Below, in pieces: positions 1 through 64,000 of a DNA stretch of 64,000 nucleotides. The notes under the pieces are model-generated. The model searched no databases and was not told the origin of the DNA. It worked only from the letters and a program-made list of their open reading frames with translations. A program made the translations under genes and the position numbers. The stretch spans positions 558,001 to 622,000 of the forward strand of contig NZ_PDBX01000001.1 in NCBI RefSeq assembly GCF_002564105.1. Reading direction: 5' to 3'. Each line of letters starts with the position of its first letter. Position 1 is the first letter of the stretch. The stretch comes from Collimonas sp. PA-H2. Lineage in GTDB: Bacteria; Pseudomonadota; Gammaproteobacteria; Burkholderiales; Burkholderiaceae_D.

Positions 1-1
1 G

Positions 2-91
2 GGCTTGAAACGGGTGCGGATCGGCGGCGTGAAGCTGGGGAATCTGCCTGAGGGGCAGTGGCGTTACCTGGGCGCCGACGAGCAGTTCTAG
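2..91 (+). CDS. C-terminal end of an RluF/RluB-type 23S rRNA pseudouridine synthase (partial)
   Basis: Only the last 29 codons lie inside the window; they read to a TAG at 89-91. The residues KRVRIGGVKLGNLPEGQWRY resemble the end of the RsuA/RluB/RluF family, where a 'R-I-x-V-x-L-x-x-L-P-x-G-x-W-R' segment closes the catalytic domain. These enzymes isomerise a uridine in 23S or 16S rRNA. There is no long basic tail after the catalytic core, unlike E. coli RluF. The family call is reasonably sure; the choice between RluF, RluB and RsuA is not possible from this fragment. It converges on the leftward DUF1854 gene. Confidence 0.6.
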   Translation, partial: GLKRVRIGGVKLGNLPEGQWRYLGADEQF

Positions 92-108
92 GAAGTCAGG
101 AATGCCGC

Positions 109-126
109 GTGGGCACAAGTGCCCAC
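109..126. repeat. GTGGGC-type hairpin between convergent genes
   Basis: GTGGGCAC (109-116), two bases AA, then GTGCCCAC (119-126): a perfect 8-bp inverted repeat between the rluF-like stop and the DUF1854 stop. Two more GTGGGC hairpins occur at 58891-58915 and 58953-58974, so this looks like a small dispersed extragenic repeat. It could also act as a bidirectional transcription barrier, although no T-run follows. Confidence 0.6.
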
Positions 127-138
127 ACGTGATAGCAA

Positions 139-609
139 TTACAGGAAACGATCCAGTATCTTGCGGCTGGCCTTGTCCAGCGCCTGCGTATCGCGGATCA
201 GGAACTGCACGCCGTGGCTGTCGGCGATCAGCAGGCTGGTCGCCACGATACGGCGAATATCCTCTTCGCCCTTGAGCGTGAAAGAGGCATCGCCGCGATT
301 GGTTTCCACATACCAGATGCTAGGCGCGGTATAGCTGGACACCCTCTGGATGCGCTTGATTTCCGGCATGAACTCGCGGCTGGCAAGTTCTTTTTCGACC
401 ATCGCCCGGGTCTCATCCGGCAAATCCGACAAGCGGCTGATCCAGGACAGTTCGTGGCCGTCGGCGCTGACCAGCGACAAGCCGTCGTCCGGCGCGCCAA
501 TCGGAAAGGCCCGCACCGGCACCACCCCTTCATGCACCGCGCCATCGGCGGCGGTATACACCAGGCGGCCGAAAGCGTTGCGGCTTAATTTGAAATCATG
601 TGTCGTCAT
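139..609 (-). CDS. DUF1854 family protein, cyanophycin-locus associated
   Basis: A 156-aa soluble protein with no signal peptide or membrane segment. Central sequence such as 'VSADGHELSWISRLSDLP' and the 'RIQRVSSYTAPSIWYVETNRG' stretch fit DUF1854, a family of unknown biochemical role that is regularly found beside an ABC exporter and cyanophycin synthetases in Burkholderiales (recalled family knowledge, not searched here). Its ATG (607-609) overlaps the stop of the upstream ABC gene in an ATGA arrangement, so the two are translationally coupled and probably work together. An accessory role for the transporter is my inference. Confidence 0.8.
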   Translation of the reverse strand: MTTHDFKLSRNAFGRLVYTAADGAVHEGVVPVRAFPIGAPDDGLSLVSADGHELSWISRLSDLPDETRAMVEKELASREFMPEIKRIQRVSSYTAPSIWYVETNRGDASFTLKGEEDIRRIVATSLLIADSHGVQFLIRDTQALDKASRKILDRFL

Positions 610-2924
610 ACGTTCTCTTCGCTGTCTTCATCGACCAGTTGCGGCTCGCCTTCGCCTTCGGGATTACGCAACTGCGCCTGGTACAGGCGGTAGTAGGCGC
701 CTTCGCGCAGCATCAGTTCGTCATGGCTGCCGACTTCGACGATCTGGCCGCGGTCCAGCACCACCAGGCGGTCGGCCTTGCGCAAGGTCGACAGGCGGTG
801 CGCGATCGCAATCGTGGTGCGCCCCTGCACCAGATTATCGAGCGCTTTCTGGATTTCTTTTTCGGTTGTTGTATCCACCGACGAGGTGGCCTCGTCCATG
901 ATCAGGATGCGCGGATCGATCAGCAGCGCGCGCGCGATCGAAATACGCTGGCGCTCGCCGCCCGAGAGCGCCTGGCCGCGCTCGCCGACCAGCGAGTCAT
1001 AGCCTTGCGGCAGGCGCAGGATGAATTCATGGGCATGGGCGGCACGGGCGGCGGCGACGATTTCCTCGCGCGTAGCCTCGGGCTTGCCGTAGCAGATGTT
1101 CTCGGCGATAGTGCCGAAGAACAGGAACGGTTCCTGCAGAACCAGGCCGATATTGCGGCGGTATTCCGAGATCGGCATAGCCCGGATATCGACGCCATCG
1201 ATGCGTATCGATCCTTCCGAGACGTCGTAGAAGCGGCAGATCAGGTTCACCAGTGTGCTCTTGCCGGAACCGCTGTGCCCGACCAGGCCGATCATCTCGC
1301 CCGGCTTGATGTCCAGATTGACGCCGCGCATCACGGCCCGGTTGCCGTAGCGGAAACCGATGTCGCGCAATTCGATGGCGCCCTTGACGTTTTCCAGATG
1401 GACCGGATTGGCCGGCTCGGGAACACTGGAGACGTGATCGAGAATCTCGAAAATACGCTTGGCGCCGACCGCCGCCTTTTGCGTCACCGAGACAATCCGG
1501 CTCATCGAATCGAGGCGGGTATAGAAACGGCTGATATAGGCCAGGAACGAGGCCAGCACACCGACCGTGATTTCATTCTTCGAGACCTGCCAGATACCGA
1601 ATACCCAGACCACCAGCAGCCCGATTTCGGTCAGCAAGGTCACCGTCGGCGAAAACAGCGACCAGATCTTGTTGACACGGTCGTTGACCAGCAGGTTGTG
1701 CTGGTTGGCGTCGCGGAAACGCGTGGCTTCGCGCTTTTCCTGGGCGAAAGCCTTGACCACCCGGATGCCGGGGATAGTGTCGGCCAGCACATTGGTGACT
1801 TCGGCCCAGATGCGGTCGATCTTTTCAAAACCGTGCTTGAGGCGGTCGCGCACCAGGTGGATCATCCAGGCGATGAACGGCAACGGCACCAGGGTCACCA
1901 GCGCCAGCCACGGGTTGATCGAGAACAGGATCACCGCGGTCATGATGATCATCAGGACGTCGATGGCGAAGTCCAGCAGATGCAGGGAGAGGAAAACGCA
2001 GATGCGGTCGCTTTCCGAACCGATGCGCGCCATCAGGTCGCCGGTGCGCTTACCGCCGAAATATTCCTGCGACAGGCGCAACAGGTGTTCATAGGTGGTG
2101 GTGCGCAGATTGGCGCCGATGCGCTCGCTGACCAGCGCCAATATATAGGTGCGGGCCCAGCCCAGGCTCCAGGCCACCAGCGCGGAAGCCAGCAGTCCGG
2201 ACAGATACAGCTTGACCAGATCGGTATTGATGGGCTTGCCGTTCTGATAAGGAATCAGCACATTGTCCATCAAGGGCCCCATCAAATAAGGCGGCACCAG
2301 AGTGGCGGCGGTAGAAATCAGCATCAGCACGAAACCCAGCAGCAGCATGCCCTTGTAAGGCGTGGCGAAGCGCGCCAGGCGGAACAAGGCCCAGGTCGAC
2401 GAAGGCGCCGCGCTTTTTTCGGGACAGATCAGGCATTCCTCGCTGTCCGCGGGCAGCGGCGCACCGCATTGAGGGCAAGTGGCCTGCTCTTCGCGCAGGG
2501 CCGAACGCCCCGCCAGCCGGTCGTCGCGCTGCTGCTCAAAGACCTTGATCAGGCGCAGCGCATCGAGATTCAAGCCCAGCGTATAGCGCCAGCTTGCCAG
2601 CTGCTGTTGCTCGTCATATAACTCCAGGCTGCCGACGCCGGCATGATCGTGATGACCAAGCTTGAGGCCGGAGCGGTAGCTCCAGTCGCGCCAGCTGCTG
2701 TCGTCGGCCATCTTGGCCAGTACGCGCTGATTGGTGACCAGCACCAGCCCTTGCGCAAAATGCAGCGAGGCGTTGAGATCGATTGCCAGGGACGCAAGGA
2801 TTTCCTCGGCCGGGGCAAGCTGAGTTATCACTTCGGCACGTAAAGCGGCAGGTATTGCAGCGGGTAAATTATGTGATAAATAATTACCGGCTCGGGATAT
2901 TGGGGATATTGGGTTGCTTTTCAT
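606..2924 (-). CDS. ABC exporter, fused permease/ATPase, cyanophycin-locus associated
   Basis: A 772-aa half transporter. Residues 1-145 form an unusual soluble N-terminal domain, followed by a zinc-ribbon-like CxxC-x10-CxxC motif (C150, C153, C164, C167), then a type-I exporter transmembrane domain (about 185-480). The ATPase domain has Walker A GHSGSGKST (near 550), signature LSGGERQ (near 655) and Walker B ILIMDEATSS (near 673). It resembles MsbA/lipid or peptide exporters but the N-terminal extension and its setting, divergent from two cyanophycin synthetases, match the class described as cyanophycin-metabolism-associated. The substrate is unknown. Upstream is the shared divergent region 2925-3340. 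It is coupled to the DUF1854 gene by a 4-bp overlap. Confidence 0.85.
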   Translation of the reverse strand: MKSNPISPISRAGNYLSHNLPAAIPAALRAEVITQLAPAEEILASLAIDLNASLHFAQGLVLVTNQRVLAKMADDSSWRDWSYRSGLKLGHHDHAGVGSLELYDEQQQLASWRYTLGLNLDALRLIKVFEQQRDDRLAGRSALREEQATCPQCGAPLPADSEECLICPEKSAAPSSTWALFRLARFATPYKGMLLLGFVLMLISTAATLVPPYLMGPLMDNVLIPYQNGKPINTDLVKLYLSGLLASALVAWSLGWARTYILALVSERIGANLRTTTYEHLLRLSQEYFGGKRTGDLMARIGSESDRICVFLSLHLLDFAIDVLMIIMTAVILFSINPWLALVTLVPLPFIAWMIHLVRDRLKHGFEKIDRIWAEVTNVLADTIPGIRVVKAFAQEKREATRFRDANQHNLLVNDRVNKIWSLFSPTVTLLTEIGLLVVWVFGIWQVSKNEITVGVLASFLAYISRFYTRLDSMSRIVSVTQKAAVGAKRIFEILDHVSSVPEPANPVHLENVKGAIELRDIGFRYGNRAVMRGVNLDIKPGEMIGLVGHSGSGKSTLVNLICRFYDVSEGSIRIDGVDIRAMPISEYRRNIGLVLQEPFLFFGTIAENICYGKPEATREEIVAAARAAHAHEFILRLPQGYDSLVGERGQALSGGERQRISIARALLIDPRILIMDEATSSVDTTTEKEIQKALDNLVQGRTTIAIAHRLSTLRKADRLVVLDRGQIVEVGSHDELMLREGAYYRLYQAQLRNPEGEGEPQLVDEDSEENV

Positions 2925-3340
2925 CTAAACGGCATGGTGTGTCCGCGCGCATAATGGCTAACGGACCGGATGGAATTTTGTGTGAAACCGCCTTGGAACA
3001 TGATGACAATTATTTGACACGCTCCTGCGGGAGCTACTGCAGGCGTCGCTTAGCGCACGCTCGCACTGCCAACATATTGAGAACAGGCCAAAAATGGCGC
3101 ACATCGTCTGCCGCAAGTATTATATCCTATCGGGTTTTCTGGAAACGTTACGCTTCGTTACTAAATAACACTATCTTTTTGGACATTATTATTTAGTAAT
3201 CCGATGTAAACCAAACCGCGCTTTAGCGCGTTACAAGTTACTGCAGGGTGTTGAAACCGGCACGCGCAATCGTTCCGGATCCACGAATGGCCATTTGGCC
3301 AGCCCTTTTTGGCACACGCCTATAGCCTCATTGCTGACTC
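2925..3340. promoter_or_regulatory. divergent control region between the ABC exporter and cphA'
   Basis: A 416-bp gene-free, locally AT-rich stretch that must hold the promoters for both the leftward ABC/DUF1854 pair and the rightward cphA'-cphA pair. Visible elements are an 11-bp perfect inverted repeat (3158-3199, listed separately), a TTGACA-like hexamer at 3014-3019 without a convincing -10 partner, and a short palindrome CGCGCT-TT-AGCGCG at 3217-3230. I see no coding potential. Confidence 0.6.
3158..3199. promoter_or_regulatory. 11-bp perfect inverted repeat, operator candidate of the cyanophycin locus
   Basis: TTACTAAATAA (3158-3168) and TTATTTAGTAA (3189-3199) are perfect reverse complements separated by 20 bp. 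The half-site centres are 31 bp apart, close to three helical turns, as expected for a dimeric regulator or DNA-looping site. It is 142 bp upstream of cphA' and 234 bp upstream of the ABC gene. No regulator can be named. Confidence 0.45.
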
Positions 3341-5497
3341 ATGAAAAACATTGAAATTCTCCGTATCATGTCCCTGCGCGGACCGAATATATGGACGTAT
3401 AGATCAACCCTTGAGGCGTGGATCGACATAGGCGAACTGGAAGATTTCCCCTCCAATACCCTGCCCGGCTTCAACCAGCGCCTGACCGGCTGGCTGCCAT
3501 CCCTGATTGAACACCGCTGCAGCTACGGCGAACGCGGCGGTTTTGTACAGCGCCTGCAAGACGGCACCTGGCCTGGCCACATCCTCGAACACGTCACCCT
3601 GGAACTGCAAAACCTGGCCGGCATGCCGGGTGGTTTCGGCAAGGCCCGCAGCACTTCAGTGCGCGGCGTCTATAAAGTAGCAGTGCGGGCGCGCCACGAA
3701 GAAGTCACCCGCGCCGCCCTGCACGCTGCGCGCGACATGGTGATGGCCGCGATTGAAGACAAGCCGTTCGACGTCCCCGCCACTATCGCTTCGCTGCGCA
3801 CCATGGTCGACTCGCGTTGCCTGGGCCCCAGCACCGCCTGCATCGTCGAAGCCGCGGACGAACGCCGCATCCCCTCTTTCCGCTTGACTGACGGTAACCT
3901 GGTGCAGCTCGGCCACGGCATCCGCCAGCGCCGCATCTGGACCGCAGAAACCGACCAGACCAGCGCCATCGCCGAAAGCATCTCCAGCGACAAAGACCTG
4001 ACCAAGACCCTGCTGCAAGCCTGCGGCGTACCGGTGCCGGAAGGCCAGGTCGTGGAAAGCCCGGAAGAAGCCTGGGAAGCGGCGGAAGACATCGGCCTGC
4101 CGGTGGTGGTCAAGCCCACCGACGCCAATCATGGCCGCGGCGTCTTCATCGACCTCAATACCCGCGAAGAAATCGAAACCGCCTACACGCTAGCGCTGGA
4201 AGAAGGCAGCAGCGTGATCGTCGAGCGCTTCATCCGCGGCAACGAACACCGCCTGCTGATCGTTGGCGGCCGCCTGGCAGCCGCTGCTCGCGGCGAGCCC
4301 TTGTCGGTAACGGCCGACGGCAGCTCCACCATCTTGCAACTGATAGAAAGCCAGATCAATTCCGATCCGCGCCGCGGCGAGCTGGAAGAATGCCCGCTCA
4401 GCCTGGTGCTGCTGGACCAGGAACCAGTGGTGCGGGTTGAACTGGAACGCCAGGGTTACAGCGGCGATTCGATTCCACCGGCCGGCAAACAAGTACTGAT
4501 ACAACGCAACGGCAATGTTTCGATCGACGTCACCGACCTGGTGCATCCGAGCGTCGCCGCTGCCGCCTCTCTGGCGGCGCGCGTGGTCGGCCTGGATATC
4601 GCCGGCGTCGACCTGGTGGCGGAAGATATTTCCCGTCCGCTGGAAGAACAGCGCGGCGCCATCGTCGAAGTCAACGCCGGCCCCGGCCTGCTGATGCACC
4701 TGAAGCCGGCCGAAGGCCGGCCGCGCCCGGTCGGCAGAGCCATTATCGAACATCTGTTCGCCGCTGCCGACAATGGCCGCATCCCTATCGTCGGCGTCTC
4801 CGGCACCCACGGCAAAACCACCGTCTCGCGCCTGATCGCGTGGCAGCTGCACCTGAGCGGCAACCATGTCGGCCTGGCTTGCGGCGACGGCCTCTATTTC
4901 GCCCAGCGCCGGGTGGAAAAAGGCGATTGCGCCAACTGGGAATCGGCGCAACGGGTGCTGATCAACCGCGCGGTGCAAGCAGCTGTCTTTGAAAACAGCC
5001 ACGACACTATCTTGTCGGAAGGCCTGGTGTATGACCGCTGCCAGGTTGGCGTGGTCACCAACATCGCCGCCAACGACAGCCTGCCGCAGTACTACATCGG
5101 CGACGCCGAGGAAATGGTGAAAGTCACCCGCACCCAGGTCGACGTCGTGCTGCCGACCGGCGTCGCGGTGCTGAACGCCGCCGATGCGCTGGTGGCCGAC
5201 ATGGCGTCGCTGTGCGACGGCGAAGTGATTTTCTTCGGCATCGATCCTGCCCTGCCGGTGATTGCCGAGCATCTCGAAAAGAACAAGCGCGCGGTGTTCA
5301 TCCGCAACGACCAGATCATGCTGGCCACCGGCAAGAATGAACTACTGCTGGCGGATATCACCACCGTGCCGCTGATTAGCCGCAGCAAGGATCGCTTCCA
5401 GATAGAAAACGTGCTGGCGGCGGTTGCCGCGGCATGGGCGCTGGACATCTCGCACGACTTGATGCGCGCCGGGATTGAAACTTTCGAGATGACTTAG
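3341..5497 (+). CDS. cphA': cyanophycin synthetase-like protein CphA' (short form, no Mur C-terminal domain)
   Basis: 718 aa. Domain order: N-terminal CphA domain opening with 'LRIMSLRGPNIWTYR', ATP-grasp domain (about 215-470), then the central Mur-ligase-type domain with P-loop GVSGTHGKTT (near 487). The protein stops at 'AGIETFEMT', exactly where its neighbour CphA continues into the Mur C-terminal domain, so the whole third domain is absent. Two Mur motifs present in CphA are also changed: ETARGGI is ENSHDTI here, and GMGDHLG is AANDSLP. The reading frame is otherwise intact and long, so this is a distinct enzyme class and not a pseudogene. It probably keeps only the ATP-grasp ligase chemistry. 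The start at 3341 fits the family N-terminus, though no clear Shine-Dalgarno is present. cphA follows after 63 bp. Confidence 0.9.
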   Translation: MKNIEILRIMSLRGPNIWTYRSTLEAWIDIGELEDFPSNTLPGFNQRLTGWLPSLIEHRCSYGERGGFVQRLQDGTWPGHILEHVTLELQNLAGMPGGFGKARSTSVRGVYKVAVRARHEEVTRAALHAARDMVMAAIEDKPFDVPATIASLRTMVDSRCLGPSTACIVEAADERRIPSFRLTDGNLVQLGHGIRQRRIWTAETDQTSAIAESISSDKDLTKTLLQACGVPVPEGQVVESPEEAWEAAEDIGLPVVVKPTDANHGRGVFIDLNTREEIETAYTLALEEGSSVIVERFIRGNEHRLLIVGGRLAAAARGEPLSVTADGSSTILQLIESQINSDPRRGELEECPLSLVLLDQEPVVRVELERQGYSGDSIPPAGKQVLIQRNGNVSIDVTDLVHPSVAAAASLAARVVGLDIAGVDLVAEDISRPLEEQRGAIVEVNAGPGLLMHLKPAEGRPRPVGRAIIEHLFAAADNGRIPIVGVSGTHGKTTVSRLIAWQLHLSGNHVGLACGDGLYFAQRRVEKGDCANWESAQRVLINRAVQAAVFENSHDTILSEGLVYDRCQVGVVTNIAANDSLPQYYIGDAEEMVKVTRTQVDVVLPTGVAVLNAADALVADMASLCDGEVIFFGIDPALPVIAEHLEKNKRAVFIRNDQIMLATGKNELLLADITTVPLISRSKDRFQIENVLAAVAAAWALDISHDLMRAGIETFEMT

Positions 5498-5560
5498 CAC
5501 CTTGCTTGTTTAAGCAAAAACCAGAAATCAGAATAATCAGAAAATTAGGAAAACCTGTCG

Positions 5561-8131
5561 ATGGACGTATCACGTATCCGAGTACTTCGCGGCCCCAATC
5601 TGTGGAGTCGACATACCGCTATTGAAGCCATTGTGTCCTGCACCGAAGCCGAGCGCGCCATTGCCGGCATCGCCGGTTTCGAGGCCAAGCTGCGTGAACG
5701 CTTTCCACAAATCGGTTTCCTGGAGGCGACCGGCAAGAACGAAGTGGTGTCCATGGCCCATGCCCTGGAAATCGCCGCGCTTGGGTTGCAGTCGGAAGCC
5801 GGTTGTCCGGTCACCTTCAGCCGCACCGTACCGACGCTGGAAGCCGGCGTCTATCAGGTGATCGTCGAATACAGCGAAGAAGAAGTCGGCCGGCTGGCTT
5901 TCCAGCTGGCGCAGGAGCTGTGCCTGGCGGCGCTGGCGGACCAGCCTTTCGACCTAGCAAGCGCATTGGCGCGCCTGCAGGAACTGGATGAAGACATCCG
6001 CCTCGGCCCTAGCACCGGCTCCATCGTGCAAGCCGCGGTATCACGCGGCATTCCATTCCGCCGCCTGACCGGCGGCAGCATGGTGCAGTTCGGCTGGGGC
6101 AGCCGCCAGCGCCGCATCCAGGCTGCGGAAACCAATCACACCAGCGCCATCGCCGAGTCGATCGCGCAAGACAAGGACCTGACCAAGAAGCTGCTGAACG
6201 CCGCCGGCGTGCCGGTGCCTATGGGGCGCGTCGTTTCCACTGCCGAAGAAGCCTGGGCCGCGGCCCAGGAAATCGCTAGCCCGGTGGTGCTCAAGCCGCG
6301 CGACGGCAACCAGGGCAAAGGCGTGGCAGTCAACATCACCGCGCGCGAGCAGGTCATGGCGGCTTTCGCCGTGGCTTCCGAAATCTGCTCGGAAGTGATC
6401 GTCGAACGCTACCTGCCCGGCCATGACTTCCGTCTGCTGGTGGTCGGCAACCATCTGGTAGCTGCGGCCCGCCGCGATCCTCCGCAAGTGATCGGCGACG
6501 GCGTGCGCACCATCCGTCAGCTGGTAGACCATGTCAACAGCGATCCGCTGCGCGGCGAAGGCCATGCCACCTCGCTGACCAAGATCCGCTTCGATGCGAT
6601 CGCCCTGGCGACGCTGGCGAAACAGAATTACGCTGCCGACTCGGTGCCGCCGCAAGGCACGCGCGTGGTGTTGCGCAACAATGCCAACCTGAGCACCGGC
6701 GGCACTGCCACCGACGTCACCGAAGATGTGCATCCGGAACTGGCGGCGCGCGCCGTTGCGGCCGCGCAGATGGTCGGCCTCGATATCTGCGGCGTCGACG
6801 TGGTCTGCAACAACGTCCACCAGCCGCTGGAAGAACAGGAAGGCGGCGTGGTCGAAGTCAACGCCGCGCCCGGCCTGCGCATGCATATCAGTCCTTCGTA
6901 CGGCAAGGGCCGCGCGGTCGGCGCCGCCATCATGTCAACCATGTTTGAAGACGGCGACAATGGCCGCATTCCGCTGGTCGCGGTAGCTGGCACCAACGGC
7001 AAGACCACCACCGTGCGCCTGATTGCCCACCTGCTGGGCCGCAAAGGCCTGCGCGTCGGCATGACCAATTCGGACGGCGTCTACATCGAAAAGCAACGCA
7101 TCGACACCGGCGACTGCAGCGGTCCGCGCAGCGCCCGTAATGTACTGATGCATCCGGACGTCGACGCCGCGGTATTTGAAACCGCGCGCGGCGGCATCCT
7201 GCGCGAAGGCCTGGGTTTCGACCGCTGCGACGTCGCCGTAGTCACCAATATCGGCATGGGCGACCATCTCGGCCTGAGCTTCATCAGCACGGTGGAAGAC
7301 TTGAGCGTGGTCAAACGCGTCATCGTCGAAAACGTCGCGCCTGCTGGTCATGCGGTCCTGAACGCCGCCGATCCGATGGTGGCCAGCATGGCCAAAGCCT
7401 GCCCGGGTTCGATCACCTTCTTCGCCCATGATTTCCATCACCCGCTGATGACCACCCATCGCGCCCAGGGCCATCGAGTGGTGTATCAGGACGGCAACGC
7501 CATCGTCGCCGCCAAGGGCAAGCAGGAACACCGCCTGCTGCTGCAGGAAATCCCGTTGACCCGCAACGGCAGCATCGGCTTCCAGGTCGAGAACGCCATG
7601 GCCGCCATCGCCGCCGCCTGGGCCTTGAATCTGGACTGGGATGTGATACGCGCCGGCCTGGCCAGCTTTGTCAACGATGCCGCCACAGCGCCCGGCCGTT
7701 TCAATGTATTCGAGTATCGCGGCGCCACCCTGATCGCCGACTACGGCCACAATCCGGACGCCATCCAGGCGCTGGTGAAGGCAATCGACAGCATGCCGGC
7801 CAAACGCCGCTCGGTAGTCATCAGCGGCGCCGGCGACCGCCGCGATATCGATATCCGCCACCAGACTGAAATCCTGGGCGAGGCCTTCGATGAAGTGATT
7901 CTTTACCAGGACCAGTGCCAGCGCGGCCGCGCCGACGGCGAAGTGCTGGGCCTGTTGCGCGAGGGCTTGAAGAATGCCCGACGCACCACTGCCATCGAGG
8001 AAATCAACGGCGAATTCATCGCCATCGATACTGCGTTGTCGCATCTGTCGCCAGGCGATTTGTGCCTGATCCTGGTCGACCAGGTGGAAGAAGCGCTGGA
8101 ACATATCGCCAAGCGTATTGCGGAAGTCTAA
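5561..8131 (+). CDS. cphA: cyanophycin synthetase CphA (full length)
   Basis: 856 aa, the usual length. It polymerises Asp and Arg into multi-arginyl-poly-aspartate (cyanophycin), a cytoplasmic nitrogen store, using ATP. The N-terminal domain begins 'IRVLRGPNLWSRHTAIE'. The ATP-grasp domain (about 215-470) carries aspartate ligation. The Mur-type domain has P-loop GTNGKTTT (near 478), ETARGGIL and the DHLG motif. The C-terminal domain begins at GRFNVFEYRG (near 710), includes DYGHNPDA and supports Arg ligation. An AGGA Shine-Dalgarno lies about 9 bases before the ATG. It is in an operon with cphA' and followed by two large hairpins. No cyanophycinase (cphB) gene lies in the window. Confidence 0.96.
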   Translation: MDVSRIRVLRGPNLWSRHTAIEAIVSCTEAERAIAGIAGFEAKLRERFPQIGFLEATGKNEVVSMAHALEIAALGLQSEAGCPVTFSRTVPTLEAGVYQVIVEYSEEEVGRLAFQLAQELCLAALADQPFDLASALARLQELDEDIRLGPSTGSIVQAAVSRGIPFRRLTGGSMVQFGWGSRQRRIQAAETNHTSAIAESIAQDKDLTKKLLNAAGVPVPMGRVVSTAEEAWAAAQEIASPVVLKPRDGNQGKGVAVNITAREQVMAAFAVASEICSEVIVERYLPGHDFRLLVVGNHLVAAARRDPPQVIGDGVRTIRQLVDHVNSDPLRGEGHATSLTKIRFDAIALATLAKQNYAADSVPPQGTRVVLRNNANLSTGGTATDVTEDVHPELAARAVAAAQMVGLDICGVDVVCNNVHQPLEEQEGGVVEVNAAPGLRMHISPSYGKGRAVGAAIMSTMFEDGDNGRIPLVAVAGTNGKTTTVRLIAHLLGRKGLRVGMTNSDGVYIEKQRIDTGDCSGPRSARNVLMHPDVDAAVFETARGGILREGLGFDRCDVAVVTNIGMGDHLGLSFISTVEDLSVVKRVIVENVAPAGHAVLNAADPMVASMAKACPGSITFFAHDFHHPLMTTHRAQGHRVVYQDGNAIVAAKGKQEHRLLLQEIPLTRNGSIGFQVENAMAAIAAAWALNLDWDVIRAGLASFVNDAATAPGRFNVFEYRGATLIADYGHNPDAIQALVKAIDSMPAKRRSVVISGAGDRRDIDIRHQTEILGEAFDEVILYQDQCQRGRADGEVLGLLREGLKNARRTTAIEEINGEFIAIDTALSHLSPGDLCLILVDQVEEALEHIAKRIAEV

Positions 8132-8172
8132 ATATCAAGGCCTTTCATCGCGCGTAGCACACGTAGCTAACT

Positions 8173-8225
8173 GGGGTCAGAGTGAATTTTCTGCGCGTTT
8201 TTTGCAGAAACTTCACTCTGACCTC
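8173..8225. repeat. REP-like hairpin 1 (GGGGTCAGAGT family)
   Basis: Left arm 8173-8194 begins GGGGTCAGAGTGAA and right arm 8204-8225 ends CACTCTGACCTC. The 22-bp arms pair with two mismatches around a 9-base loop containing a T-run. It lies 41 bp after the cphA stop. A second copy with the same GGGTCAGAGT end follows at 8302-8368. Such GGTCAGAGT palindromes are dispersed in many proteobacteria. Here they could also serve as a terminator between the convergent cphA and MFS genes. Confidence 0.7.
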
Positions 8226-8301
8226 ACTTAGCGGACCACGGAGTACATACCTCTCGTCGTCAGAAAAAATCCAGCAACGCGCTCGTTCTTTCTCCGAATC
8301 C

Positions 8302-8368
8302 GTCATGTGGGGTCAGAGTCGAGTTTCGCGATAAAGCGCCGCGAAAGTCGACTCTGACCCCAGATGAC
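8302..8368. repeat. REP-like hairpin 2 (GGGGTCAGAGT family)
   Basis: Arms 8308-8330 (TGGGGTCAGAGTCGA...) and 8340-8362 pair over 23 bp with one mismatch. Beyond one further mismatch, GTCAT/ATGAC extends the stem to 29 bp (8302-8368). The loop is 9 bases. The outer 11 bases match hairpin 1 and the inner stem differs, the pattern of two members of one palindromic repeat family. It is 31 bp from the MFS stop codon. Confidence 0.7.
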
Positions 8369-8398
8369 TCGCGTTATCTCAACTAATCAGAAGTCGCC

Positions 8399-9787
8399 CT
8401 ACGCCGGCTTATGCCCCGTCAATGCCGCACCGGCGTTGAGGGGCAAACGCCGCGTCACCGGAATCGAGGCCATCGAGAACAGTCCGATGACGATGAAGGC
8501 TGGCCAGAAATCGCCCGCAACAATGGTCGAATGGCCTTGCAGGCGGCTGGAAAAATGCACCGCCAGGCCGCCTATCGTTACTCCCAATCCCAGGGAAATC
8601 TGCTGCACCACGCTGGCCAGGCTGGTAGCCCGGCTGACGTCGGCGCTATCCAGGTCGGCGTAAGCCATGGTGTTGAGACAGGTGAATTGCATGGAAGGGA
8701 AAAAACCGCCCAGCAAGACCACCGCCATCATCACCAGGTACGGCGTGGTCGGCGTAAACAAGCCGTACGAGGCTAGCGCCAGCCCGGCCAGCACCGCATT
8801 CCAGATCAGCACCGAACGGAAGCCGTACCGGCGCAGCACCGAGGTGCCGATGGCTTTCATGAAGATCGCGCCGAAGGCCGAAGCGCAGGTAATGGTGCCG
8901 GCATGGAAGGCATTCATGCCGAAACCGACCTGCAAGGCCAGCGGCAGCAGGAACGGCACCGCGCCAAGGCCGATGCGGAACAGCGAGCCGCCCAGCACGC
9001 TGGCGCGGAAAGTCGGGATCCGCAGCAGTCGCAAATCCAGCAGCGGAAACGGCTCACGCCGCGCGTGCAGCAGATACACATACAAGGTCAGGCCACCCGC
9101 TACGCACATGGCGAACGCCCATTCCGACGCCAGCAGTTCGCCATCGATCATCGACAGGCCCAGCATCAGCAGCGTACTACCGACCGCCGACAGCACGAAG
9201 CCCTTCATGTCGAGCGGCTGCAAATCGTCGGAACGGTAATTCTCTATGTATTTGCTGGCCAGGTACATACCCAGGATGCTGATCGGCACGTTGATCAGGA
9301 AGATCCAGCGCCAGTGGAAATAGGTAGTGATGAAGCCGCCCAGCGGCGGCCCGATCACCGGTCCCAGCTGCGATGGAATGGTCAGGTAGCTGATGGCCTT
9401 GACCAGCTCAGTGCGCGGCACCGCGCGGAAAATCACGATGCGGCCGACCGGTACCATCATGGCGCCGCCTATGCCCTGCAAGAAACGGGCGGCGACAAAT
9501 GCCGCCAGCGAGCTGGAGGCGGCGCACATCAGCGAACCGCACAGGAATACCAGGATCGCCGAACGGAACACGGTGCGCGCGCCGAAGCGGTCGGCGATCC
9601 AGCCGCTGATAGGAATGAAGACGCCAAGGCCGACCACATACGAGGTCAAGGCAAGTTTCAGGGTAAGCGGATCTTGTCCGAGGTCGTGCGCCAGCACCGG
9701 CAAAGAGGTGGCAATCACCGTCGCGTCCATGTTTTCCATGAACAGCGCACAAGCAACAATCAGCGGGATGAGGAGAGTACGTTGCAC
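8399..9787 (-). CDS. MFS multidrug exporter, DHA2 / MdtD-like
   Basis: About 462 aa, inner-membrane proton-driven drug exporter with the 13-14 helix layout of DHA2. Motif A is seen as GWIADRFGARTVF, and GGAMMVPVGR, SQLGPVIGPPLGG (motif C) and WRWIFLINVP follow, which closely track E. coli MdtD in order and length. I chose a GTG at 9787, giving 15 residues before the first helix motif MENMDATV. A TTG at 9811 would lie in the T-run of an upstream terminator and is less likely. No strong Shine-Dalgarno supports either. It is downstream of the NTF2-like gene with a terminator between them. Substrate unknown. Confidence 0.85.
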   Translation of the reverse strand: MQRTLLIPLIVACALFMENMDATVIATSLPVLAHDLGQDPLTLKLALTSYVVGLGVFIPISGWIADRFGARTVFRSAILVFLCGSLMCAASSSLAAFVAARFLQGIGGAMMVPVGRIVIFRAVPRTELVKAISYLTIPSQLGPVIGPPLGGFITTYFHWRWIFLINVPISILGMYLASKYIENYRSDDLQPLDMKGFVLSAVGSTLLMLGLSMIDGELLASEWAFAMCVAGGLTLYVYLLHARREPFPLLDLRLLRIPTFRASVLGGSLFRIGLGAVPFLLPLALQVGFGMNAFHAGTITCASAFGAIFMKAIGTSVLRRYGFRSVLIWNAVLAGLALASYGLFTPTTPYLVMMAVVLLGGFFPSMQFTCLNTMAYADLDSADVSRATSLASVVQQISLGLGVTIGGLAVHFSSRLQGHSTIVAGDFWPAFIVIGLFSMASIPVTRRLPLNAGAALTGHKPA

Positions 9788-9808
9788 TGCCGATAACCGT
9801 AGGGTAAA

Positions 9809-9843
9809 CAAAAAGACAGATGCACGCAGTGATGCATCTGTCT
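9809..9843 (-). terminator. Rho-independent terminator after the NTF2-like gene
   Basis: On the minus strand AGACAGATGCA (9843-9833) pairs perfectly with TGCATCTGTCT (9824-9814) around an 8-base loop and runs directly into TTTTTGTTT. The 11-bp stem plus T-tract is a classical intrinsic terminator. It lies 47 bp past the NTF2-like stop and directly before the MFS gene, so MFS transcription would need read-through, attenuation, or its own promoter. The 30-bp palindrome is also a plausible repressor operator. Confidence 0.75.
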
Positions 9844-9889
9844 GGCGGGTAGTTTACACCTATTTCGGAAAACCGGCAGGACAGCAGGG

Positions 9890-10258
9890 TCAGGCCGGCT
9901 TGCGCTGGCCCGGATCGTAGTAAAACTGTTCTTCCGCAATCTTGTCGCCGCGCCAGACCTGGTAGGCGATTTCATCTTGCCGGAAACTGCGGCCGTCCGG
10001 CAGTTCGATCTCGAACAGCCAGTTGATGGCGACGCGGTCGCCGTCGATCAGGAAGGATTTGACCGCCAGCGTGCGGATTTCCTTGACCGCCGACATTGCC
10101 TTTTGTTCGCCCGCCATCAGCAACTGCATTCCCTTGCGCGGCGGCTCCTGGTTTTCCTGCATGGAGGCGTCTTCGGTATAAAACTCCTCGATCGCTTCCA
10201 CGTATTTGCCTTGCACAACCAGTTTTATAAAACTTTCAACACGTTCTCGATTTGGCAT
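9890..10258 (-). CDS. SnoaL/NTF2-like family protein
   Basis: 122 aa with the alpha+beta cone pattern of NTF2-like proteins: N-terminal helix 'VESFIKLVVQGKYVEAIEEFYTED', then 'ASMQENQEPPRKGMQ' and C-terminal strands with 'DEIAYQVWRGDKIAEEQFYYDP'. These are small ligand-binding or isomerase/cyclase folds; the substrate cannot be told. No signal peptide. A GC-poor 44-bp gap separates it from the cupin gene upstream, with which it may be cotranscribed. It is followed by an intrinsic terminator. Confidence 0.75.
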   Translation of the reverse strand: MPNRERVESFIKLVVQGKYVEAIEEFYTEDASMQENQEPPRKGMQLLMAGEQKAMSAVKEIRTLAVKSFLIDGDRVAINWLFEIELPDGRSFRQDEIAYQVWRGDKIAEEQFYYDPGQRKPA

Positions 10259-10302
10259 GAATTGATCCTGTGATGGTGTGTGGTTGAAGCACTATACACA
10301 AT

Positions 10303-10815
10303 TCAGAAAGGACCGTTTGACTGCCGCAATTTGTCGGGCAAGCCGTCATGAGGACCGAGTGGATCCTGCGGTGCATCGCTCCAGTACTGGCTGCCGATCG
10401 CGGCGTTGCGCGCCGGATGCAAAGGATAGATTACCTGGTTGTCGGCGCGGAAGCACTCGCCCACCACCAGCAGCCGCACATCGGTTTCGGTGTTATTGAT
10501 GAAGGTATGCGCGAGGCCGGTGCCGGTAGCGAAACCGACGCCGTCGCCCGGCGCCAGCCGGTGCAGATGACCGTCCAGCCATACGTCTGGCGTGCCTTCG
10601 ATCACATAGGCGAATTCTTCCTCGGTCTTCTCTGCGTGCGGCCAGGAAGTACGGCGGCCGGGCGGCAGCACCTCATGGTGGATCCCTATCCTTTTCAAGC
10701 CGAAGCTGCGGCCGAACGGCGAACCGATGGACATCAGCTCAGCGCTGTCGGGATAGTGCGAATCGTCCGCGCCTTTAATCTCTTGCCAGTTCTTTATACA
10801 CTCCGGTCGCGCCAT
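10303..10815 (-). CDS. cupin-domain protein
   Basis: 170 aa. The conserved cupin barrel is visible: 'GIHHEVLPPGRRTSWPHAEKTEEEF' holds the first-motif His/Glu metal ligands, and 'LAPGDGVGFATGTGLAHTF' the second motif with its His. It is a single-domain, cytoplasmic, probably metal-dependent protein; similar proteins are annotated only as cupins, so I give no reaction. The start is 27 bp after kdpE ends, on the same strand, so it may be read from the kdp transcript, though no functional link to potassium is obvious. Confidence 0.8.
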   Translation of the reverse strand: MARPECIKNWQEIKGADDSHYPDSAELMSIGSPFGRSFGLKRIGIHHEVLPPGRRTSWPHAEKTEEEFAYVIEGTPDVWLDGHLHRLAPGDGVGFATGTGLAHTFINNTETDVRLLVVGECFRADNQVIYPLHPARNAAIGSQYWSDAPQDPLGPHDGLPDKLRQSNGPF

Positions 10816-10842
10816 GTTCGTCTCCGCTCGTTTACATTGATT

Positions 10843-11544
10843 TCATTGGGAAAGCAGGATGCGGTAGCCAACCGCGGTCTCGGTCAGCAAATGCTTGGGC
10901 TGGGCCGGATCGTCTTCCAGTTTCTGCCGCAAGTGTCCCATATAAATCCGCAGGTAGTGGCCGCTCTCGGAATGCGACGGTCCCCATACTTCTTTCAGCA
11001 ATTGCGGGTTGGTCACCACCCGTCCTGCATTGGCGACCAGCACCGTCAGCAGGCGGTACTCGGTCGGCGTCAGGTGCACCGGCTGCTGCGCCTTGGTGAC
11101 CAGCCGCGCCTGCAAATCCAGCGTGACGTCGCCAAAGCGGATCAGGCCGTCGTCGCCGGCCAGCGGCTGGTGCTGCCGGCGCAGCGTGGCGCGCACCCGC
11201 GCCAGCAGCTCGCCGACGCCAAACGGCTTGCTCAGGTAATCGTCGGCGCCTGCATCCAGCGCCTTGATCTTGTCGGCTTCATTGCCCCGCGCCGACAGCA
11301 CGATGATGGGTACGCGCGACCATTTCCTGACATCCAGGATGAAATCGACGCCGTCGCCATCCGGCAAGCCGAGGTCGAGAATCACCAGGTTGGGCTTGCG
11401 GGTGCCGCAATCTATCAGGCCCCGCTGCATGGTCTGCGCCTCAAAGATCTGCCAGCCTTCATCTTCCAGCGCAGCGCGCACAAAGCGCCGTATCTGCGGT
11501 TCGTCTTCGACCAGTAATGCGATCGGGGTTGGTTGCGTCGTCAT
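10843..11544 (-). CDS. kdpE: KdpE, OmpR-family response regulator of potassium uptake
   Basis: 233 aa. The receiver domain has the acidic pair EDE near residue 15, the phosphoacceptor Asp in LVILDLGLPDGDG (near 57) and the conserved Lys in DYLSKPFG. The C-terminal winged helix (about 130-230) has 'VHLTPTEYRLLTVLVANAGRVV' and ends 'TETAVGYRI'. Activated by KdpD under potassium limitation, it turns on the kdp operon. Its ATG overlaps the kdpD stop (ATGA), so the sensor and regulator are coupled. A phased repeat upstream of the operon (20345-20392) is its likely target. Confidence 0.96.
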   Translation of the reverse strand: MTTQPTPIALLVEDEPQIRRFVRAALEDEGWQIFEAQTMQRGLIDCGTRKPNLVILDLGLPDGDGVDFILDVRKWSRVPIIVLSARGNEADKIKALDAGADDYLSKPFGVGELLARVRATLRRQHQPLAGDDGLIRFGDVTLDLQARLVTKAQQPVHLTPTEYRLLTVLVANAGRVVTNPQLLKEVWGPSHSESGHYLRIYMGHLRQKLEDDPAQPKHLLTETAVGYRILLSQ

Positions 11545-14333
11545 GTTTTCTCCGTATTGCCTGTATTGCCGATGCCATTGCCTGCTACATCCATCCTGAG
11601 CTCATGCTCTTCCAGATCGGGCATGCTGGGCGGTGTCCCGAGCGGGATGGTAAAGATGAACTCGGCGCCGACGCCATGGGCGCCGCGGGCGTGGATGGTG
11701 CCGCCGTGCGCTTCCACGATCGCACGGCAGATCGCCAGTCCCAAACCGACGCCGGGCTTGGCCGATTCGCGCTCGCCGCGCGTGAATTTCTCGAATATGG
11801 CGTCTTCCATGCCGCTGGGTAGCCCGGGGCCGTCATCCGATACCGTGACCGCCAGCAAGCGCCCATTCACCACCGCCGCCAACACGATATGCGAACCGGG
11901 CGGCGTGTACTTGGCGGCGTTTTCCAGCAGGTTGCACAGCACGCGCTCAATCAAGACCGCGTCGAAGCGGATCAGCGGCAGCTCATGCGACACCCGGATT
12001 TCTGTCTGATGCCCCAGCAATACCGAACCGCTGGCGCGCAGCGCACTGCCGACCACCTCTTCAAACGGTTGCCATTGCAGGTTCAGCTTCACCTCGCCGC
12101 TCTGGATCCTGGCCATGTCCAGCAGATTGGTGACCAGCGCGCTCATGCGCAGCATCTCGCTGTGCAGCGCGCCGGCCAGCAGCTGCTGGTTTTCCTGCAG
12201 CGGCGGCTTCGACAGCACCAGCGATTCGGATAAGCCGATCAGCGCCGTCAAAGGCGTGCGCAAATCGTGCGACAGCGCCGACAGCAGTGAATTGCGCAAG
12301 CGCTCCGATTCCATCCGCACCAGCGCGTCCTGCGCCACTTCGACATAGTGCACCCGTTCCAGCGCAATCGCAGTCAGGGTGGCGAAGGTATACAGCTGTT
12401 GCTGCTGCTCCGGGATCAGGATCCAGCGCCGGCTGTGCGGCAGGATCGCCAGCACGCCGCGGGTGCGCATCGGCGCCACCAGCGGCAGATACAGGTAATT
12501 ACTGGCCGGCAGCGTATCGGTGCCGATGCCGGCGCTGCTGGCATTGTCGAAGGCCCATTGGGCGATGCCCATGTCGAGCGCGGCGGCGACATTGACAACC
12601 TCCTCCGGAATCGCCGCCGGCAACTGCAAGCGGCCGGCATCGTCCGGTATCAGCAGCAAGGTCTTGGCCTGGAAACTGCGCTGCAGGAACTGGCGGCTGG
12701 TTTCAAATATCTGTTCGGTTTGCAAGACACCCGACAAGGCGCGGGCGAATTCGAATAAGGCGCGCGAACGCGCTTCACGATCAGAGGCAATGCGAGCCTG
12801 GTAGCGCAGACCGGTGGTCAGATGGGTGATCGTCAAACCCACCGCCAGCATCACGCCGAAGGTCAGCAGGTACTGGAAATCGCTGACGGCGAAGGAAAAG
12901 CGCGGCGGCACGAAAAAGAAATCGAAGGAAGCAATGCTCAGCAGCGCCACGAAAATCGCCGGCCCGCGGCCGTAGCGGATGGCGATCAGCACCTCAGCCA
13001 GCAGATACAGCATGACGATGTTGGCGAGGTCGAAAAACGGCAGTATCGGCGTCGCCAGCAAGGTGACCAATGCGCATACGCCGAGCGCCCAGCCGTAGCC
13101 CCACCATTCGATCCGGCTTTGCTTGGGCAGGTGGCGTGGAAAACTGCGGCCGGCGGCATCCTCTGCCTTGGCCGCCGCGCTGGCCGGCGGCACGCCGATT
13201 TCGATCAGGTCGATATCGCTGGCCTGAGCTGCGATGCGCGCGGCGTGATTCGGCTGCCAGGGAAACTGGCGCTGGCTGCGGCCGATGATGATCTTGGAAA
13301 AATTGTGGCTGCGCGCATAGCCTGCCATGACACCGGCGACATCGTTGCCCGCCAATACTGCCGTAGTGGCGCCCAGGTCCTGCGCCAGCTTGAGCGTCTT
13401 CAGGATGCGCTCGCGCCTGGCCGAGGGCAGCCGCTGTAATTTCGGCGTTTCGACATAGATCGCATGCCATTCGGCATTCAGCTGGGTCGCCAGCCGGGCC
13501 GTGCTGCGTATCACATGTTCCGCGTTGGGAGATGGTCCGACGCAGGCCAGCAGCGCGGCATCGGTTTGCCACACCGCGCCTATCGATTTTTCGATGCGAT
13601 AAGCCTGGACATCGCCCTGCAAGCGGTCGGCAGTGCGGCGCAAGGCCAGTTCGCGCAAGGCGATCAGATTGCCCTTGCGGAAAAAATTGCGCGAAGCGCG
13701 TTCGGCCTGCGGCAGCTTGTATACCTTGCCGAGCTTGAGCCGGTTGAGCAGCTCATCGGCCGGCAAATCCACCAGCACCACTTCGTCGGCCGCATCGAAT
13801 ACCGTATCCGGCAGGGTTTCCGCCACCCGGATGCCGGTGATGCCCCCCACTACGTCGTTCAGGCTTTCCAGATGCTGGACGTTCAGCGTGGTGAAAACGT
13901 CGATGCCGGCGTTCAGCAGTTCTTCCACATCCTGCCAGCGTTTTGGATGGCGCGAACCGGAAGCGTTGGAATGGGCTAGCTCGTCGACCAGGATCAGCGA
14001 CGGCTTGCGCTGCAGCGCCGCGTCCAGGTCGAATTCCGGCAGCTGCTTGTCGCGGTATTCCACCTGCTTGAGCGGCAGCAGCTCCAGGCCGTTCAGCAAG
14101 GCCGCAGTTTCCGCCCTGCCGTGGCTCTCGATAACCCCGGCCAATACCTCGCGCCCCTCGCTATGCAATTTATGCGCCGCGCTGAGCATGGCGTAGGTTT
14201 TGCCGACGCCGGCGGAAGCGCCGAAATAGATGCGCAACTTACCGCGTCCGGCCAGACTCTCCTGCACCTGCAGTTGCGCCAGCAAAGCGTCCGGATCGGG
14301 ACGCAGGTCGCCGTTTGAATTGGGTGAGGACAT
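11541..14333 (-). CDS. kdpD: KdpD, sensor histidine kinase for potassium / turgor
   Basis: About 930 aa. The N-terminal KdpD domain begins 'LRPDPDALLAQL' and holds a Walker A GASAGVGKT and Walker B LILVDELAHSN. A USP-like domain follows, then four transmembrane helices, a GAF-like region, the phosphoacceptor His in ALSHDLRTPLTAL, and the ATPase N-box NLLENAAKYTPPG with DDGPGLPSG and GVGLGLAICRAI. This is the full canonical architecture. I chose ATG 14333 because it places LRPDPD at the usual distance; an in-frame ATG at 14411 would add 26 residues of no family similarity. No good Shine-Dalgarno supports either. It lies about 200 bp after the TorF-like porin. Confidence 0.95.
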   Translation of the reverse strand: MSSPNSNGDLRPDPDALLAQLQVQESLAGRGKLRIYFGASAGVGKTYAMLSAAHKLHSEGREVLAGVIESHGRAETAALLNGLELLPLKQVEYRDKQLPEFDLDAALQRKPSLILVDELAHSNASGSRHPKRWQDVEELLNAGIDVFTTLNVQHLESLNDVVGGITGIRVAETLPDTVFDAADEVVLVDLPADELLNRLKLGKVYKLPQAERASRNFFRKGNLIALRELALRRTADRLQGDVQAYRIEKSIGAVWQTDAALLACVGPSPNAEHVIRSTARLATQLNAEWHAIYVETPKLQRLPSARRERILKTLKLAQDLGATTAVLAGNDVAGVMAGYARSHNFSKIIIGRSQRQFPWQPNHAARIAAQASDIDLIEIGVPPASAAAKAEDAAGRSFPRHLPKQSRIEWWGYGWALGVCALVTLLATPILPFFDLANIVMLYLLAEVLIAIRYGRGPAIFVALLSIASFDFFFVPPRFSFAVSDFQYLLTFGVMLAVGLTITHLTTGLRYQARIASDREARSRALFEFARALSGVLQTEQIFETSRQFLQRSFQAKTLLLIPDDAGRLQLPAAIPEEVVNVAAALDMGIAQWAFDNASSAGIGTDTLPASNYLYLPLVAPMRTRGVLAILPHSRRWILIPEQQQQLYTFATLTAIALERVHYVEVAQDALVRMESERLRNSLLSALSHDLRTPLTALIGLSESLVLSKPPLQENQQLLAGALHSEMLRMSALVTNLLDMARIQSGEVKLNLQWQPFEEVVGSALRASGSVLLGHQTEIRVSHELPLIRFDAVLIERVLCNLLENAAKYTPPGSHIVLAAVVNGRLLAVTVSDDGPGLPSGMEDAIFEKFTRGERESAKPGVGLGLAICRAIVEAHGGTIHARGAHGVGAEFIFTIPLGTPPSMPDLEEHELRMDVAGNGIGNTGNTEKT

Positions 14334-14531
14334 ATGCTTAACTGAGGATCCGGTAGGAGCTGCCGTTGTATGGGACAACTGATTTGTACGCCAATTGTAG
14401 ATTGAATTCATCTGCCGTCGCCACTATCGCATGCTATTTCAAGTTCCTGCCCGGTGGCGGCCACAAATGGCAACGACCGGAAGGTTTTACCCTTGTCGGC
14501 CACTGCTGCAGGAACAGCCAAGCAACAATAT

Positions 14532-15284
14532 TTAGAATGTCTTTGTCGCTGCGATCACCAATGCAGTCTTGCCCAGGTTTTTACGGTCAGGCGACGGTCC
14601 GACATAATTCTTGGTGTCGGTGCCGATCACGGCAACGCTGCCGGACAGGAAGCCGAAATCCTTGGTCAGGCCGACTTTCCAGTCGGTATAGCTGGACGCC
14701 GAATAGTTCTTCACGGTTTGATGGCCGGCATGCAGGTTGACCGTATAGCCATTAGTCACATCGATATTGGCGCCGATATCCAGGTAGCCGCTGTTCTTGC
14801 TGTCGGCGAAGCCGAACAGATTGGTCACAGACTGCGAATACTTGACGTAGGCTGGGCCGTAGCCGATCTGACCGTAGAGCTCAGTCGTATCGGCGTTCGG
14901 ATGCAAATCGTTGGATGGATAAACGTAGGTGAGCACACCGAAATCATAGCTCAGGTCTTGCGTGAAATTACCCTTCTTGCCGGCATAGATATCCCATTCG
15001 ATATTGCCGCTGCCGCCGCTATCCTTGATCCATTTCAGCGTCGACAACCAGGTGCCGACATAGATGCCGGTCGGGTTGTTGCTGTAGTCGGCGCCGCCTT
15101 GCAGCGCCGGCTTCAGGCGCGTTTGCGAAATGCCGCGGAAGCGATAGTCGGATACCAGGCTGGCGTTGAATGTCAACGCGTTGTCGGGAACCATGGCCGC
15201 CTCTTCTGCCTGCGAGCAGTTTGCGGTAAAGGCAGTCACGCCGATGACAGTCATCAGGCCAGCGAAATAGAGTATTTTCTTCAT
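14532..15284 (-). CDS. TorF-family putative porin inside the kdp cluster
   Basis: About 250 aa starting MKKILYFAGLMTV, a signal peptide ending near SQAEEA. A GGA precedes this ATG by about 8 bases; an in-frame ATG at 15302 is less likely. 'NASLVSDYRFRGISQTRLKPALQGG' is the hallmark of the TorF/Gcw_chp outer-membrane family, and alternating polar and aromatic beta-strands continue to a final Phe (TKTF), as in outer-membrane barrels. Gene order kdpC, this gene, kdpD suggests that it supplies outer-membrane passage when potassium is scarce. That role is an inference; the porin function of the family is itself only putative. Confidence 0.85.
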   Translation of the reverse strand: MKKILYFAGLMTVIGVTAFTANCSQAEEAAMVPDNALTFNASLVSDYRFRGISQTRLKPALQGGADYSNNPTGIYVGTWLSTLKWIKDSGGSGNIEWDIYAGKKGNFTQDLSYDFGVLTYVYPSNDLHPNADTTELYGQIGYGPAYVKYSQSVTNLFGFADSKNSGYLDIGANIDVTNGYTVNLHAGHQTVKNYSASSYTDWKVGLTKDFGFLSGSVAVIGTDTKNYVGPSPDRKNLGKTALVIAATKTF

Positions 15285-15423
15285 GAGTTCCAAGTGAAAC
15301 AAAAGGTAGTGTGACGATGTTGTATTTCAATTTTCGAGAGATAGAGACGTACAGAAGCTGACCGTACTATGTACGGCCAGTCCTCCAAGCCACTATCACT
15401 CTAGGTTGAAACGGGGGTGAAAC

Positions 15424-16095
15424 TTAGTTTGCAGCCGGATGCTGCCGATCCAGCGCCAGGTTCAATGCCATGACATTGACGCGCGGCTCGCCGAGGAAGC
15501 CCAGGCTGCGCTGCATTTGCAGGCTGGCGATCAGGCTGCGCACGGTGTCGACGTCGAGCTTGCGCTCGCGTGCCACGCGGTCGGCCTGGTAGTAGGCGGC
15601 GGCCAGGCTGATCTCAGGGTCGAGGCCACTGGCGGAGGCAGTCACCAGGTCCACCGGAATCGGCAGCGTGTTGCTAGGATCAGCCGCCTTGAGGGCGTCG
15701 ACCCGGCCTTTGACGGCGTCGATCAGGGCCGGATTGCTCGGACCGAAGTTGGAGCCGCCGGAAGACTGGGCGTTGTAAGGCATCGGGCTGGTGGCCGACA
15801 AGCGTCCCCAGAAATAGTTGGGGGCGGAAAACTCCTGGCCGATCAGGCGCGAACCGATCAGCTTGCCATCGTGCATGATCAGGCTGCCGGCAGCCTGGTC
15901 CGGGAACACAGCCTTGCCGATGCCGGTCACGGCCAGCGGATAGATCACGCCGCACAGGACGGTCAGGCCGACGAACAGCACCAGTGCCGGACGCAATACG
16001 CCTTGCGAGGTAGCTTTCGAATTGACGGCCAGTTTTGCAGGTGGCAGTGTTGTTGCAGAAGATGTTGTAGATGCGGTAGATGCAGCGGATTTCAT
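15424..16095 (-). CDS. kdpC: KdpC, potassium-transporting ATPase subunit C
   Basis: 223 aa. A Ser/Thr/Ala-rich N-terminal extension (about 30 residues) precedes one transmembrane helix ('[26 protein letters not shown]'). The periplasmic domain has '[22 protein letters not shown]', '[25 protein letters not shown]' and '[15 protein letters not shown]', all standard for KdpC. It stabilises the KdpFABC complex. The N-terminus is longer than in E. coli KdpC (190 aa). It follows kdpB by 14 bp. Confidence 0.97.
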
Positions 16096-16109
16096 TTCTA
16101 TACTCCTAA

Positions 16110-18200
16110 TTACACCAGGTGCATGACCGACAGGATCATGTCAATCAGCTTGATACCGATAAAGGGCAAGACGATGCCGCCCAGGCCATAGATCAGCAGA
16201 TTGCGGCGCAGCAGCGATGCAGCGCCGACAGCGCGGTAGCGCACCCCTTTCAATGCCAGCGGAATCAGCAGCACGATGATCAGGGCGTTGAAAATAACCG
16301 CGGACATGATCGCCGACGACGGGCTGGCCAGATGCATCACGTTCAGCGCCGCCAGCTGCGGATAAGTCGTGATGAAGGCGGCCGGGATGATCGCGAAGTA
16401 CTTGGCGATATCGTTGGCGATCGAGAAAGTCGACAAGGCGCCGCGCGTCATCAGCATCTGCTTGCCGATCTCGACGATCTCCAGCAGCTTGGTCGGGTTG
16501 GAATCCAGATCGACCATGTTGCCGGCTTCCTTCGCCGCCTGGGTGCCGCTGTTCATCGCCACCGCCACGTCAGCCTGCGCCAGCGCCGGTGCATCGTTGG
16601 TGCCGTCGCCGGTCATCGCCACCAGCCGGCCTTCCGACTGATAGCTACGGATCAGTTTCAGCTTGTCTTCCGGCGTCGCTTCCGCCAGGAAGTCATCGAC
16701 CCCGGCTTCCGCTGCAATCGAGGCTGCAGTCAGACGGTTGTCGCCAGTGATCATGACAGTCTTGATGCCCATCCGGCGCAGTTCGGCGAATCGTTCCTTG
16801 ATGCCGCCCTTGACGATGTCTTTCAGCTCGACCACACCCATCACCACGCCTTCGTCCACCACTACCAGCGGCGTACTGCCGCGGCGGGCGACGTCGTCGA
16901 CGTTATGCGCCACTTCGACCGGAAACGGATGGCCCAGCTCGGTCATGTAGTTCTTCAGCGCTTCCGACGAACCCTTGCGGATGGCGCGAATTTTGCCGGC
17001 GTCGCCGATATCGATGCCGCTCATGCGCGTTTGCGCGGTGAACGGCACGAAGGTGGCGTGCAGGGAATTCATCTCGCGTTCGCGGATGTTGAAACGCTGC
17101 TTGGCCAGCACCACGATGCTGCGGCCTTCCGGCGTTTCATCGGCCAGCGAGGCCAATTGGGCGACATCTGCCAGCTGCTGCTCGGTGATGCCTGGCGCCG
17201 GAATGAAGGCCGATGCCTGGCGGTTGCCGAGGGTGATGGTGCCGGTCTTGTCCAGCAACAGCACGTCGACGTCGCCGGCAGCTTCCACTGCGCGGCCGGA
17301 GGTAGCGATCACGTTGGCTTGCATCATGCGGCTCATGCCAGCCACGCCGATGGCGGACAACAAGGCGCCGATGGTGGTCGGAATCAGACATACCAGCAAA
17401 GCCACCAATACCGTGATGGTGATCGGCGTACCGAACTTGGCGGCGGCCACGCTGAACAGCGAAAACGGCAGCAGCGTCACGGTCACCAGCAGGAACACGA
17501 TGGTCAGCGCCACCAGCAAGATGGTCAGGGCGATTTCGTTAGGTGTTTTTTGGCGCTTGGCGCTTTCCACCATCGAGATCATGCGGTCCAGGAAGGCTTC
17601 GCCTGGATTGACACTGACCCGCACCACCAGCCAGTCGGACAGGATCCGGGTGCCGCCGGTGACGGCGGAAAAGTCACCGCCGGATTCACGGATTACAGGC
17701 GCGGATTCGCCGGTGATCGCGCTTTCGTCTACCGAGGCCACGCCTTCGATGACTTCACCGTCGACCGGGATGACGTCACCCGCTTCCACCAGCACTACAT
17801 CACCCTTGCGCAGGTTGCTGGCCGGGGTTGCCGACCAGTTGCTCAGCGCGCCCTTGGACTTGCTGTTGGCTTCCAGCTTTTTAGCGGAAACGGTTTGCTT
17901 CAAGGCGCGCAGCGATTCCGCCTGCGCCTTGCTGCGGCCCTCTGCCAGCGCTTCGGCAAAATTGGCGAACAGGACGGTGAACCAGAGCCACACCGAAATC
18001 GCCAGGATGAAGCCGGCACTGGCCTCGCCCTTGCCGGTCAGGGCCTGGAAATACAATAAGGTGGTCAGGATACTGCCGACATAGACCACGAACATGACCG
18101 GGTTGCGCAATTGCGTTTGCGGCGCCAGCTTTTTGAACGATGCGACGATGGCCGGGCCCATCAGCGCGGAATCGAAGAGCGTCAGATTGGTGCGAGACAT
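16110..18200 (-). CDS. kdpB: KdpB, P-type ATPase catalytic subunit
   Basis: 696 aa inner-membrane P-type ATPase that energises KdpFABC. Visible are the actuator motif [11 protein letters not shown] (the TGES serine that can be inhibited by phosphorylation is present), the phosphorylation loop [12 protein letters not shown], the nucleotide-domain segment and the hinge motif [15 protein letters not shown]. Membrane helices include '[21 protein letters not shown]'. The length is normal and no key residue is missing. It sits 71 bp after kdpA. Confidence 0.98.
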
Positions 18201-18271
18201 GATGTTTTTCTACTTTCGTTTGAAATTATTCTGTAAACCCGGGGTGGGCCATGAGACCCACCCCATCCGGC

Positions 18272-20089
18272 TTAATGTGCAAACATCTGCAGATGTTCAA
18301 CCACCGGACCAAGCGCCAAGGCCGGTACGTAATTCAACACACCCACCAGCACCACCACACCGATCAGCAGCACGATGAACAGTGGCCCATGGGTCGGCAT
18401 CGTGCCGGAGTTCGGTTCCAGCCGCTTCTTGGCGGCAAACGAGCCAGCCATCGCCAGGATCGTGACAATGATGATGAAACGCCCGAACCACATGGCGATC
18501 GCCAGCATCACGTTATAGAACGGCGTGTTGGCTGACAGGCCGGCGAAGGCGCTGCCGTTGTTATTGGCGGCCGACGAGAAGGCGTACAGGATCTCGCTGA
18601 AGCCATGCGCCCCCGGGTTGGCGATGCCGGCCACGCCGGCAGTTGCCATGACGGCGATGGCTGTGCCGCCCAGCACCAGGATCGGTGTCGCCAGGATCGC
18701 GATCGATGTCATTTTCATTTCAAACGACTGGATCTTCTTGCCCAGGTATTCTGGGGTGCGGCCGATCATCAGGCCGGCGATGAACACCGCCATGATGGCG
18801 AACACCAGCATGCCGTACAGGCCGGAACCGACGCCGCCGAACACTACTTCACCCATCTGTATCAGGGCCATCGGCACCAGGCCGCCCAGTGCGGTGAAGG
18901 AATCGTGCATGGCGTTCACGGCGCCGCAGGAAGCCGCGGTGGTGACTGCCGCAAACAAGGCCGATGCGCTGATGCCGAAGCGGCTTTCCTTGCCTTCCAT
19001 ATTGCCGCCGGACTGCAGCAGGCTATGCGTCTGGTCGATGCCTATCGCGGTCAGGCCGGGATGCGACTGCTGTTCTGCATACATCACGACCGCGGTCATG
19101 ACGACGAAGATCAGGGTCATAGCCGCCAGCACCGCCCATCCCTGGCGGATATCGCCGACCATGAAGCCGAAGGTGAAGCACAGCGCCGCCGGAATCAGGA
19201 AAATCGCCAGCATCTGCATGAAATTCGACAACGGCGTCGGATTTTCATAAGGATGGGCCGAATTAGCGTTGAAGAAACCGCCGCCGTTGGTGCCCAGCAT
19301 CTTGATCGCTTCCTGCGACGCTACCGGACCCATGGCCAAGGTCTGCACCTTGGTGTTCATGGTTTCCAGCACCGGCTTGCCGGCTGCATCGTTGGCCGGT
19401 TGGCCGTCTGCGCCGACCTTTGGCTGCTGATAAGTCAGCGGCTGAACGATGGTCGCGTCCTTGTAGGAATCGAAATTCTGGATCACGCCCTGGCTGATCA
19501 GGAACACCGAGAAAATTACCGCCAGCGGCAACAGGATGTACGCCGTGGAACGGGTGATGTCGGTCCAGAAATTACCGATCGACTGTGCCGAATGGCGCGC
19601 GAAACCGCGGATCAGGGCAAAGGCAACCGCGATGCCGGTAGCAGCTGAAAAGAAGTTCTGCACGGCCAGCACCAGCATCTGGGTCAGGTAGCTCATCGTG
19701 CTTTCGCCCGAATAACCTTGCCAGTTGGTGTTACTGATAAAACTGACAGCTGTGTTGAAGGCAGAATCAGGGCTAAGATTAGCAAAGTGTTGCGGATTCA
19801 GCGGCAGCCAAAGCTGAAAGCGCTGCAAGCCATAGGTCGCCAGCGCGCCGATGGTATTGAAAATCAGCAGGGCCAGCGCATAGGTCTTCCAGTTCATCTC
19901 GGACTTGGCCTGGATGCCGGCGCAACGGTACAGCCATTGTTCGATCCGGTTAAACCAGCCGAAGCCGGTGACCGGAGCATGGTCGGAGGAGCCAGCGGCG
20001 ACCTGGACGATGTACTTCCCCAGCGGATAGCTCAAGACCAGCAGCACTCCCAGGAAAGCGATCAGCAACATGATGGATTGGGAGGTCAT
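18272..20089 (-). CDS. kdpA: KdpA, potassium channel-like subunit
   Basis: 605 aa, multi-spanning inner membrane protein related to the Trk/Ktr superfamily. The four pore-loop repeats are present; [11 protein letters not shown] and [18 protein letters not shown] are two of the selectivity loops. It forms the potassium entry path of KdpFABC. The start ATG is at 20089; the kdpF TGA ends at 20091, one base before it, and GGAATTC within the kdpF end gives a weak ribosome-binding site. Confidence 0.98.
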
Positions 20090-20090
20090 C

Positions 20091-20180
20091 TCAGAATTCC
20101 TCCGCTTTGATCAACGCCACGACCAGATACACCAGCAGCGCGACGGTGACTACCGCGCCGAGTACATAAAACGGGTTCAT
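20091..20180 (-). CDS. kdpF: KdpF, small stabilising subunit of the Kdp ATPase
   Basis: A 29-aa single-helix protein, [19 protein letters not shown]..., ending ALIKAEEF. Length, hydrophobic helix and position directly before kdpA match KdpF, which stabilises the complex in the membrane. Its ATG overlaps the TGA of a further small gene upstream (ATGA). Confidence 0.9.
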
Positions 20181-20281
20181 TGACCATCCTCCAGCTTCTT
20201 GCAGCCCACTGCCAGCGCCCAGGTGACGATAAACATCGCCACGATCGCACCGACAAACATTCCATCCATTGCCAGGTCCAT
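20177..20281 (-). CDS. 34-aa single-helix membrane protein leading the kdp operon
   Basis: Reads MDLAMDGMFVGAIVAMFIVT... and ends [11 protein letters not shown]: a short acidic start, one transmembrane helix of about 22 residues and a basic CKK then acidic tail. GAGGG lies five bases before the chosen ATG (20281); in-frame ATGs at 20284 and 20293 are alternatives. Its TGA overlaps the kdpF ATG, so it is translationally coupled to the kdp genes. I do not recognise a named family. By size and position it may be an extra Kdp-associated subunit or a regulator of the complex. Confidence 0.7.
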   Translation of the reverse strand: MDLAMDGMFVGAIVAMFIVTWALAVGCKKLEDGQ

Positions 20282-20320
20282 CATTACCCTCATTACAGGT
20301 TAGTTTCGGTAGTGACAGGC

Positions 20321-20349
20321 TATAGAAAAGTTCCTAAAAATGTCGTAAA
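20321..20349 (-). promoter_or_regulatory. sigma70-type promoter of the kdp operon
   Basis: On the minus strand TTTACG (20349-20344) and TCTATA (20326-20321) are separated by exactly 17 bp. The -35 is poor, as expected for an activator-dependent promoter, and overlaps the innermost of the phased TTTAC repeats. The -10 is about 40 bp before the first small gene of the operon. Confidence 0.65.
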
Positions 20350-20392
20350 GAGAAAGTACGGGGGTGTAAACAAAGTGTAAAAAAGCCGTAAA
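20345..20392 (-). promoter_or_regulatory. KdpE-box-like array of phased repeats
   Basis: On the plus strand GTAAA occurs at 20345, 20366, 20377 and 20388, with GTACG at 20356. The spacings are 11, 10, 11 and 11 bp, so the repeats lie on one face of the helix, the classic layout for OmpR-family dimers on direct repeats. The minus-strand reading TTTTTACGGCTTTTTTACAC is very like the E. coli KdpE site as I remember it. The array ends at the -35 of the kdp promoter. A short hairpin AAAGCCG/CGGCTTT (20382-20402) overlaps its outer end. Confidence 0.7.
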
Positions 20393-20521
20393 AATCGGCT
20401 TTCGGCGCATGCATTCCTGCCATGAATCCGTTTCATGTCTTTTTTGCACCATCCGCCTTAATTTATCCAGGCAAACGCGGTACACTTTGAGCCTCGCCAG
20501 CTACCGCCGAAAAACATCTAC

Positions 20522-22708
20522 ATGCATTACGCCCTGGACCTGCGCACCTTTATATTCAGTCACTATTTCTATACTGGCTTGCGCATCGCCACCGGCGTCG
20601 TGGGGCTGACCATGCTGGTGCTGCAGTTCAGCGACCTGCCGACCGCGATGACGGTCTGCATCGGCGCCCTCTCCACCAGCCTGATGGATTTGCCGAGCAC
20701 GCTGCGGCACAAGTTCAACGAGATGCTGTCCAGCGTGCTGCTGTGCACCGCGGTGACGCTGATCATCAGCCTGTGCGCGCCGTTCCACTGGCTGCTGAGC
20801 ATCATGCTGGTGGTAGTCACCTTCCTCGCCAGCATGATGGTGGTGTATGGCAAAAAAGCCATGCCCCTGCAGTTTTCCGCCTTGTTCGTGATGACCTTGT
20901 CGATGGAAAACGCCATGAACGTGGAACAGGCGTTTTTCCACACCGGTCTGTTCCTTAGCGGCGGCCTGGCTTACCTGGCCTACTCGATGGCGGTATCGTG
21001 GTTCCTGCGCAGCCGCATCAAGCAGCAGGTGCTGGCGGAAGCGCTGTTCGAGCTGGCGCGCTATATCAATATCAAGGCCGACTTCTACGATATGCACGTC
21101 GACCTCGGCAGCCAGTTCAATCTCCTGGTGCGGCAGCAGATCGTGCTGGCTGAAAAACAGCAGGCCTCGCGCGACCTGATCCTGCGCGATCCGCGCAACC
21201 AGCAGGATGCGATCCTGGTGCAGGTGCACTTCGGCATGTTCGACCTCTACGAACACATCCTTTCGACCCATACCGACTATGCCATCCTGCGCCAGCACCT
21301 GGCCGACGCCGAAGTGCTGACCTACCTGCGCGACCTGGTCAACAAGGCTGCCAAGGATATCGAAGCGATCGCCTACGCCGTCACGCGCAAGCGGGCGTCC
21401 TTCGCCAGCGTCAGCTACAAGGCCGAAATGCGTTCGATCGAAGCGGAATTGCAGCAGTTGCAGCAGGACAGCCTGGCCGGCAAGGTCTCGGAAGAAGCGC
21501 TCGACATCCTGCGCGCGGCCTACGGCAAGATCGTCGACGCCATCGACATGATCAACCAACTGCATCACGCTACCCAAAGCGTGCAAGGACCGCTGCCGGT
21601 ATTGCTGGGCAAGGACATGACGCCGTTCCTGACCCAGCAGAAGTATCAGCTAGGAGTGCTGCTGTCCAACCTGCGCTGGCACTCGCCGACTTTCCGCTTT
21701 TCCGTGCGGGCGGCGCTGGCGATTTCCTGCGGCCTGCTGGCGGCGGATTCCCTGCCCTATGCCGGCCACGGCTACTGGATCGTGCTGACCATCGCCATCA
21801 TTCTCAAGCCCAGCTTCAGCCAGACCAAGCAACGGCGCGGCGACCGTCTGATCGGCACCCTGATCGGCTGCGTGGCGACAGCCCTGATCCTGCGTTTCGT
21901 GCACGAACCGGTGGCCCTGCTCGGGATCTTGTTCATGGCGACCGTGGCGGCGCCCGCCTTCATCTACGTCAAGTACCGCTACACGGCGATTGCCGCCAGC
22001 ATGCAGATCCTGCTGCAGATCAATCTGGTGATTCCCAGCAGCGGCCACGTCATCGGCGAGCGCCTGATCGATACCCTGATCGGCGCGGTGATCGCCACCG
22101 CTTTCAGTTTCGTGCTGCCGAGCTGGGAATACCGCACGCTGCCGCAGCTGATCAAGAATGTGATCAAGAACAACCAGCGCTTTCTCGACGCCAGCAACAA
22201 ACTGATGCAGGGCAAGGTGCTCGACGATTTCATCTACCGCCTGTGCCGCAAGCGTTTCCTCGACAGCATGTCAGAGTTGGCGTCGACCCTGGTGCGCATG
22301 CTCGACGAGCCGGTCAGCAAACACCGCGCGGTGGAAAACCTGAATCAGTTCATCGTCCAGAATTACCTGGTGATGGCGCATGTCGCCGCGCTGCGCATGC
22401 TGCTGCGGCGGAATGCCGAAGGCATGCCGCATGCCGCGGTCAATCTGGAACTGGATGCCGCCACCGCGCGCGTCTGCAAGACCCTGGGAGTGGCGGAGCA
22501 TGTGCTCAATCCTGATGCGCCGTTGGCGCCAGCCGATGCGCCCGGCGCCGCACCGCTGACGGCAACACCACAGGCGGCGGAGCCGCTGGCGGAAGCAGAG
22601 AATTGGCCGGCCTGGCATGCGCTGCAACAGCGCATGGAACTGCTGTATCAAGACAGTGAAAAGATTGCTGTCAACAGCGCCGCGATCGGCCGCATCCTGG
22701 CGGCATAA
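20522..22708 (+). CDS. FUSC-family (YccS/YhfK-like) inner membrane protein
   Basis: 728 aa. Two membrane blocks (about 20-165 and 395-530), each a bundle of short hydrophobic helices, flank a cytoplasmic alpha-helical region. A second soluble region and an Ala/Pro-rich linker (about 665-695) lie at the C-terminus. 'GYWIVLTIAIILKPSFSQTKQRRGDRLIGTLIG' in the second block is the FUSC/aromatic-acid-exporter signature. Such proteins are YccS/YhfK-like and are thought to export organic acids, but the substrate here is unknown. It is divergent from the kdp operon. No clear Shine-Dalgarno precedes the ATG. Confidence 0.8.
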   Translation: MHYALDLRTFIFSHYFYTGLRIATGVVGLTMLVLQFSDLPTAMTVCIGALSTSLMDLPSTLRHKFNEMLSSVLLCTAVTLIISLCAPFHWLLSIMLVVVTFLASMMVVYGKKAMPLQFSALFVMTLSMENAMNVEQAFFHTGLFLSGGLAYLAYSMAVSWFLRSRIKQQVLAEALFELARYINIKADFYDMHVDLGSQFNLLVRQQIVLAEKQQASRDLILRDPRNQQDAILVQVHFGMFDLYEHILSTHTDYAILRQHLADAEVLTYLRDLVNKAAKDIEAIAYAVTRKRASFASVSYKAEMRSIEAELQQLQQDSLAGKVSEEALDILRAAYGKIVDAIDMINQLHHATQSVQGPLPVLLGKDMTPFLTQQKYQLGVLLSNLRWHSPTFRFSVRAALAISCGLLAADSLPYAGHGYWIVLTIAIILKPSFSQTKQRRGDRLIGTLIGCVATALILRFVHEPVALLGILFMATVAAPAFIYVKYRYTAIAASMQILLQINLVIPSSGHVIGERLIDTLIGAVIATAFSFVLPSWEYRTLPQLIKNVIKNNQRFLDASNKLMQGKVLDDFIYRLCRKRFLDSMSELASTLVRMLDEPVSKHRAVENLNQFIVQNYLVMAHVAALRMLLRRNAEGMPHAAVNLELDAATARVCKTLGVAEHVLNPDAPLAPADAPGAAPLTATPQAAEPLAEAENWPAWHALQQRMELLYQDSEKIAVNSAAIGRILAA

Positions 22709-22810
22709 GAAGGCCATCACAGACCGGATATTCTCAAAAGAAAAGGATTTTCCTCAAGATAAAAGCAAACTGTTTCCTCGGCTAAGCGCAGTGAAATACT
22801 GGCATACGTA

Positions 22811-22842
22811 GTTTCCATATAGTACTATTTCTATGTGGAAAC
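22811..22842. promoter_or_regulatory. 12-bp inverted repeat upstream of the fimbrial-like gene
   Basis: GTTTCCATATAG (22811-22822) and CTATGTGGAAAC (22831-22842) pair over 12 bp with a single T-G wobble around an 8-base AT-rich loop. It ends 36 bp before the start codon, so it lies in the promoter or 5' leader of the 125-aa gene. It could be an operator or an mRNA hairpin that controls expression. Confidence 0.5.
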
Positions 22843-22878
22843 GCATTTGCGGGTTTTACGATCTTAGAAAGGGTAACA

Positions 22879-23256
22879 ATGAACATCGCCATCTTAAAAC
22901 TCGCTGCCGCCTCGGCCTTGCTGTCCCTAGCCTCCGGCGCCATGGCCAGCGCCAATGGCGGCATCATTCATTTCGTCGGCAGCATCGTCGAACCGCCTTG
23001 CAGCACCAGCAGCTTCGAAGCCGGCCAGATCAACATCCATTGCGAACAACGCAGCGCCTTCGACGTCTCGTTCCAGCGCATCGGCAGCAACGCCGGCTTT
23101 GCCAAGACAACGGTCACCTTGACGCGCGACGGCAAGCCATTGGGTAGCAAGGAAGCCAACGCCTACCGCATGGCCGTGCAGGGCGATACGCAGCTGGGAC
23201 TGTCTGCCCACGATGCGGCGGCCGGCCCCGTCATCATGACCATCAGCTATCTGTAA
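22879..23256 (+). CDS. orphan type 1 fimbrial-subunit-like secreted protein
   Basis: 125 aa with a clear signal peptide (KLAAASALLSLASGAMASA). The mature start 'GGIIHFVGSIVEPPCSTSS' copies the donor-strand region of type 1 pilins ('G-x-I-x-F-x-G-x-I-V-x-x-P-C'), and a second Cys (HCEQ) lies 14 residues later, the usual pilin disulfide. The protein is about 50 residues shorter than ordinary major pilins, ends MTISYL, and there is no usher or chaperone gene nearby. GAAAGGG precedes the ATG by about 6 bases. It may be a free secreted protein built on the pilin fold. Confidence 0.7.
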   Translation: MNIAILKLAAASALLSLASGAMASANGGIIHFVGSIVEPPCSTSSFEAGQINIHCEQRSAFDVSFQRIGSNAGFAKTTVTLTRDGKPLGSKEANAYRMAVQGDTQLGLSAHDAAAGPVIMTISYL

Positions 23257-23280
23257 GCGGCCAGCCAACGGCGGCGGCCA

Positions 23281-24180
23281 TCAGGCCGCGCCAAAACGCG
23301 CTTCCGGCAAACCGCGCACATCCGCCACGTGATGCAAGAACAGGCCGCCGGCGGCAGGCTCGGCCAGCAAGGCCGCCGGCGACAGCGATTCACGCGCGCT
23401 GGTGATATATAAATCATCCAGCTCCGCACCGCCGAACGCCACGCAGCTGGGTTGCGCCACCGGCACCTTGAGCACGCGCTCGATGCTGCCGTCCGGCGCC
23501 AGGCGCAGCACGCGATGGCCGCCCCACTGGGCATTCCACAGATAACCCTGGCTGTCGATGGCAGAACCGTCCGGCTCGCCCGGCTGTCCTGACAGATCGG
23601 CAAACAGGCGCTGCTTGCTGATCGTGCCGGCCGCGGTATCGTAGTCGCAGCAGCGGATCGTCTTGCTGAGCGAATCGCAGTAATACATGGTGTGGCCGTC
23701 CGGACTGAAGCAGATGCTGTTGCTGATCGCCACCGGCAGCAGCGCCAGGCGCTCCAGCGTCAGGTCGGTATTGAGCCGGTAGAACGAGGCGCAGGCAGCC
23801 ATGTCGGCGGCATCGTTCTTGGTGCCGAAGACGAAACGGCCGAAACGGTCGCAGCGGCCGTCGTTGACCCGGGTATGCGGCAGTTCAGCCTCGACCGCGC
23901 AAATCGGCGTTATCTGCCGATCGGAAAAACGGAACCAGGCCAGTTGCGAGGCCAGCCCCAGCAGCAGCCGGTCATCGTCCTCGCTCAGGGCAAAAGTCGC
24001 CAGCCGCTCCGGCATGGGCCAGCTCTGCGTCACGCCTGTGGCCGGTGTCAGGCACCACAAGGCGGCGCCGAGAATATCTGTCCACAGCAAACGCTGCGTG
24101 CGCCGGCACCACAGCACGCCCTCTCCCAACTGATGTTTACCGTCGAATACCAGGCTTGCGGTGGCTGCAGCAGCTGTCAT
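23281..24180 (-). CDS. SMP-30/gluconolactonase family sugar lactonase
   Basis: 299 aa six-bladed beta-propeller hydrolase. Metal ligands expected for the family are seen in LGEGVLW (Glu), VNDGRCDRFGRFVFG (Asn/Asp), ISNSICFSPDG (Asn) and EPDGSAIDSQG (Asp). In this regulon it should open the aldonolactone made by the SDR dehydrogenase, most likely L-arabinono-1,4-lactone to L-arabinonate. GAGG lies 7 bases before the ATG. It is 78 bp downstream of a porin gene, with an intrinsic terminator between, so it depends on read-through or its own promoter. Confidence 0.88.
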   Translation of the reverse strand: MTAAAATASLVFDGKHQLGEGVLWCRRTQRLLWTDILGAALWCLTPATGVTQSWPMPERLATFALSEDDDRLLLGLASQLAWFRFSDRQITPICAVEAELPHTRVNDGRCDRFGRFVFGTKNDAADMAACASFYRLNTDLTLERLALLPVAISNSICFSPDGHTMYYCDSLSKTIRCCDYDTAAGTISKQRLFADLSGQPGEPDGSAIDSQGYLWNAQWGGHRVLRLAPDGSIERVLKVPVAQPSCVAFGGAELDDLYITSARESLSPAALLAEPAAGGLFLHHVADVRGLPEARFGAA

Positions 24181-24191
24181 TACAGATCCTC

Positions 24192-24228
24192 GAAAAAAAT
24201 AATAACGAGGCCTTGCGACCTCGTTATT
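24192..24228 (-). terminator. Rho-independent terminator between porin and lactonase genes
   Basis: On the minus strand AATAACGAGG (24228-24219) and CCTCGTTATT (24210-24201) form a perfect 10-bp stem with an 8-base loop, followed by ATTTTTTTCG. It lies 29 bp after the porin stop and just before the lactonase ribosome-binding site. Partial termination would make the porin much more abundant than the lactonase. Confidence 0.85.
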
Positions 24229-24257
24229 GCATTACCCATCAGTTTAAAGCAAATAAA

Positions 24258-25352
24258 TCAGAACGAATGGCTGATGCCGGCATAGCCGCCATTCTGCGCA
24301 TGTCCCGGCAAAGGATTGTCGAACTCGGTGCCAAAGTCGGCATTGCCCTTGTTGCGCACCGTGCCGACGGCCGCATACAGCAAGGTCCGCTTCGACAGGT
24401 TGTAATTGGCGCCGACCATGAACAGGCTGGCGCTGCCGGCGTCATGATTGAGCTTGGCGTGGAAAGCGCCGCCGATCAGGGTCAGGGCCGGTGTCACTGC
24501 GTAGTTGGCGCCTATCCAGTAGTGATTCAGCTTGTCAGGCGCTGTGGGCGCGGCGGTATCCGGAGCAGAGATATTCTCGTAGCCGGCAAACAGCTTCAGC
24601 TGATCTATCGTGTAAGTGCCGCCCACGATCAGATCCTTGGACGCCGTGTAGACATCGGTATAGCGGCCATTGGCGTCGCGGATCACGTCATAAATGCCGC
24701 GCAGCTCCAGGCCACCGTTGGTGTACACCAGGGAGATGCCGTCGCTGCGGCCATTCTTGGTGGAACCGGCTTTTTCGCCCAGGCTGGTCTGGGCGGTGGC
24801 GTTGAAGCCGCTCCAGGTCGGCGTCTGGTATTCGATGACGTTGTTGGCGCCCGGCCAGTTGCGGCCCTTGACCAGGCTGGCGGTGCCCATGAATTGCTGG
24901 CCGGTCGGATCGAGGTACCAGACGTCGTTGACGATGAACAGATTCTTGCCGAACTTGATCGAACCGGCGCCGCCGTTCAGGCCGACGTACGAACGCCGAT
25001 TGAACAAGGCGCTGCCGTTGGTGGTGCCCTTGGTGGCGTCGAAGCCGGATTCCAGCAGGAAGAAGGCGCCCAGCCCGCCGCCCAGGTCCTCGGTACCCTT
25101 GAAGCCGATCATGCTGGTGCCCCACTGGTTGCCGGAAGCCGCCAGCTTGCTGCCGGTCTGGCCGGTCAGGTTGCCGCTGGCGTCTTTCAGGGCGACGCTG
25201 CTTTGGTAATCGACGCCGGCATCGACCCGGCCGTAGATGGTGACATTGGTTTGCGCCTGCGCCGGCATGGCAGCCAGGCCTAGCAGGCCGAATGCAGCGG
25301 TAGCCGCCAGCGCCTTGAGAGGTGCGCCCGAGGTGGTAGTGAAAAGCATCAT
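24258..25352 (-). CDS. Gram-negative general porin, sugar-regulon associated
   Basis: 364 aa. The signal peptide (about 33 residues) ends AMPAQA-QTNVTIYGRVDAGVDY. The mature N-terminus, the loop motif 'GFKGTEDLGGGLGAFFLLESGF' and the terminal 'GYAGISHSF' (closing Phe) are typical of the 16-strand Burkholderia/Neisseria-type trimeric porins. AAGGAG precedes the start by about 5 bases. Shared operator-like sequences with the chvE operon suggest that it brings the sugar across the outer membrane. Confidence 0.93.
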   Translation of the reverse strand: MMLFTTTSGAPLKALAATAAFGLLGLAAMPAQAQTNVTIYGRVDAGVDYQSSVALKDASGNLTGQTGSKLAASGNQWGTSMIGFKGTEDLGGGLGAFFLLESGFDATKGTTNGSALFNRRSYVGLNGGAGSIKFGKNLFIVNDVWYLDPTGQQFMGTASLVKGRNWPGANNVIEYQTPTWSGFNATAQTSLGEKAGSTKNGRSDGISLVYTNGGLELRGIYDVIRDANGRYTDVYTASKDLIVGGTYTIDQLKLFAGYENISAPDTAAPTAPDKLNHYWIGANYAVTPALTLIGGAFHAKLNHDAGSASLFMVGANYNLSKRTLLYAAVGTVRNKGNADFGTEFDNPLPGHAQNGGYAGISHSF

Positions 25353-25423
25353 ACGTCTCCTTGAATTTATTTTGTTTTATATGGGCCTGATGATCAGGCT
25401 GGCCCCATAGTAAGGATTCGATT

Positions 25424-25473
25424 GATATCCATCCAATGAATTTTTGCTCCACATCGATACTATGTTTGGTATC
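25424..25473. promoter_or_regulatory. GbpR operator candidate in the porin/gbpR divergent region
   Basis: A 24-bp block starting GATATC and containing CAATGAATTTTT (25424-25447), then 8 bp, then the palindrome GATAC-N8-GTATC (25456-25473). The same two parts with the same 8-bp gap occur upstream of chvE at 38911-38960. Twenty of 24 bases match in the first block, and about 32 of 50 overall. The palindrome has the interrupted dyad form bound by LysR-type regulators. Confidence 0.7.
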
Positions 25474-25541
25474 ATTTTGAGCGCTGCCTTGCGGCAAGAG
25501 AGATGCGGCGGCATATAAAAACATCAACTAAAGAGACAACC

Positions 25542-26483
25542 ATGTCCAACAACGACACTAATTGGTTCCTGCGCGCCCGCCTGAAAACCCGCCAGCTGCT
25601 CTTGCTGATAGCGCTCGACGAGGAACGCAATATCCATCGCGCCGCCGAAGCGCTCAACATGACTCAGCCGGCCGCTTCCAAGCAGCTCAAGGATCTGGAA
25701 GACATGCTGGATGTGCTGCTGTTCGAGCGGCTGCCGCGCGGCATGCGGCCGACCATCTACGGCGAGGCGATGATCCGCCATTCGCGCATGGCGCTAACCA
25801 GCCTGTCGCACGCGCATGACGACATCACCGCCTTGAAATCCGGCCTGTCCGGACAGGTCAATGTCGGCGCCATCCTGTCGCCCGGGATGGTGCTGCTGCC
25901 GCCGGCGATCGCGCGCCTCAAGCAGCAGGCGCCCATGCTGCGCATCGGCGTCGAGGTGGAGAGCAGCAATATCCTGCTGGAGCGCTTGCAGCGCGGTTCG
26001 CTGGATTTCCTGGTGGCGCGCATCATGGACCAGGACGACAACCGCAATCTCGAATACGAAGAATTGTCGGACGAGCCGGTATGCGTGGTGGCGCGGGTCG
26101 ATCATCCGCTGCGCCATGTCTCCAACCTGCAATTGAAGGATATCGCCGACAGCGGCTGGATCCTGCCGCCGAAAGGCAGCATCCTGCGCCACCGGGTTGA
26201 CATGATGTTCCACAAGGAGGGCCTGGCGCCGCCCGCCAATGTGGTCGACACCACCGCGATCCTGGTAATCAGCAGCCTGCTGCAGCAGACCGATTTCCTG
26301 CATGTGATGCCGGCCGAAGTGGCGCGCTTCTATGTGCAGGTCAATGTGCTGGCGATCCTGCCGATCGAACTGCCCTGCAAGATGGACGGCTTCGGCATCA
26401 TCACCCGGCGCCTGCAGATCCTGTCGCCGGGCGCGACCATCCTGCAGCAGACCATACGCGACGTCGCTGCGCAAATCTATTGA
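25542..26483 (+). CDS. gbpR: LysR-type regulator, GbpR-like
   Basis: 313 aa. The N-terminal helix-turn-helix reads 'RNIHRAAEALNMTQPAASKQLKDLE', followed by the periplasmic-binding-like effector domain (about 95-310). The phrase 'LFERLPRGMRPTIYGEAMIRHSRMALTSL' matches the GbpR (galactose-binding-protein regulator) branch that controls chvE-type sugar operons. I chose the ATG at 25542, which gives the usual N-terminus. It is divergent from the porin and lies 12 kb from chvE, unlike the adjacent gbpR-chvE layout known in Agrobacterium. Its stop is only 2 bp from the stop of the convergent SHMT-like gene. Confidence 0.85.
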   Translation: MSNNDTNWFLRARLKTRQLLLLIALDEERNIHRAAEALNMTQPAASKQLKDLEDMLDVLLFERLPRGMRPTIYGEAMIRHSRMALTSLSHAHDDITALKSGLSGQVNVGAILSPGMVLLPPAIARLKQQAPMLRIGVEVESSNILLERLQRGSLDFLVARIMDQDDNRNLEYEELSDEPVCVVARVDHPLRHVSNLQLKDIADSGWILPPKGSILRHRVDMMFHKEGLAPPANVVDTTAILVISSLLQQTDFLHVMPAEVARFYVQVNVLAILPIELPCKMDGFGIITRRLQILSPGATILQQTIRDVAAQIY

Positions 26484-26485
26484 GA

Positions 26486-27862
26486 CTACGCCGCGGGCGG
26501 CAAGCCGTTCTCAAAGCAGTAGTACAAAGTCTGGTACTGGCGGCGATAGTCGACCACGTCCTGCTGCACCCGTTCTACTGGCTCGTTGCGCAGCAGCACG
26601 CGCGCAAAGAATTCCGCGATGTCGTCCATCTGCGCTTCCCGCATGCCGAGCCGCGTCACTTCAATGCTGCCGATGCGCAAGCCGCTCGGGCGGTCCCAGT
26701 CTGCCGCTGCGTCGCCCGGAATCAGGTTCTTGTTGGTGATCAGGTTGGCGCGCGCCAGCTGGTGCGCCACTTCCAGGCCACCGCCGAATTGCCTGACGTC
26801 GGCAATCACCTGATGGGTCTGGCTATAGCCACGGCTGGCGCCGATCACCGGGATGCCGCGCTGCTCCAGCGCGCGTCCCAGCGCCTGTGAATTCCTGACG
26901 ATCTGCGCCATGTAGGCGTGGCCGAACTCGATCATCTCCGCCGCCGACACCGCCAGCGCCGCCACCCGGTTCACCTGGTGGGTTGCGGCCAGCACCGGAA
27001 ACACTGCCCACGCCAGGCGTTCGGTAATGGCGGGATCGTTCCAGGCCATGATGCCGCTTTGCGGGCCGCTCCAGGTCTTGCCGGCGGAACCGGTAAGCAC
27101 CGCCGCGCCCTCGCGCAGCGGATCCTGGAACTGGCCGCCGGCGATCAGCCCGAGCTGATGGGCGCCATCGAAAAACAGCTTGCCGCCCCAGGGCGCGATG
27201 ATCTCGCTGATCTCTTTGGCCGGCAGCGCAAACAGCGTCATCGACATGCCCAGCGTGACCAGCTTCGGCTGGTGCTGTTGCGCCACGCGGCGGAAAGCGT
27301 CGAGATCGACCTCCAGCTCCGGCGTAAATGGAATATCGACGATGTTCAGGCCGCGCACTCCGGCCGGGCCATCGGCACGGTTGCTGGAATGGCCGCCGAA
27401 CGGCTGCGGCGCCGTCATCACGGTGTCGCCGGGCTGGGTCAGCGCGGTATATACCGCCAGGTTGCCGATCATGCTGGCGCACAGGCGGTGGTCGGCATAC
27501 TCTGCGCGCAATGCGCGCTTGAGCAGCTCCATGCACAAGGATTCGACTTCGTCGATATAGCGGGTGCCGGCAAACCAGCGGTTGACCGGCCCGATATGGC
27601 CTTCCGCTGCGCGCGTGCCGATTTCGGACGACAGCAGGCTGCGCACGGTGGGGCTGGTGGGCGCTTCCGGCGCCAGCAGGTTGAGGCACTGCTGGCCGCG
27701 CCAGATCTCATTACGCTTTACCGCCGCCGAGACTTCCTGCGCCATTTCCCTGACATTTTTACAAGCATCGAGGACTTGCGCCGCGCTTTTCAAGGTGGCG
27801 GCGTCGTGGACTTGGTAATTCGCTTCGGCTGTGGAAAAATGACCTTGCTGTTCGGCGTGCAT
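26486..27862 (-). CDS. SHMT-like fold-type I PLP-dependent enzyme of unknown substrate
   Basis: 458 aa from an ATG with a perfect GAGGAG six bases upstream. The SHMT pattern is clear: HIGPVNRWFAGTRYIDEVE, 'NLAVYTALTQPGDTVMTAP..FGGHSSN', the Asp of 'LFFDGAHQLGLIAGGQFQDPL' and the PLP lysine in TGSAGKTWSGPQSGIM (near 261). Ordinary SHMT has T-H-K-T-L-R-G-P at that site, so the residue before the lysine and the folate-side residues differ. True GlyA function is therefore doubtful. Beta-hydroxy amino acid aldolase or transaldolase chemistry is possible. The gene is divergent from a MocR regulator, which is typical for a dedicated PLP pathway. Confidence 0.75.
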   Translation of the reverse strand: MHAEQQGHFSTAEANYQVHDAATLKSAAQVLDACKNVREMAQEVSAAVKRNEIWRGQQCLNLLAPEAPTSPTVRSLLSSEIGTRAAEGHIGPVNRWFAGTRYIDEVESLCMELLKRALRAEYADHRLCASMIGNLAVYTALTQPGDTVMTAPQPFGGHSSNRADGPAGVRGLNIVDIPFTPELEVDLDAFRRVAQQHQPKLVTLGMSMTLFALPAKEISEIIAPWGGKLFFDGAHQLGLIAGGQFQDPLREGAAVLTGSAGKTWSGPQSGIMAWNDPAITERLAWAVFPVLAATHQVNRVAALAVSAAEMIEFGHAYMAQIVRNSQALGRALEQRGIPVIGASRGYSQTHQVIADVRQFGGGLEVAHQLARANLITNKNLIPGDAAADWDRPSGLRIGSIEVTRLGMREAQMDDIAEFFARVLLRNEPVERVQQDVVDYRRQYQTLYYCFENGLPPAA

Positions 27863-27970
27863 GCTGATCTCCTCGATGTGCTTCAAGTGGATGGAATCGC
27901 CACGACGTGGCTGCCTGCATGGAAATATATCGCTGGCGCCGGCGCTGGCGTCAAACACTTGCGCAAATTG

Positions 27971-28010
27971 TTATCGAACAGTTCGCACAGTAAGCGCAAG
28001 TGTTCGATAA
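27971..28010. promoter_or_regulatory. perfect 10-bp inverted repeat, MocR operator candidate
   Basis: TTATCGAACA (27971-27980) and TGTTCGATAA (28001-28010) are exact reverse complements separated by 20 bp, centred in the 170-bp gap between the SHMT-like gene and its divergent MocR gene. Half-sites three helical turns apart suit the dimeric MocR regulators. Because the right half covers a possible GTG start at 28000, translation of the regulator more likely begins at the ATG 28033. Confidence 0.65.
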
Positions 28011-28032
28011 TCAAGGCATCTCCTGCCTCGCC

Positions 28033-29433
28033 ATGGACCGCCGCATGCTGCCGATCGCGCTAGACCGCCACTCTCCCCTGCCGCCGCAACAGCAACTGTG
28101 CCAGTTGCTGAAACAGGCGATAGAACAAGGCCGAATCGCGGCCGGCAGCAAGATGGCGTCGATACGCGCGCTGGCTGCGCAGCTCGGCATCAGCCGCTAT
28201 GCGGTGCTGGCGGCGTATGAAGAACTGGCAGGGATGGGCTTGCTCAATCCGCGCCATGGTTCCGGCTACTACGTGCGGATCAACGCCACAGCGCCGCGCC
28301 AGGCCAGGCCGGCGCACCTGGAGCAGGTATTGGATGTAGCGCTGCTGATCCGCGGCCTGGTGGAACCCAACACCTTGCTGAAATGCGGCAGCGGCGCATT
28401 ACCCAAGGAATGGCTGCAAGGACTGGATTTGCACCGGCACTTGCGCAGCGTCGCGGCGCGCCCCGCCGCCAATGTGTATTGCTACGGCTCTGCCCTGGGC
28501 TATGCACCGCTGCGCGAGGTGCTGCGGCAGAGACTGGCGCGGCGCGGGATAGACTGCAGCGCCGAGCAGATCCTGCTGACGGCCGGCAGCACGCACAGCC
28601 TGGAGCTGCTGATTCGCTGTTGCTGCGCGGCGGGCGATACGGTGCTGGTGGAAGCGCCCGGCTACTACAATCTGTTCAGCTTGCTGCACCTGTCGGGGAT
28701 GGCGATGCAGGCAGTGCCGCGCCAGGCCGACGGGCCTGATCTGGACGCGCTGGAAAACATGCTGCGCGGCGGCCTGCGGCCGCGGCTGTTTTTCATGCAA
28801 TCGCTGCTGCACAATCCGACCGGCAGTTCCATCAGCTGGGCCAAGGCGCATCGCCTGCTGCGGCTGGCGGAGGATTACGATTTCACGATAGTCGACGACG
28901 ATATCTACAGCGACTTCGCCGCCGACCAGGCGCCCAGGCTGGCTAGCCTGGACGGCTTGCAGCGGGTGGTGTACCTCTCGGGTTTCAGCAAGACCATCTC
29001 TTCCGACCTGCGGGTCGGCTATATCGCGGCAGCAGCGCCGCTGCTGCAAACGCTGGCCAGCATCAAGCTGATGATCAGCATCACCACTTCGGAATTCGTC
29101 GAACAGACGGTCTATCAGGTGCTGACGCATGGCCACTACGAGCGCCATCTCGTGCAGCTGTGCGCGCGCCTGGAAAAGGGCCGGAGCGGCATGCATCAGC
29201 TGCTGTCGGATAGGGGCTGGCAAATGTATTCAACGACGGCGCAAGGCATGTTCATCTGGTGCCGTCATCCGGCCGGCAAGGATTCCCTGTTGCTGGCGCA
29301 GGAAGCGGCAGCAGCGGGCTTCTGGTTCGCGCCGGGCAGCGCCTTCGATCCCGAGCACCGGCCCAGCGCGTGGCTGCGCTTTAACGTGGCTTACGATACG
29401 CCCGGATTGCGCGCCTGGCTGGCCACGGTGTAA
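28033..29433 (+). CDS. MocR/GntR-type regulator with aminotransferase-like domain
   Basis: About 466 aa. The N-terminal winged helix of the GntR type (about 12-75: 'SIRALAAQLGISRYAVLAAYEELAGMGLL') is joined to a fold-type I aminotransferase-like domain with PLP lysine in LSGFSKTISSDLRVGY and Arg in WLRFNVAYD. Such PdxR/MocR proteins sense PLP or its amino acid adducts and control a neighbouring PLP enzyme gene. The expected target is the divergent SHMT-like gene. Start ATG 28033 is chosen; a GTG at 28000 lies inside the palindromic operator candidate. Confidence 0.88.
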   Translation: MDRRMLPIALDRHSPLPPQQQLCQLLKQAIEQGRIAAGSKMASIRALAAQLGISRYAVLAAYEELAGMGLLNPRHGSGYYVRINATAPRQARPAHLEQVLDVALLIRGLVEPNTLLKCGSGALPKEWLQGLDLHRHLRSVAARPAANVYCYGSALGYAPLREVLRQRLARRGIDCSAEQILLTAGSTHSLELLIRCCCAAGDTVLVEAPGYYNLFSLLHLSGMAMQAVPRQADGPDLDALENMLRGGLRPRLFFMQSLLHNPTGSSISWAKAHRLLRLAEDYDFTIVDDDIYSDFAADQAPRLASLDGLQRVVYLSGFSKTISSDLRVGYIAAAAPLLQTLASIKLMISITTSEFVEQTVYQVLTHGHYERHLVQLCARLEKGRSGMHQLLSDRGWQMYSTTAQGMFIWCRHPAGKDSLLLAQEAAAAGFWFAPGSAFDPEHRPSAWLRFNVAYDTPGLRAWLATV

Positions 29434-29449
29434 TGGCAAACGGCGGCGC

Positions 29450-30241
29450 TCAGGCCCAGCCGGCGTCGACGATGAATTCCTGCGCGGTGCACATGGCGCT
29501 GTCGTCCGCCGCCAGGAACAGCACCATGCGCGCCAGGTGCCAGGGCTGCAGCTTGCCGGGCAGGCACTGGTTGCGCTTGATGTCTTCCTCGCCCGCGGCA
29601 TCCAGCCACAAGGCGATCTGCCGTTCCGTCATCACCCAGCCGGGCGAGACCGTATTGACGCGGATATTGTGCGGACCGAGATCGCGCGCCAGGCCGCGGG
29701 TGAGGCCGACCACTGCCGCCTTCGCCGTGGTGTAGACAGGATAGCCGCCGTTGGACAGATGCCAGCTGATGGAGCTGAGGTTGATGATCGAACCGCCGCC
29801 CTTTTTCTGCATGCCGGGAGCGACAGCCTGGCAAGTGAAAAACATCGGCCGCTGGTTGATGGCGATGCGGTCGTTCCAATACTCCACGGTGACATCCTGC
29901 CACTGGTGGCGCTGATCGTTGGCGGCATTGTTGACCAGCACATCGAAATCGCCCAGCTCCTGCGCCAAGTCTTGCATGGTGGCTTGCAAGGCCGGGATAT
30001 CGCGGATATCGCAATGACGGAACAAGGGCTTGCTGAAGCCGGCATCGGCCAGCCGCTGGCACAGGGCTTCGCTGGCGGCCGTCTCGATATCAACAAAGGC
30101 AACGAGCGCACCCTGTTCCGCAAACGCACTGACGATCGCCTCGCCGATGCCGCTGCCGCCGCCGGTGACGAATACGCTCTTGCCTTTCAAGCTGGGGAAA
30201 TGCGCCAGCTTATCGCTTCCAACATTCTTTACCGCCGACAT
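29450..30241 (-). CDS. SDR-family sugar 1-dehydrogenase
   Basis: 263 aa classical short-chain dehydrogenase. The cofactor motif is TGGGSGIG (near 26), NNAAND follows, and the catalytic Ser-Tyr-Lys are in 'NLSSISWHLSNGGYPVYTTAKAA' with 'YxxxK' read as YTTAK. The C-terminus 'QEFIVDAGWA' is typical of aldose dehydrogenases. In this operon it should oxidise an aldose at C1 to its lactone, probably L-arabinose. AGGAG precedes the start. It is the last gene of the long leftward operon and converges on the MocR gene. Confidence 0.85.
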   Translation of the reverse strand: MSAVKNVGSDKLAHFPSLKGKSVFVTGGGSGIGEAIVSAFAEQGALVAFVDIETAASEALCQRLADAGFSKPLFRHCDIRDIPALQATMQDLAQELGDFDVLVNNAANDQRHQWQDVTVEYWNDRIAINQRPMFFTCQAVAPGMQKKGGGSIINLSSISWHLSNGGYPVYTTAKAAVVGLTRGLARDLGPHNIRVNTVSPGWVMTERQIALWLDAAGEEDIKRNQCLPGKLQPWHLARMVLFLAADDSAMCTAQEFIVDAGWA

Positions 30242-30278
30242 GTCTGCTCCTGTTTGATGTATCGCGGATAAATCCCGC

Positions 30279-31856
30279 TTATTTCTTCAGCTGTCCATTG
30301 ATGCGTTGCCAGATCGCCAGCGGATTGCCATCCTGTATCGCCGCCGGTAACAACGCCTGCGGCAGGTTCTGGTAGGACACCGGCCGCAGGAAGCGTTGGA
30401 TGGCGGCCGTGCCGACCGAGGTGCTGCGGCTGTCCGAGGTAGCCGGGAAAGGGCCGCCGTGCACCATCGAATACGAAACTTCAACGCCGGTCGGAAAACC
30501 GTTAGCCAGGATCCGCCCAACCTTGCGCTCCAGCACCGGCAGCAGTTCGCGCGCCGTCGCATGATCGTCATCGCTCATCTGCAGGGTCGCGGTCAGCTGA
30601 CCTTCCAGATGTTCGGCGACCTCGCGCATCTGCGCCACATCCTTGCAGGCGACCAGCAAGGAAGCCGGACCGAACACTTCTTCCGACAATTGCGGATCGG
30701 CCAGGAAATCCTCGGCGCTGGCCGCGAACACGGCCGGCACGCCCTTGCCGCCGGCATCGCTGGCGATGCCATGGCTCAGCTGGCGTGCATGCGGATTGCC
30801 TGCCAGGCGGCCAACACCCTGTTCATAAGCACGCTGGATGCCCGCCGACAGCATGGTGCCGGCATGCCGCTGCGCCAGCTGCTCGGCTGCGGTTGCACTG
30901 AAACGATCCAGATCCGGTCCCGCCAGCGCCAGCACCAGGCCGGGATTGGTGCAGAACTGGCCGACCCCGAGCAGCAGCGAATCAACAAAACCGGCAGCGA
31001 GCGCATCGGCTTTCTCCGCCAGCGCCTGCGGCAACAGGAAGACCGGATTGATGCTGCTCATTTCCGCGTACACCGGAATCGGCTGCGGACGTGCGGCAGC
31101 CACCGCCATCAGCGCCAGCCCGCCCTGGCGCGAACCGGTAAAACCGACTGCCTGGATCGCTGCATGGCGCACCAGTTCCGCGCCAAGCTGGTTACCGACA
31201 CCGGTCAGCAGCGAGAACACACCCTCCGGCAAGCCAGCAGCGGCCACCGCCTGCTGGATCGCCCTGCCCACCAGCTCCGAAGTGCCGGGATGGGCCGGAT
31301 GCACCTTGACCACTACCGGGCAGCCAGCCGCCAGCGCCGCCGCGGTATCGCCGCCAGCCACGGAAAACGCCAAGGGGAAATTGCTGGCGCCGAATACCGC
31401 CACCGGCCCCAGCGCGATCATGCGCAAGCGCAGGTCGACACGCGGCAAGGGTTGGCGCTCCGGCATCGCCGGATCGATGCGCGCATCCTGCCAGGAACCT
31501 TCGCGCAGCACTTCCGCAAACAATTTGAGCTGGCCGACGGTGCGGCCGCGCTCACCTTCCAGGCGCGCCCTGGGCAGACCGCTTTCCTGCATGGCGCGTT
31601 CGATCAGCGGGTCGCCCAGTTCGACGATGTTGCGGGCGATGCTTTCCAGGAAGCGCGCGCGGGTTTCCGGATCGGTGGCGCGATAAGGATCGAAAGCGAT
31701 GCGCGCCAGTTCGCAGGCGCAGTCTATTTCGGCTTTGCCGGCGGTATGAAACGCCGGCTCAAGATCCTTGCCGGCAGTCGGATCGAAGGCAAAAAAATCC
31801 GCGCCGCCACCCTTGATGCTGGAGGCGCCGATCAGCGACTCGCCTGTGATATTCAT
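30279..31856 (-). CDS. alpha-ketoglutarate-semialdehyde dehydrogenase (ALDH family)
   Basis: 525 aa, the length of the NADP-linked KGSADH class. Key residues: Asn in [18 protein letters not shown], general-base Glu in [12 protein letters not shown] and nucleophile Cys in [10 protein letters not shown]. 'GFTGSRQGG' holds the cofactor-binding Gly stretch. It would carry out the last step, 2-oxoglutarate semialdehyde to 2-oxoglutarate, feeding the TCA cycle. It lies 27 bp after the AraD1 gene and 37 bp before the SDR gene. Confidence 0.9.
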
Positions 31857-31883
31857 GTTTTTCCCAGAATGTGGATAGCTAGC

Positions 31884-32879
31884 TTACAGCTGATGGATCT
31901 GCGGCGCCGGCACCGTCTCCAGCGCCAGCCGGTTGCGCAAGGGCGGACCGAAAGCGGCGACGTCGATCTCGAAAGTTTCGCCGGGCGCCACCTGGATACC
32001 ATCGGAACAGCTCAGGGTGGCGGTGCCGAAGAAATGGATATGCACATCGCCCGGGCGACGGAACAGCGGGTACTTGAAATGGTGGTATTCCAGATTGGCG
32101 ACCGTATGCGACATATTGTCCTCGCCGCTGACGAAGGGTTTTTCCCAGCGCACCTCGCCACGGCCGTCGCGGATGCGCGACATGCCCGCCACGTGCCGCG
32201 GCAAGTCGCCCACCAGCAAGGCTGGTCCGACCGCGCACACGCGCAACTTGGAATGCGCCAGGTAGAGATAATTCTGGCGCTCGGTGACATGATCGGAAAA
32301 CTCGTTGCCGATGGCGAAGCCGAGCCGGTAAGGCGCGCCGTCCGGGCCGATCACGTACAGGGCGGCGATCTCCGGCTCTTCGCCGCCATCCAGTGCAAAC
32401 TGCGGCATGCCCAAGGGCTGCTCGGCGGCGCGCACGATGCTGCCATCGCCCTTGTAGAACCATTCAGGCTGGACGCCGGTCTGGCCAGCCGCCGGCTTGC
32501 CGCCCTCCAGTCCCATGCGGAACATTTTCATGCTGTCGGTGAGCGTGTCGACATCGCTGATTTTCTTGTGCATGGCGTCGCGGCCGTCGGCGCTGCCCAG
32601 ATGCGTGAGACCGGTGCCGGTGACGTAGCAATGCGCGCTGTCGCCATGGTCCAACGGCGGCAACAGGCGTCCGGCACGCGCTACCGTGGCGTAGTCCAGT
32701 TCGGTGGCGCCCAATGCTGCGTCGACCAGCTTTTTCAGCGTGCTGCGCGCGGCAATCGCCGCCTGCGCCAGATCGTAGGTCGAGGCATAGCCGTCGATCG
32801 CGCGGATCTTCCTGCCCTCGTCTTCCAGTACGCCGATGCGGCGCTGGCCGTCGGCTTGCTTGAATTGAACCAGCAACAT
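31884..32879 (-). CDS. araD1: AraD1/GguC-family 2-keto-3-deoxypentonate dehydratase (FAH fold)
   Basis: 331 aa beginning MLLVQFKQADGQRRIGV; GGAG lies 6 bases before this ATG, and an ATG four codons upstream (32891) is possible. The fumarylacetoacetate-hydrolase fold is supported by YVIGPDGAPYRLGFAIGNEFSDH, PLFRRPGDVHIHFFGTATLSCSDG and CYVTGTGLTHLGSADGR. In Burkholderiales, AraD1 follows an IlvD/Edd sugar-acid dehydratase and converts 2-keto-3-deoxy-L-arabonate to 2-oxoglutarate semialdehyde. The neighbours here (dehydratase upstream, semialdehyde dehydrogenase downstream) fit that step exactly. Exact pentose specificity is inferred. Confidence 0.88.
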   Translation of the reverse strand: MLLVQFKQADGQRRIGVLEDEGRKIRAIDGYASTYDLAQAAIAARSTLKKLVDAALGATELDYATVARAGRLLPPLDHGDSAHCYVTGTGLTHLGSADGRDAMHKKISDVDTLTDSMKMFRMGLEGGKPAAGQTGVQPEWFYKGDGSIVRAAEQPLGMPQFALDGGEEPEIAALYVIGPDGAPYRLGFAIGNEFSDHVTERQNYLYLAHSKLRVCAVGPALLVGDLPRHVAGMSRIRDGRGEVRWEKPFVSGEDNMSHTVANLEYHHFKYPLFRRPGDVHIHFFGTATLSCSDGIQVAPGETFEIDVAAFGPPLRNRLALETVPAPQIHQL

Positions 32880-32908
32880 GTACTTCTCCATCCAGTCTGC
32901 CTACCTGC

Positions 32909-34654
32909 TTAGTGGGAATGCTTGGGAACCGCCGAGCCGCGGCAGCCGACCAGGAAATCGAAATCGCAGCCTTCATCGGCTTGCAGCACCCGGTCTATGT
33001 AGAGACGCTGATAGCCGCTGTGGGCGGTGACTGTTCCGGCATTGATGGCCGCCCGTGCGGTCTGGCGCTGCGCCATCTCGGCTTCGCTGATATCCAGGTG
33101 CAGGCGCCCCGCTTCGCAATCCAGTTCGATCCAGTCGCCGTCTTCGACGATCCCCAGCGGGCCGCCGGCAGCGGCTTCCGGCGCCACGTGCAGGACCACC
33201 GTGCCGTAAGCGGTGCCGCTCATGCGGGCGTCGGATATGCGCACCATGTCCTTGATTCCCTGCGCCAGCAGTTTCGGCGGCAAACCCATGTTGCCGACTT
33301 CCGCCATGCCGGGATAGCCTTTCGGGCCGCAGTTCTTCATGACCAGCACCGAACTCGCATCCACATCCAGTTCCGGATCGTTGATGCGTTTCTTGTAGTG
33401 GTCGAAATCTTCGAACACGACCGCCTTGCCGCGATGCTTCATCAGCTCCGGTGTCGCCGCCGATGGCTTGAGCACGGCGCCGCGCGGCGCCAGGTTGCCG
33501 CGCAGGATGCAGATGCCGCCGTCGGCGATCAGCGGCTTGTCGATGACGCGTATCACCTCATCGTTGTAGATGGGCGCGTCCTGGTTGTTTTCCCACAGCG
33601 TTTTGCCATTCACCGTCAGCGCATCCTTGTGCGGCAGCAGTCCGGCTTCGCCAAGACGGCGCAAGACGCCCGGCAAGCCGCCGGCGTAATAGAATTCTTC
33701 CATCAGGAAGCGGCCGGACGGCTGCAGGTCGACCAGGGTCGGCGTGCCGCGGCCGATGCGGGTCCAGTCCTCCAGTTCCAGCGGCACGCCGATGCGGGCG
33801 GCGATGGCTTTCAGATGGATCACGGCATTGGTCGAGCCGCCGATCGCGGCGTTGACGCGGATGGCGTTTTCAAAAGCCTCGCGGGTGAGGATTTTCGACA
33901 AGCGCAAGTCTTCCCACACCATGTCGACGATGCGCATGCCGGACATGTGAGCCAACACGTAGCGGCGCGCGTCGACCGCCGGAATCGCGGCGTTATGCGG
34001 CAACGATGTGCCCAGCGCTTCGGCCATGCATGCCATGGTCGAAGCAGTGCCCATGGTGTTGCAGGTGCCGGCCGAACGCGACATGCCGGATTCCGCCGCC
34101 AGGAACTGGTGCATGCTGATCTGGCCGCCCTTGACCGCTTCGCTCAGCTGCCAGACGGCGGTTCCGGAACCCAGGTCCTTGCCTTCGTGCTTGCCGTTCA
34201 ACATCGGCCCGCCGGTGACCACGATCGCCGGCACGTCGCAGCTGGCCGCGCCCATCAGCAATGCCGGCGTGGTCTTGTCGCAGCCGACCAGCAGCACCAC
34301 CGCATCCATCGGATTGCCGCGTATCGATTCTTCTACATCCATGCTGGCCAGGTTGCGCGTCAGCATGGCGGTCGGCCGCAGGTTCGACTCGCCGTTGGAA
34401 AATACCGGGAACTCGACCGGGAAGCCGCCGGCTTCGGAAATGCCGCGCTTGACGTGCTCGGCGATCTTGCGGAAGTGCGCATTGCAAGGTGTCAGCTCGG
34501 ACCAGGTATTGCAGATGCCGATGATCGGCTTGCCTTGGAATTCATGGTCCGGAATACCCTGGTTCTTCATCCAGCTGCGGTACATCATGCCGTTCTTGTC
34601 GTTGCTGCCGAACCATTCGGCCGAGCGCAGCGGGCGTTTCTTATCGACTGTCAT
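32909..34654 (-). CDS. IlvD/Edd-family sugar-acid dehydratase (probable L-arabinonate dehydratase)
   Basis: 581 aa Fe-S/Mg dehydratase. The three cluster cysteines are in 'GICNTWSELTPCNAHF', LLVGCDKTTPALLMG and AGTCNTMGTAS. The start 'RSAEWFGSNDKNGMMYRSWMKNQG' is the usual opening of the pentonate dehydratase branch, not of IlvD or Edd proper. Expected reaction: L-arabinonate (or D-xylonate) to 2-keto-3-deoxypentonate plus water. It lies between the permease and AraD1 genes in the same operon. Confidence 0.9.
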   Translation of the reverse strand: MTVDKKRPLRSAEWFGSNDKNGMMYRSWMKNQGIPDHEFQGKPIIGICNTWSELTPCNAHFRKIAEHVKRGISEAGGFPVEFPVFSNGESNLRPTAMLTRNLASMDVEESIRGNPMDAVVLLVGCDKTTPALLMGAASCDVPAIVVTGGPMLNGKHEGKDLGSGTAVWQLSEAVKGGQISMHQFLAAESGMSRSAGTCNTMGTASTMACMAEALGTSLPHNAAIPAVDARRYVLAHMSGMRIVDMVWEDLRLSKILTREAFENAIRVNAAIGGSTNAVIHLKAIAARIGVPLELEDWTRIGRGTPTLVDLQPSGRFLMEEFYYAGGLPGVLRRLGEAGLLPHKDALTVNGKTLWENNQDAPIYNDEVIRVIDKPLIADGGICILRGNLAPRGAVLKPSAATPELMKHRGKAVVFEDFDHYKKRINDPELDVDASSVLVMKNCGPKGYPGMAEVGNMGLPPKLLAQGIKDMVRISDARMSGTAYGTVVLHVAPEAAAGGPLGIVEDGDWIELDCEAGRLHLDISEAEMAQRQTARAAINAGTVTAHSGYQRLYIDRVLQADEGCDFDFLVGCRGSAVPKHSH

Positions 34655-34694
34655 CTGTGGCTTTCTCGTGAATTATGTGCGCTTATTTGTGTTC

Positions 34695-35918
34695 TTACTT
34701 GTTCTTGTTGTAGACGTCGACAAACACCGCCGCCAGCAACACCAGGCCCTTGATCACCTGCTGGTAGTCGATGCCGATGCCCATGATCGACATGCCGTTG
34801 TTCATCACGCCCATGACGAAGGCGCCGATCACCGCGCCCATCACCTTGCCGACGCCGCCCGAGGCCGAAGCGCCGCCGATGAAGCAGGCGGCGATCACGT
34901 CCAGCTCGAAGCCGGTGCCGGCCTTGGGCGTGGCGGTATTCAGGCGTGCCGCAAAAATCAGGCCGGCCAGCGCTGCCAGCATGCCCATGTTGATGAAGGT
35001 ATAGAACGACACCCTGGAAGTCTTGATGCCGGACAGCTTGGCAGCCTTCTCGTTGCCGCCCACCGCGTAGATGCGGCGGCCGATGGTAGTGCGGTTGGCG
35101 ACGAAGGTGTACACCACCATCAGCAGGAACATGATGATCAGCACATTCGGCATGCCCTTGTAGGACGCCAGCAGGTAGCTGAAGAAAATGATGACGCCGG
35201 CGAAGATGGCGTTTTTCAGGATGAAGAACATATAAGGTTCGTCTTCCATGCCATGCTTGCTTTGCTTGGCGCGCGCGCGCACCTTGACGAAAATCATGAT
35301 CGCCGCCACCAGCACGCCAACCAGCAAGGAAGTAATGCGCAGGTCGATGCCATTGAACAGATCGGGAATGAAGCCTGAGCTGAGCATCTGGAAATCGTCT
35401 GGGAACGGGCCGATCGACTGCCCTTGCAGCAGCGCCAGCGTGAGCCCCTTGAACACCAGCATGCCGGCCAGCGTGACGATAAAGGACGGGATCTTGAAAA
35501 ACGCCACCCAATATCCCTGCGCCGCGCCGATCACGCCGCCGGCCAGGATGCACAGGATGCTAGCGAGGACGAAGTTGACATGCAGGTTGACGATCAGCAC
35601 CGCTGCCAGCGCGCCGATGAAGCCGACCACCGATCCCACCGACAGGTCGATATGGCCGGCCACGATCACCATCAGCATGCCGAGCGCCATGATGACGATG
35701 TAGCTGTTCTGCAGCACCAGGTTGGTCAGGTTGAGCGGCTCCATCAGGGTGCCGTTGGTCATGTACTGGAAAAACGCCATGATCGCGATCAGCGACATCA
35801 GCATGCCGTATTCGCGCATATTGTTTTTCAGGAAACCGGCGTAGTCTTTCTTGTCCAGCGTGGGCTGGGGCTGAGCCCGGTTTTCGCTAGCTGCTGGTGC
35901 GACGATCTCGTTGTTCAT
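34695..35918 (-). CDS. gguB: GguB, multiple-sugar ABC transporter permease
   Basis: About 407 aa, MglC/RbsC-like with about ten helices. The conserved 'GHIDLSVGSVVGFIGALAAVL' and 'NRTTIGRRIYAVGGNEKAAKLSGI' EAA-type region are seen, and a long insertion (about 200-260) carries the basic KVRARAKQSKHG loop, as in GguB/XylH permeases. I chose ATG 35918, which is one base after the gguA TGA and has GGAG nine bases before it; the ATG at 35936 would overlap gguA. It forms the inner-membrane channel for the sugar bound by ChvE. Confidence 0.93.
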   Translation of the reverse strand: MNNEIVAPAASENRAQPQPTLDKKDYAGFLKNNMREYGMLMSLIAIMAFFQYMTNGTLMEPLNLTNLVLQNSYIVIMALGMLMVIVAGHIDLSVGSVVGFIGALAAVLIVNLHVNFVLASILCILAGGVIGAAQGYWVAFFKIPSFIVTLAGMLVFKGLTLALLQGQSIGPFPDDFQMLSSGFIPDLFNGIDLRITSLLVGVLVAAIMIFVKVRARAKQSKHGMEDEPYMFFILKNAIFAGVIIFFSYLLASYKGMPNVLIIMFLLMVVYTFVANRTTIGRRIYAVGGNEKAAKLSGIKTSRVSFYTFINMGMLAALAGLIFAARLNTATPKAGTGFELDVIAACFIGGASASGGVGKVMGAVIGAFVMGVMNNGMSIMGIGIDYQQVIKGLVLLAAVFVDVYNKNK

Positions 35919-35919
35919 T

Positions 35920-37461
35920 TCAGTTGTCTCCATCATTCTTTACATTTCTTACTATCGCGCGCATGATTTTTTCCTGCGACGCTTCCGCCGCCGTCAGCTC
36001 ACCGACGAAATTTCCCTCGTTCATGACATAGACGCGGTCACACATGCCAAGCAGTTCTGGCATTTCCGATGAAATCATGATGATGCATTTACCCTCGCTG
36101 GCAAGCTGGCTGATGATGGTATAGATCTCGTACTTGGCGCCGACGTCAATGCCGCGCGTCGGCTCATCCAGTATCAACACGTCCGGGTTGGAAAACAGCC
36201 ACTTGCTGAGGACCACTTTCTGCTGGTTGCCGCCCGACAGGTTGAGCACTTTCTGGAACACGTTGGAACAGCGGATCTTCAGCTGGCGGCGATAGTCCGC
36301 GGCCACCGAATATTCGTGCCCCTCATCGATCACGGTCTTGTCCGCCACGCCGTCGAGATTAGCGAGCGTAATATTTTTCTTGATATCCTGGTCGAGGATC
36401 AAGCCGTAGCCCTTACGATCTTCGGTGACATAGGCGATGCCATTGTCGATGGCCTTCTGCACGGTGCTGACATCGATTTCCTTGCCGCGCAAAAAAACCT
36501 TGCCGCTGATGCGCTGGCCGTAGGCGCGGCCGAAAATGCTCATCGCCAGCTCGGTGCGGCCGGCGCCCATCAGGCCGGCGATGCCGACGATCTCGCCCTT
36601 CCTGACGTTGAAATCGACGCCCTTGATCACCTGCCGCTCCGGATGGATGGGGTGATGCACGCGCCATTGCTTGACCTCGAAGATGGTCTCGCCTATCTGC
36701 GGGCTGCGCTTGGGGTAGCGGTCGGCCATTTCGCGGCCCACCATGTTCTGGATGATGCGGTCTTCGCTGATCACCTCTTTGTGGCAATCGAGCGTATCGA
36801 CGGTGCTGCCGTCACGCAGGATGGTGATCGAATCGGCGACCTTGGAAATCTCGTTGAGCTTGTGCGAAATCAGGATCGAGGAAATGCCCTGCGCCTTGAG
36901 TTCCAGCAGCAGATCCAGCAAGGCATCGCTGTCGCTTTCGTTGAGGCTGGCAGTCGGTTCGTCCAGGATCAGCAGCTTGACTTGCTTGGACAGCGCCTTG
37001 GCGATTTCAATCAGCTGCTGCTTGCCGACGCCGAGGTTGGTGATCAGGGCGCTGGGCGATTCCTTGAGGCCGACTTTCGCCAGCAGCTCCTTGGTCTTGG
37101 CGTAGGAGACTTCCCAATCGATCACCCCGTGGCTGGCCTGTTCGTTGCCAAGGAAGATGTTCTCGGTGATTGATAGCAGGGGCACCAGCGCCAGTTCCTG
37201 ATGGATGATGATGATGCCGCATTCTTCGCTGTCGGCGATGCCTTCGAATTTTCGCGTCTGCCCTTGATAGTGGATATCGCCGGTGTAGCTGCCATGCGGA
37301 TAGACTCCGCTCAGCACTTTCATCAAGGTCGACTTGCCGGCGCCGTTTTCGCCGACCACGGCGTGGATTTCGCCGCTGCGTACTACCAGATTGACATTGT
37401 CTAATGCTTTGACTCCCGGGAATGTCTTCCCGATCCCGCGCATCTCCAGGATGGTTTCCAT
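35920..37461 (-). CDS. gguA: GguA, sugar ABC transporter ATPase (double nucleotide-binding domain)
   Basis: About 513 aa with two ABC domains, as in MglA/RbsA/XylG. First domain: Walker [11 protein letters not shown] (near 40) and Walker [12 protein letters not shown]. Second domain: a degenerate P-loop '[10 protein letters not shown]', signature [15 protein letters not shown] and Walker [13 protein letters not shown]. The start ATG 37461 ([14 protein letters not shown]) has GAGG about 8 bases upstream. Two hairpins separate it from chvE. It energises pentose/galactose import. Confidence 0.95.
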
Positions 37462-37573
37462 CTTTATTACCTCACTTGCGGGAATCTCCATCAACCTGCT
37501 GCGTGGTTTCCGGAACTGCCCTTACCTGATACCGCGTACGACGACGATGACAGCAGCGCTGGCGCGTGACAAA

Positions 37574-37651
37574 CGGACCTTGCAACAGCGCTGCGCGCAT
37601 CGCAAGGTCCGGCCAAACAAGATCTTCTGAAGCATCGCACCGTGGCGATGC
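37574..37651 (-). promoter_or_regulatory. two stem-loops between chvE and gguA
   Basis: CGGACCTTGC (37574-37583) pairs perfectly with GCAAGGTCCG (37602-37611), and GCATCGC (37632-37638) with GCGATGC (37645-37651). They sit just after the chvE stop in the chvE-gguABC transcript. No T-run follows, so they are better read as mRNA-stabilising or partial-attenuation hairpins that keep ChvE more abundant than the membrane components. Confidence 0.55.
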
Positions 37652-37660
37652 GCTCGATTC

Positions 37661-38725
37661 TTATTTGATCTGGCTTTCAGTGTAATAACCGCTGCCGATC
37701 AGCACTGGCTTCCAGTTGGAGGCGTCGACGCTGACCGGTTTCAACAGATAGGAAGGCACGACCTTGACGCCGTTGTTATAGGTCTTGGTATCGTTGATGG
37801 CCGGGGTTTTGCCGCTCAGCTCCGCATCCACCATGCCAGCCGTGACCTTGGCCAGCTCACGCGTGTCCTTGAACACGGTCTGGCGCTGCTCGCCGCGCAG
37901 GATAGATTTCACCGAAGGAATCTCTGCATCCTGGCCGGTCACGATAGGCATAGGTTGCTTGGGCGTGCCGTAGCCGACGCCTTTGAGGGAGGACAGGATA
38001 CCGATGCTGATGCCGTCATATGGCGACAGCACCGCATCCACGTGCGCGTTGCCGTAATAGGCGCTGAGCAGGTTATCCATGCGCGCCTGGGCCACCGCGC
38101 CATCCCAGCGCAAGGTGGATACCTTGTCCATGCCGGCCTGCTTGCTGCGCACTACCAGCTTGCCTTTGTCGATGTATGGCTGCAGCACCGACATCGCGCC
38201 GTTGTAGAAGAAGAAGGCGTTGTTGTCGTCGGCCGAGCCGCCGAACAGTTCGATATTGAACGGACCCTTGCCGCTCTTCAGATCCAGCGCTTTTTCAATA
38301 TAGCTGGCTTGCAGCACGCCGACCTGGAAGTTGTCGAAGGTCGCGTAGTAATCGACGTTCTTGGAATTGCGGATCAAGCGGTCATAGGCGATGATCTTGA
38401 CGCCCTTGTCGGCCGCTTTTTGCAGGGCATTGGTCAGCGTGGTGCCGTCGATCGCCGCGATCACCAGGACTTTCACGCCCTTGGTCACCATGTTTTCAAT
38501 CTGCGCCAGCTGGTTCGGGATGTCGTCTTCCGCGTATTGCAGGTCGGTCTTGTAGCCCTTTTCCTTGAAGACCTTGACCATATTGTCGCCATCGGCGATC
38601 CAGCGGGCGGAGGATTTGGTCGGCATCGAGATCCCGATCAGGCCCTTGTCCTGTGCGCTGGCATGGGACACCAGGCCGAACATGCCTATCATCAATCCAA
38701 CAATCGTTGTTTTAATCATTTTCAC
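37661..38725 (-). CDS. chvE: ChvE-like periplasmic multiple-sugar binding protein
   Basis: 354 aa. Signal peptide with cleavage after VSHASA, then '[27 protein letters not shown]', the ChvE/XylF opening with its ligand Arg-Trp. '[30 protein letters not shown]' and '[22 protein letters not shown]' complete the two-lobed fold. Start is a GTG (38725) with AGGAG seven bases upstream; ATG 38719 is less well spaced. ChvE proteins bind L-arabinose, D-galactose, D-glucose and related aldoses and feed GguAB. Confidence 0.93.
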
Positions 38726-38910
38726 AGCTTGTCTCCTTGAGTTATTTTGATTTTCTGTCAGAACATGGTGAAGCGACTGCTACTGCATGGTTGGTCCGGT
38801 CAGCGATGGAAGTTGTGCGGGTACAGCATGGTATTTTCCAAACAGCAATGCCGAAACTGTCAATATAGACCTTTCCTGGTGGATTTCCTCGCTATCTTAC
38901 GAACATCACC

Positions 38911-38960
38911 GATATCAAACAAATGAATTTTTTCATTATTTTGATATCTATTTCGATATT
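38911..38960. promoter_or_regulatory. GbpR operator candidate upstream of chvE
   Basis: Same layout as 25424-25473: a GATATC...AATGAATTTTTT block (38911-38934), 8 bp, then GATATC-N6-GATATT (38943-38960). In addition, 38911-38927 and 38932-38948 form 17-bp arms with two mismatches around TTTT, beginning GATATCAAA and ending TTTGATATC. It lies about 190 bp before chvE. Confidence 0.7.
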
Positions 38961-39079
38961 ACTACATAGAAAATAAGCTGTCTCTAGACACCCTTGCAAG
39001 GCCGTTTCCAAGAGAACAAATACCGAAGCCAGTGTAAAAACACTTGGCTGGTCTTACTAATCACTTTTTTATTGGGATC

Positions 39080-39097
39080 GATATCTATTTTGGTATC
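39080..39097. promoter_or_regulatory. third GATAY-N8-RTATC palindrome, distal to chvE
   Basis: GATATCTATTTTGGTATC at 39080-39097 matches the palindrome at 38943-38960 in 15 of 18 positions and shares GGTATC with the site at 25456-25473. It lies about 360 bp upstream of chvE, so it may be an auxiliary looping site. Confidence 0.55.
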
Positions 39098-39225
39098 AGT
39101 AGCATGAAGAATTTTTGAGTATCGCGGCCAGCATGCGTTTCAAGGCGAAATACCTCCTCCCAGCCAACGGCAATCGCCAGCCGGCGTCGGCAGGAAGTTT
39201 GAAAAGCAGGGAAATCCCAGGCGGC

Positions 39226-40116
39226 TCAGGACCAGCCGCGGCAAAAAGCCAGGAACTGCATCAGCCGCAGCGACAGTATCTTGTGCTTGCTGTGGATCAA
39301 GTAGAAGTGCCGGTGCAAGCGCGGCAGCGAGGTGTTCAACTCCACCAGCCGTCCGCTCTGCAGGAAATCCGCCACTACCGCATGCGACAGGCAGCTGATG
39401 CCAAGACCGGCGGCGGTGGCATGCTTGATCGCTTCCGAATTGCCGAACTCATAGCTTTGCTGCAAATAGTGCAGATGCGGCAGCAAGGCTTGCTCGACCG
39501 CTTCTCGGGTGCCGGAGCCCGGCTCGCGCAATAGCCATTCGGCCGCGCGCAGCTGCGCCACGCCAATCTTCTTGCCGCCGGCAGCCAAAGGGTGCTGCGG
39601 CGCAGCCACGATCAGCAACTCATCGACCATCCACGGCTCCACCTGCAGGTCGGCGGCACGGCTGGGGCCTTCGATGAGGCCGACGTCGACCTCGAAATTG
39701 AGCACGGCGGCGACTATGTCGGCGGTATTGGCAATCGTCACCCGCACCTGCAGCTGGCTATGCTGCTCGCGGTAAGAGGCAATCAGCGACGGCAGCAGGT
39801 AGCTGCCGATGGTGGTGCTGGAGCCGATCTGCAAACCGCCGCCCTGCGCCATACCCGGCATCAGGAACTGCTGCTCTATGGTCTTGGCGCCATCCACCAC
39901 TTGCGCCGCCTGCGGCAGCAGCAGACGGCCGTTGTCGTTCAGGATCAGGCGCTTGCCGACGCGGTCGAACAAGCGGCAGTCGAGCAGGTTTTCCAGTTCG
40001 TTGAGGGCGGCGCTGGTAGCCGATTGCGACAAGGCGACCTGGTCAGCTGCCGCGGTGGTGCTGCCGGATTGCGCCACGGCCAGGAATATCTGCAATTGTC
40101 GGATGGTGAGACGCAT
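39226..40116 (-). CDS. LysR-type regulator, YeiE-like
   Basis: 296 aa from ATG 40116, where the family start MRLTIRQLQIFLAVAQSGS begins and GAGG lies about 9 bases upstream. The HTH is 'GSTTAAADQVALSQSATSAALNELE' and the effector domain covers about 90-290. Position divergent from a YeiH-family gene repeats the E. coli yeiE-yeiH layout, so it probably controls that exporter. YeiE-type regulators have been connected to sulfite sensing, which fits a sulfate/sulfite exporter partner. Confidence 0.85.
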   Translation of the reverse strand: MRLTIRQLQIFLAVAQSGSTTAAADQVALSQSATSAALNELENLLDCRLFDRVGKRLILNDNGRLLLPQAAQVVDGAKTIEQQFLMPGMAQGGGLQIGSSTTIGSYLLPSLIASYREQHSQLQVRVTIANTADIVAAVLNFEVDVGLIEGPSRAADLQVEPWMVDELLIVAAPQHPLAAGGKKIGVAQLRAAEWLLREPGSGTREAVEQALLPHLHYLQQSYEFGNSEAIKHATAAGLGISCLSHAVVADFLQSGRLVELNTSLPRLHRHFYLIHSKHKILSLRLMQFLAFCRGWS

Positions 40117-40189
40117 AGTCGCTGACCTCGTTGGCGGCAAGAGAATGAAGGATTGCGGGAAGGAAATCGCAATCTACTCATAAAACAGG

Positions 40190-40207
40190 TTAATTATACA
40201 AAATTAA
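40190..40207. promoter_or_regulatory. LysR operator candidate between yeiE-like and yeiH-like genes
   Basis: TTAATT-N6-AATTAA is a perfect interrupted palindrome centred in the 173-bp divergent gap, 74 bp upstream of the regulator start and 83 bp upstream of the yeiH-like start. It contains the T-N11-A form bound by LysR proteins. Confidence 0.5.
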
Positions 40208-40289
40208 TCAGTTTTTCTTTTAAATCATGCCCAGTTATAGTGGTTTCCATACCGACGCATTCAAGCGCCGCATCAAGATTGGAGCCACC

Positions 40290-41375
40290 ATGAACACCTC
40301 GACGCTGGCAAGCGCTGTCACTACACCCAAGACCCAGTCACCTCTGTTGGCCGGCCTGGCATTAAGCGGCCTGATCGCCGCGGCCGCCATCGCCGCCGCC
40401 AGGATAGACTGGCTGCAGGCGCACGGCCTCAGCGCCTTGACGCTGGCGATCGTGCTAGGCATGCTGGTCGGCAACCTGGGCTATCAGCGCATAGCGCCGG
40501 CCTGCGCGCCAGGCGTCAATTTTTCCAAGCAAAACCTGCTGCGGCTGGGCATCATCCTGTACGGCTTCCGCCTGACCTTCCAGGATATCGGCCATGTCGG
40601 CCTGAGCGGCGTGCTGATCGATGCGCTGGTGCTGTGCTCGACCTTCGGCATGGCGCTGCTGCTGGGTACCCGTGTATTCAAGCTGGACCGCAATACCGCC
40701 ATGCTGATCGGCGCCGGCAGTTCGATCTGCGGCGCGGCAGCGGTGATGGCGACCGAACCGGTGCTGCGCGCCCATCCGGCGCAAGTCACGGTGGCGGTGG
40801 CTACGGTAGTGGTGTTCGGTTCGCTGGCGATCTTCCTCTATCCGCTGCTGTACCAGCTGAACCTGCACTGGCAGTTCCTGGCGGCTTCGCCGCTGGCCTA
40901 TGGAATATTCACCGGCTCGACCGTGCATGAAGTGGCCCAGGTGGTGGCGGCGGCACGCGCCGTCAGTCCCGATGCCGCCAATACCGCGGTGATCGCCAAG
41001 ATGGTGCGGGTGATGATGCTGGCGCCGTTCCTGATGCTGCTGTCGGCTTATGTGGCGAAGAAATCGTCAAGTGCGGGCAAAGCCGGCAGCGCCAAACAAG
41101 CCGGCCGCCTGGCGATTCCCTGGTTCGCCTTCGGTTTTGTCGCGGTGGTGGCGATCAATTCGCTGGCCGCGCTGCCGACCGCGCTGGTGGCGCATGTCAA
41201 CGATGCCGACAACGCGCTGCTGGCGATGGCGATGGCAGCGCTGGGCATCTCCACCCATTTTTCATCGATACGCACGGCCGGCATCAAACCCCTGTTGTTC
41301 GCCGCCTGCCTGTTCGGCTGGCTGATCGTCGGCGGCGCAGCGATCAACAATCTCGTGCTGCGTTTGTTTGCCTGA
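40290..41375 (+). CDS. YeiH/UPF0324 family putative sulfate exporter
   Basis: 361 aa inner-membrane protein with about ten helices. '[52 protein letters not shown]', '[19 protein letters not shown]' and '[16 protein letters not shown]' are the conserved blocks of UPF0324 (Cons_hypoth698). GGAG six bases before ATG 40290 selects this start over an ATG-like start 63 bases upstream. The partner LysR and family annotation suggest export of sulfate or sulfite, which is not proven. Confidence 0.88.
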
Positions 41376-41407
41376 TCTGCAGCTTCACATCCAGCAATAG
41401 AACCCGG

Positions 41408-41440
41408 GCGGCCCGGCAAGGAAATACCTTGCCGGGCCGC
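41408..41440. terminator. bidirectional hairpin between yeiH-like and ADH genes
   Basis: GCGGCCCGGCAAGG (41408-41421) and CCTTGCCGGGCCGC (41427-41440) form a perfect 14-bp GC-rich stem with loop AAATA, 32 bp past one stop and 8 bp before the other. No strong T-run, but stability and place between convergent genes favour a terminator. Confidence 0.7.
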
Positions 41441-41448
41441 TCAGTCCA

Positions 41449-42507
41449 TCAGGCAGCCGCAGGCAAGGACGCCATGTCGATCACAAAGCGATACTTGACG
41501 TCGCTCTTCAGCATTCTTTCGTAAGCCTGATTGATGTCCTGGATAGCAATGATTTCGATATCCGAGACTATCCCGTGTTCGGCGCAGAAATCCAGCATTT
41601 CCTGGGTTTCCCTGATGCCGCCGATCAGCGAGCCGGCCAGGGTGCGGCGCTTCATGATCAGGTTGAACACATTGGGCGACGGATGCGGCTCAGCCGGCGC
41701 GCCCACCAGCGTCATGGCGCCGTCGCGTTTCAGCAGATTGAGGAAGGTGTCCAGGTTATGCGGCGCCGCCACTGTATTCAAGATGAAATCGAAGCTGTTG
41801 GCGTGCTGCGCCATCTGCGCGGCGTCCTTGGAGACCACCACTTCATCGGCGCCGAGCCGTAAGGCATCTTCGGTCTTGCCTGGCGAAGTAGTGAACAGCA
41901 CCACATGCGCTCCCATCGCATGGGCGATCTTGACGCCCATATGACCGAGCCCGCCCAGGCCGACGATGCCGACCTTGTGGCCCTTGCCGACTTTCCAGCG
42001 GCGCAGCGGCGAATAGGTGGTGATGCCGGCGCACAGCAACGGCGCCACGGCCGCCAGATCGAGTTTGTCCGAGACATGCAGGACGAATTTCTGGTCGACC
42101 ACGATATTGCTGGCGTAGCCGCCATAAGTGACGCCGCCGCTATGCTTGTCATCGGCGTTGTAGGTGCCGGTGAAGCCGTTCTCGCAATATTGTTCCAGCC
42201 CTTCGGCACAACTCGGACAATGCTGGCAGGAATCCACCATGCAGCCGACGCCGGCCAGGTCGCCGGCCTTGAAATGTTTCACCTGAGCGCCGACCGCGAC
42301 CACCCGGCCGACAATTTCATGCCCAGGCACCGCCGGATAGACGGTGTTGTGCCATTCGTTGCGGGCGGTATGCAGATCCGAGTGGCAGACGCCGCAAAAC
42401 AGGATCTCGATCTGCACATCCTGAGGGCCAGGCTCCCTCCGCTCAAAGGCGAATGGCGTCAAAGGCGTGTGCGCATTATGCGCGGCATATCCTGAAGCTT
42501 TCAGCAT
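41449..42507 (-). CDS. zinc-dependent NAD(P) alcohol dehydrogenase (YahK/cinnamyl-type)
   Basis: 352 aa from ATG 42507, with AGGA six bases upstream. Catalytic zinc ligands are in 'FCGVCHSDLHTARNEW' (Cys) and PAVPGHEIVGRV (His-Glu). The structural zinc site is CQHCPSCAEGLEQYC, and the cofactor motif is GLGGLGHMG. The family reduces aldehydes such as cinnamaldehyde and other broad-range substrates with NADPH. Nothing in the neighbourhood points to a physiological substrate. Confidence 0.92.
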   Translation of the reverse strand: MLKASGYAAHNAHTPLTPFAFERREPGPQDVQIEILFCGVCHSDLHTARNEWHNTVYPAVPGHEIVGRVVAVGAQVKHFKAGDLAGVGCMVDSCQHCPSCAEGLEQYCENGFTGTYNADDKHSGGVTYGGYASNIVVDQKFVLHVSDKLDLAAVAPLLCAGITTYSPLRRWKVGKGHKVGIVGLGGLGHMGVKIAHAMGAHVVLFTTSPGKTEDALRLGADEVVVSKDAAQMAQHANSFDFILNTVAAPHNLDTFLNLLKRDGAMTLVGAPAEPHPSPNVFNLIMKRRTLAGSLIGGIRETQEMLDFCAEHGIVSDIEIIAIQDINQAYERMLKSDVKYRFVIDMASLPAAA

Positions 42508-42909
42508 GACATTTCCTTTTTGATATATGGAACGACAAACCGGGGACGCCTGAAAATCACGGCACAGGCGTGCCATGCGTCATTTCTGCACCTCCAGCAA
42601 GGCTCTGCAGGCAACCGCCGCGCACCAGGCAGGCACGATCAATGACAACAGCGAACTCTCACTATACGCCTGCTCGAATAAATCATATGTTCAGTCATAA
42701 ATGTCATAAACCACTGTCAAAAAACAACATAAACATACAACGTCATTCAATTTGAAAAAATTCTTCAAAAAACAAGTGCATTTTTCTTCTTGGCAGGTAA
42801 TATCTAGCCCGTCCAGTTAGTAACAATTAGTAACAACAGTAACAAATTGTTGCGTCGCCTCTTAAGCCGGACACGAGGATAAATTACTTACAAATATCAA
42901 AGGGAAGAA
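42508..42909. promoter_or_regulatory. 402-bp AT-rich divergent region upstream of ADH and porin genes
   Basis: Gene-free and markedly AT-rich between about 42660 and 42800, with A/T tracts and short palindromes such as TTTGAA...TTCAAA. The porin side holds OmpR-like repeats (42820-42845), listed separately. It must carry promoters for both flanking genes; no small gene is visible. Confidence 0.55.
42820..42845 (+). promoter_or_regulatory. three tandem GTAACAA repeats, OmpR-like sites
   Basis: GTAACAA occurs at 42820, 42830 and 42839, i.e. 10- and 9-bp steps, on one helix face, 65-90 bp before the porin ATG. The core resembles the TGTAACA half-sites of OmpR in enterobacterial porin promoters. 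No ompR gene is in the window, so the regulator is inferred. Confidence 0.6.
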
Positions 42910-44022
42910 ATGAAAAAGACTGTATTCGCACTAGCCGCCATCGCCCTGATCGGCGCTAATGCACACGCTCAAAGCAATGTCACCATCTACGGCGTGGTCG
43001 ATACCAGCCTGACCTACACCAGCAAGGTCGGCGCCAAGAACGATAGCCGCTTCAGCATCGATTCCGGCGATTTGTCGACTTCCCGCATCGGCTTCAAGGG
43101 CGTGGAAGACTTGGGCGGCGGCCTGAAAGCGATTTTCCATCTGGAGAACGGCTTCAATGCGGATGACGGTTCATTCGGCACCGCCAGCACCCTGTTCGAC
43201 CGCAAATCGGTAGTTGGCCTGTCGGGCGCGTTCGGTACGGTCACCATCGGCCGTCAGACCGATTTCCTGGAAGACATCGGCAACAAGTACACCTCGGTGC
43301 AGACCTTCGGCGGCAACGGCGTCAAGGGCGGCCACTTCAACAACCTGGACCGCATTTCCGGTGCCCGCACCAACAACTCGATCCGCTACGACAGCAGCAA
43401 CCTGAGCGGCTTCACCGGCAGCCTGTTTTACGGCTTCGGCGAAGTAGCCGGCCAGACATCCGCCGGCCAGGCGTTCGGCCTTGGCGGCAACTATGCCAAC
43501 GGTCCGTTCGGCATCGGCCTTGCGTATTTCCAGACCAAGCTGGCGGCTGACGCCTTGCCAAGCAAGGCTGGCGACACCGATCTCAAGACCTTCACCCTGG
43601 GCGCCAGCTACCAGGCCGGCCCAGCCAAGATCTACGGCGCATGGTCGCAAACCAAGCGTCCATTGGCGGCAGCCGTGGCTGGCACCGGCCTGGTCAACAT
43701 CACTACCGCGACCAAAGCCAACATTTTCGATCTGGGAGTGGATTACACGCTGTCGGGCAACCTGCACCTGCTGGCCAGCGTGATCCATGACCGCGCCGAT
43801 ATCAGCCGCAAGACCACCGGCTCGACCAAGGGCAAGACTACCCAGTTGAACCTGGGCGTCGACTACTTCCTGTCCAAGCGCACCGACCTGTACGCCATGT
43901 ACAGCAACCAGCGCTCCAAGGACGTCGTCAATCCGGGCGTGATCAACGGCGCATACAGCAACTCGCCGGCGGACGACAGCAGCCAGAACGTCTTGCGCGT
44001 CGGCCTGCGTCACAAGTTCTAA
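42910..44022 (+). CDS. Gram-negative general porin
   Basis: 370 aa. Signal peptide MKKTVFALAAIALIGANAHA, then QSNVTIYGVVDTSLTYTS, the standard start of Burkholderiales trimeric porins. 'GFKGVEDLGGGLKAIFHLENGFN' is loop 3 context and the protein ends 'RVGLRHKF' with the closing Phe. AAGGGAAG gives a strong ribosome-binding site. A separate gene from the sugar-regulon porin, with different upstream repeats, so probably osmotically controlled. Confidence 0.95.
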   Translation: MKKTVFALAAIALIGANAHAQSNVTIYGVVDTSLTYTSKVGAKNDSRFSIDSGDLSTSRIGFKGVEDLGGGLKAIFHLENGFNADDGSFGTASTLFDRKSVVGLSGAFGTVTIGRQTDFLEDIGNKYTSVQTFGGNGVKGGHFNNLDRISGARTNNSIRYDSSNLSGFTGSLFYGFGEVAGQTSAGQAFGLGGNYANGPFGIGLAYFQTKLAADALPSKAGDTDLKTFTLGASYQAGPAKIYGAWSQTKRPLAAAVAGTGLVNITTATKANIFDLGVDYTLSGNLHLLASVIHDRADISRKTTGSTKGKTTQLNLGVDYFLSKRTDLYAMYSNQRSKDVVNPGVINGAYSNSPADDSSQNVLRVGLRHKF

Positions 44023-44052
44023 TGTAAGACAAGGGAAATTGGCAGCAAGCAG

Positions 44053-44089
44053 CAGCCGGCGCGGAAAACCAGATTTCCCGCGCCGGCTG
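44053..44089. terminator. bidirectional hairpin between porin and rpiA
   Basis: CAGCCGGCGCGG (44053-44064) and CCGCGCCGGCTG (44078-44089) form a perfect 12-bp stem with a 13-base loop, between the convergent porin and rpiA stops. A T-run does not follow closely. Confidence 0.7.
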
Positions 44090-44108
44090 TGCCGTAAGGA
44101 AGAAAGTC

Positions 44109-44789
44109 TTAGAAGGTCAGCGTCTTGACGCCGTCAGGCGTGCCAAGCAGGCACACATCGGCGCCCTGCTGGGCAAACAGGCCGACCGTCACAACGCCGG
44201 TGATCTGGTTGATTTGCCGTTCCAGTTCGACCGGGTCAGTGATCTTCAGGTCGAACATGTCGATGATCACATTGCCATTGTCGGTAATCAGCGGAATCCC
44301 ATCCTTGAAACGCAGGCGCGGCTCGCCGCCCAGCTTGACCAGCTTGCGCGCCACTACCGCCTGCGCCATCGGGATCACTTCGATCGGCAGCGGAAACTTG
44401 CCGAGCACCTTGACCAGCTTGGAGCCGTCGGCGATGCAAATGAATTTCTCTGCCACCGAGGCCACGATCTTTTCCCGGGTCAGCGCCGCACCGCCGCCCT
44501 TGATCATGGCGCCCTCGGCTGTGATTTCATCGGCGCCGTCGACATACACCGGCATGGTGGCGACCTGATTGAGGTCGTACACTTCGATGTCATGGCCGCG
44601 CAGGCGCGCCGCGGTCGCTTCCGAGGAAGCCACGGCGCCCTTGATGCGGTGCTTGATCTTGGCCAGCTCGTCGATGAAGAAATTGGCGGTAGAGCCAGTG
44701 CCGACGCCGACAATCTGGCCGTCCACCACGTATTTAATTGCTTCGCGGGCAACAGCTTGCTTGAGTTGATCCTGGGTCATGGCAGTCAT
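44109..44789 (-). CDS. rpiA: ribose-5-phosphate isomerase A
   Basis: 226 aa. Interconverts ribose-5-phosphate and ribulose-5-phosphate in the pentose phosphate pathway. Substrate-binding and catalytic motifs are [19 protein letters not shown] (Asp) and [16 protein letters not shown] (Glu/Lys). Full length. The next ATG, three codons in, is an alternative start. The upstream gene is a CPA2 antiporter on the same strand. Confidence 0.97.
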
Positions 44790-44874
44790 GGCATTGTCTT
44801 GAAAGAGATAAAAACGTTATTTTAACCAATCGACGGCCGATAACCCTAAATCAATCGCAAGCGACGACGCACCG

Positions 44875-46641
44875 TCAGTGCTTTTCGTCCGGCTGCTGTT
44901 CCAGGGTTTCGCGCAAGGCGATCTGCAGCTTGGAATGCAGTTTGACAAAGCGCTGCCACAACACCAGCACCAGCACCGCGGCGCCGACCAGCACCAGGAT
45001 CAGCAGATTGGTCGGCGGCAGGATGCGGCTGCTGAGCGCGGCAATCATCAGCATGATGCCGACGATGGAGACCACCGGAATGACTTCCGCGATCACGCGC
45101 CGCACCGCATGATTATATGAACCGGCCCATTCCGGCTTGACGCTGATTTCCGCCAGCAGCATGCTCAGCGCATGCAGCTTGCGGTAGGTCGCGATCAGGA
45201 ACGGCAGCGACAGCAGCAGCGCCCCGCCCCACACGATCGCGTCCTGTACCTGCGGATCCGCAACCCAGGCCGCCATGTGCTCACCCAGGGCATCGGCAAA
45301 ATAACCGCCGATGATGAAGATCGCCGCCACCAGCGCCAGGTTCACCACCACCTGCAGCAAGATGCGGCGGATGATGCGCGACAGCTCGGCGCGGTCGCCC
45401 TGCGGTTGCAGGCTGGCGAGCCAGGTCGAGTACATGCCGAACACTGCCGACAGTTTATTCGGCATGGCTTGCGCCAGCCGGCTGGAAAGCGGATCGGCCA
45501 GCTTGATCAGGTAGGGAGTCAGCAAGGTAGTCACCGCCGACACCGCCACCACGGTCGGGTACAGGAAATCGCTAGTGACTTTCAGGCTGACGCCGAGCGC
45601 GGCGATGATGAAGGAAAACTCGCCGATCTGCGACAAGCCCATGCCGACCCGCATCGAGGTGCGTCCATCCTGGCCGGACAGGAAAGTAGCAAGGCCGCAG
45701 CTGACCACTTTACCCAGCACCACCGCAACCGTGATGACAGCGATCGGCAGCCAGTATTGCGCCAGGATGGAAGGATTGAACAACAGGCCGATAGCGACGA
45801 AAAAGATGGCGCTGAACATATCGCGCACCGGTTCGATCAAGCGTTCGATCTGATGCAAATGACGCGACTCGGCCATCACCGCGCCGATCAGGAAGGCGCC
45901 GAGCGCCACGCTGTACTCCATCTTCATGACCAGCAGGCAGAAGCCGAAGCACAGGCCAAGCACGGTCACCAGCAGCATTTCCTTGCTCTTGAACCTGGCC
46001 ACGTAGTCAAGCAGGCGCGGCACGACCAGGATGCCGGCCACCAGCGACACGATCATGAACAGAACCAGCTTGCCGATCGTCGTCACGGCGTCGCCGGCAT
46101 CCACCGAACCGCTGGTGGCCACGCCTGAGAGCAAGGCGATCATGCCTATCGCCAGCACGTCTTCGACGATCAGGATGCCGAAAATCAGCTGCGCGAATTT
46201 TTCGCGTTTCATGCCCAGTTCGTTGAGCGCCTTGACGATGATGGTGGTAGAGGAAACCGACAACATGGCGCCGAGGAACACCGCATCCATCTTCTTCCAG
46301 CCGAAATAGATGCCGATTTCATAGCCTATCCACAGCATCAGCGTGATCTCCGCCAGCGCTGCCACAAACGCGGTGGCGCCGACCTTGGCCAGCTTCTTCA
46401 GGCTGAATTCCAGCCCCAGCGAAAACAGCAGGAAGATCACCCCCAGTTCGGCCAGGATCTGGATCGTGCGCTCATCGGTGATCAGGGAAAACGGCGGCGT
46501 GTGCGGGCCGATGATGACGCCGGCGACGATATAGCCGAGCACCACCGGCTGCTTGAAACGGTTGAACAGCACCGTGACGACGCCGGCGATCAGCATGATG
46601 ACGGCAAGATCCTGGATGAAGGTTTCTACTGCATGGTGCAT
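44875..46641 (-). CDS. CPA2 family monovalent cation/proton antiporter (KefB/YbaL type membrane domain)
   Basis: 588 aa from ATG 46641, where the membrane domain begins (MHHAVETFIQDLAVIMLIAG); an upstream in-frame start would add 39 residues. About 12 helices with 'LVEDVLAIGMIALLSGV' (the Asp pair region read as ILIVEDVLAIG), 'GAFLIGAVMAES' and FSLGLEFSLKKL. There is no TrkA-N domain at the C-terminus; instead a further helical region (about 420-560) and a short tail follow, so it is not a glutathione-gated Kef with NAD domain. Probably exchanges potassium or sodium for protons. Confidence 0.85.
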   Translation of the reverse strand: MHHAVETFIQDLAVIMLIAGVVTVLFNRFKQPVVLGYIVAGVIIGPHTPPFSLITDERTIQILAELGVIFLLFSLGLEFSLKKLAKVGATAFVAALAEITLMLWIGYEIGIYFGWKKMDAVFLGAMLSVSSTTIIVKALNELGMKREKFAQLIFGILIVEDVLAIGMIALLSGVATSGSVDAGDAVTTIGKLVLFMIVSLVAGILVVPRLLDYVARFKSKEMLLVTVLGLCFGFCLLVMKMEYSVALGAFLIGAVMAESRHLHQIERLIEPVRDMFSAIFFVAIGLLFNPSILAQYWLPIAVITVAVVLGKVVSCGLATFLSGQDGRTSMRVGMGLSQIGEFSFIIAALGVSLKVTSDFLYPTVVAVSAVTTLLTPYLIKLADPLSSRLAQAMPNKLSAVFGMYSTWLASLQPQGDRAELSRIIRRILLQVVVNLALVAAIFIIGGYFADALGEHMAAWVADPQVQDAIVWGGALLLSLPFLIATYRKLHALSMLLAEISVKPEWAGSYNHAVRRVIAEVIPVVSIVGIMLMIAALSSRILPPTNLLILVLVGAAVLVLVLWQRFVKLHSKLQIALRETLEQQPDEKH

Positions 46642-46922
46642 AGGCTTTTCGAATAGAAGTAAGCGGCTATTGGGGAGGCGCACGAACAGGAGCAGCGCAA
46701 GCAGCGCCGCAATGCAAGGCAGTGATGGGTGAGGCAGCAGCGAGGCCGGCAAATGCATTGGCCTTGGCTTAATTGCAATTCTACCCGCTATCGAATATTT
46801 ATTTCTAATAGCTTAGTGATTTTATGCGGCGATATGCGCAAGCGGGGTAGGCACGCTTTTGTACCCAAGCGGACCCGAGATAGCCGGAGTTCACGCACGG
46901 GCACGCTGTGCCTTTACACCGC

Positions 46923-47459
46923 TCAATCGTCGTGATTGGGATCCAGTTCAGGGAACAACACTTCGGTAAAGCCGAACTGTGTAAAATCCTTGATGCGCAT
47001 CGGATACAGGATGCCGTTCAGGTGATCGCACTCGTGCTGCACCACGCGCGCGTGGAAGCCGTCGACATCGCGACTGATGCGCGCCCCCGACTGGTCGACA
47101 CCTTCGTAATGCAACTGGGTCCAGCGCGGCACCACGCCACGCATGCCGGGCACCGACAGGCAGCCTTCCCAGCCGTCTTCGATCTCCTCCGACAAGGGAC
47201 GCAAGAACGGATTGATCAGGACCGTCTCCGGCACCTCTGGCGCATCCGGATAGCGGACGTTGTTCTTGAAGCCGAAGATCACCAGCTGCAGATTCACGCC
47301 GATCTGCGGCGCCGCCAGGCCGGCGCCATTCACCGCATGCATGGTTTCAAACATGTCGGCGATCAGGCTTTCCAGCTCTGGCGTGCCAAACGCGGTTACC
47401 GGCTCAGCTTGCCGCAGCAGGCGCGGATCGCCCATCTTCAGGATTTCGCGAACGGTCAT
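46923..47459 (-). CDS. def: peptide deformylase
   Basis: 178 aa starting [15 protein letters not shown]. The three conserved motifs are [19 protein letters not shown] and QHECDHLNG (HExxH zinc/iron site). It removes the formyl group from new proteins. A longer reading from 47528 would overlap galU and lacks similarity. It ends just after a short hairpin-rich stretch (46841-46912) with no other feature. It follows galU by 22 bp. Confidence 0.96.
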
Positions 47460-47481
47460 GATCTGCTCTTCGATATGATGA

Positions 47482-51561
<4,080 letters not shown>

Positions 51562-51877
51562 TCTGCTGATGCCTTAATAGCGAACACTGCCATGTCACCG
51601 GCATATGCGCTTGAAATATAAATCTGCGATTGAAATCGTGGTCTGGTCATTGATTAGATCCGAGGAAAAAACACTTCAAAAATAGTTGTCAGTGACCACG
51701 CGAATAATTACGTCTTGCTCTTATAAAAACGTTACTAGTATTACTGCATATGCTCTCAAGATAAAATTATTGAGACATTTTTTTACAATATATTGCATCG
51801 CGACACTTAAATCAGCTTAGTGTCGCTGCAAAAAGTTGTCAAGCGAGCCAAGCCGCACCGCATTGCGCTTTCACCAT
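51562..51877. other. 316-bp AT-rich gap between smc and zipA
   Basis: Contains a hairpin GCGACACT (51800-51807) with AGTGTCGC (51819-51826) about 50 bp past the smc stop, a possible terminator without an immediate T-run, and a very AT-rich stretch (51720-51800) that probably carries the zipA promoter. No gene is visible. Confidence 0.5.
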
Positions 51878-54800
51878 TTAAGCGGCAACCGCATCGCTGG
51901 CGAAACTTCTGGCCGCCTCCATATCCACCGCGACAATCCGCGATACGCCCTGCTCCTGCATGGTGACCCCGATCAACTGCTGCGCCATCTCCATCGCAAT
52001 CTTATTATGCGAAATGAACAGGAACTGTGTGTTAGCGGACATACGCTTCACCATATTGCAGAAACGTTCGGTATTGGCGTCGTCCAGCGGCGCATCGACC
52101 TCATCCAGCAGGCAGAACGGCGCCGGATTAAGCTGGAACATCGAAAACACCAGCGCGGTCGCCGTCAGCGCCTTCTCGCCGCCCGACAGCAAATGAATCG
52201 TCGCATTCTTCTTGCCCGGCGGCTGCGCCATCACCTGCACGCCGGAATCGAGGATCTCGTCGCCGGTCATGATCAGCTTGGCCTGGCCGCCGCCGAACAG
52301 GATCGGGAACAGCTCGGCAAAGTGATGGTTGACCTTGTCGAAGGTGTCCTGCAGCAGGTCGCGGGTTTCCTTGTCGATCTTGTGGATCGCGTCCTGCAGC
52401 GTATTGATGGCTTCGGTCAGGTCGGCGTTTTGCGCATCCAGGAAATTCTTGCGCTCGGAGGCCTGCGCCAGTTCGTCCAGCGCCGCCAGGTTGACCGCGC
52501 CCAGGCCGGCGATCGCATTGGTCAGGCGCGTGACTTCGCCTTGCAGGTACGATGGCCGCATCTCGGCGGTCAATTTCTCGCTCAGCGCCGCTTCGTCCGC
52601 TTGCGCTTCGAGCAGCTGCTGCACGTATTGCTCCTGGTTCAGGCGCGCCGCCTGTTCCTTCAGCTGCAATTCCATGATGCGTTCGCGCTGCGGCTGCAGG
52701 CTGCGCTCCGCCTGCAAGCGGGTTTCTTCGTGCTGGCGCAGATTCTGCGACACCTGGTCCAGCTCGTGACGGGTATCGGCCAATGCCCTTTCCTGCTCGC
52801 TACGCTTGTCCAGCAAATCCTGCAAACCGGCTTGCGCGGCCTGGTCGTCCAGGCTTTCCAGCTCCAGATGGCCTTGCTGCATGTTGGCGAACAGCTGCGC
52901 CGCCTGCTCAAGTGCGGTGGCGATGCTGCGCTTGAGTTCTTCGATCTTGTTGCGGTGGGATTTTTCCGCGAACTCCGCTTCCTGCGCCGCTCGCTCCATT
53001 TCGCGCAAGCGTTGCCGGGCATCGTTCAGCTGCTGTTCCTTGCCCAGGTAGTCGGTCTGGCCGTCTTCATGTTTTTCCTGCAGCTCGGCCAGTTCCATGT
53101 CGAGCTGTTCGAACTTGGCTTCCGACTCCATCTTGACCTGCTGCTGCTCGCTTTCCTGGGCGGCGATTTCCGCCAGGTCGGAAGCGATCTGCGAGCTGCG
53201 CTGGTTGAAACGCTCCTGCAATTCGGAGAGCTTCATGACATCGATCTGCAAGCCGTGCACCGCCTGGGTCAGACTGGTGTGGCGCAGACGCATTTCCTGC
53301 AGGCGCTGGGTCGCTTGCGACAATGCAGCCTCCGCCCGCACCGAGCGCGAACGCGCTTCGTCAGCCAGCATCTGCTGGGCGCGCAGCTGCTTGGTGATGT
53401 TTTCGATTTCCTGCTGGCGCGCCAGCATGCCGTCCTGCTCCGAATCGGAAGCATAGAAGCGGACGCCGGTCTTGCTGATCACATGGCCCTGGCGCGTCAC
53501 AAAGCTGGCGCCCAGCGGCAGCTTGCTGCGCTCGGCAAAGGCCGTCACCGTGTCGTCGGCGGCGTAGAAATTGTGCAGCCAGTCTTGCATCAGCACGCGC
53601 AAGCCCGGGTCATTCAGCTGCAGCAGGTTGATGAAGGGTTTCAAGCCGGCCGGCGCATCGGCAGGCGCGGCGGAGGCAACACCATTCGGCGAAAACAAGG
53701 CCAGCTTGGCCGGCGGCGCATCGTTGAAGAAGGCCTTGGCCCAGTCCAGGTTGGACATTTCCAATGCCGATGTGCGCTCGCGCAACACCGATTCCAGCGC
53801 CGTTTCCCAGCCGCCGTCGATATGCAGCTTCTGCCACAGGCGCGGCAGCTCTGCCAGTTCATGCTTTTGCAGCCAAGGCTGTACCTTGCCTTCGGTCTGC
53901 ACGCTTTCCTGCAGCTGCTTGAGCGCCGTCAGGCGCGCTTCCAGCTGAGCGTTGTTGGCGCTTTCGGTATTCACCTGCTGCTGCGCGTCGCGCCGCTCTT
54001 CTTCCAATCGCGGCTGTTGTTCCTGCAGCTCTTCCAGCTGCATGCCGACTTCTTCCAACCCGGCCTGTTTCTCTTCCAGCTGCATGCGCAGATTGCTCAG
54101 ATGCGCATTGTCAGGCAGGTTCAAGCCATTCTTTTCCTGCGCCAGCCGTTCACGCCGGCTGCTCAGTCCGTTCAGGATGTTCGAGGCGTTGCGCTGATGG
54201 GTCGATTCCAGTTCGATCTGCTGCTGGATCTGCATGATCTTGGCGCGCGATTCGGTACTCTTCAGCTGCGCCTCGCGCCAGCTCTGCTCCAACGCCGGCA
54301 ACTGGTCGTTATGCTGCTGCGACGCCACCTGCGACTGTTCGACGCGCGCCATCAGCTCTTCCAGATGCATCTCTGCTTCCACCAGGTCGTCCTGGAACTG
54401 CGTGCCCTGGCGCTGCCATTGATCGCGCTGCGCGGTCAATGAATTGAGTTGCGATTGCAGGCGGTTGCGCGATTCGATGACGAACTTGATCTGCGCTTCC
54501 AGGCTGCCGATTTCGGAATTGGTCTGGTACAGATGGCCTTGCGCCTGGTGCATGCGGTCGCCGGCAGCGTAATGCGCCTGGCGCATGTGCTCAAGCTCGG
54601 TTTCCACGTGGCGCAGCTTGGCGGTCTGCTCTTCCAGATCGGTTTGCGCCTTTTCAATCTCACGGAAGAATTTCTCTTGCTCGCCCTTGGCTTCATTCTT
54701 GCGCAGCAACCACAGCAGCTTCTGCTTCTCTTCCTGGTCGCCCTGCAGCTCATGGAATTTTTGCGCAACCGCGGCCTGCGCCTGCAGCTTTTCCAGGTTG

Positions 54801-55408
54801 GCGTTCAGCTCGCGCAGGATGTCTTCCACCCGCACCAGATTTTCGCGCGTGTCATTCAGGCGATTCTCGGTTTCGCGGCGCCGCTCCTTGTACTTGGAAA
54901 CGCCGGCAGCCTCCTCCAGAAAAACTCTTAGCTCTTCCGGGCGCGCTTCGATGATGCGCGAAATCATGCCTTGGCCGATGATCGCGTAAGCGCGCGGACC
55001 AAGCCCGGTGCCCATGAAAATATCCTGGATGTCACGGCGCCGAACGGCCTGGTTATTGATGTAATAAGTCGAGGTGCCATCGCGCGTCAGGGTGCGCTTG
55101 ACGGCGATTTCAGCGTACTGGCTCCACTGGCCGGCGGCTTTGCCGAGGCCATTGTCGAACACCAGCTCCACCGATGAACGGCCGGCCGGCTTGCGATGCG
55201 AAGAGCCGTTGAAAATAACGTCCTGCATCGATTCGCCGCGCAGCTCGGAAGCCTTGGATTCCCCCAAGACCCAGCGCACCGCGTCGATGATATTGGACTT
55301 GCCGCAGCCATTAGGCCCCACCACGCCGACCAGCTGGCCTGGGACCTGGAAATTGGTGGGATCGACGAAAGACTTGAATCCCGATAATTTAATGGAAGTT
55401 AGACGCAC
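51878..55408 (-). CDS. smc: SMC chromosome segregation ATPase
   Basis: 1176 aa from GTG 55408 (VRLTSIKLSGFKSFVDPTNF, the family start); an ATG 15 codons upstream is possible. N-terminal Walker A GPNGCGKSNI, long coiled coils (about 165-500 and 680-1010), a hinge near 500-660, the signature LLSGGEKALTATAL and Walker B CLLDEVDAPLDD. It condenses and segregates chromosomes; the usual partners ScpA and ScpB are not in this window. Length is normal. Confidence 0.97.
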   Translation of the reverse strand: MRLTSIKLSGFKSFVDPTNFQVPGQLVGVVGPNGCGKSNIIDAVRWVLGESKASELRGESMQDVIFNGSSHRKPAGRSSVELVFDNGLGKAAGQWSQYAEIAVKRTLTRDGTSTYYINNQAVRRRDIQDIFMGTGLGPRAYAIIGQGMISRIIEARPEELRVFLEEAAGVSKYKERRRETENRLNDTRENLVRVEDILRELNANLEKLQAQAAVAQKFHELQGDQEEKQKLLWLLRKNEAKGEQEKFFREIEKAQTDLEEQTAKLRHVETELEHMRQAHYAAGDRMHQAQGHLYQTNSEIGSLEAQIKFVIESRNRLQSQLNSLTAQRDQWQRQGTQFQDDLVEAEMHLEELMARVEQSQVASQQHNDQLPALEQSWREAQLKSTESRAKIMQIQQQIELESTHQRNASNILNGLSSRRERLAQEKNGLNLPDNAHLSNLRMQLEEKQAGLEEVGMQLEELQEQQPRLEEERRDAQQQVNTESANNAQLEARLTALKQLQESVQTEGKVQPWLQKHELAELPRLWQKLHIDGGWETALESVLRERTSALEMSNLDWAKAFFNDAPPAKLALFSPNGVASAAPADAPAGLKPFINLLQLNDPGLRVLMQDWLHNFYAADDTVTAFAERSKLPLGASFVTRQGHVISKTGVRFYASDSEQDGMLARQQEIENITKQLRAQQMLADEARSRSVRAEAALSQATQRLQEMRLRHTSLTQAVHGLQIDVMKLSELQERFNQRSSQIASDLAEIAAQESEQQQVKMESEAKFEQLDMELAELQEKHEDGQTDYLGKEQQLNDARQRLREMERAAQEAEFAEKSHRNKIEELKRSIATALEQAAQLFANMQQGHLELESLDDQAAQAGLQDLLDKRSEQERALADTRHELDQVSQNLRQHEETRLQAERSLQPQRERIMELQLKEQAARLNQEQYVQQLLEAQADEAALSEKLTAEMRPSYLQGEVTRLTNAIAGLGAVNLAALDELAQASERKNFLDAQNADLTEAINTLQDAIHKIDKETRDLLQDTFDKVNHHFAELFPILFGGGQAKLIMTGDEILDSGVQVMAQPPGKKNATIHLLSGGEKALTATALVFSMFQLNPAPFCLLDEVDAPLDDANTERFCNMVKRMSANTQFLFISHNKIAMEMAQQLIGVTMQEQGVSRIVAVDMEAARSFASDAVAA

Positions 55409-55675
55409 GTTATCGACTGTTCTTATCAAAGTCGGCGAAAAAGCTGCCGTCATACTAAAAACGGGGAAAAAACCCGCAGGAGGTCGACATCATAACATTC
55501 CGCCTCACCATATATGCGATCTGAATGGCCGTCCCCCGCAGGAAATATGATTGTTACCCGGCTATCGATCCGCGGGCAGAAAAGGAAAGCCTTAAAAAAC
55601 GATGCGCAGCCAGCCGGCGATCGCCCGGACCTATCCTGGTCAAAGCGCCGCCATGGCATATTTGAAAAGTAAACC

Positions 55676-55746
55676 GCGCGCCTCCTCAAGGCCGCCGCAC
55701 GAATCGCCTCGCAGGCAGTTCGTGCGGCGGCCTTGAAAAGGCGCGC
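55676..55746 (-). repeat. 28-bp-arm hairpin in the smc / small-gene gap
   Basis: GCGCGCCT (55676-55683) pairs with AGGCGCGC (55739-55746). Beyond two mismatches an 18-bp perfect stem (55686-55703 with 55719-55736) encloses a 15-base loop. On the minus strand the two C/A mismatches become G-U wobbles, so an RNA from that strand would pair along all 28 positions. It lies 30 bp after the stop of a 91-aa gene on that strand and probably caps its mRNA. The rest of the 367-bp gap (55409-55775) shows no gene. Confidence 0.6.
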
Positions 55747-55775
55747 ATGAATGACGCGGACTTTACCCAGGCCGG

Positions 55776-56051
55776 CTAAACCGTGTCCAGACGCGTAATT
55801 GCCAGGACAGGTGTTTGAATCAGCCTTGGCGAGAATCTCTGGAGCTGTGTAGCGCCATCCGCAAAGATCCAGCTATCGCCGCTTCTGATATGCAGATAGC
55901 TTGTGTTCGCCGGACCGACATCAGGGTCGACCCGCAAGAACACGAGGCCGCTAGCGACGCCATTAGGTCCGCTTAGCCTGACGGTATCGCCATGAGCGAT
56001 CAGCAATGTAGTGGCGTTGCGCGTAATTGTGATGAGTGCTTCGAAAGCCAT
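55776..56051 (-). CDS. 91-aa protein of unknown function
   Basis: Starts MAFEALITITRN with GGAGGATAAA right before the ATG, a near-perfect ribosome-binding site that rules out longer readings. No signal peptide, Cys or membrane segment. Beta-rich pattern with 'LLIAHGDTVRLSGPNGVASG' and 'LHIRSGDSWIFADGATQL'. I do not recognise a family. It lies 56 bp after another 90-aa gene of unknown function with similar size and composition; the two look like one transcript. A large hairpin follows. Confidence 0.65.
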   Translation of the reverse strand: MAFEALITITRNATTLLIAHGDTVRLSGPNGVASGLVFLRVDPDVGPANTSYLHIRSGDSWIFADGATQLQRFSPRLIQTPVLAITRLDTV

Positions 56052-56107
56052 TTTATCCTCCGCAATTGCTATGTTGACAAATGCAATCTTGCTTGACGGC
56101 GACGTCC

Positions 56108-56380
56108 TTACAGTTCGCCGTCCACCAGGATGCGCGGCCCTACCCAGCCTGACTGGAAGTAGTATTTCCATTTGCCGAAATTGACCGTCTTCCCGATGTG
56201 GGGAGCAAAACTGACCGCTGTTGCGGTTTTCATATCGATGGATGACGGATAAGGCTTGCCGCTGTAGTCCAGATAGGGTTGCGGGCCCTTCGCATCACTC
56301 AGGGTGCCGGTTCCTACACTGGCTTTCCCCTGGCTGAAAGTAACGGTGATCGTGCCGCTTACCGGTGGATTGCTTGCCAT
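56108..56380 (-). CDS. 90-aa protein of unknown function
   Basis: Starts MASNPPVSGTITVTFSQG with AGGAG eight bases upstream. It has no signal peptide. The middle part is Gly/Ser/Thr-rich, and the end 'GKWKYYFQSGWVGPRILVDGEL' is aromatic. No family recognised. First gene of an apparent two-gene unit with the 91-aa protein, divergent from dapC. Codon use looks less biased to G/C at third positions than its neighbours, which could mean recent acquisition. Confidence 0.65.
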   Translation of the reverse strand: MASNPPVSGTITVTFSQGKASVGTGTLSDAKGPQPYLDYSGKPYPSSIDMKTATAVSFAPHIGKTVNFGKWKYYFQSGWVGPRILVDGEL

Positions 56381-56687
56381 GATGTTGCTCCTGTCAGATA
56401 AAGTGGAAAAAAGGTACACATCGTCACTCGCCGCAATCGTTACCCGGCAAGACCTGATGTGAAGCAATCATTCATCTTTGGAATACTGCGGTCCATTACG
56501 CGCCATTACATCCATGGCACGGTGCGTCAGTCAGCTCGGCAAGCAGCTGGAGTATCGCCGGCGAGTCAAAACAGGGGCCAGGCTAAGAGTTTTCAACGAT
56601 CCCGGCCTGACTCTGTATATAATGCAAACAGCATAGCTATCGTCGCTTTTCCCTACTCCATTTTGTTGTTTATCCGTTATTAGCCAC
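56381..56687. promoter_or_regulatory. divergent gap with dapC promoter
   Basis: 307 bp between the 90-aa gene and dapC. A perfect TATAAT lies at 56618-56623, 64 bp before the dapC start, without a good -35. The leftward promoter for the small genes must also be here; nothing else is visible. Confidence 0.55.
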
Positions 56688-57902
56688 GTGAATCCATTAC
56701 TAGACCGGTTGCAACCGTATCCGTTTGAAAAACTGCGCGCGCTGTTCGCCGGTGTCACGCCTAACTCCGCGTACCAGCCCATCAGCCTGGGCATTGGCGA
56801 ACCCAAGCACCCGACCCCGAAATTCATCCAGCAAGCGCTGACCGACAACCTGAGCGGCCTGGCCAGCTATCCGAGCACCATAGGCGCCGAACCCCTGCGG
56901 GCAGCGATCGCCGGCTGGCTGGAGCGCCGCTATGGCTTGCCGACGCTGGATCCGGCGACCCAGATCCTGCCGGTCAACGGTTCGCGCGAAGCGCTGTTTG
57001 CCCTGGCGCAGACGGTGGTTGATCCGTCGCAACGGGATGCGCTGGTGATGTGCCCAAATCCCTTCTATCAAATTTACGAAGGCGCTGCCTATCTGTCCGG
57101 CGCGCAGCCGTATTTTGTCAATTCCGATCCGAGCCGCAATTTCGCCCCGGATTACCGCAGCGTGCCGGACGATGTCTGGCCGCGCGTCAAGCTGCTTTAC
57201 CTGTGCTCGCCCGGCAATCCGACCGGCGCCGTGCTGTCGCTGGAAGACTGGAAGGAATTGTTTGCGCTGTCGGACCGCCACGGCTTCGTGATTGCCGCCG
57301 ACGAATGCTATTCCGAGATTTATTTCAAGCCGGAAGCGCCGCTGGGCGGCCTGCAAGCCGCCAATATTCTGGGCCGTACCGGTTATCCGCGCCTGATTGC
57401 TTTTTCCAGCCTGTCCAAGCGTTCGAATGTGCCTGGCATGCGTTCCGGCTTTGTCGCCGGCGATGCCGCCATCCTGAAGAAATTCCTGCTGTATCGTACC
57501 TATCACGGCGGCGCCATGAGCCCGCCAGTGCAAGCGGCTTCGGTCGCCGCCTGGAACGACGAAACCCACGTCGTCGAAAACCGCGCCAAATACATGGCTA
57601 AATTTCAACAAGTCACGCCTGTACTGCAAACCGTACTGGACGTGGCGCTGCCGGATGCCGGCTTTTACCTCTGGGCCAAGGTAGGCAACAAGGAAAATAA
57701 GTTGGCAACAATCTCCGACACCGACTTCGCCAAGCGGCTATATGCCGAATATAATGTAACGGTATTGCCCGGCAGTTATCTGGCGCGCGACGCCCATGGC
57801 AGCAATCCGGGCCGGCAACGGATACGCATGGCGCTGGTGGCGGAAGTCGATGAATGCCTGGAAGCGGCGCAGCGCATTGCGGCATTTTGCCGTAGCCTTT
57901 AG
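56688..57902 (+). CDS. dapC: succinyldiaminopimelate transaminase DapC
   Basis: 404 aa fold-type I aminotransferase with GTG start (MNPLLDRLQPYPFEKLRALF). PLP lysine in FSSLSKRSNVPGMRSG, plus NPTGAVLSLEDWKEL and DECYSEIYF. The sequence and its position before dapD point to DapC, the transamination step of the succinylase lysine/diaminopimelate pathway. No strong Shine-Dalgarno is seen. Confidence 0.93.
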   Translation: MNPLLDRLQPYPFEKLRALFAGVTPNSAYQPISLGIGEPKHPTPKFIQQALTDNLSGLASYPSTIGAEPLRAAIAGWLERRYGLPTLDPATQILPVNGSREALFALAQTVVDPSQRDALVMCPNPFYQIYEGAAYLSGAQPYFVNSDPSRNFAPDYRSVPDDVWPRVKLLYLCSPGNPTGAVLSLEDWKELFALSDRHGFVIAADECYSEIYFKPEAPLGGLQAANILGRTGYPRLIAFSSLSKRSNVPGMRSGFVAGDAAILKKFLLYRTYHGGAMSPPVQAASVAAWNDETHVVENRAKYMAKFQQVTPVLQTVLDVALPDAGFYLWAKVGNKENKLATISDTDFAKRLYAEYNVTVLPGSYLARDAHGSNPGRQRIRMALVAEVDECLEAAQRIAAFCRSL

Positions 57903-58038
57903 CCTCTCGTCAGCATCGGCCTTGACGGCGGGCGCCCTGCAGCGACGGCCTGATCTTACGTATTGCACCGTGACGATATAGTTTGACCGTCGTCATGGTC
58001 AAATTCATGTTTTTAAACTTTTTTATCAGCAACCTATC

Positions 58039-58866
58039 ATGACTCAATCTCTGCAAGCATTTATCGATCAAGCCTGGGAACAGCGCACCGAATTTTCCCC
58101 GAAGACCGCCCCCGCCGATGTCCGCGCAGCGGTCGCCAAGGTGATCGCCGAACTGAACCAGGGCAGCCTGCGCGTGGCCGAGAAAATCGACGGCAACTGG
58201 GTCGTCAATCAATGGATCAAGAAGGCTGTGCTGCTGTCGTTCCGCCTGGAAGACAACCTGCCGATGCCGGCTGGCGAGAACATGCAGTTCTACGACAAGG
58301 TGCCGACCAAGTTCGCCAACTACACCGCTGAAGATTTCGCCAAGGGCGGTTTCCGCGTGGTGCCGCCGGCGGTGGCGCGCCACGGCAGCTTCATCGGCAA
58401 GAACGTGGTGCTGATGCCTTCCTACGTCAACATCGGCGCCTATGTCGATGAAGGCACCATGGTCGACACCTGGGCCACCGTCGGCTCCTGCGCGCAGATC
58501 GGCAAGAACGTCCACCTGTCCGGCGGCGTCGGCATCGGCGGCGTGCTGGAACCTATGCAAGCAAACCCGACCATCATCGAAGACAACTGTTTCATCGGCG
58601 CCCGCTCGGAAATCGTCGAAGGCGTGATCGTTGAAGAAAACTCGGTGATCTCGATGGGCGTCTACATCGGCCAGTCGACCAAGATCTATGACCGTGCTAC
58701 CGGCGAAGTCACCTATGGCCGCATCCCGTCCGGTTCGGTCGTGGTCTCAGGCAGTCTGCCTTCGGCCGACGGCAAGTACAGCCTGTACTGCGCGGTCATC
58801 GTCAAGCGCGTCGACGCCAAGACCCGCGCCAAGACCGGCATCAACGAGCTGCTGCGCGAAGCTTAA
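58039..58866 (+). CDS. dapD: tetrahydrodipicolinate N-succinyltransferase DapD
   Basis: 275 aa. N-terminal helical domain, then left-handed beta-helix hexapeptide repeats ('[32 protein letters not shown]') and [35 protein letters not shown]. It succinylates tetrahydrodipicolinate for diaminopimelate synthesis. A short inverted repeat TTTGACC/GGTCAAA (57982-58003) with a following T-rich run lies just upstream and could be an attenuator or dapC terminator. Confidence 0.97.
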
Positions 58867-58890
58867 TGGTTGCTTTGTCTCCAACACGTA

Positions 58891-58915
58891 GCGTGGGCAA
58901 GTTTTTTGCCCACGC
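58891..58915. repeat. GTGGGC-type hairpin after dapD
   Basis: GCGTGGGCAA (58891-58900) and TTGCCCACGC (58906-58915) pair perfectly around GTTTT. It is the same GTGGGC core as the hairpins at 109-126 and 58953-58974 and may double as the dapD terminator. Confidence 0.65.
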
Positions 58916-58952
58916 GTTGCCGAGACAAGCGTGCTGATGAAGTTGATATAAG

Positions 58953-58974
58953 GAGTGGGCGCAAGCGCCCACTC
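58953..58974. repeat. GTGGGC-type hairpin before pilU
   Basis: GAGTGGGCGC-AA-GCGCCCACTC: a perfect 10-bp inverted repeat 46 bp before pilU. The second copy in this 155-bp gap, spaced about 60 bp centre to centre from the first, like paired REP units. Confidence 0.65.
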
Positions 58975-59020
58975 TAGTCTGACCAGATAAAACAAAGAAA
59001 AATAATTTAAGGAGTTTTTG

Positions 59021-60166
59021 ATGGCAATGGATCGCTTGTTTCGTCTGATGCGGGAGAAGGAAGCATCGGACATGTTCCTGGCGCCGGGCTCGCCGATTCA
59101 TCTCAAGATCAAGGGCCAGATGGTCCCGGTCAATCAGCAGAACATGGATGACAACACCATCCTGCTGCTGCTGAAAGAAGTGCTGCCCGCCGAACGATTG
59201 CAAGAGCTGGAGCGTAACAATGAATTGAACCTAGGCGTTCCGATCGCCGGCGTCGGCAGTTTCCGCTTCTCGGCATTCCGTCAGCGCGGCAGCATTTCGG
59301 CCGTGATCCGCTATATTCCGATCGACATCCCTGCATTCGAAGAGCTGCGCCTGCCGCCGGCGCTGCTCGACCTGATCGGCCGCAAACGCGGCCTGCTGCT
59401 GATTGTCGGCTCCACCGGTTCCGGCAAGTCGACCACCATCGCCTCAATGCTGGACTATCGCAACAAGACCCAGGCGGGCCATATCCTGACCCTGGAAGAT
59501 CCGATCGAATTCCTGTTCCAGAACCATCGCTCCATCGTCAACCAGCGCGAAATCGGCAGCGACACCACCGATCTCAACGGCGCCCTGAAAAACGCCTTGC
59601 GGCAGGCGCCGGACTGCATCCTGATCGGCGAAATCCGCGACAAGGCGACCATGTCGGCCGCCCTCGCCTATGCCCAGTCCGGTCACCTGGTGGTGTCGAC
59701 GCTGCACGCCAACAATACCTACCGCGCGCTGAACCGCGTGATCAGTTTCTATCCGATGGAAAACCGTCCGGCGCTGCTGGAAGACTTGGCTTCGACCCTG
59801 GCGGCGATCGTTTCGCAACGCCTGGTCCGGACTATCGACGGCGAACGCACGCCGGCGGTGGAGATCATGCTCAACACGCGCCACGTTTCCGAACTGATCG
59901 AGGAAGACAACATCAGCCAGATCAAGGAAGCCATGGAAAAGAGCCTGGCGCCGGGTTCGCAGACTTTCGAGCAGGCGCTGATGCAACTGATCGAGGACGG
60001 CGTCATCACCCAGGACGAAGCGCTGGAGCATGCCGATTCGCCAAGCAATCTGTACTGGCTGATCAACAATCACACGCCGAGTTCGAAGAAAAACCTGGCG
60101 CCGATTGCTCCGGAACCGGAACGCGTCGAAGGCGCGACCTTCACCGAATTTACCTTGGACCTGTAA
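59021..60166 (+). CDS. pilU: type IV pilus retraction ATPase PilU
   Basis: 381 aa. AAGGAG seven bases before ATG 59021 fixes the start. PilT-like core: Walker A GSTGSGKSTTIASML, Asp box, Walker B APDCILIGEIRD and His box SGHLVVSTLHANN. The long C-terminus and 'MDRLFRLMREKEASDMFL' favour PilU, the PilT-dependent retraction booster. The usual partner pilT is not adjacent here; pilU stands alone between dap genes. Confidence 0.9.
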   Translation: MAMDRLFRLMREKEASDMFLAPGSPIHLKIKGQMVPVNQQNMDDNTILLLLKEVLPAERLQELERNNELNLGVPIAGVGSFRFSAFRQRGSISAVIRYIPIDIPAFEELRLPPALLDLIGRKRGLLLIVGSTGSGKSTTIASMLDYRNKTQAGHILTLEDPIEFLFQNHRSIVNQREIGSDTTDLNGALKNALRQAPDCILIGEIRDKATMSAALAYAQSGHLVVSTLHANNTYRALNRVISFYPMENRPALLEDLASTLAAIVSQRLVRTIDGERTPAVEIMLNTRHVSELIEEDNISQIKEAMEKSLAPGSQTFEQALMQLIEDGVITQDEALEHADSPSNLYWLINNHTPSSKKNLAPIAPEPERVEGATFTEFTLDL

Positions 60167-60201
60167 GCGTCCTTATCACCCGCAGCAAACGAATTCAATC
60201 T

Positions 60202-60555
60202 ATGGCAATTACTCTTTACGGCATTCCCAACTGCGACACGGTCAAGAAAGCCCGCACCTGGCTGGAAGACCAGGAAATCGCCTACACGTTTCACAATTTC
60301 AAGAAAGACGGCGTCAGCGCCGAGCTGATCACCACCTGGCTGGCGGACATTCCCTGGGATACGCTGGTCAACCGCAAGGGCACGACCTGGCGCGGTTTGT
60401 CCGAACAACGGCGCAACGGCATCACCGACGGCATCAGCGCCACGCCCTTGATGATGGAGCTGCCGTCCATCATCAAGCGCCCGGTGCTATACACAGGCAA
60501 ACAAGCCTATGTCGGTTTTTCGGATGCGCTGTACCAGGAAATCTTCAGCCAGTAA
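60202..60555 (+). CDS. ArsC/Spx-family reductase-like protein (YffB type)
   Basis: 117 aa thioredoxin-fold protein starting MAITLYGIPNCDTVKKARTWL. The single Cys of 'IPNCDTVKKA' is in the ArsC/Spx position and ATPLMMELPSIIKRPVL is the conserved cis-Pro region. It sits directly before dapE, the same order as yffB-dapE in E. coli. The family is glutathione-linked but its substrate is unsettled; arsenate reduction is unlikely. Confidence 0.88.
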   Translation: MAITLYGIPNCDTVKKARTWLEDQEIAYTFHNFKKDGVSAELITTWLADIPWDTLVNRKGTTWRGLSEQRRNGITDGISATPLMMELPSIIKRPVLYTGKQAYVGFSDALYQEIFSQ

Positions 60556-61764
<1,209 letters not shown>

Positions 61765-61787
61765 CCCACACTCACGCAAAGGTACTT

Positions 61788-63386
61788 ATGGCTGGCAGCA
61801 GCAAGGACATCGTCGAACAAGCCTACGACGCCACGCCATACACCTCGCATCCGTTCAAAGCCACCGCGCCGGAACATCTGGCGGCGGTCGCCACCCTGTT
61901 CAACCTGAAGCCGCCGCGCACCGAGAATGCGCGCGTGCTGGAGCTGGGCTGTGCTTCCGGCGGCAACCTGATTCCGCATGCGCAACAGCATCCCGGCGGC
62001 CACTATGTCGGGGTCGACCTGTCCAAGGTGCAGATCGATGCCGGACAGCAGCGGCTGTCCGCGCTCGGCCTGAAAAATATCAGCCTGCACCACATGAGCA
62101 TCAGCGACATCAGCCCGGCGCTGGGGCAGTTCGACTACATCGTTTGCCACGGCGTGTACAGCTGGGTGCCGCCGCAGGTGCAAGATGAAATCCTGCGCGT
62201 CTGCGCGGAAAACCTGGCGGCCGACGGCGTCGCCGTGGTCAGCTACAACACCTATCCCGGCTGGAAATTCAAGGAAGTGGTGCGGGAAGCCATGCTATTC
62301 CGCGGCAAGGACCATGACAATCCGGCCGACAAGCTGGCGCATGCGCGCGGCATGTTCAATTTCATGCATGAGATGTCGGGCAAGGGCAGCGTGCTGAACC
62401 AGGTGCTGGAGCAGCACAGCGCCACATTCAGCGGCCAGTTCGACGATTATTATCTGCTGCACGAATATCTGGAGCCCTACAACCTGCCCTGCTACCTGAA
62501 CGAGTTCGTGGCGCGGGCGCGCCAGTACAAGCTGAGCTATCTGGCCGATGCCGAGCAACAGTCGATGTTCGTCGGCAATCTCGGCAGCCAGGTCGCCGAA
62601 CCCTTGCTGCGTGAATGCGGCAATGACCAGGTGGTGCTGGAACAGTACATGGATTTCCTGCGCAACCGCCAGTTCCGCCACACCTTGCTGGTGCACGCGC
62701 AACAACAAAGCCGGATACGCTATCAGCTCGACCCGGCCGTGCTGCTGCAACTGCATTATGCTTGTGCGGTCGACAGCGGCACGGCCGCGATCACGCAGGA
62801 CGATGCAGAGCAGGCCATGGCGCTCGGCGGCCAGCAACTGGTCATCCGCGGCAAGGTCAGCAAGTTCGCCCTGCAGATACTAGGAGAACGCTTTCCAGCC
62901 ACCATGCATTTGCCCGAGCTGGTCGAGGCGGTCCGGCAACGCCTGCAACAGCGCCAGGACAACGATACCGGCGTCATCGTCAGTTTGATGGAAGCGCTGG
63001 TGATCCGCGGCGCCGTCGAATACCGCGTGCAAGCCCTGGAAGCCGCCCCCAGCCTGGACGAAAAGCCGCTCGCCCTGGCATCCGCCTGCGCAGATCTGGC
63101 GCTTGTCCCCGGTGGCGACACCGCCAGCGCCACCAATCTCTGGCACCAGCGGGTAGCGCTGAACATAGTCGAACAATTATTGCTGCCCAAGCTGGATGGA
63201 AACCATACCCAAGAGCAACTAATCGAACATATCCTGCAGCAAGAGCAACAACAGATGCTCGAATTCAAGCACAAGGACGGCCAGCGCGTCAGCGATCCGC
63301 AAGCGCTGCGCACAGAAGCGGCGGAACATGTCGGCAATGCCTTGCGTACTCTCAGATATAATGGGATGTTGATCAAATCTCGATAA
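61788..63386 (+). CDS. SAM-dependent methyltransferase with PKMT-type regulatory domain
   Basis: 532 aa. Class I methyltransferase domain (about 30-190) with motif I ARVLELGCASGGNLIP, motif II VGVDLSKVQID and CHGVYSWVP. It is followed by the 'methyltransferase regulatory domain' (about 215-300) and a C-terminal winged-helix-like region ending RYNGMLIKSR. The same layout is found in rickettsial protein lysine methyltransferases (PKMT1/2), so methylation of outer-membrane or other protein lysines is a possible role. Starts 24 bp after dapE. Confidence 0.82.
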   Translation: MAGSSKDIVEQAYDATPYTSHPFKATAPEHLAAVATLFNLKPPRTENARVLELGCASGGNLIPHAQQHPGGHYVGVDLSKVQIDAGQQRLSALGLKNISLHHMSISDISPALGQFDYIVCHGVYSWVPPQVQDEILRVCAENLAADGVAVVSYNTYPGWKFKEVVREAMLFRGKDHDNPADKLAHARGMFNFMHEMSGKGSVLNQVLEQHSATFSGQFDDYYLLHEYLEPYNLPCYLNEFVARARQYKLSYLADAEQQSMFVGNLGSQVAEPLLRECGNDQVVLEQYMDFLRNRQFRHTLLVHAQQQSRIRYQLDPAVLLQLHYACAVDSGTAAITQDDAEQAMALGGQQLVIRGKVSKFALQILGERFPATMHLPELVEAVRQRLQQRQDNDTGVIVSLMEALVIRGAVEYRVQALEAAPSLDEKPLALASACADLALVPGGDTASATNLWHQRVALNIVEQLLLPKLDGNHTQEQLIEHILQQEQQQMLEFKHKDGQRVSDPQALRTEAAEHVGNALRTLRYNGMLIKSR

Positions 63387-63546
63387 AATCGAGGAAAATC
63401 AAGGCAATAACGGGCTAATTGGCCGCCTCCGCCCCATTCCGCCCGGCATTTCCGATAGAATCCGCCTGACACTTTGCGCCGCTGCGCAATTGCTCTACTT
63501 TAATCAGCCGGGGACGATGCGATTTGCCGCTAACCGGCGGCTCCCT

Positions 63547-63749
63547 GTGTAGTGCTTTGTCAGTAATGAGACTTCAGAAATGGTGTATTTTCGTGCCAGG
63601 CTAGGTGGATGGCCGCCCCGCGCAAACCGGAGCGATAGCGCGACTATCGCGAGGATTTGCAACGACGCATGGTGCGAAAAGATGCGGCCGGCCAGGTGCG
63701 GTCGGCTAGACGCCGTTTATGAAGTTTCATTACTGACGAAGCACTGCAC
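63547..63749 (+). repeat. 203-bp element with 34-bp terminal inverted repeats and nested hairpin
   Basis: Arms 63547-63580 (GTGTAGTGCTTTGTCAGTAA...) and 63716-63749 pair over 34 bases with four departures, three of which are G-U wobbles on the plus strand. Inside, GGCCGC (63611-63616) pairs with GCGGCC (63684-63689). A nested hairpin has GCAAA/TTTGC outside (63622-63626 with 63656-63660) and GCGATAG/CTATCGC inside (63632-63638 with 63644-63650), separated by a CCGGA/GAGGA internal loop. No target-site duplication or transposase is visible. It ends 32 bp before prmB. Best read as a MITE-like or structured-RNA repeat. Confidence 0.7.
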
Positions 63750-63781
63750 TAAACTTTGTCCCGCAACACAGTAAACGTGCC

Positions 63782-64000
63782 ATGACTCCACAATCCTTTA
63801 CCACCATCCGTGACCTGCTGCGCTATGCAGTGACCCGTTTCAATACCGTCGGCCTGTTTTTCGGCCATGGCAGCAGCAATGCGCTGGATGAAGCGGCCTA
63901 CCTGATCCTGCATACGCTGAAGCTGCCGCTGGACAAGATCGAACCGTTCTTCGATGCGCGCCTGCTGCCGCATGAAATAGAAGCCGTGCTGCAAGTCATC
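63782..64000 (+). CDS. prmB: PrmB, ribosomal protein L3 glutamine methyltransferase (N-terminal part)
   Basis: First 73 codons only, running off the window. 'MTPQSFTTIRDLLRYAVTRFN' and 'LFFGHGSSNALDEAAYLILHTLKLPLD' match the helical N-terminal domain of PrmB/HemK-type protein methyltransferases; the GHG..N..DEA phrase is PrmB-like. It methylates Gln in ribosomal protein L3. The catalytic NPPY motif would be beyond the window. Confidence 0.85.
   Translation, partial: MTPQSFTTIRDLLRYAVTRFNTVGLFFGHGSSNALDEAAYLILHTLKLPLDKIEPFFDARLLPHEIEAVLQVI

Follow-up and report, generated by a model that had tools for sequence, protein, structure and literature searches.

Cyanophycin synthetases of the CphA1 type carry, in their N domain, a zinc-peptidase-like site (motif Cx19HxxEH) that cleaves cyanophycin to generate primers (Sharon et al. 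2022, PMC9262961). The motif is present in 83% of the nr70 CphA1s, and some 20% of CphA1s, presumed functional once given a primer, are without the N site. In SuCphA1, the N domain is a slow endo-cyanophycinase that yields primers rather than dipeptides, and the E82Q exchange alone abolishes unprimed activity. The site also acts in trans: The isolated N domain of SuCphA1 renders the primer-dependent TmCphA1 primer-independent, and a SuCphA1 with dead G and M sites frees TmCphA1 from its primer as well. To the discoverers of the site, no second polymerase was known that has a site devoted to producing its primers (PMC9262961).

In several bacteria, neighbouring copies of cphA have been described: in Accumulibacter and other sludge taxa, where they lie with an ABC transporter and without cphB (PMC10687191), in Sideroxydans (PMC5178258), and in Ralstonia eutropha H16, where they appear in reviews citing Adames 2013. 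These copies are apparently the same gene pair as the one presented here; the pair itself is already known. In their available portions, however, these sources give neither an account of the active sites of each copy nor a mechanism. No account of a reciprocal split of the sites was found in the literature searched, largely open-access papers, and such an account may be in print. Here, we suggest a split cyanophycin synthetase with CphA' and CphA, a pair present in many burkholderia-type bacteria, as its two subunits, which would have originated from a tandem duplication with reciprocal loss; judged from the sequences, we give this reading a probability of about 0.62. The proposed arrangement resembles the laboratory construct of Sharon et al. 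(2022), in which the isolated SuCphA1 N domain supplies primers to a CphA1 lacking an N site. In contrast to that construct, CphA' and CphA would be a natural, genome-encoded version, with the hydrolase sitting on a degenerate synthetase body.

Sequences and numbering

The set analysed comprises 111 CphA', 107 CphA and 28 solitary CphA1-like rows, taken from 80 loci of titled records, the window and further genomes. From 379 relatives found with CphA' peptides, the best 80 were taken as loci L003-L082; of the further genomes, most were retrieved with a CphA bait and five with a CphA' bait. Since retrieval with CphA' peptides biases the sample, key counts were checked on the loci found with the CphA bait. 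All 111 CphA' and 107 CphA sequences are distinct, and 84 and 73, respectively, are left at 90% identity; the titled loci and the further genomes may repeat a species. Comparisons with 24 solitary rows leave out the divergent L114, L172, and L154_0 and L154_1, which form a second, broken locus in genome G626. The counts also leave out L001-L002, L083-L100, L115-L141 and everything from L186 onward, most of which duplicate other loci. Residue numbers are those of SuCphA1 unless a protein is named, the TeCphA1 reference row is 7wac (Trichodesmium), and trees were built with FastTree.

The locus and its occurrence

In the window, i.e. the whole stretch of 64,000 nucleotides of Collimonas sp. PA-H2 that was analysed (genome G000, 5.95 Mb), two co-directional open reading frames on the plus strand encode CphA' (3341..5497, 718 aa) and CphA (5561..8131, 856 aa), separated by 63 bp. 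CphA' of Collimonas humicola is 99% identical to that of the window. CphA' combines an N-domain hydrolase site with a remodelled ATP-grasp site and a degenerate Mur core without the Mur C-terminal domain. In CphA, the N-domain site is lost and H267 is replaced by Gln, and the aspartate pocket and the Mur ligase motifs are intact. Pfam finds Mur_ligase_M in both proteins and Mur_ligase_C in CphA alone. Both exceed the cut-off of the NCBIfam model NF010623 (CphA' with 1101.1 vs 877), whereas CphA' remains below that of the equivalog TIGR02068 (779.5 vs 850), which CphA passes. The predicted structure of CphA' (pLDDT 89.4), a single chain and as such silent on assembly, matches CphA1 chains first (7lgj, 7txv, 7lg5 and 7wae; TM 0.89-0.90) and then CphA2. 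Thus, CphA1 (SuCphA1, TeCphA1; NF010623/TIGR02068) is the closest known system in fold and sequence (CphA' model vs 7txv: TM 0.90 by model length, 40% identity). The domain order is the same, and the sites of CphA1 are all present but divided over two genes: CphA' differs from CphA1 by the lack of the Asp pocket, of the Mur site and mostly of the C-terminal domain, and CphA by the lack of the N site and by H267Q.

Upstream of CphA' and divergent from the pair, the minus strand encodes an exporter-type ABC transporter of 772 aa (606..2924, NF052233) and a DUF1854 protein (139..609, NF052234, PF08909); "cyanophycin metabolism-associated" is the existing NCBIfam naming of both families. About 190 residues ahead of the membrane domain of the transporter have no Pfam match, and a CxxC...CxxC pair was spotted by eye in this protein. 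The DUF1854 protein has a predicted structure with a pLDDT of 89, for which no PDB match was found at E <= 0.001. In one locus (L040:7396-7863), the DUF1854 gene immediately precedes CphA' and has the same orientation, whereas the arrangement in the window is divergent. Downstream of the pair, at 10843-14411 of the window, genes for a response regulator and a KdpD-like sensor kinase were recognised by eye; they seem to be unrelated.

The earlier note had considered CphA' as a structural partner of CphA, and the sequences support this part of it well: In 106/106 pairs the two genes are adjacent on the same strand with CphA' first, at a median distance of 41 bp (range -7 to 296, with trimmed starts), and the active-site losses are reciprocal. 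Among the paired loci with 3.2 kb or more of upstream DNA, 70/71 have both the ABC transporter and the DUF1854 gene beside the pair, with L042 as the exception. For pairs with less than 3.2 kb, the transporter gene is present in 30/34, and the DUF1854 gene in 8 of those 30. A search of 397 genomes of the phylum with a limit of E <= 1e-90 gave CphA matches in 37: 25 with the pair, 11 with solitary CphA1s, and G507 with a single gene of the pair clade. The 25 include G117, whose CphA' was recognised only on reading the locus; the pair of G767 was counted though its two genes end separate contigs. A pair-clade CphA occurs in 26 of the 397 genomes and CphA' in 25 of these 26; the sole genome without CphA', G507, has an N site of its own in its single CphA. 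In the same sample, DUF1854 is present in 26 genomes, the 25 with the pair and G507.

The N-domain zinc-peptidase motif

In CphA' of the window, the zinc-peptidase motif Cx19HxxEH is intact (3518..3592, plus strand), a feature absent from the earlier note. C60, H80, E83 and H84 correspond to C59, H79, E82 and H83 of SuCphA1. An alignment-free count finds the motif in 111/111 CphA' vs 0/107 CphA, and in 25/25 vs 0/25 in the loci found with the CphA bait. According to the alignment, the CphA N domain has lost the Cys segment and carries another residue at the second His. Solitary CphA1s have HxxEH and the aligned Cys in 24/24 each, and the exact x19 spacing in 10/24. Beyond the motif, H57, F67 and R70 are kept in all 111 CphA', and E87 and Y110 in 84/84 of the set that is non-redundant at 90%. 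In these 84 sequences, all seven N-site columns are invariant, as compared with 25 of the 160 N-domain columns (hypergeometric 1.0e-6, a value that takes columns as exchangeable, whereas active-site columns are conserved by nature). Moreover, CphA' has the lower N-domain dN/dS ratio of the two proteins in 7/7 groups, for example (CphA' vs CphA) 0.048 vs 0.099 in Collimonas and 0.047 vs 0.132 in Cupriavidus. In CphA' of G117 (L150), most ATP-grasp residues and the C-terminal domain are gone, and the N site is perfect. Since the N site has outlasted the ATP-grasp site in this protein, it looks indispensable among these genomes.

Of all parts of CphA', the hydrolase site is preserved best, and this also speaks for a different explanation: CphA' might mainly be the missing cyanophycinase, with an N domain that degrades stored polymer, and the adjacency of the genes would reflect a storage operon rather than a joint enzyme. 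Indeed, the Collimonas genome has no match to the S51 cyanophycinase family (PF03575, 0 matches; the same search was positive in 10 of 14 control genomes, in 8 of them over the cut-off), it has one isoaspartyl peptidase-like gene (PF01112), and only 2.8% of 903 betaproteobacterial genomes with CphA1 have a recognisable cyanophycinase (PMC10206079). We nevertheless regard this explanation as unlikely: The N domain of SuCphA1 is a slow endo-enzyme that leaves primers and not dipeptides (PMC9262961), and a pure hydrolase needs neither an ATP-grasp domain nor a Mur core, yet both are under selection in CphA', with dN/dS well below 1.

Complexes of an enzyme with a dead paralogue are common, and both ligase-related sites of CphA' are altered. 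This would fit a non-catalytic regulatory or structural subunit that has kept the N site for the binding of metal or polymer only. Such a role is very improbable in view of the residues that are retained: The general base E82 is present in 111/111 CphA' together with all metal ligands, the second-shell residue E87 in 84/84, and in SuCphA1 it is the loss of this base, in E82Q, that abolishes unprimed activity (PMC9262961).

The ATP-grasp site

In TeCphA1, the incoming aspartate lies next to S396 and is bound through its beta-carboxyl group by R323 and N394 and through its alpha-carboxyl group by R458, and Ala at position 323, 394 or 458 impairs activity; H267 and R309 are thought to steady the acyl-phosphate (PMC9427784). 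Of the CphA1 set for aspartate addition (H267, R309, R323, N394, S396 and R458), CphA has all but H267, whereas the set is incomplete in CphA'. R323, N394, S396 and R458 are kept in 107/107 CphA, and in the window the aspartate-binding large loop of CphA is intact (ANLSTGG, 6683..6703, plus strand). H267 is replaced by Gln in 105/107 CphA, in the window within NQGKG (6308..6322, plus strand).

The earlier note had stated that the ATP-grasp region remains in CphA'. This holds for the residues that handle ATP and the acyl-phosphate: The P-loop NHGRG (4127..4141, plus strand) contains the catalytic His equivalent to H267, and K220 (110/111), K261 (110/111), H267 (106/111), R309 (111/111), D431 (110/111) and E450 (109/111) are kept. 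It does not hold for the aspartate pocket, which is gone. In CphA' of the window, G318 in RGEP (4289..4300) replaces R323, the STGG of the large loop (396-399) is deleted at RNGNV (4505..4519), and in GLLMHLKP (4685..4708, all three on the plus strand) L451 replaces R458 and K455 stands at position 462, as in the two solved CphA2s. Across the set, R323 is changed to Gly in 109/111 and R458 to Leu in 108/111 CphA', residues 396-399 are deleted in 111/111, and N394 is kept in 101/111. Thus, the ATP-grasp domain of CphA' has the ATP and acyl-phosphate machinery without an Asp pocket, and it would therefore be either regulatory or a joiner of a different acceptor. In CphA' of R. eutropha, part of a "J-loop" is reportedly missing (Adames et al. 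2013), and this may correspond to the deletion of the large loop; a literature search for this term together with cyanophycin synthetase found nothing.

The agreement with CphA2 at positions 458, 462 and 464 makes a new acceptor for the ATP-grasp domain of CphA' possible, and it bears on the proposal of the earlier note that CphA' is a convergent or related CphA2, which would polymerise beta-Asp-Arg dipeptides with its ATP-grasp site alone. CphA2 (7ta5, 8fxh) has likewise lost the Mur P-loop and the C-terminal lid (PMC9427784), the six ATP-grasp residues listed above are each kept in 106-111 of the 111 CphA', whose Mur site is degenerate, and CphA' and both solved CphA2s have in common the loss of R458 as well as K462 (107/111 CphA') and A464 (104/111). 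The comparison fails elsewhere: The solved CphA2s have R323, the large loop with S[SA]GG, and K267, whereas CphA' has Gly at 323 (109/111), lacks the loop (111/111) and retains H267. Moreover, the N-domain hydrolase motif is reported to be absent from CphA2s (PMC9262961) and is present in every CphA', and the CphA' ATP-grasp site has been ruined in L150 and shows damage in L146 and L149, all three with the N site retained. CphA2 and the CphA' model share 22-24% identity at TM 0.62-0.68 by model length. The K462 signal is in part a matter of sampling, one bait peptide having been MHLKPAEG; in the loci found with the CphA bait, K462 is present in 21/25 CphA' vs 4/25 CphA. On balance, a CphA2-like polymerase is improbable, and we keep it in play because K462 and the loss of R458 are common to CphA' and CphA2.

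Position 267 offers a side observation. The only two CphA with H267, those of L146 and L149, occur exactly where CphA' has lost H267, as if the catalytic His might have been swapped between the subunits. Among the 106 pairs, five CphA' are without H267 and two CphA have it, both among these five (Fisher 0.0018, which ignores relatedness). With two events only, and with L150, L163 and L182 uncompensated, we take this as a hint and have rejected it as proof of coupling.

The Mur domain and the C-terminal lid

CphA has the full Mur set of CphA1 (GTNGKT, ETARGG and DHLG, and a lid with R731 and H748), whereas CphA' does not. E558, R561, D585 and H586 are intact in 105/105 CphA with letters at these positions; the other 2 of the 107 have gaps there. 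The Mur motif changes that the earlier note had read from the window stand, the exchanges of the two motifs being borne out by the alignment to SuCphA1: ENSHDTI (4991..5011, residues 551-557 of CphA') takes the place of ETARGGI (residues 540-546 of CphA), and AANDSLP (5066..5086, residues 576-582) that of GMGDHLG (565-571). The Mur P-loop of CphA' (4802..4822; all three on the plus strand) reads GTHGKTT, and therefore N497, which stacks on adenine in TeCphA1 (PMC9427784), is His. K499, D585 and H586 occur together in 0/100 short CphA', that of the window included, so the loss of the Mur motifs is not a matter of chance.

CphA' of the window indeed stops where CphA runs on into GRFNVFEYRG (CphA residues 712-721), and the Mur C-terminal domain is absent. 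This loss is not universal: Among the 111 CphA', the domain is absent from 98, cut by a contig end in two (L063 and L159) and kept in 11. The 11 long proteins come from Cupriavidus, Pandoraea, Bordetella, Achromobacter and two further genomes and form one clade (support 0.97); they keep GTNGKT and DHLG or DHMG, and have EN[DS]S instead of ETAR.

Strict invariance in the Mur core of CphA' is confined to 11 of 235 columns, which include 603 and 607. In SuCphA1, these two M-domain positions reportedly make contact with the cyanophycin that occupies the N site (PMC9262961). The fixed part of the degenerate Mur core therefore includes the portion that serves the hydrolase.

Phylogeny and selection

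In the tree of the G domain and Mur core with L114 left out, CphA' is monophyletic with a support of 1.0 and CphA with 0.98; together with L172 they form one clade (1.0) apart from the solitary CphA1s. Without L114, CphA' and CphA are each supported with at least 0.958 on every partition. With this divergent sequence, the support for CphA falls to 0.34 at full length, and that on the G domain alone to 0.28 for CphA' and 0.58 for CphA. The topology fits an origin of the pair by one duplication.

The possibility that CphA' is a decaying pseudogene was rejected because dN/dS is well below 1 in all three domains (N, G and Mur core) in 7/7 groups; the highest value in CphA' is 0.147 (7 groups, with dS saturated in g300).

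L172 (G507:C9:1-11782) encodes a single CphA with the N site, Q267, the loop and the Mur motifs, beside ABC transporter and DUF1854 genes. It is possible that this is the state before the split. We do not use it as proof: The genome has 8% contamination, the gene runs off the contig, the DUF1854 gene has a stop, and the placement of L172 shifts, some partitions grouping it with CphA' (0.62 to 0.93) and the G domain alone grouping it with CphA (0.06 or 0.97, depending on the rows).

A proposed split of the synthetase

Each chain has its own set of intact sites, the adjacency of the two genes is fixed, and each domain is under selection. From these data we infer that the N site of CphA' is active, that CphA' and CphA assemble, that they make cyanophycin, and that aspartate addition by CphA tolerates Q267. 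A CphA1 with three sites would have undergone tandem duplication followed by reciprocal site loss. CphA would elongate the chain, with aspartate added by its ATP-grasp and arginine by its Mur domain; having lost the N-domain hydrolase, it should depend on primers. The hydrolase of CphA', with its C-H-H metal site and Glu base, would cut nascent cyanophycin into these short primers. A mixed oligomer is probable, in which the Mur core of CphA' would act as scaffold.

Several points count against a split synthetase. No cyanophycin was detectable when the native genes of R. eutropha H16 were overexpressed at home or expressed in E. coli (PMC8560796, PMC11362209). H267A serves as the mutation that inactivates the G site of SuCphA1 (PMC9262961), and Q267 in CphA might therefore be a defect rather than a tolerated change. 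CphA1s without an N site are taken to work when primed, and thus CphA need not need CphA'. Finally, CphA' keeps more catalytic residues in its ATP-grasp domain than a pure hydrolase and scaffold would need.

It is tempting to speculate that CphA', CphA, the ABC transporter and the DUF1854 protein form a unit that does not serve storage, although we consider this rather unlikely. The split synthetase would build Asp-Arg chains, the N domain of CphA' would trim them to a set length, its ATP-grasp domain would join or cap the pieces, and the transporter would export the short peptides. If true, this would explain both the missing cyanophycinase and the undetected cyanophycin in R. eutropha.

If the split synthetase is real, a lineage in which the N site has moved to a second gene would put the primer model to a natural test. 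The split would also account in concrete terms for the lack of cyanophycin from the betaproteobacterial cphA genes that were tried in R. eutropha, and provide a candidate for the hydrolase that seems to be missing in these bacteria.

Further cphA-related loci

Two other loci came up in the survey. L188 (G626:C1:5338000-5352000) is a second, different cphA locus with two adjoining CphA-like genes, one of them broken across frames; both have NQGKG, and an adjoining open reading frame looks cyanophycinase-like by eye. In L186 (G018:C1:6500-22500), a stretch of 13 kb contains the genes of four ATP-grasp proteins (589-641 aa) that are related to CphA1/CphA2; reading frames that look phosphatase-like and glycosyltransferase-like by eye lie between these genes, and G018 has three further ATP-grasp proteins of this type on other contigs.
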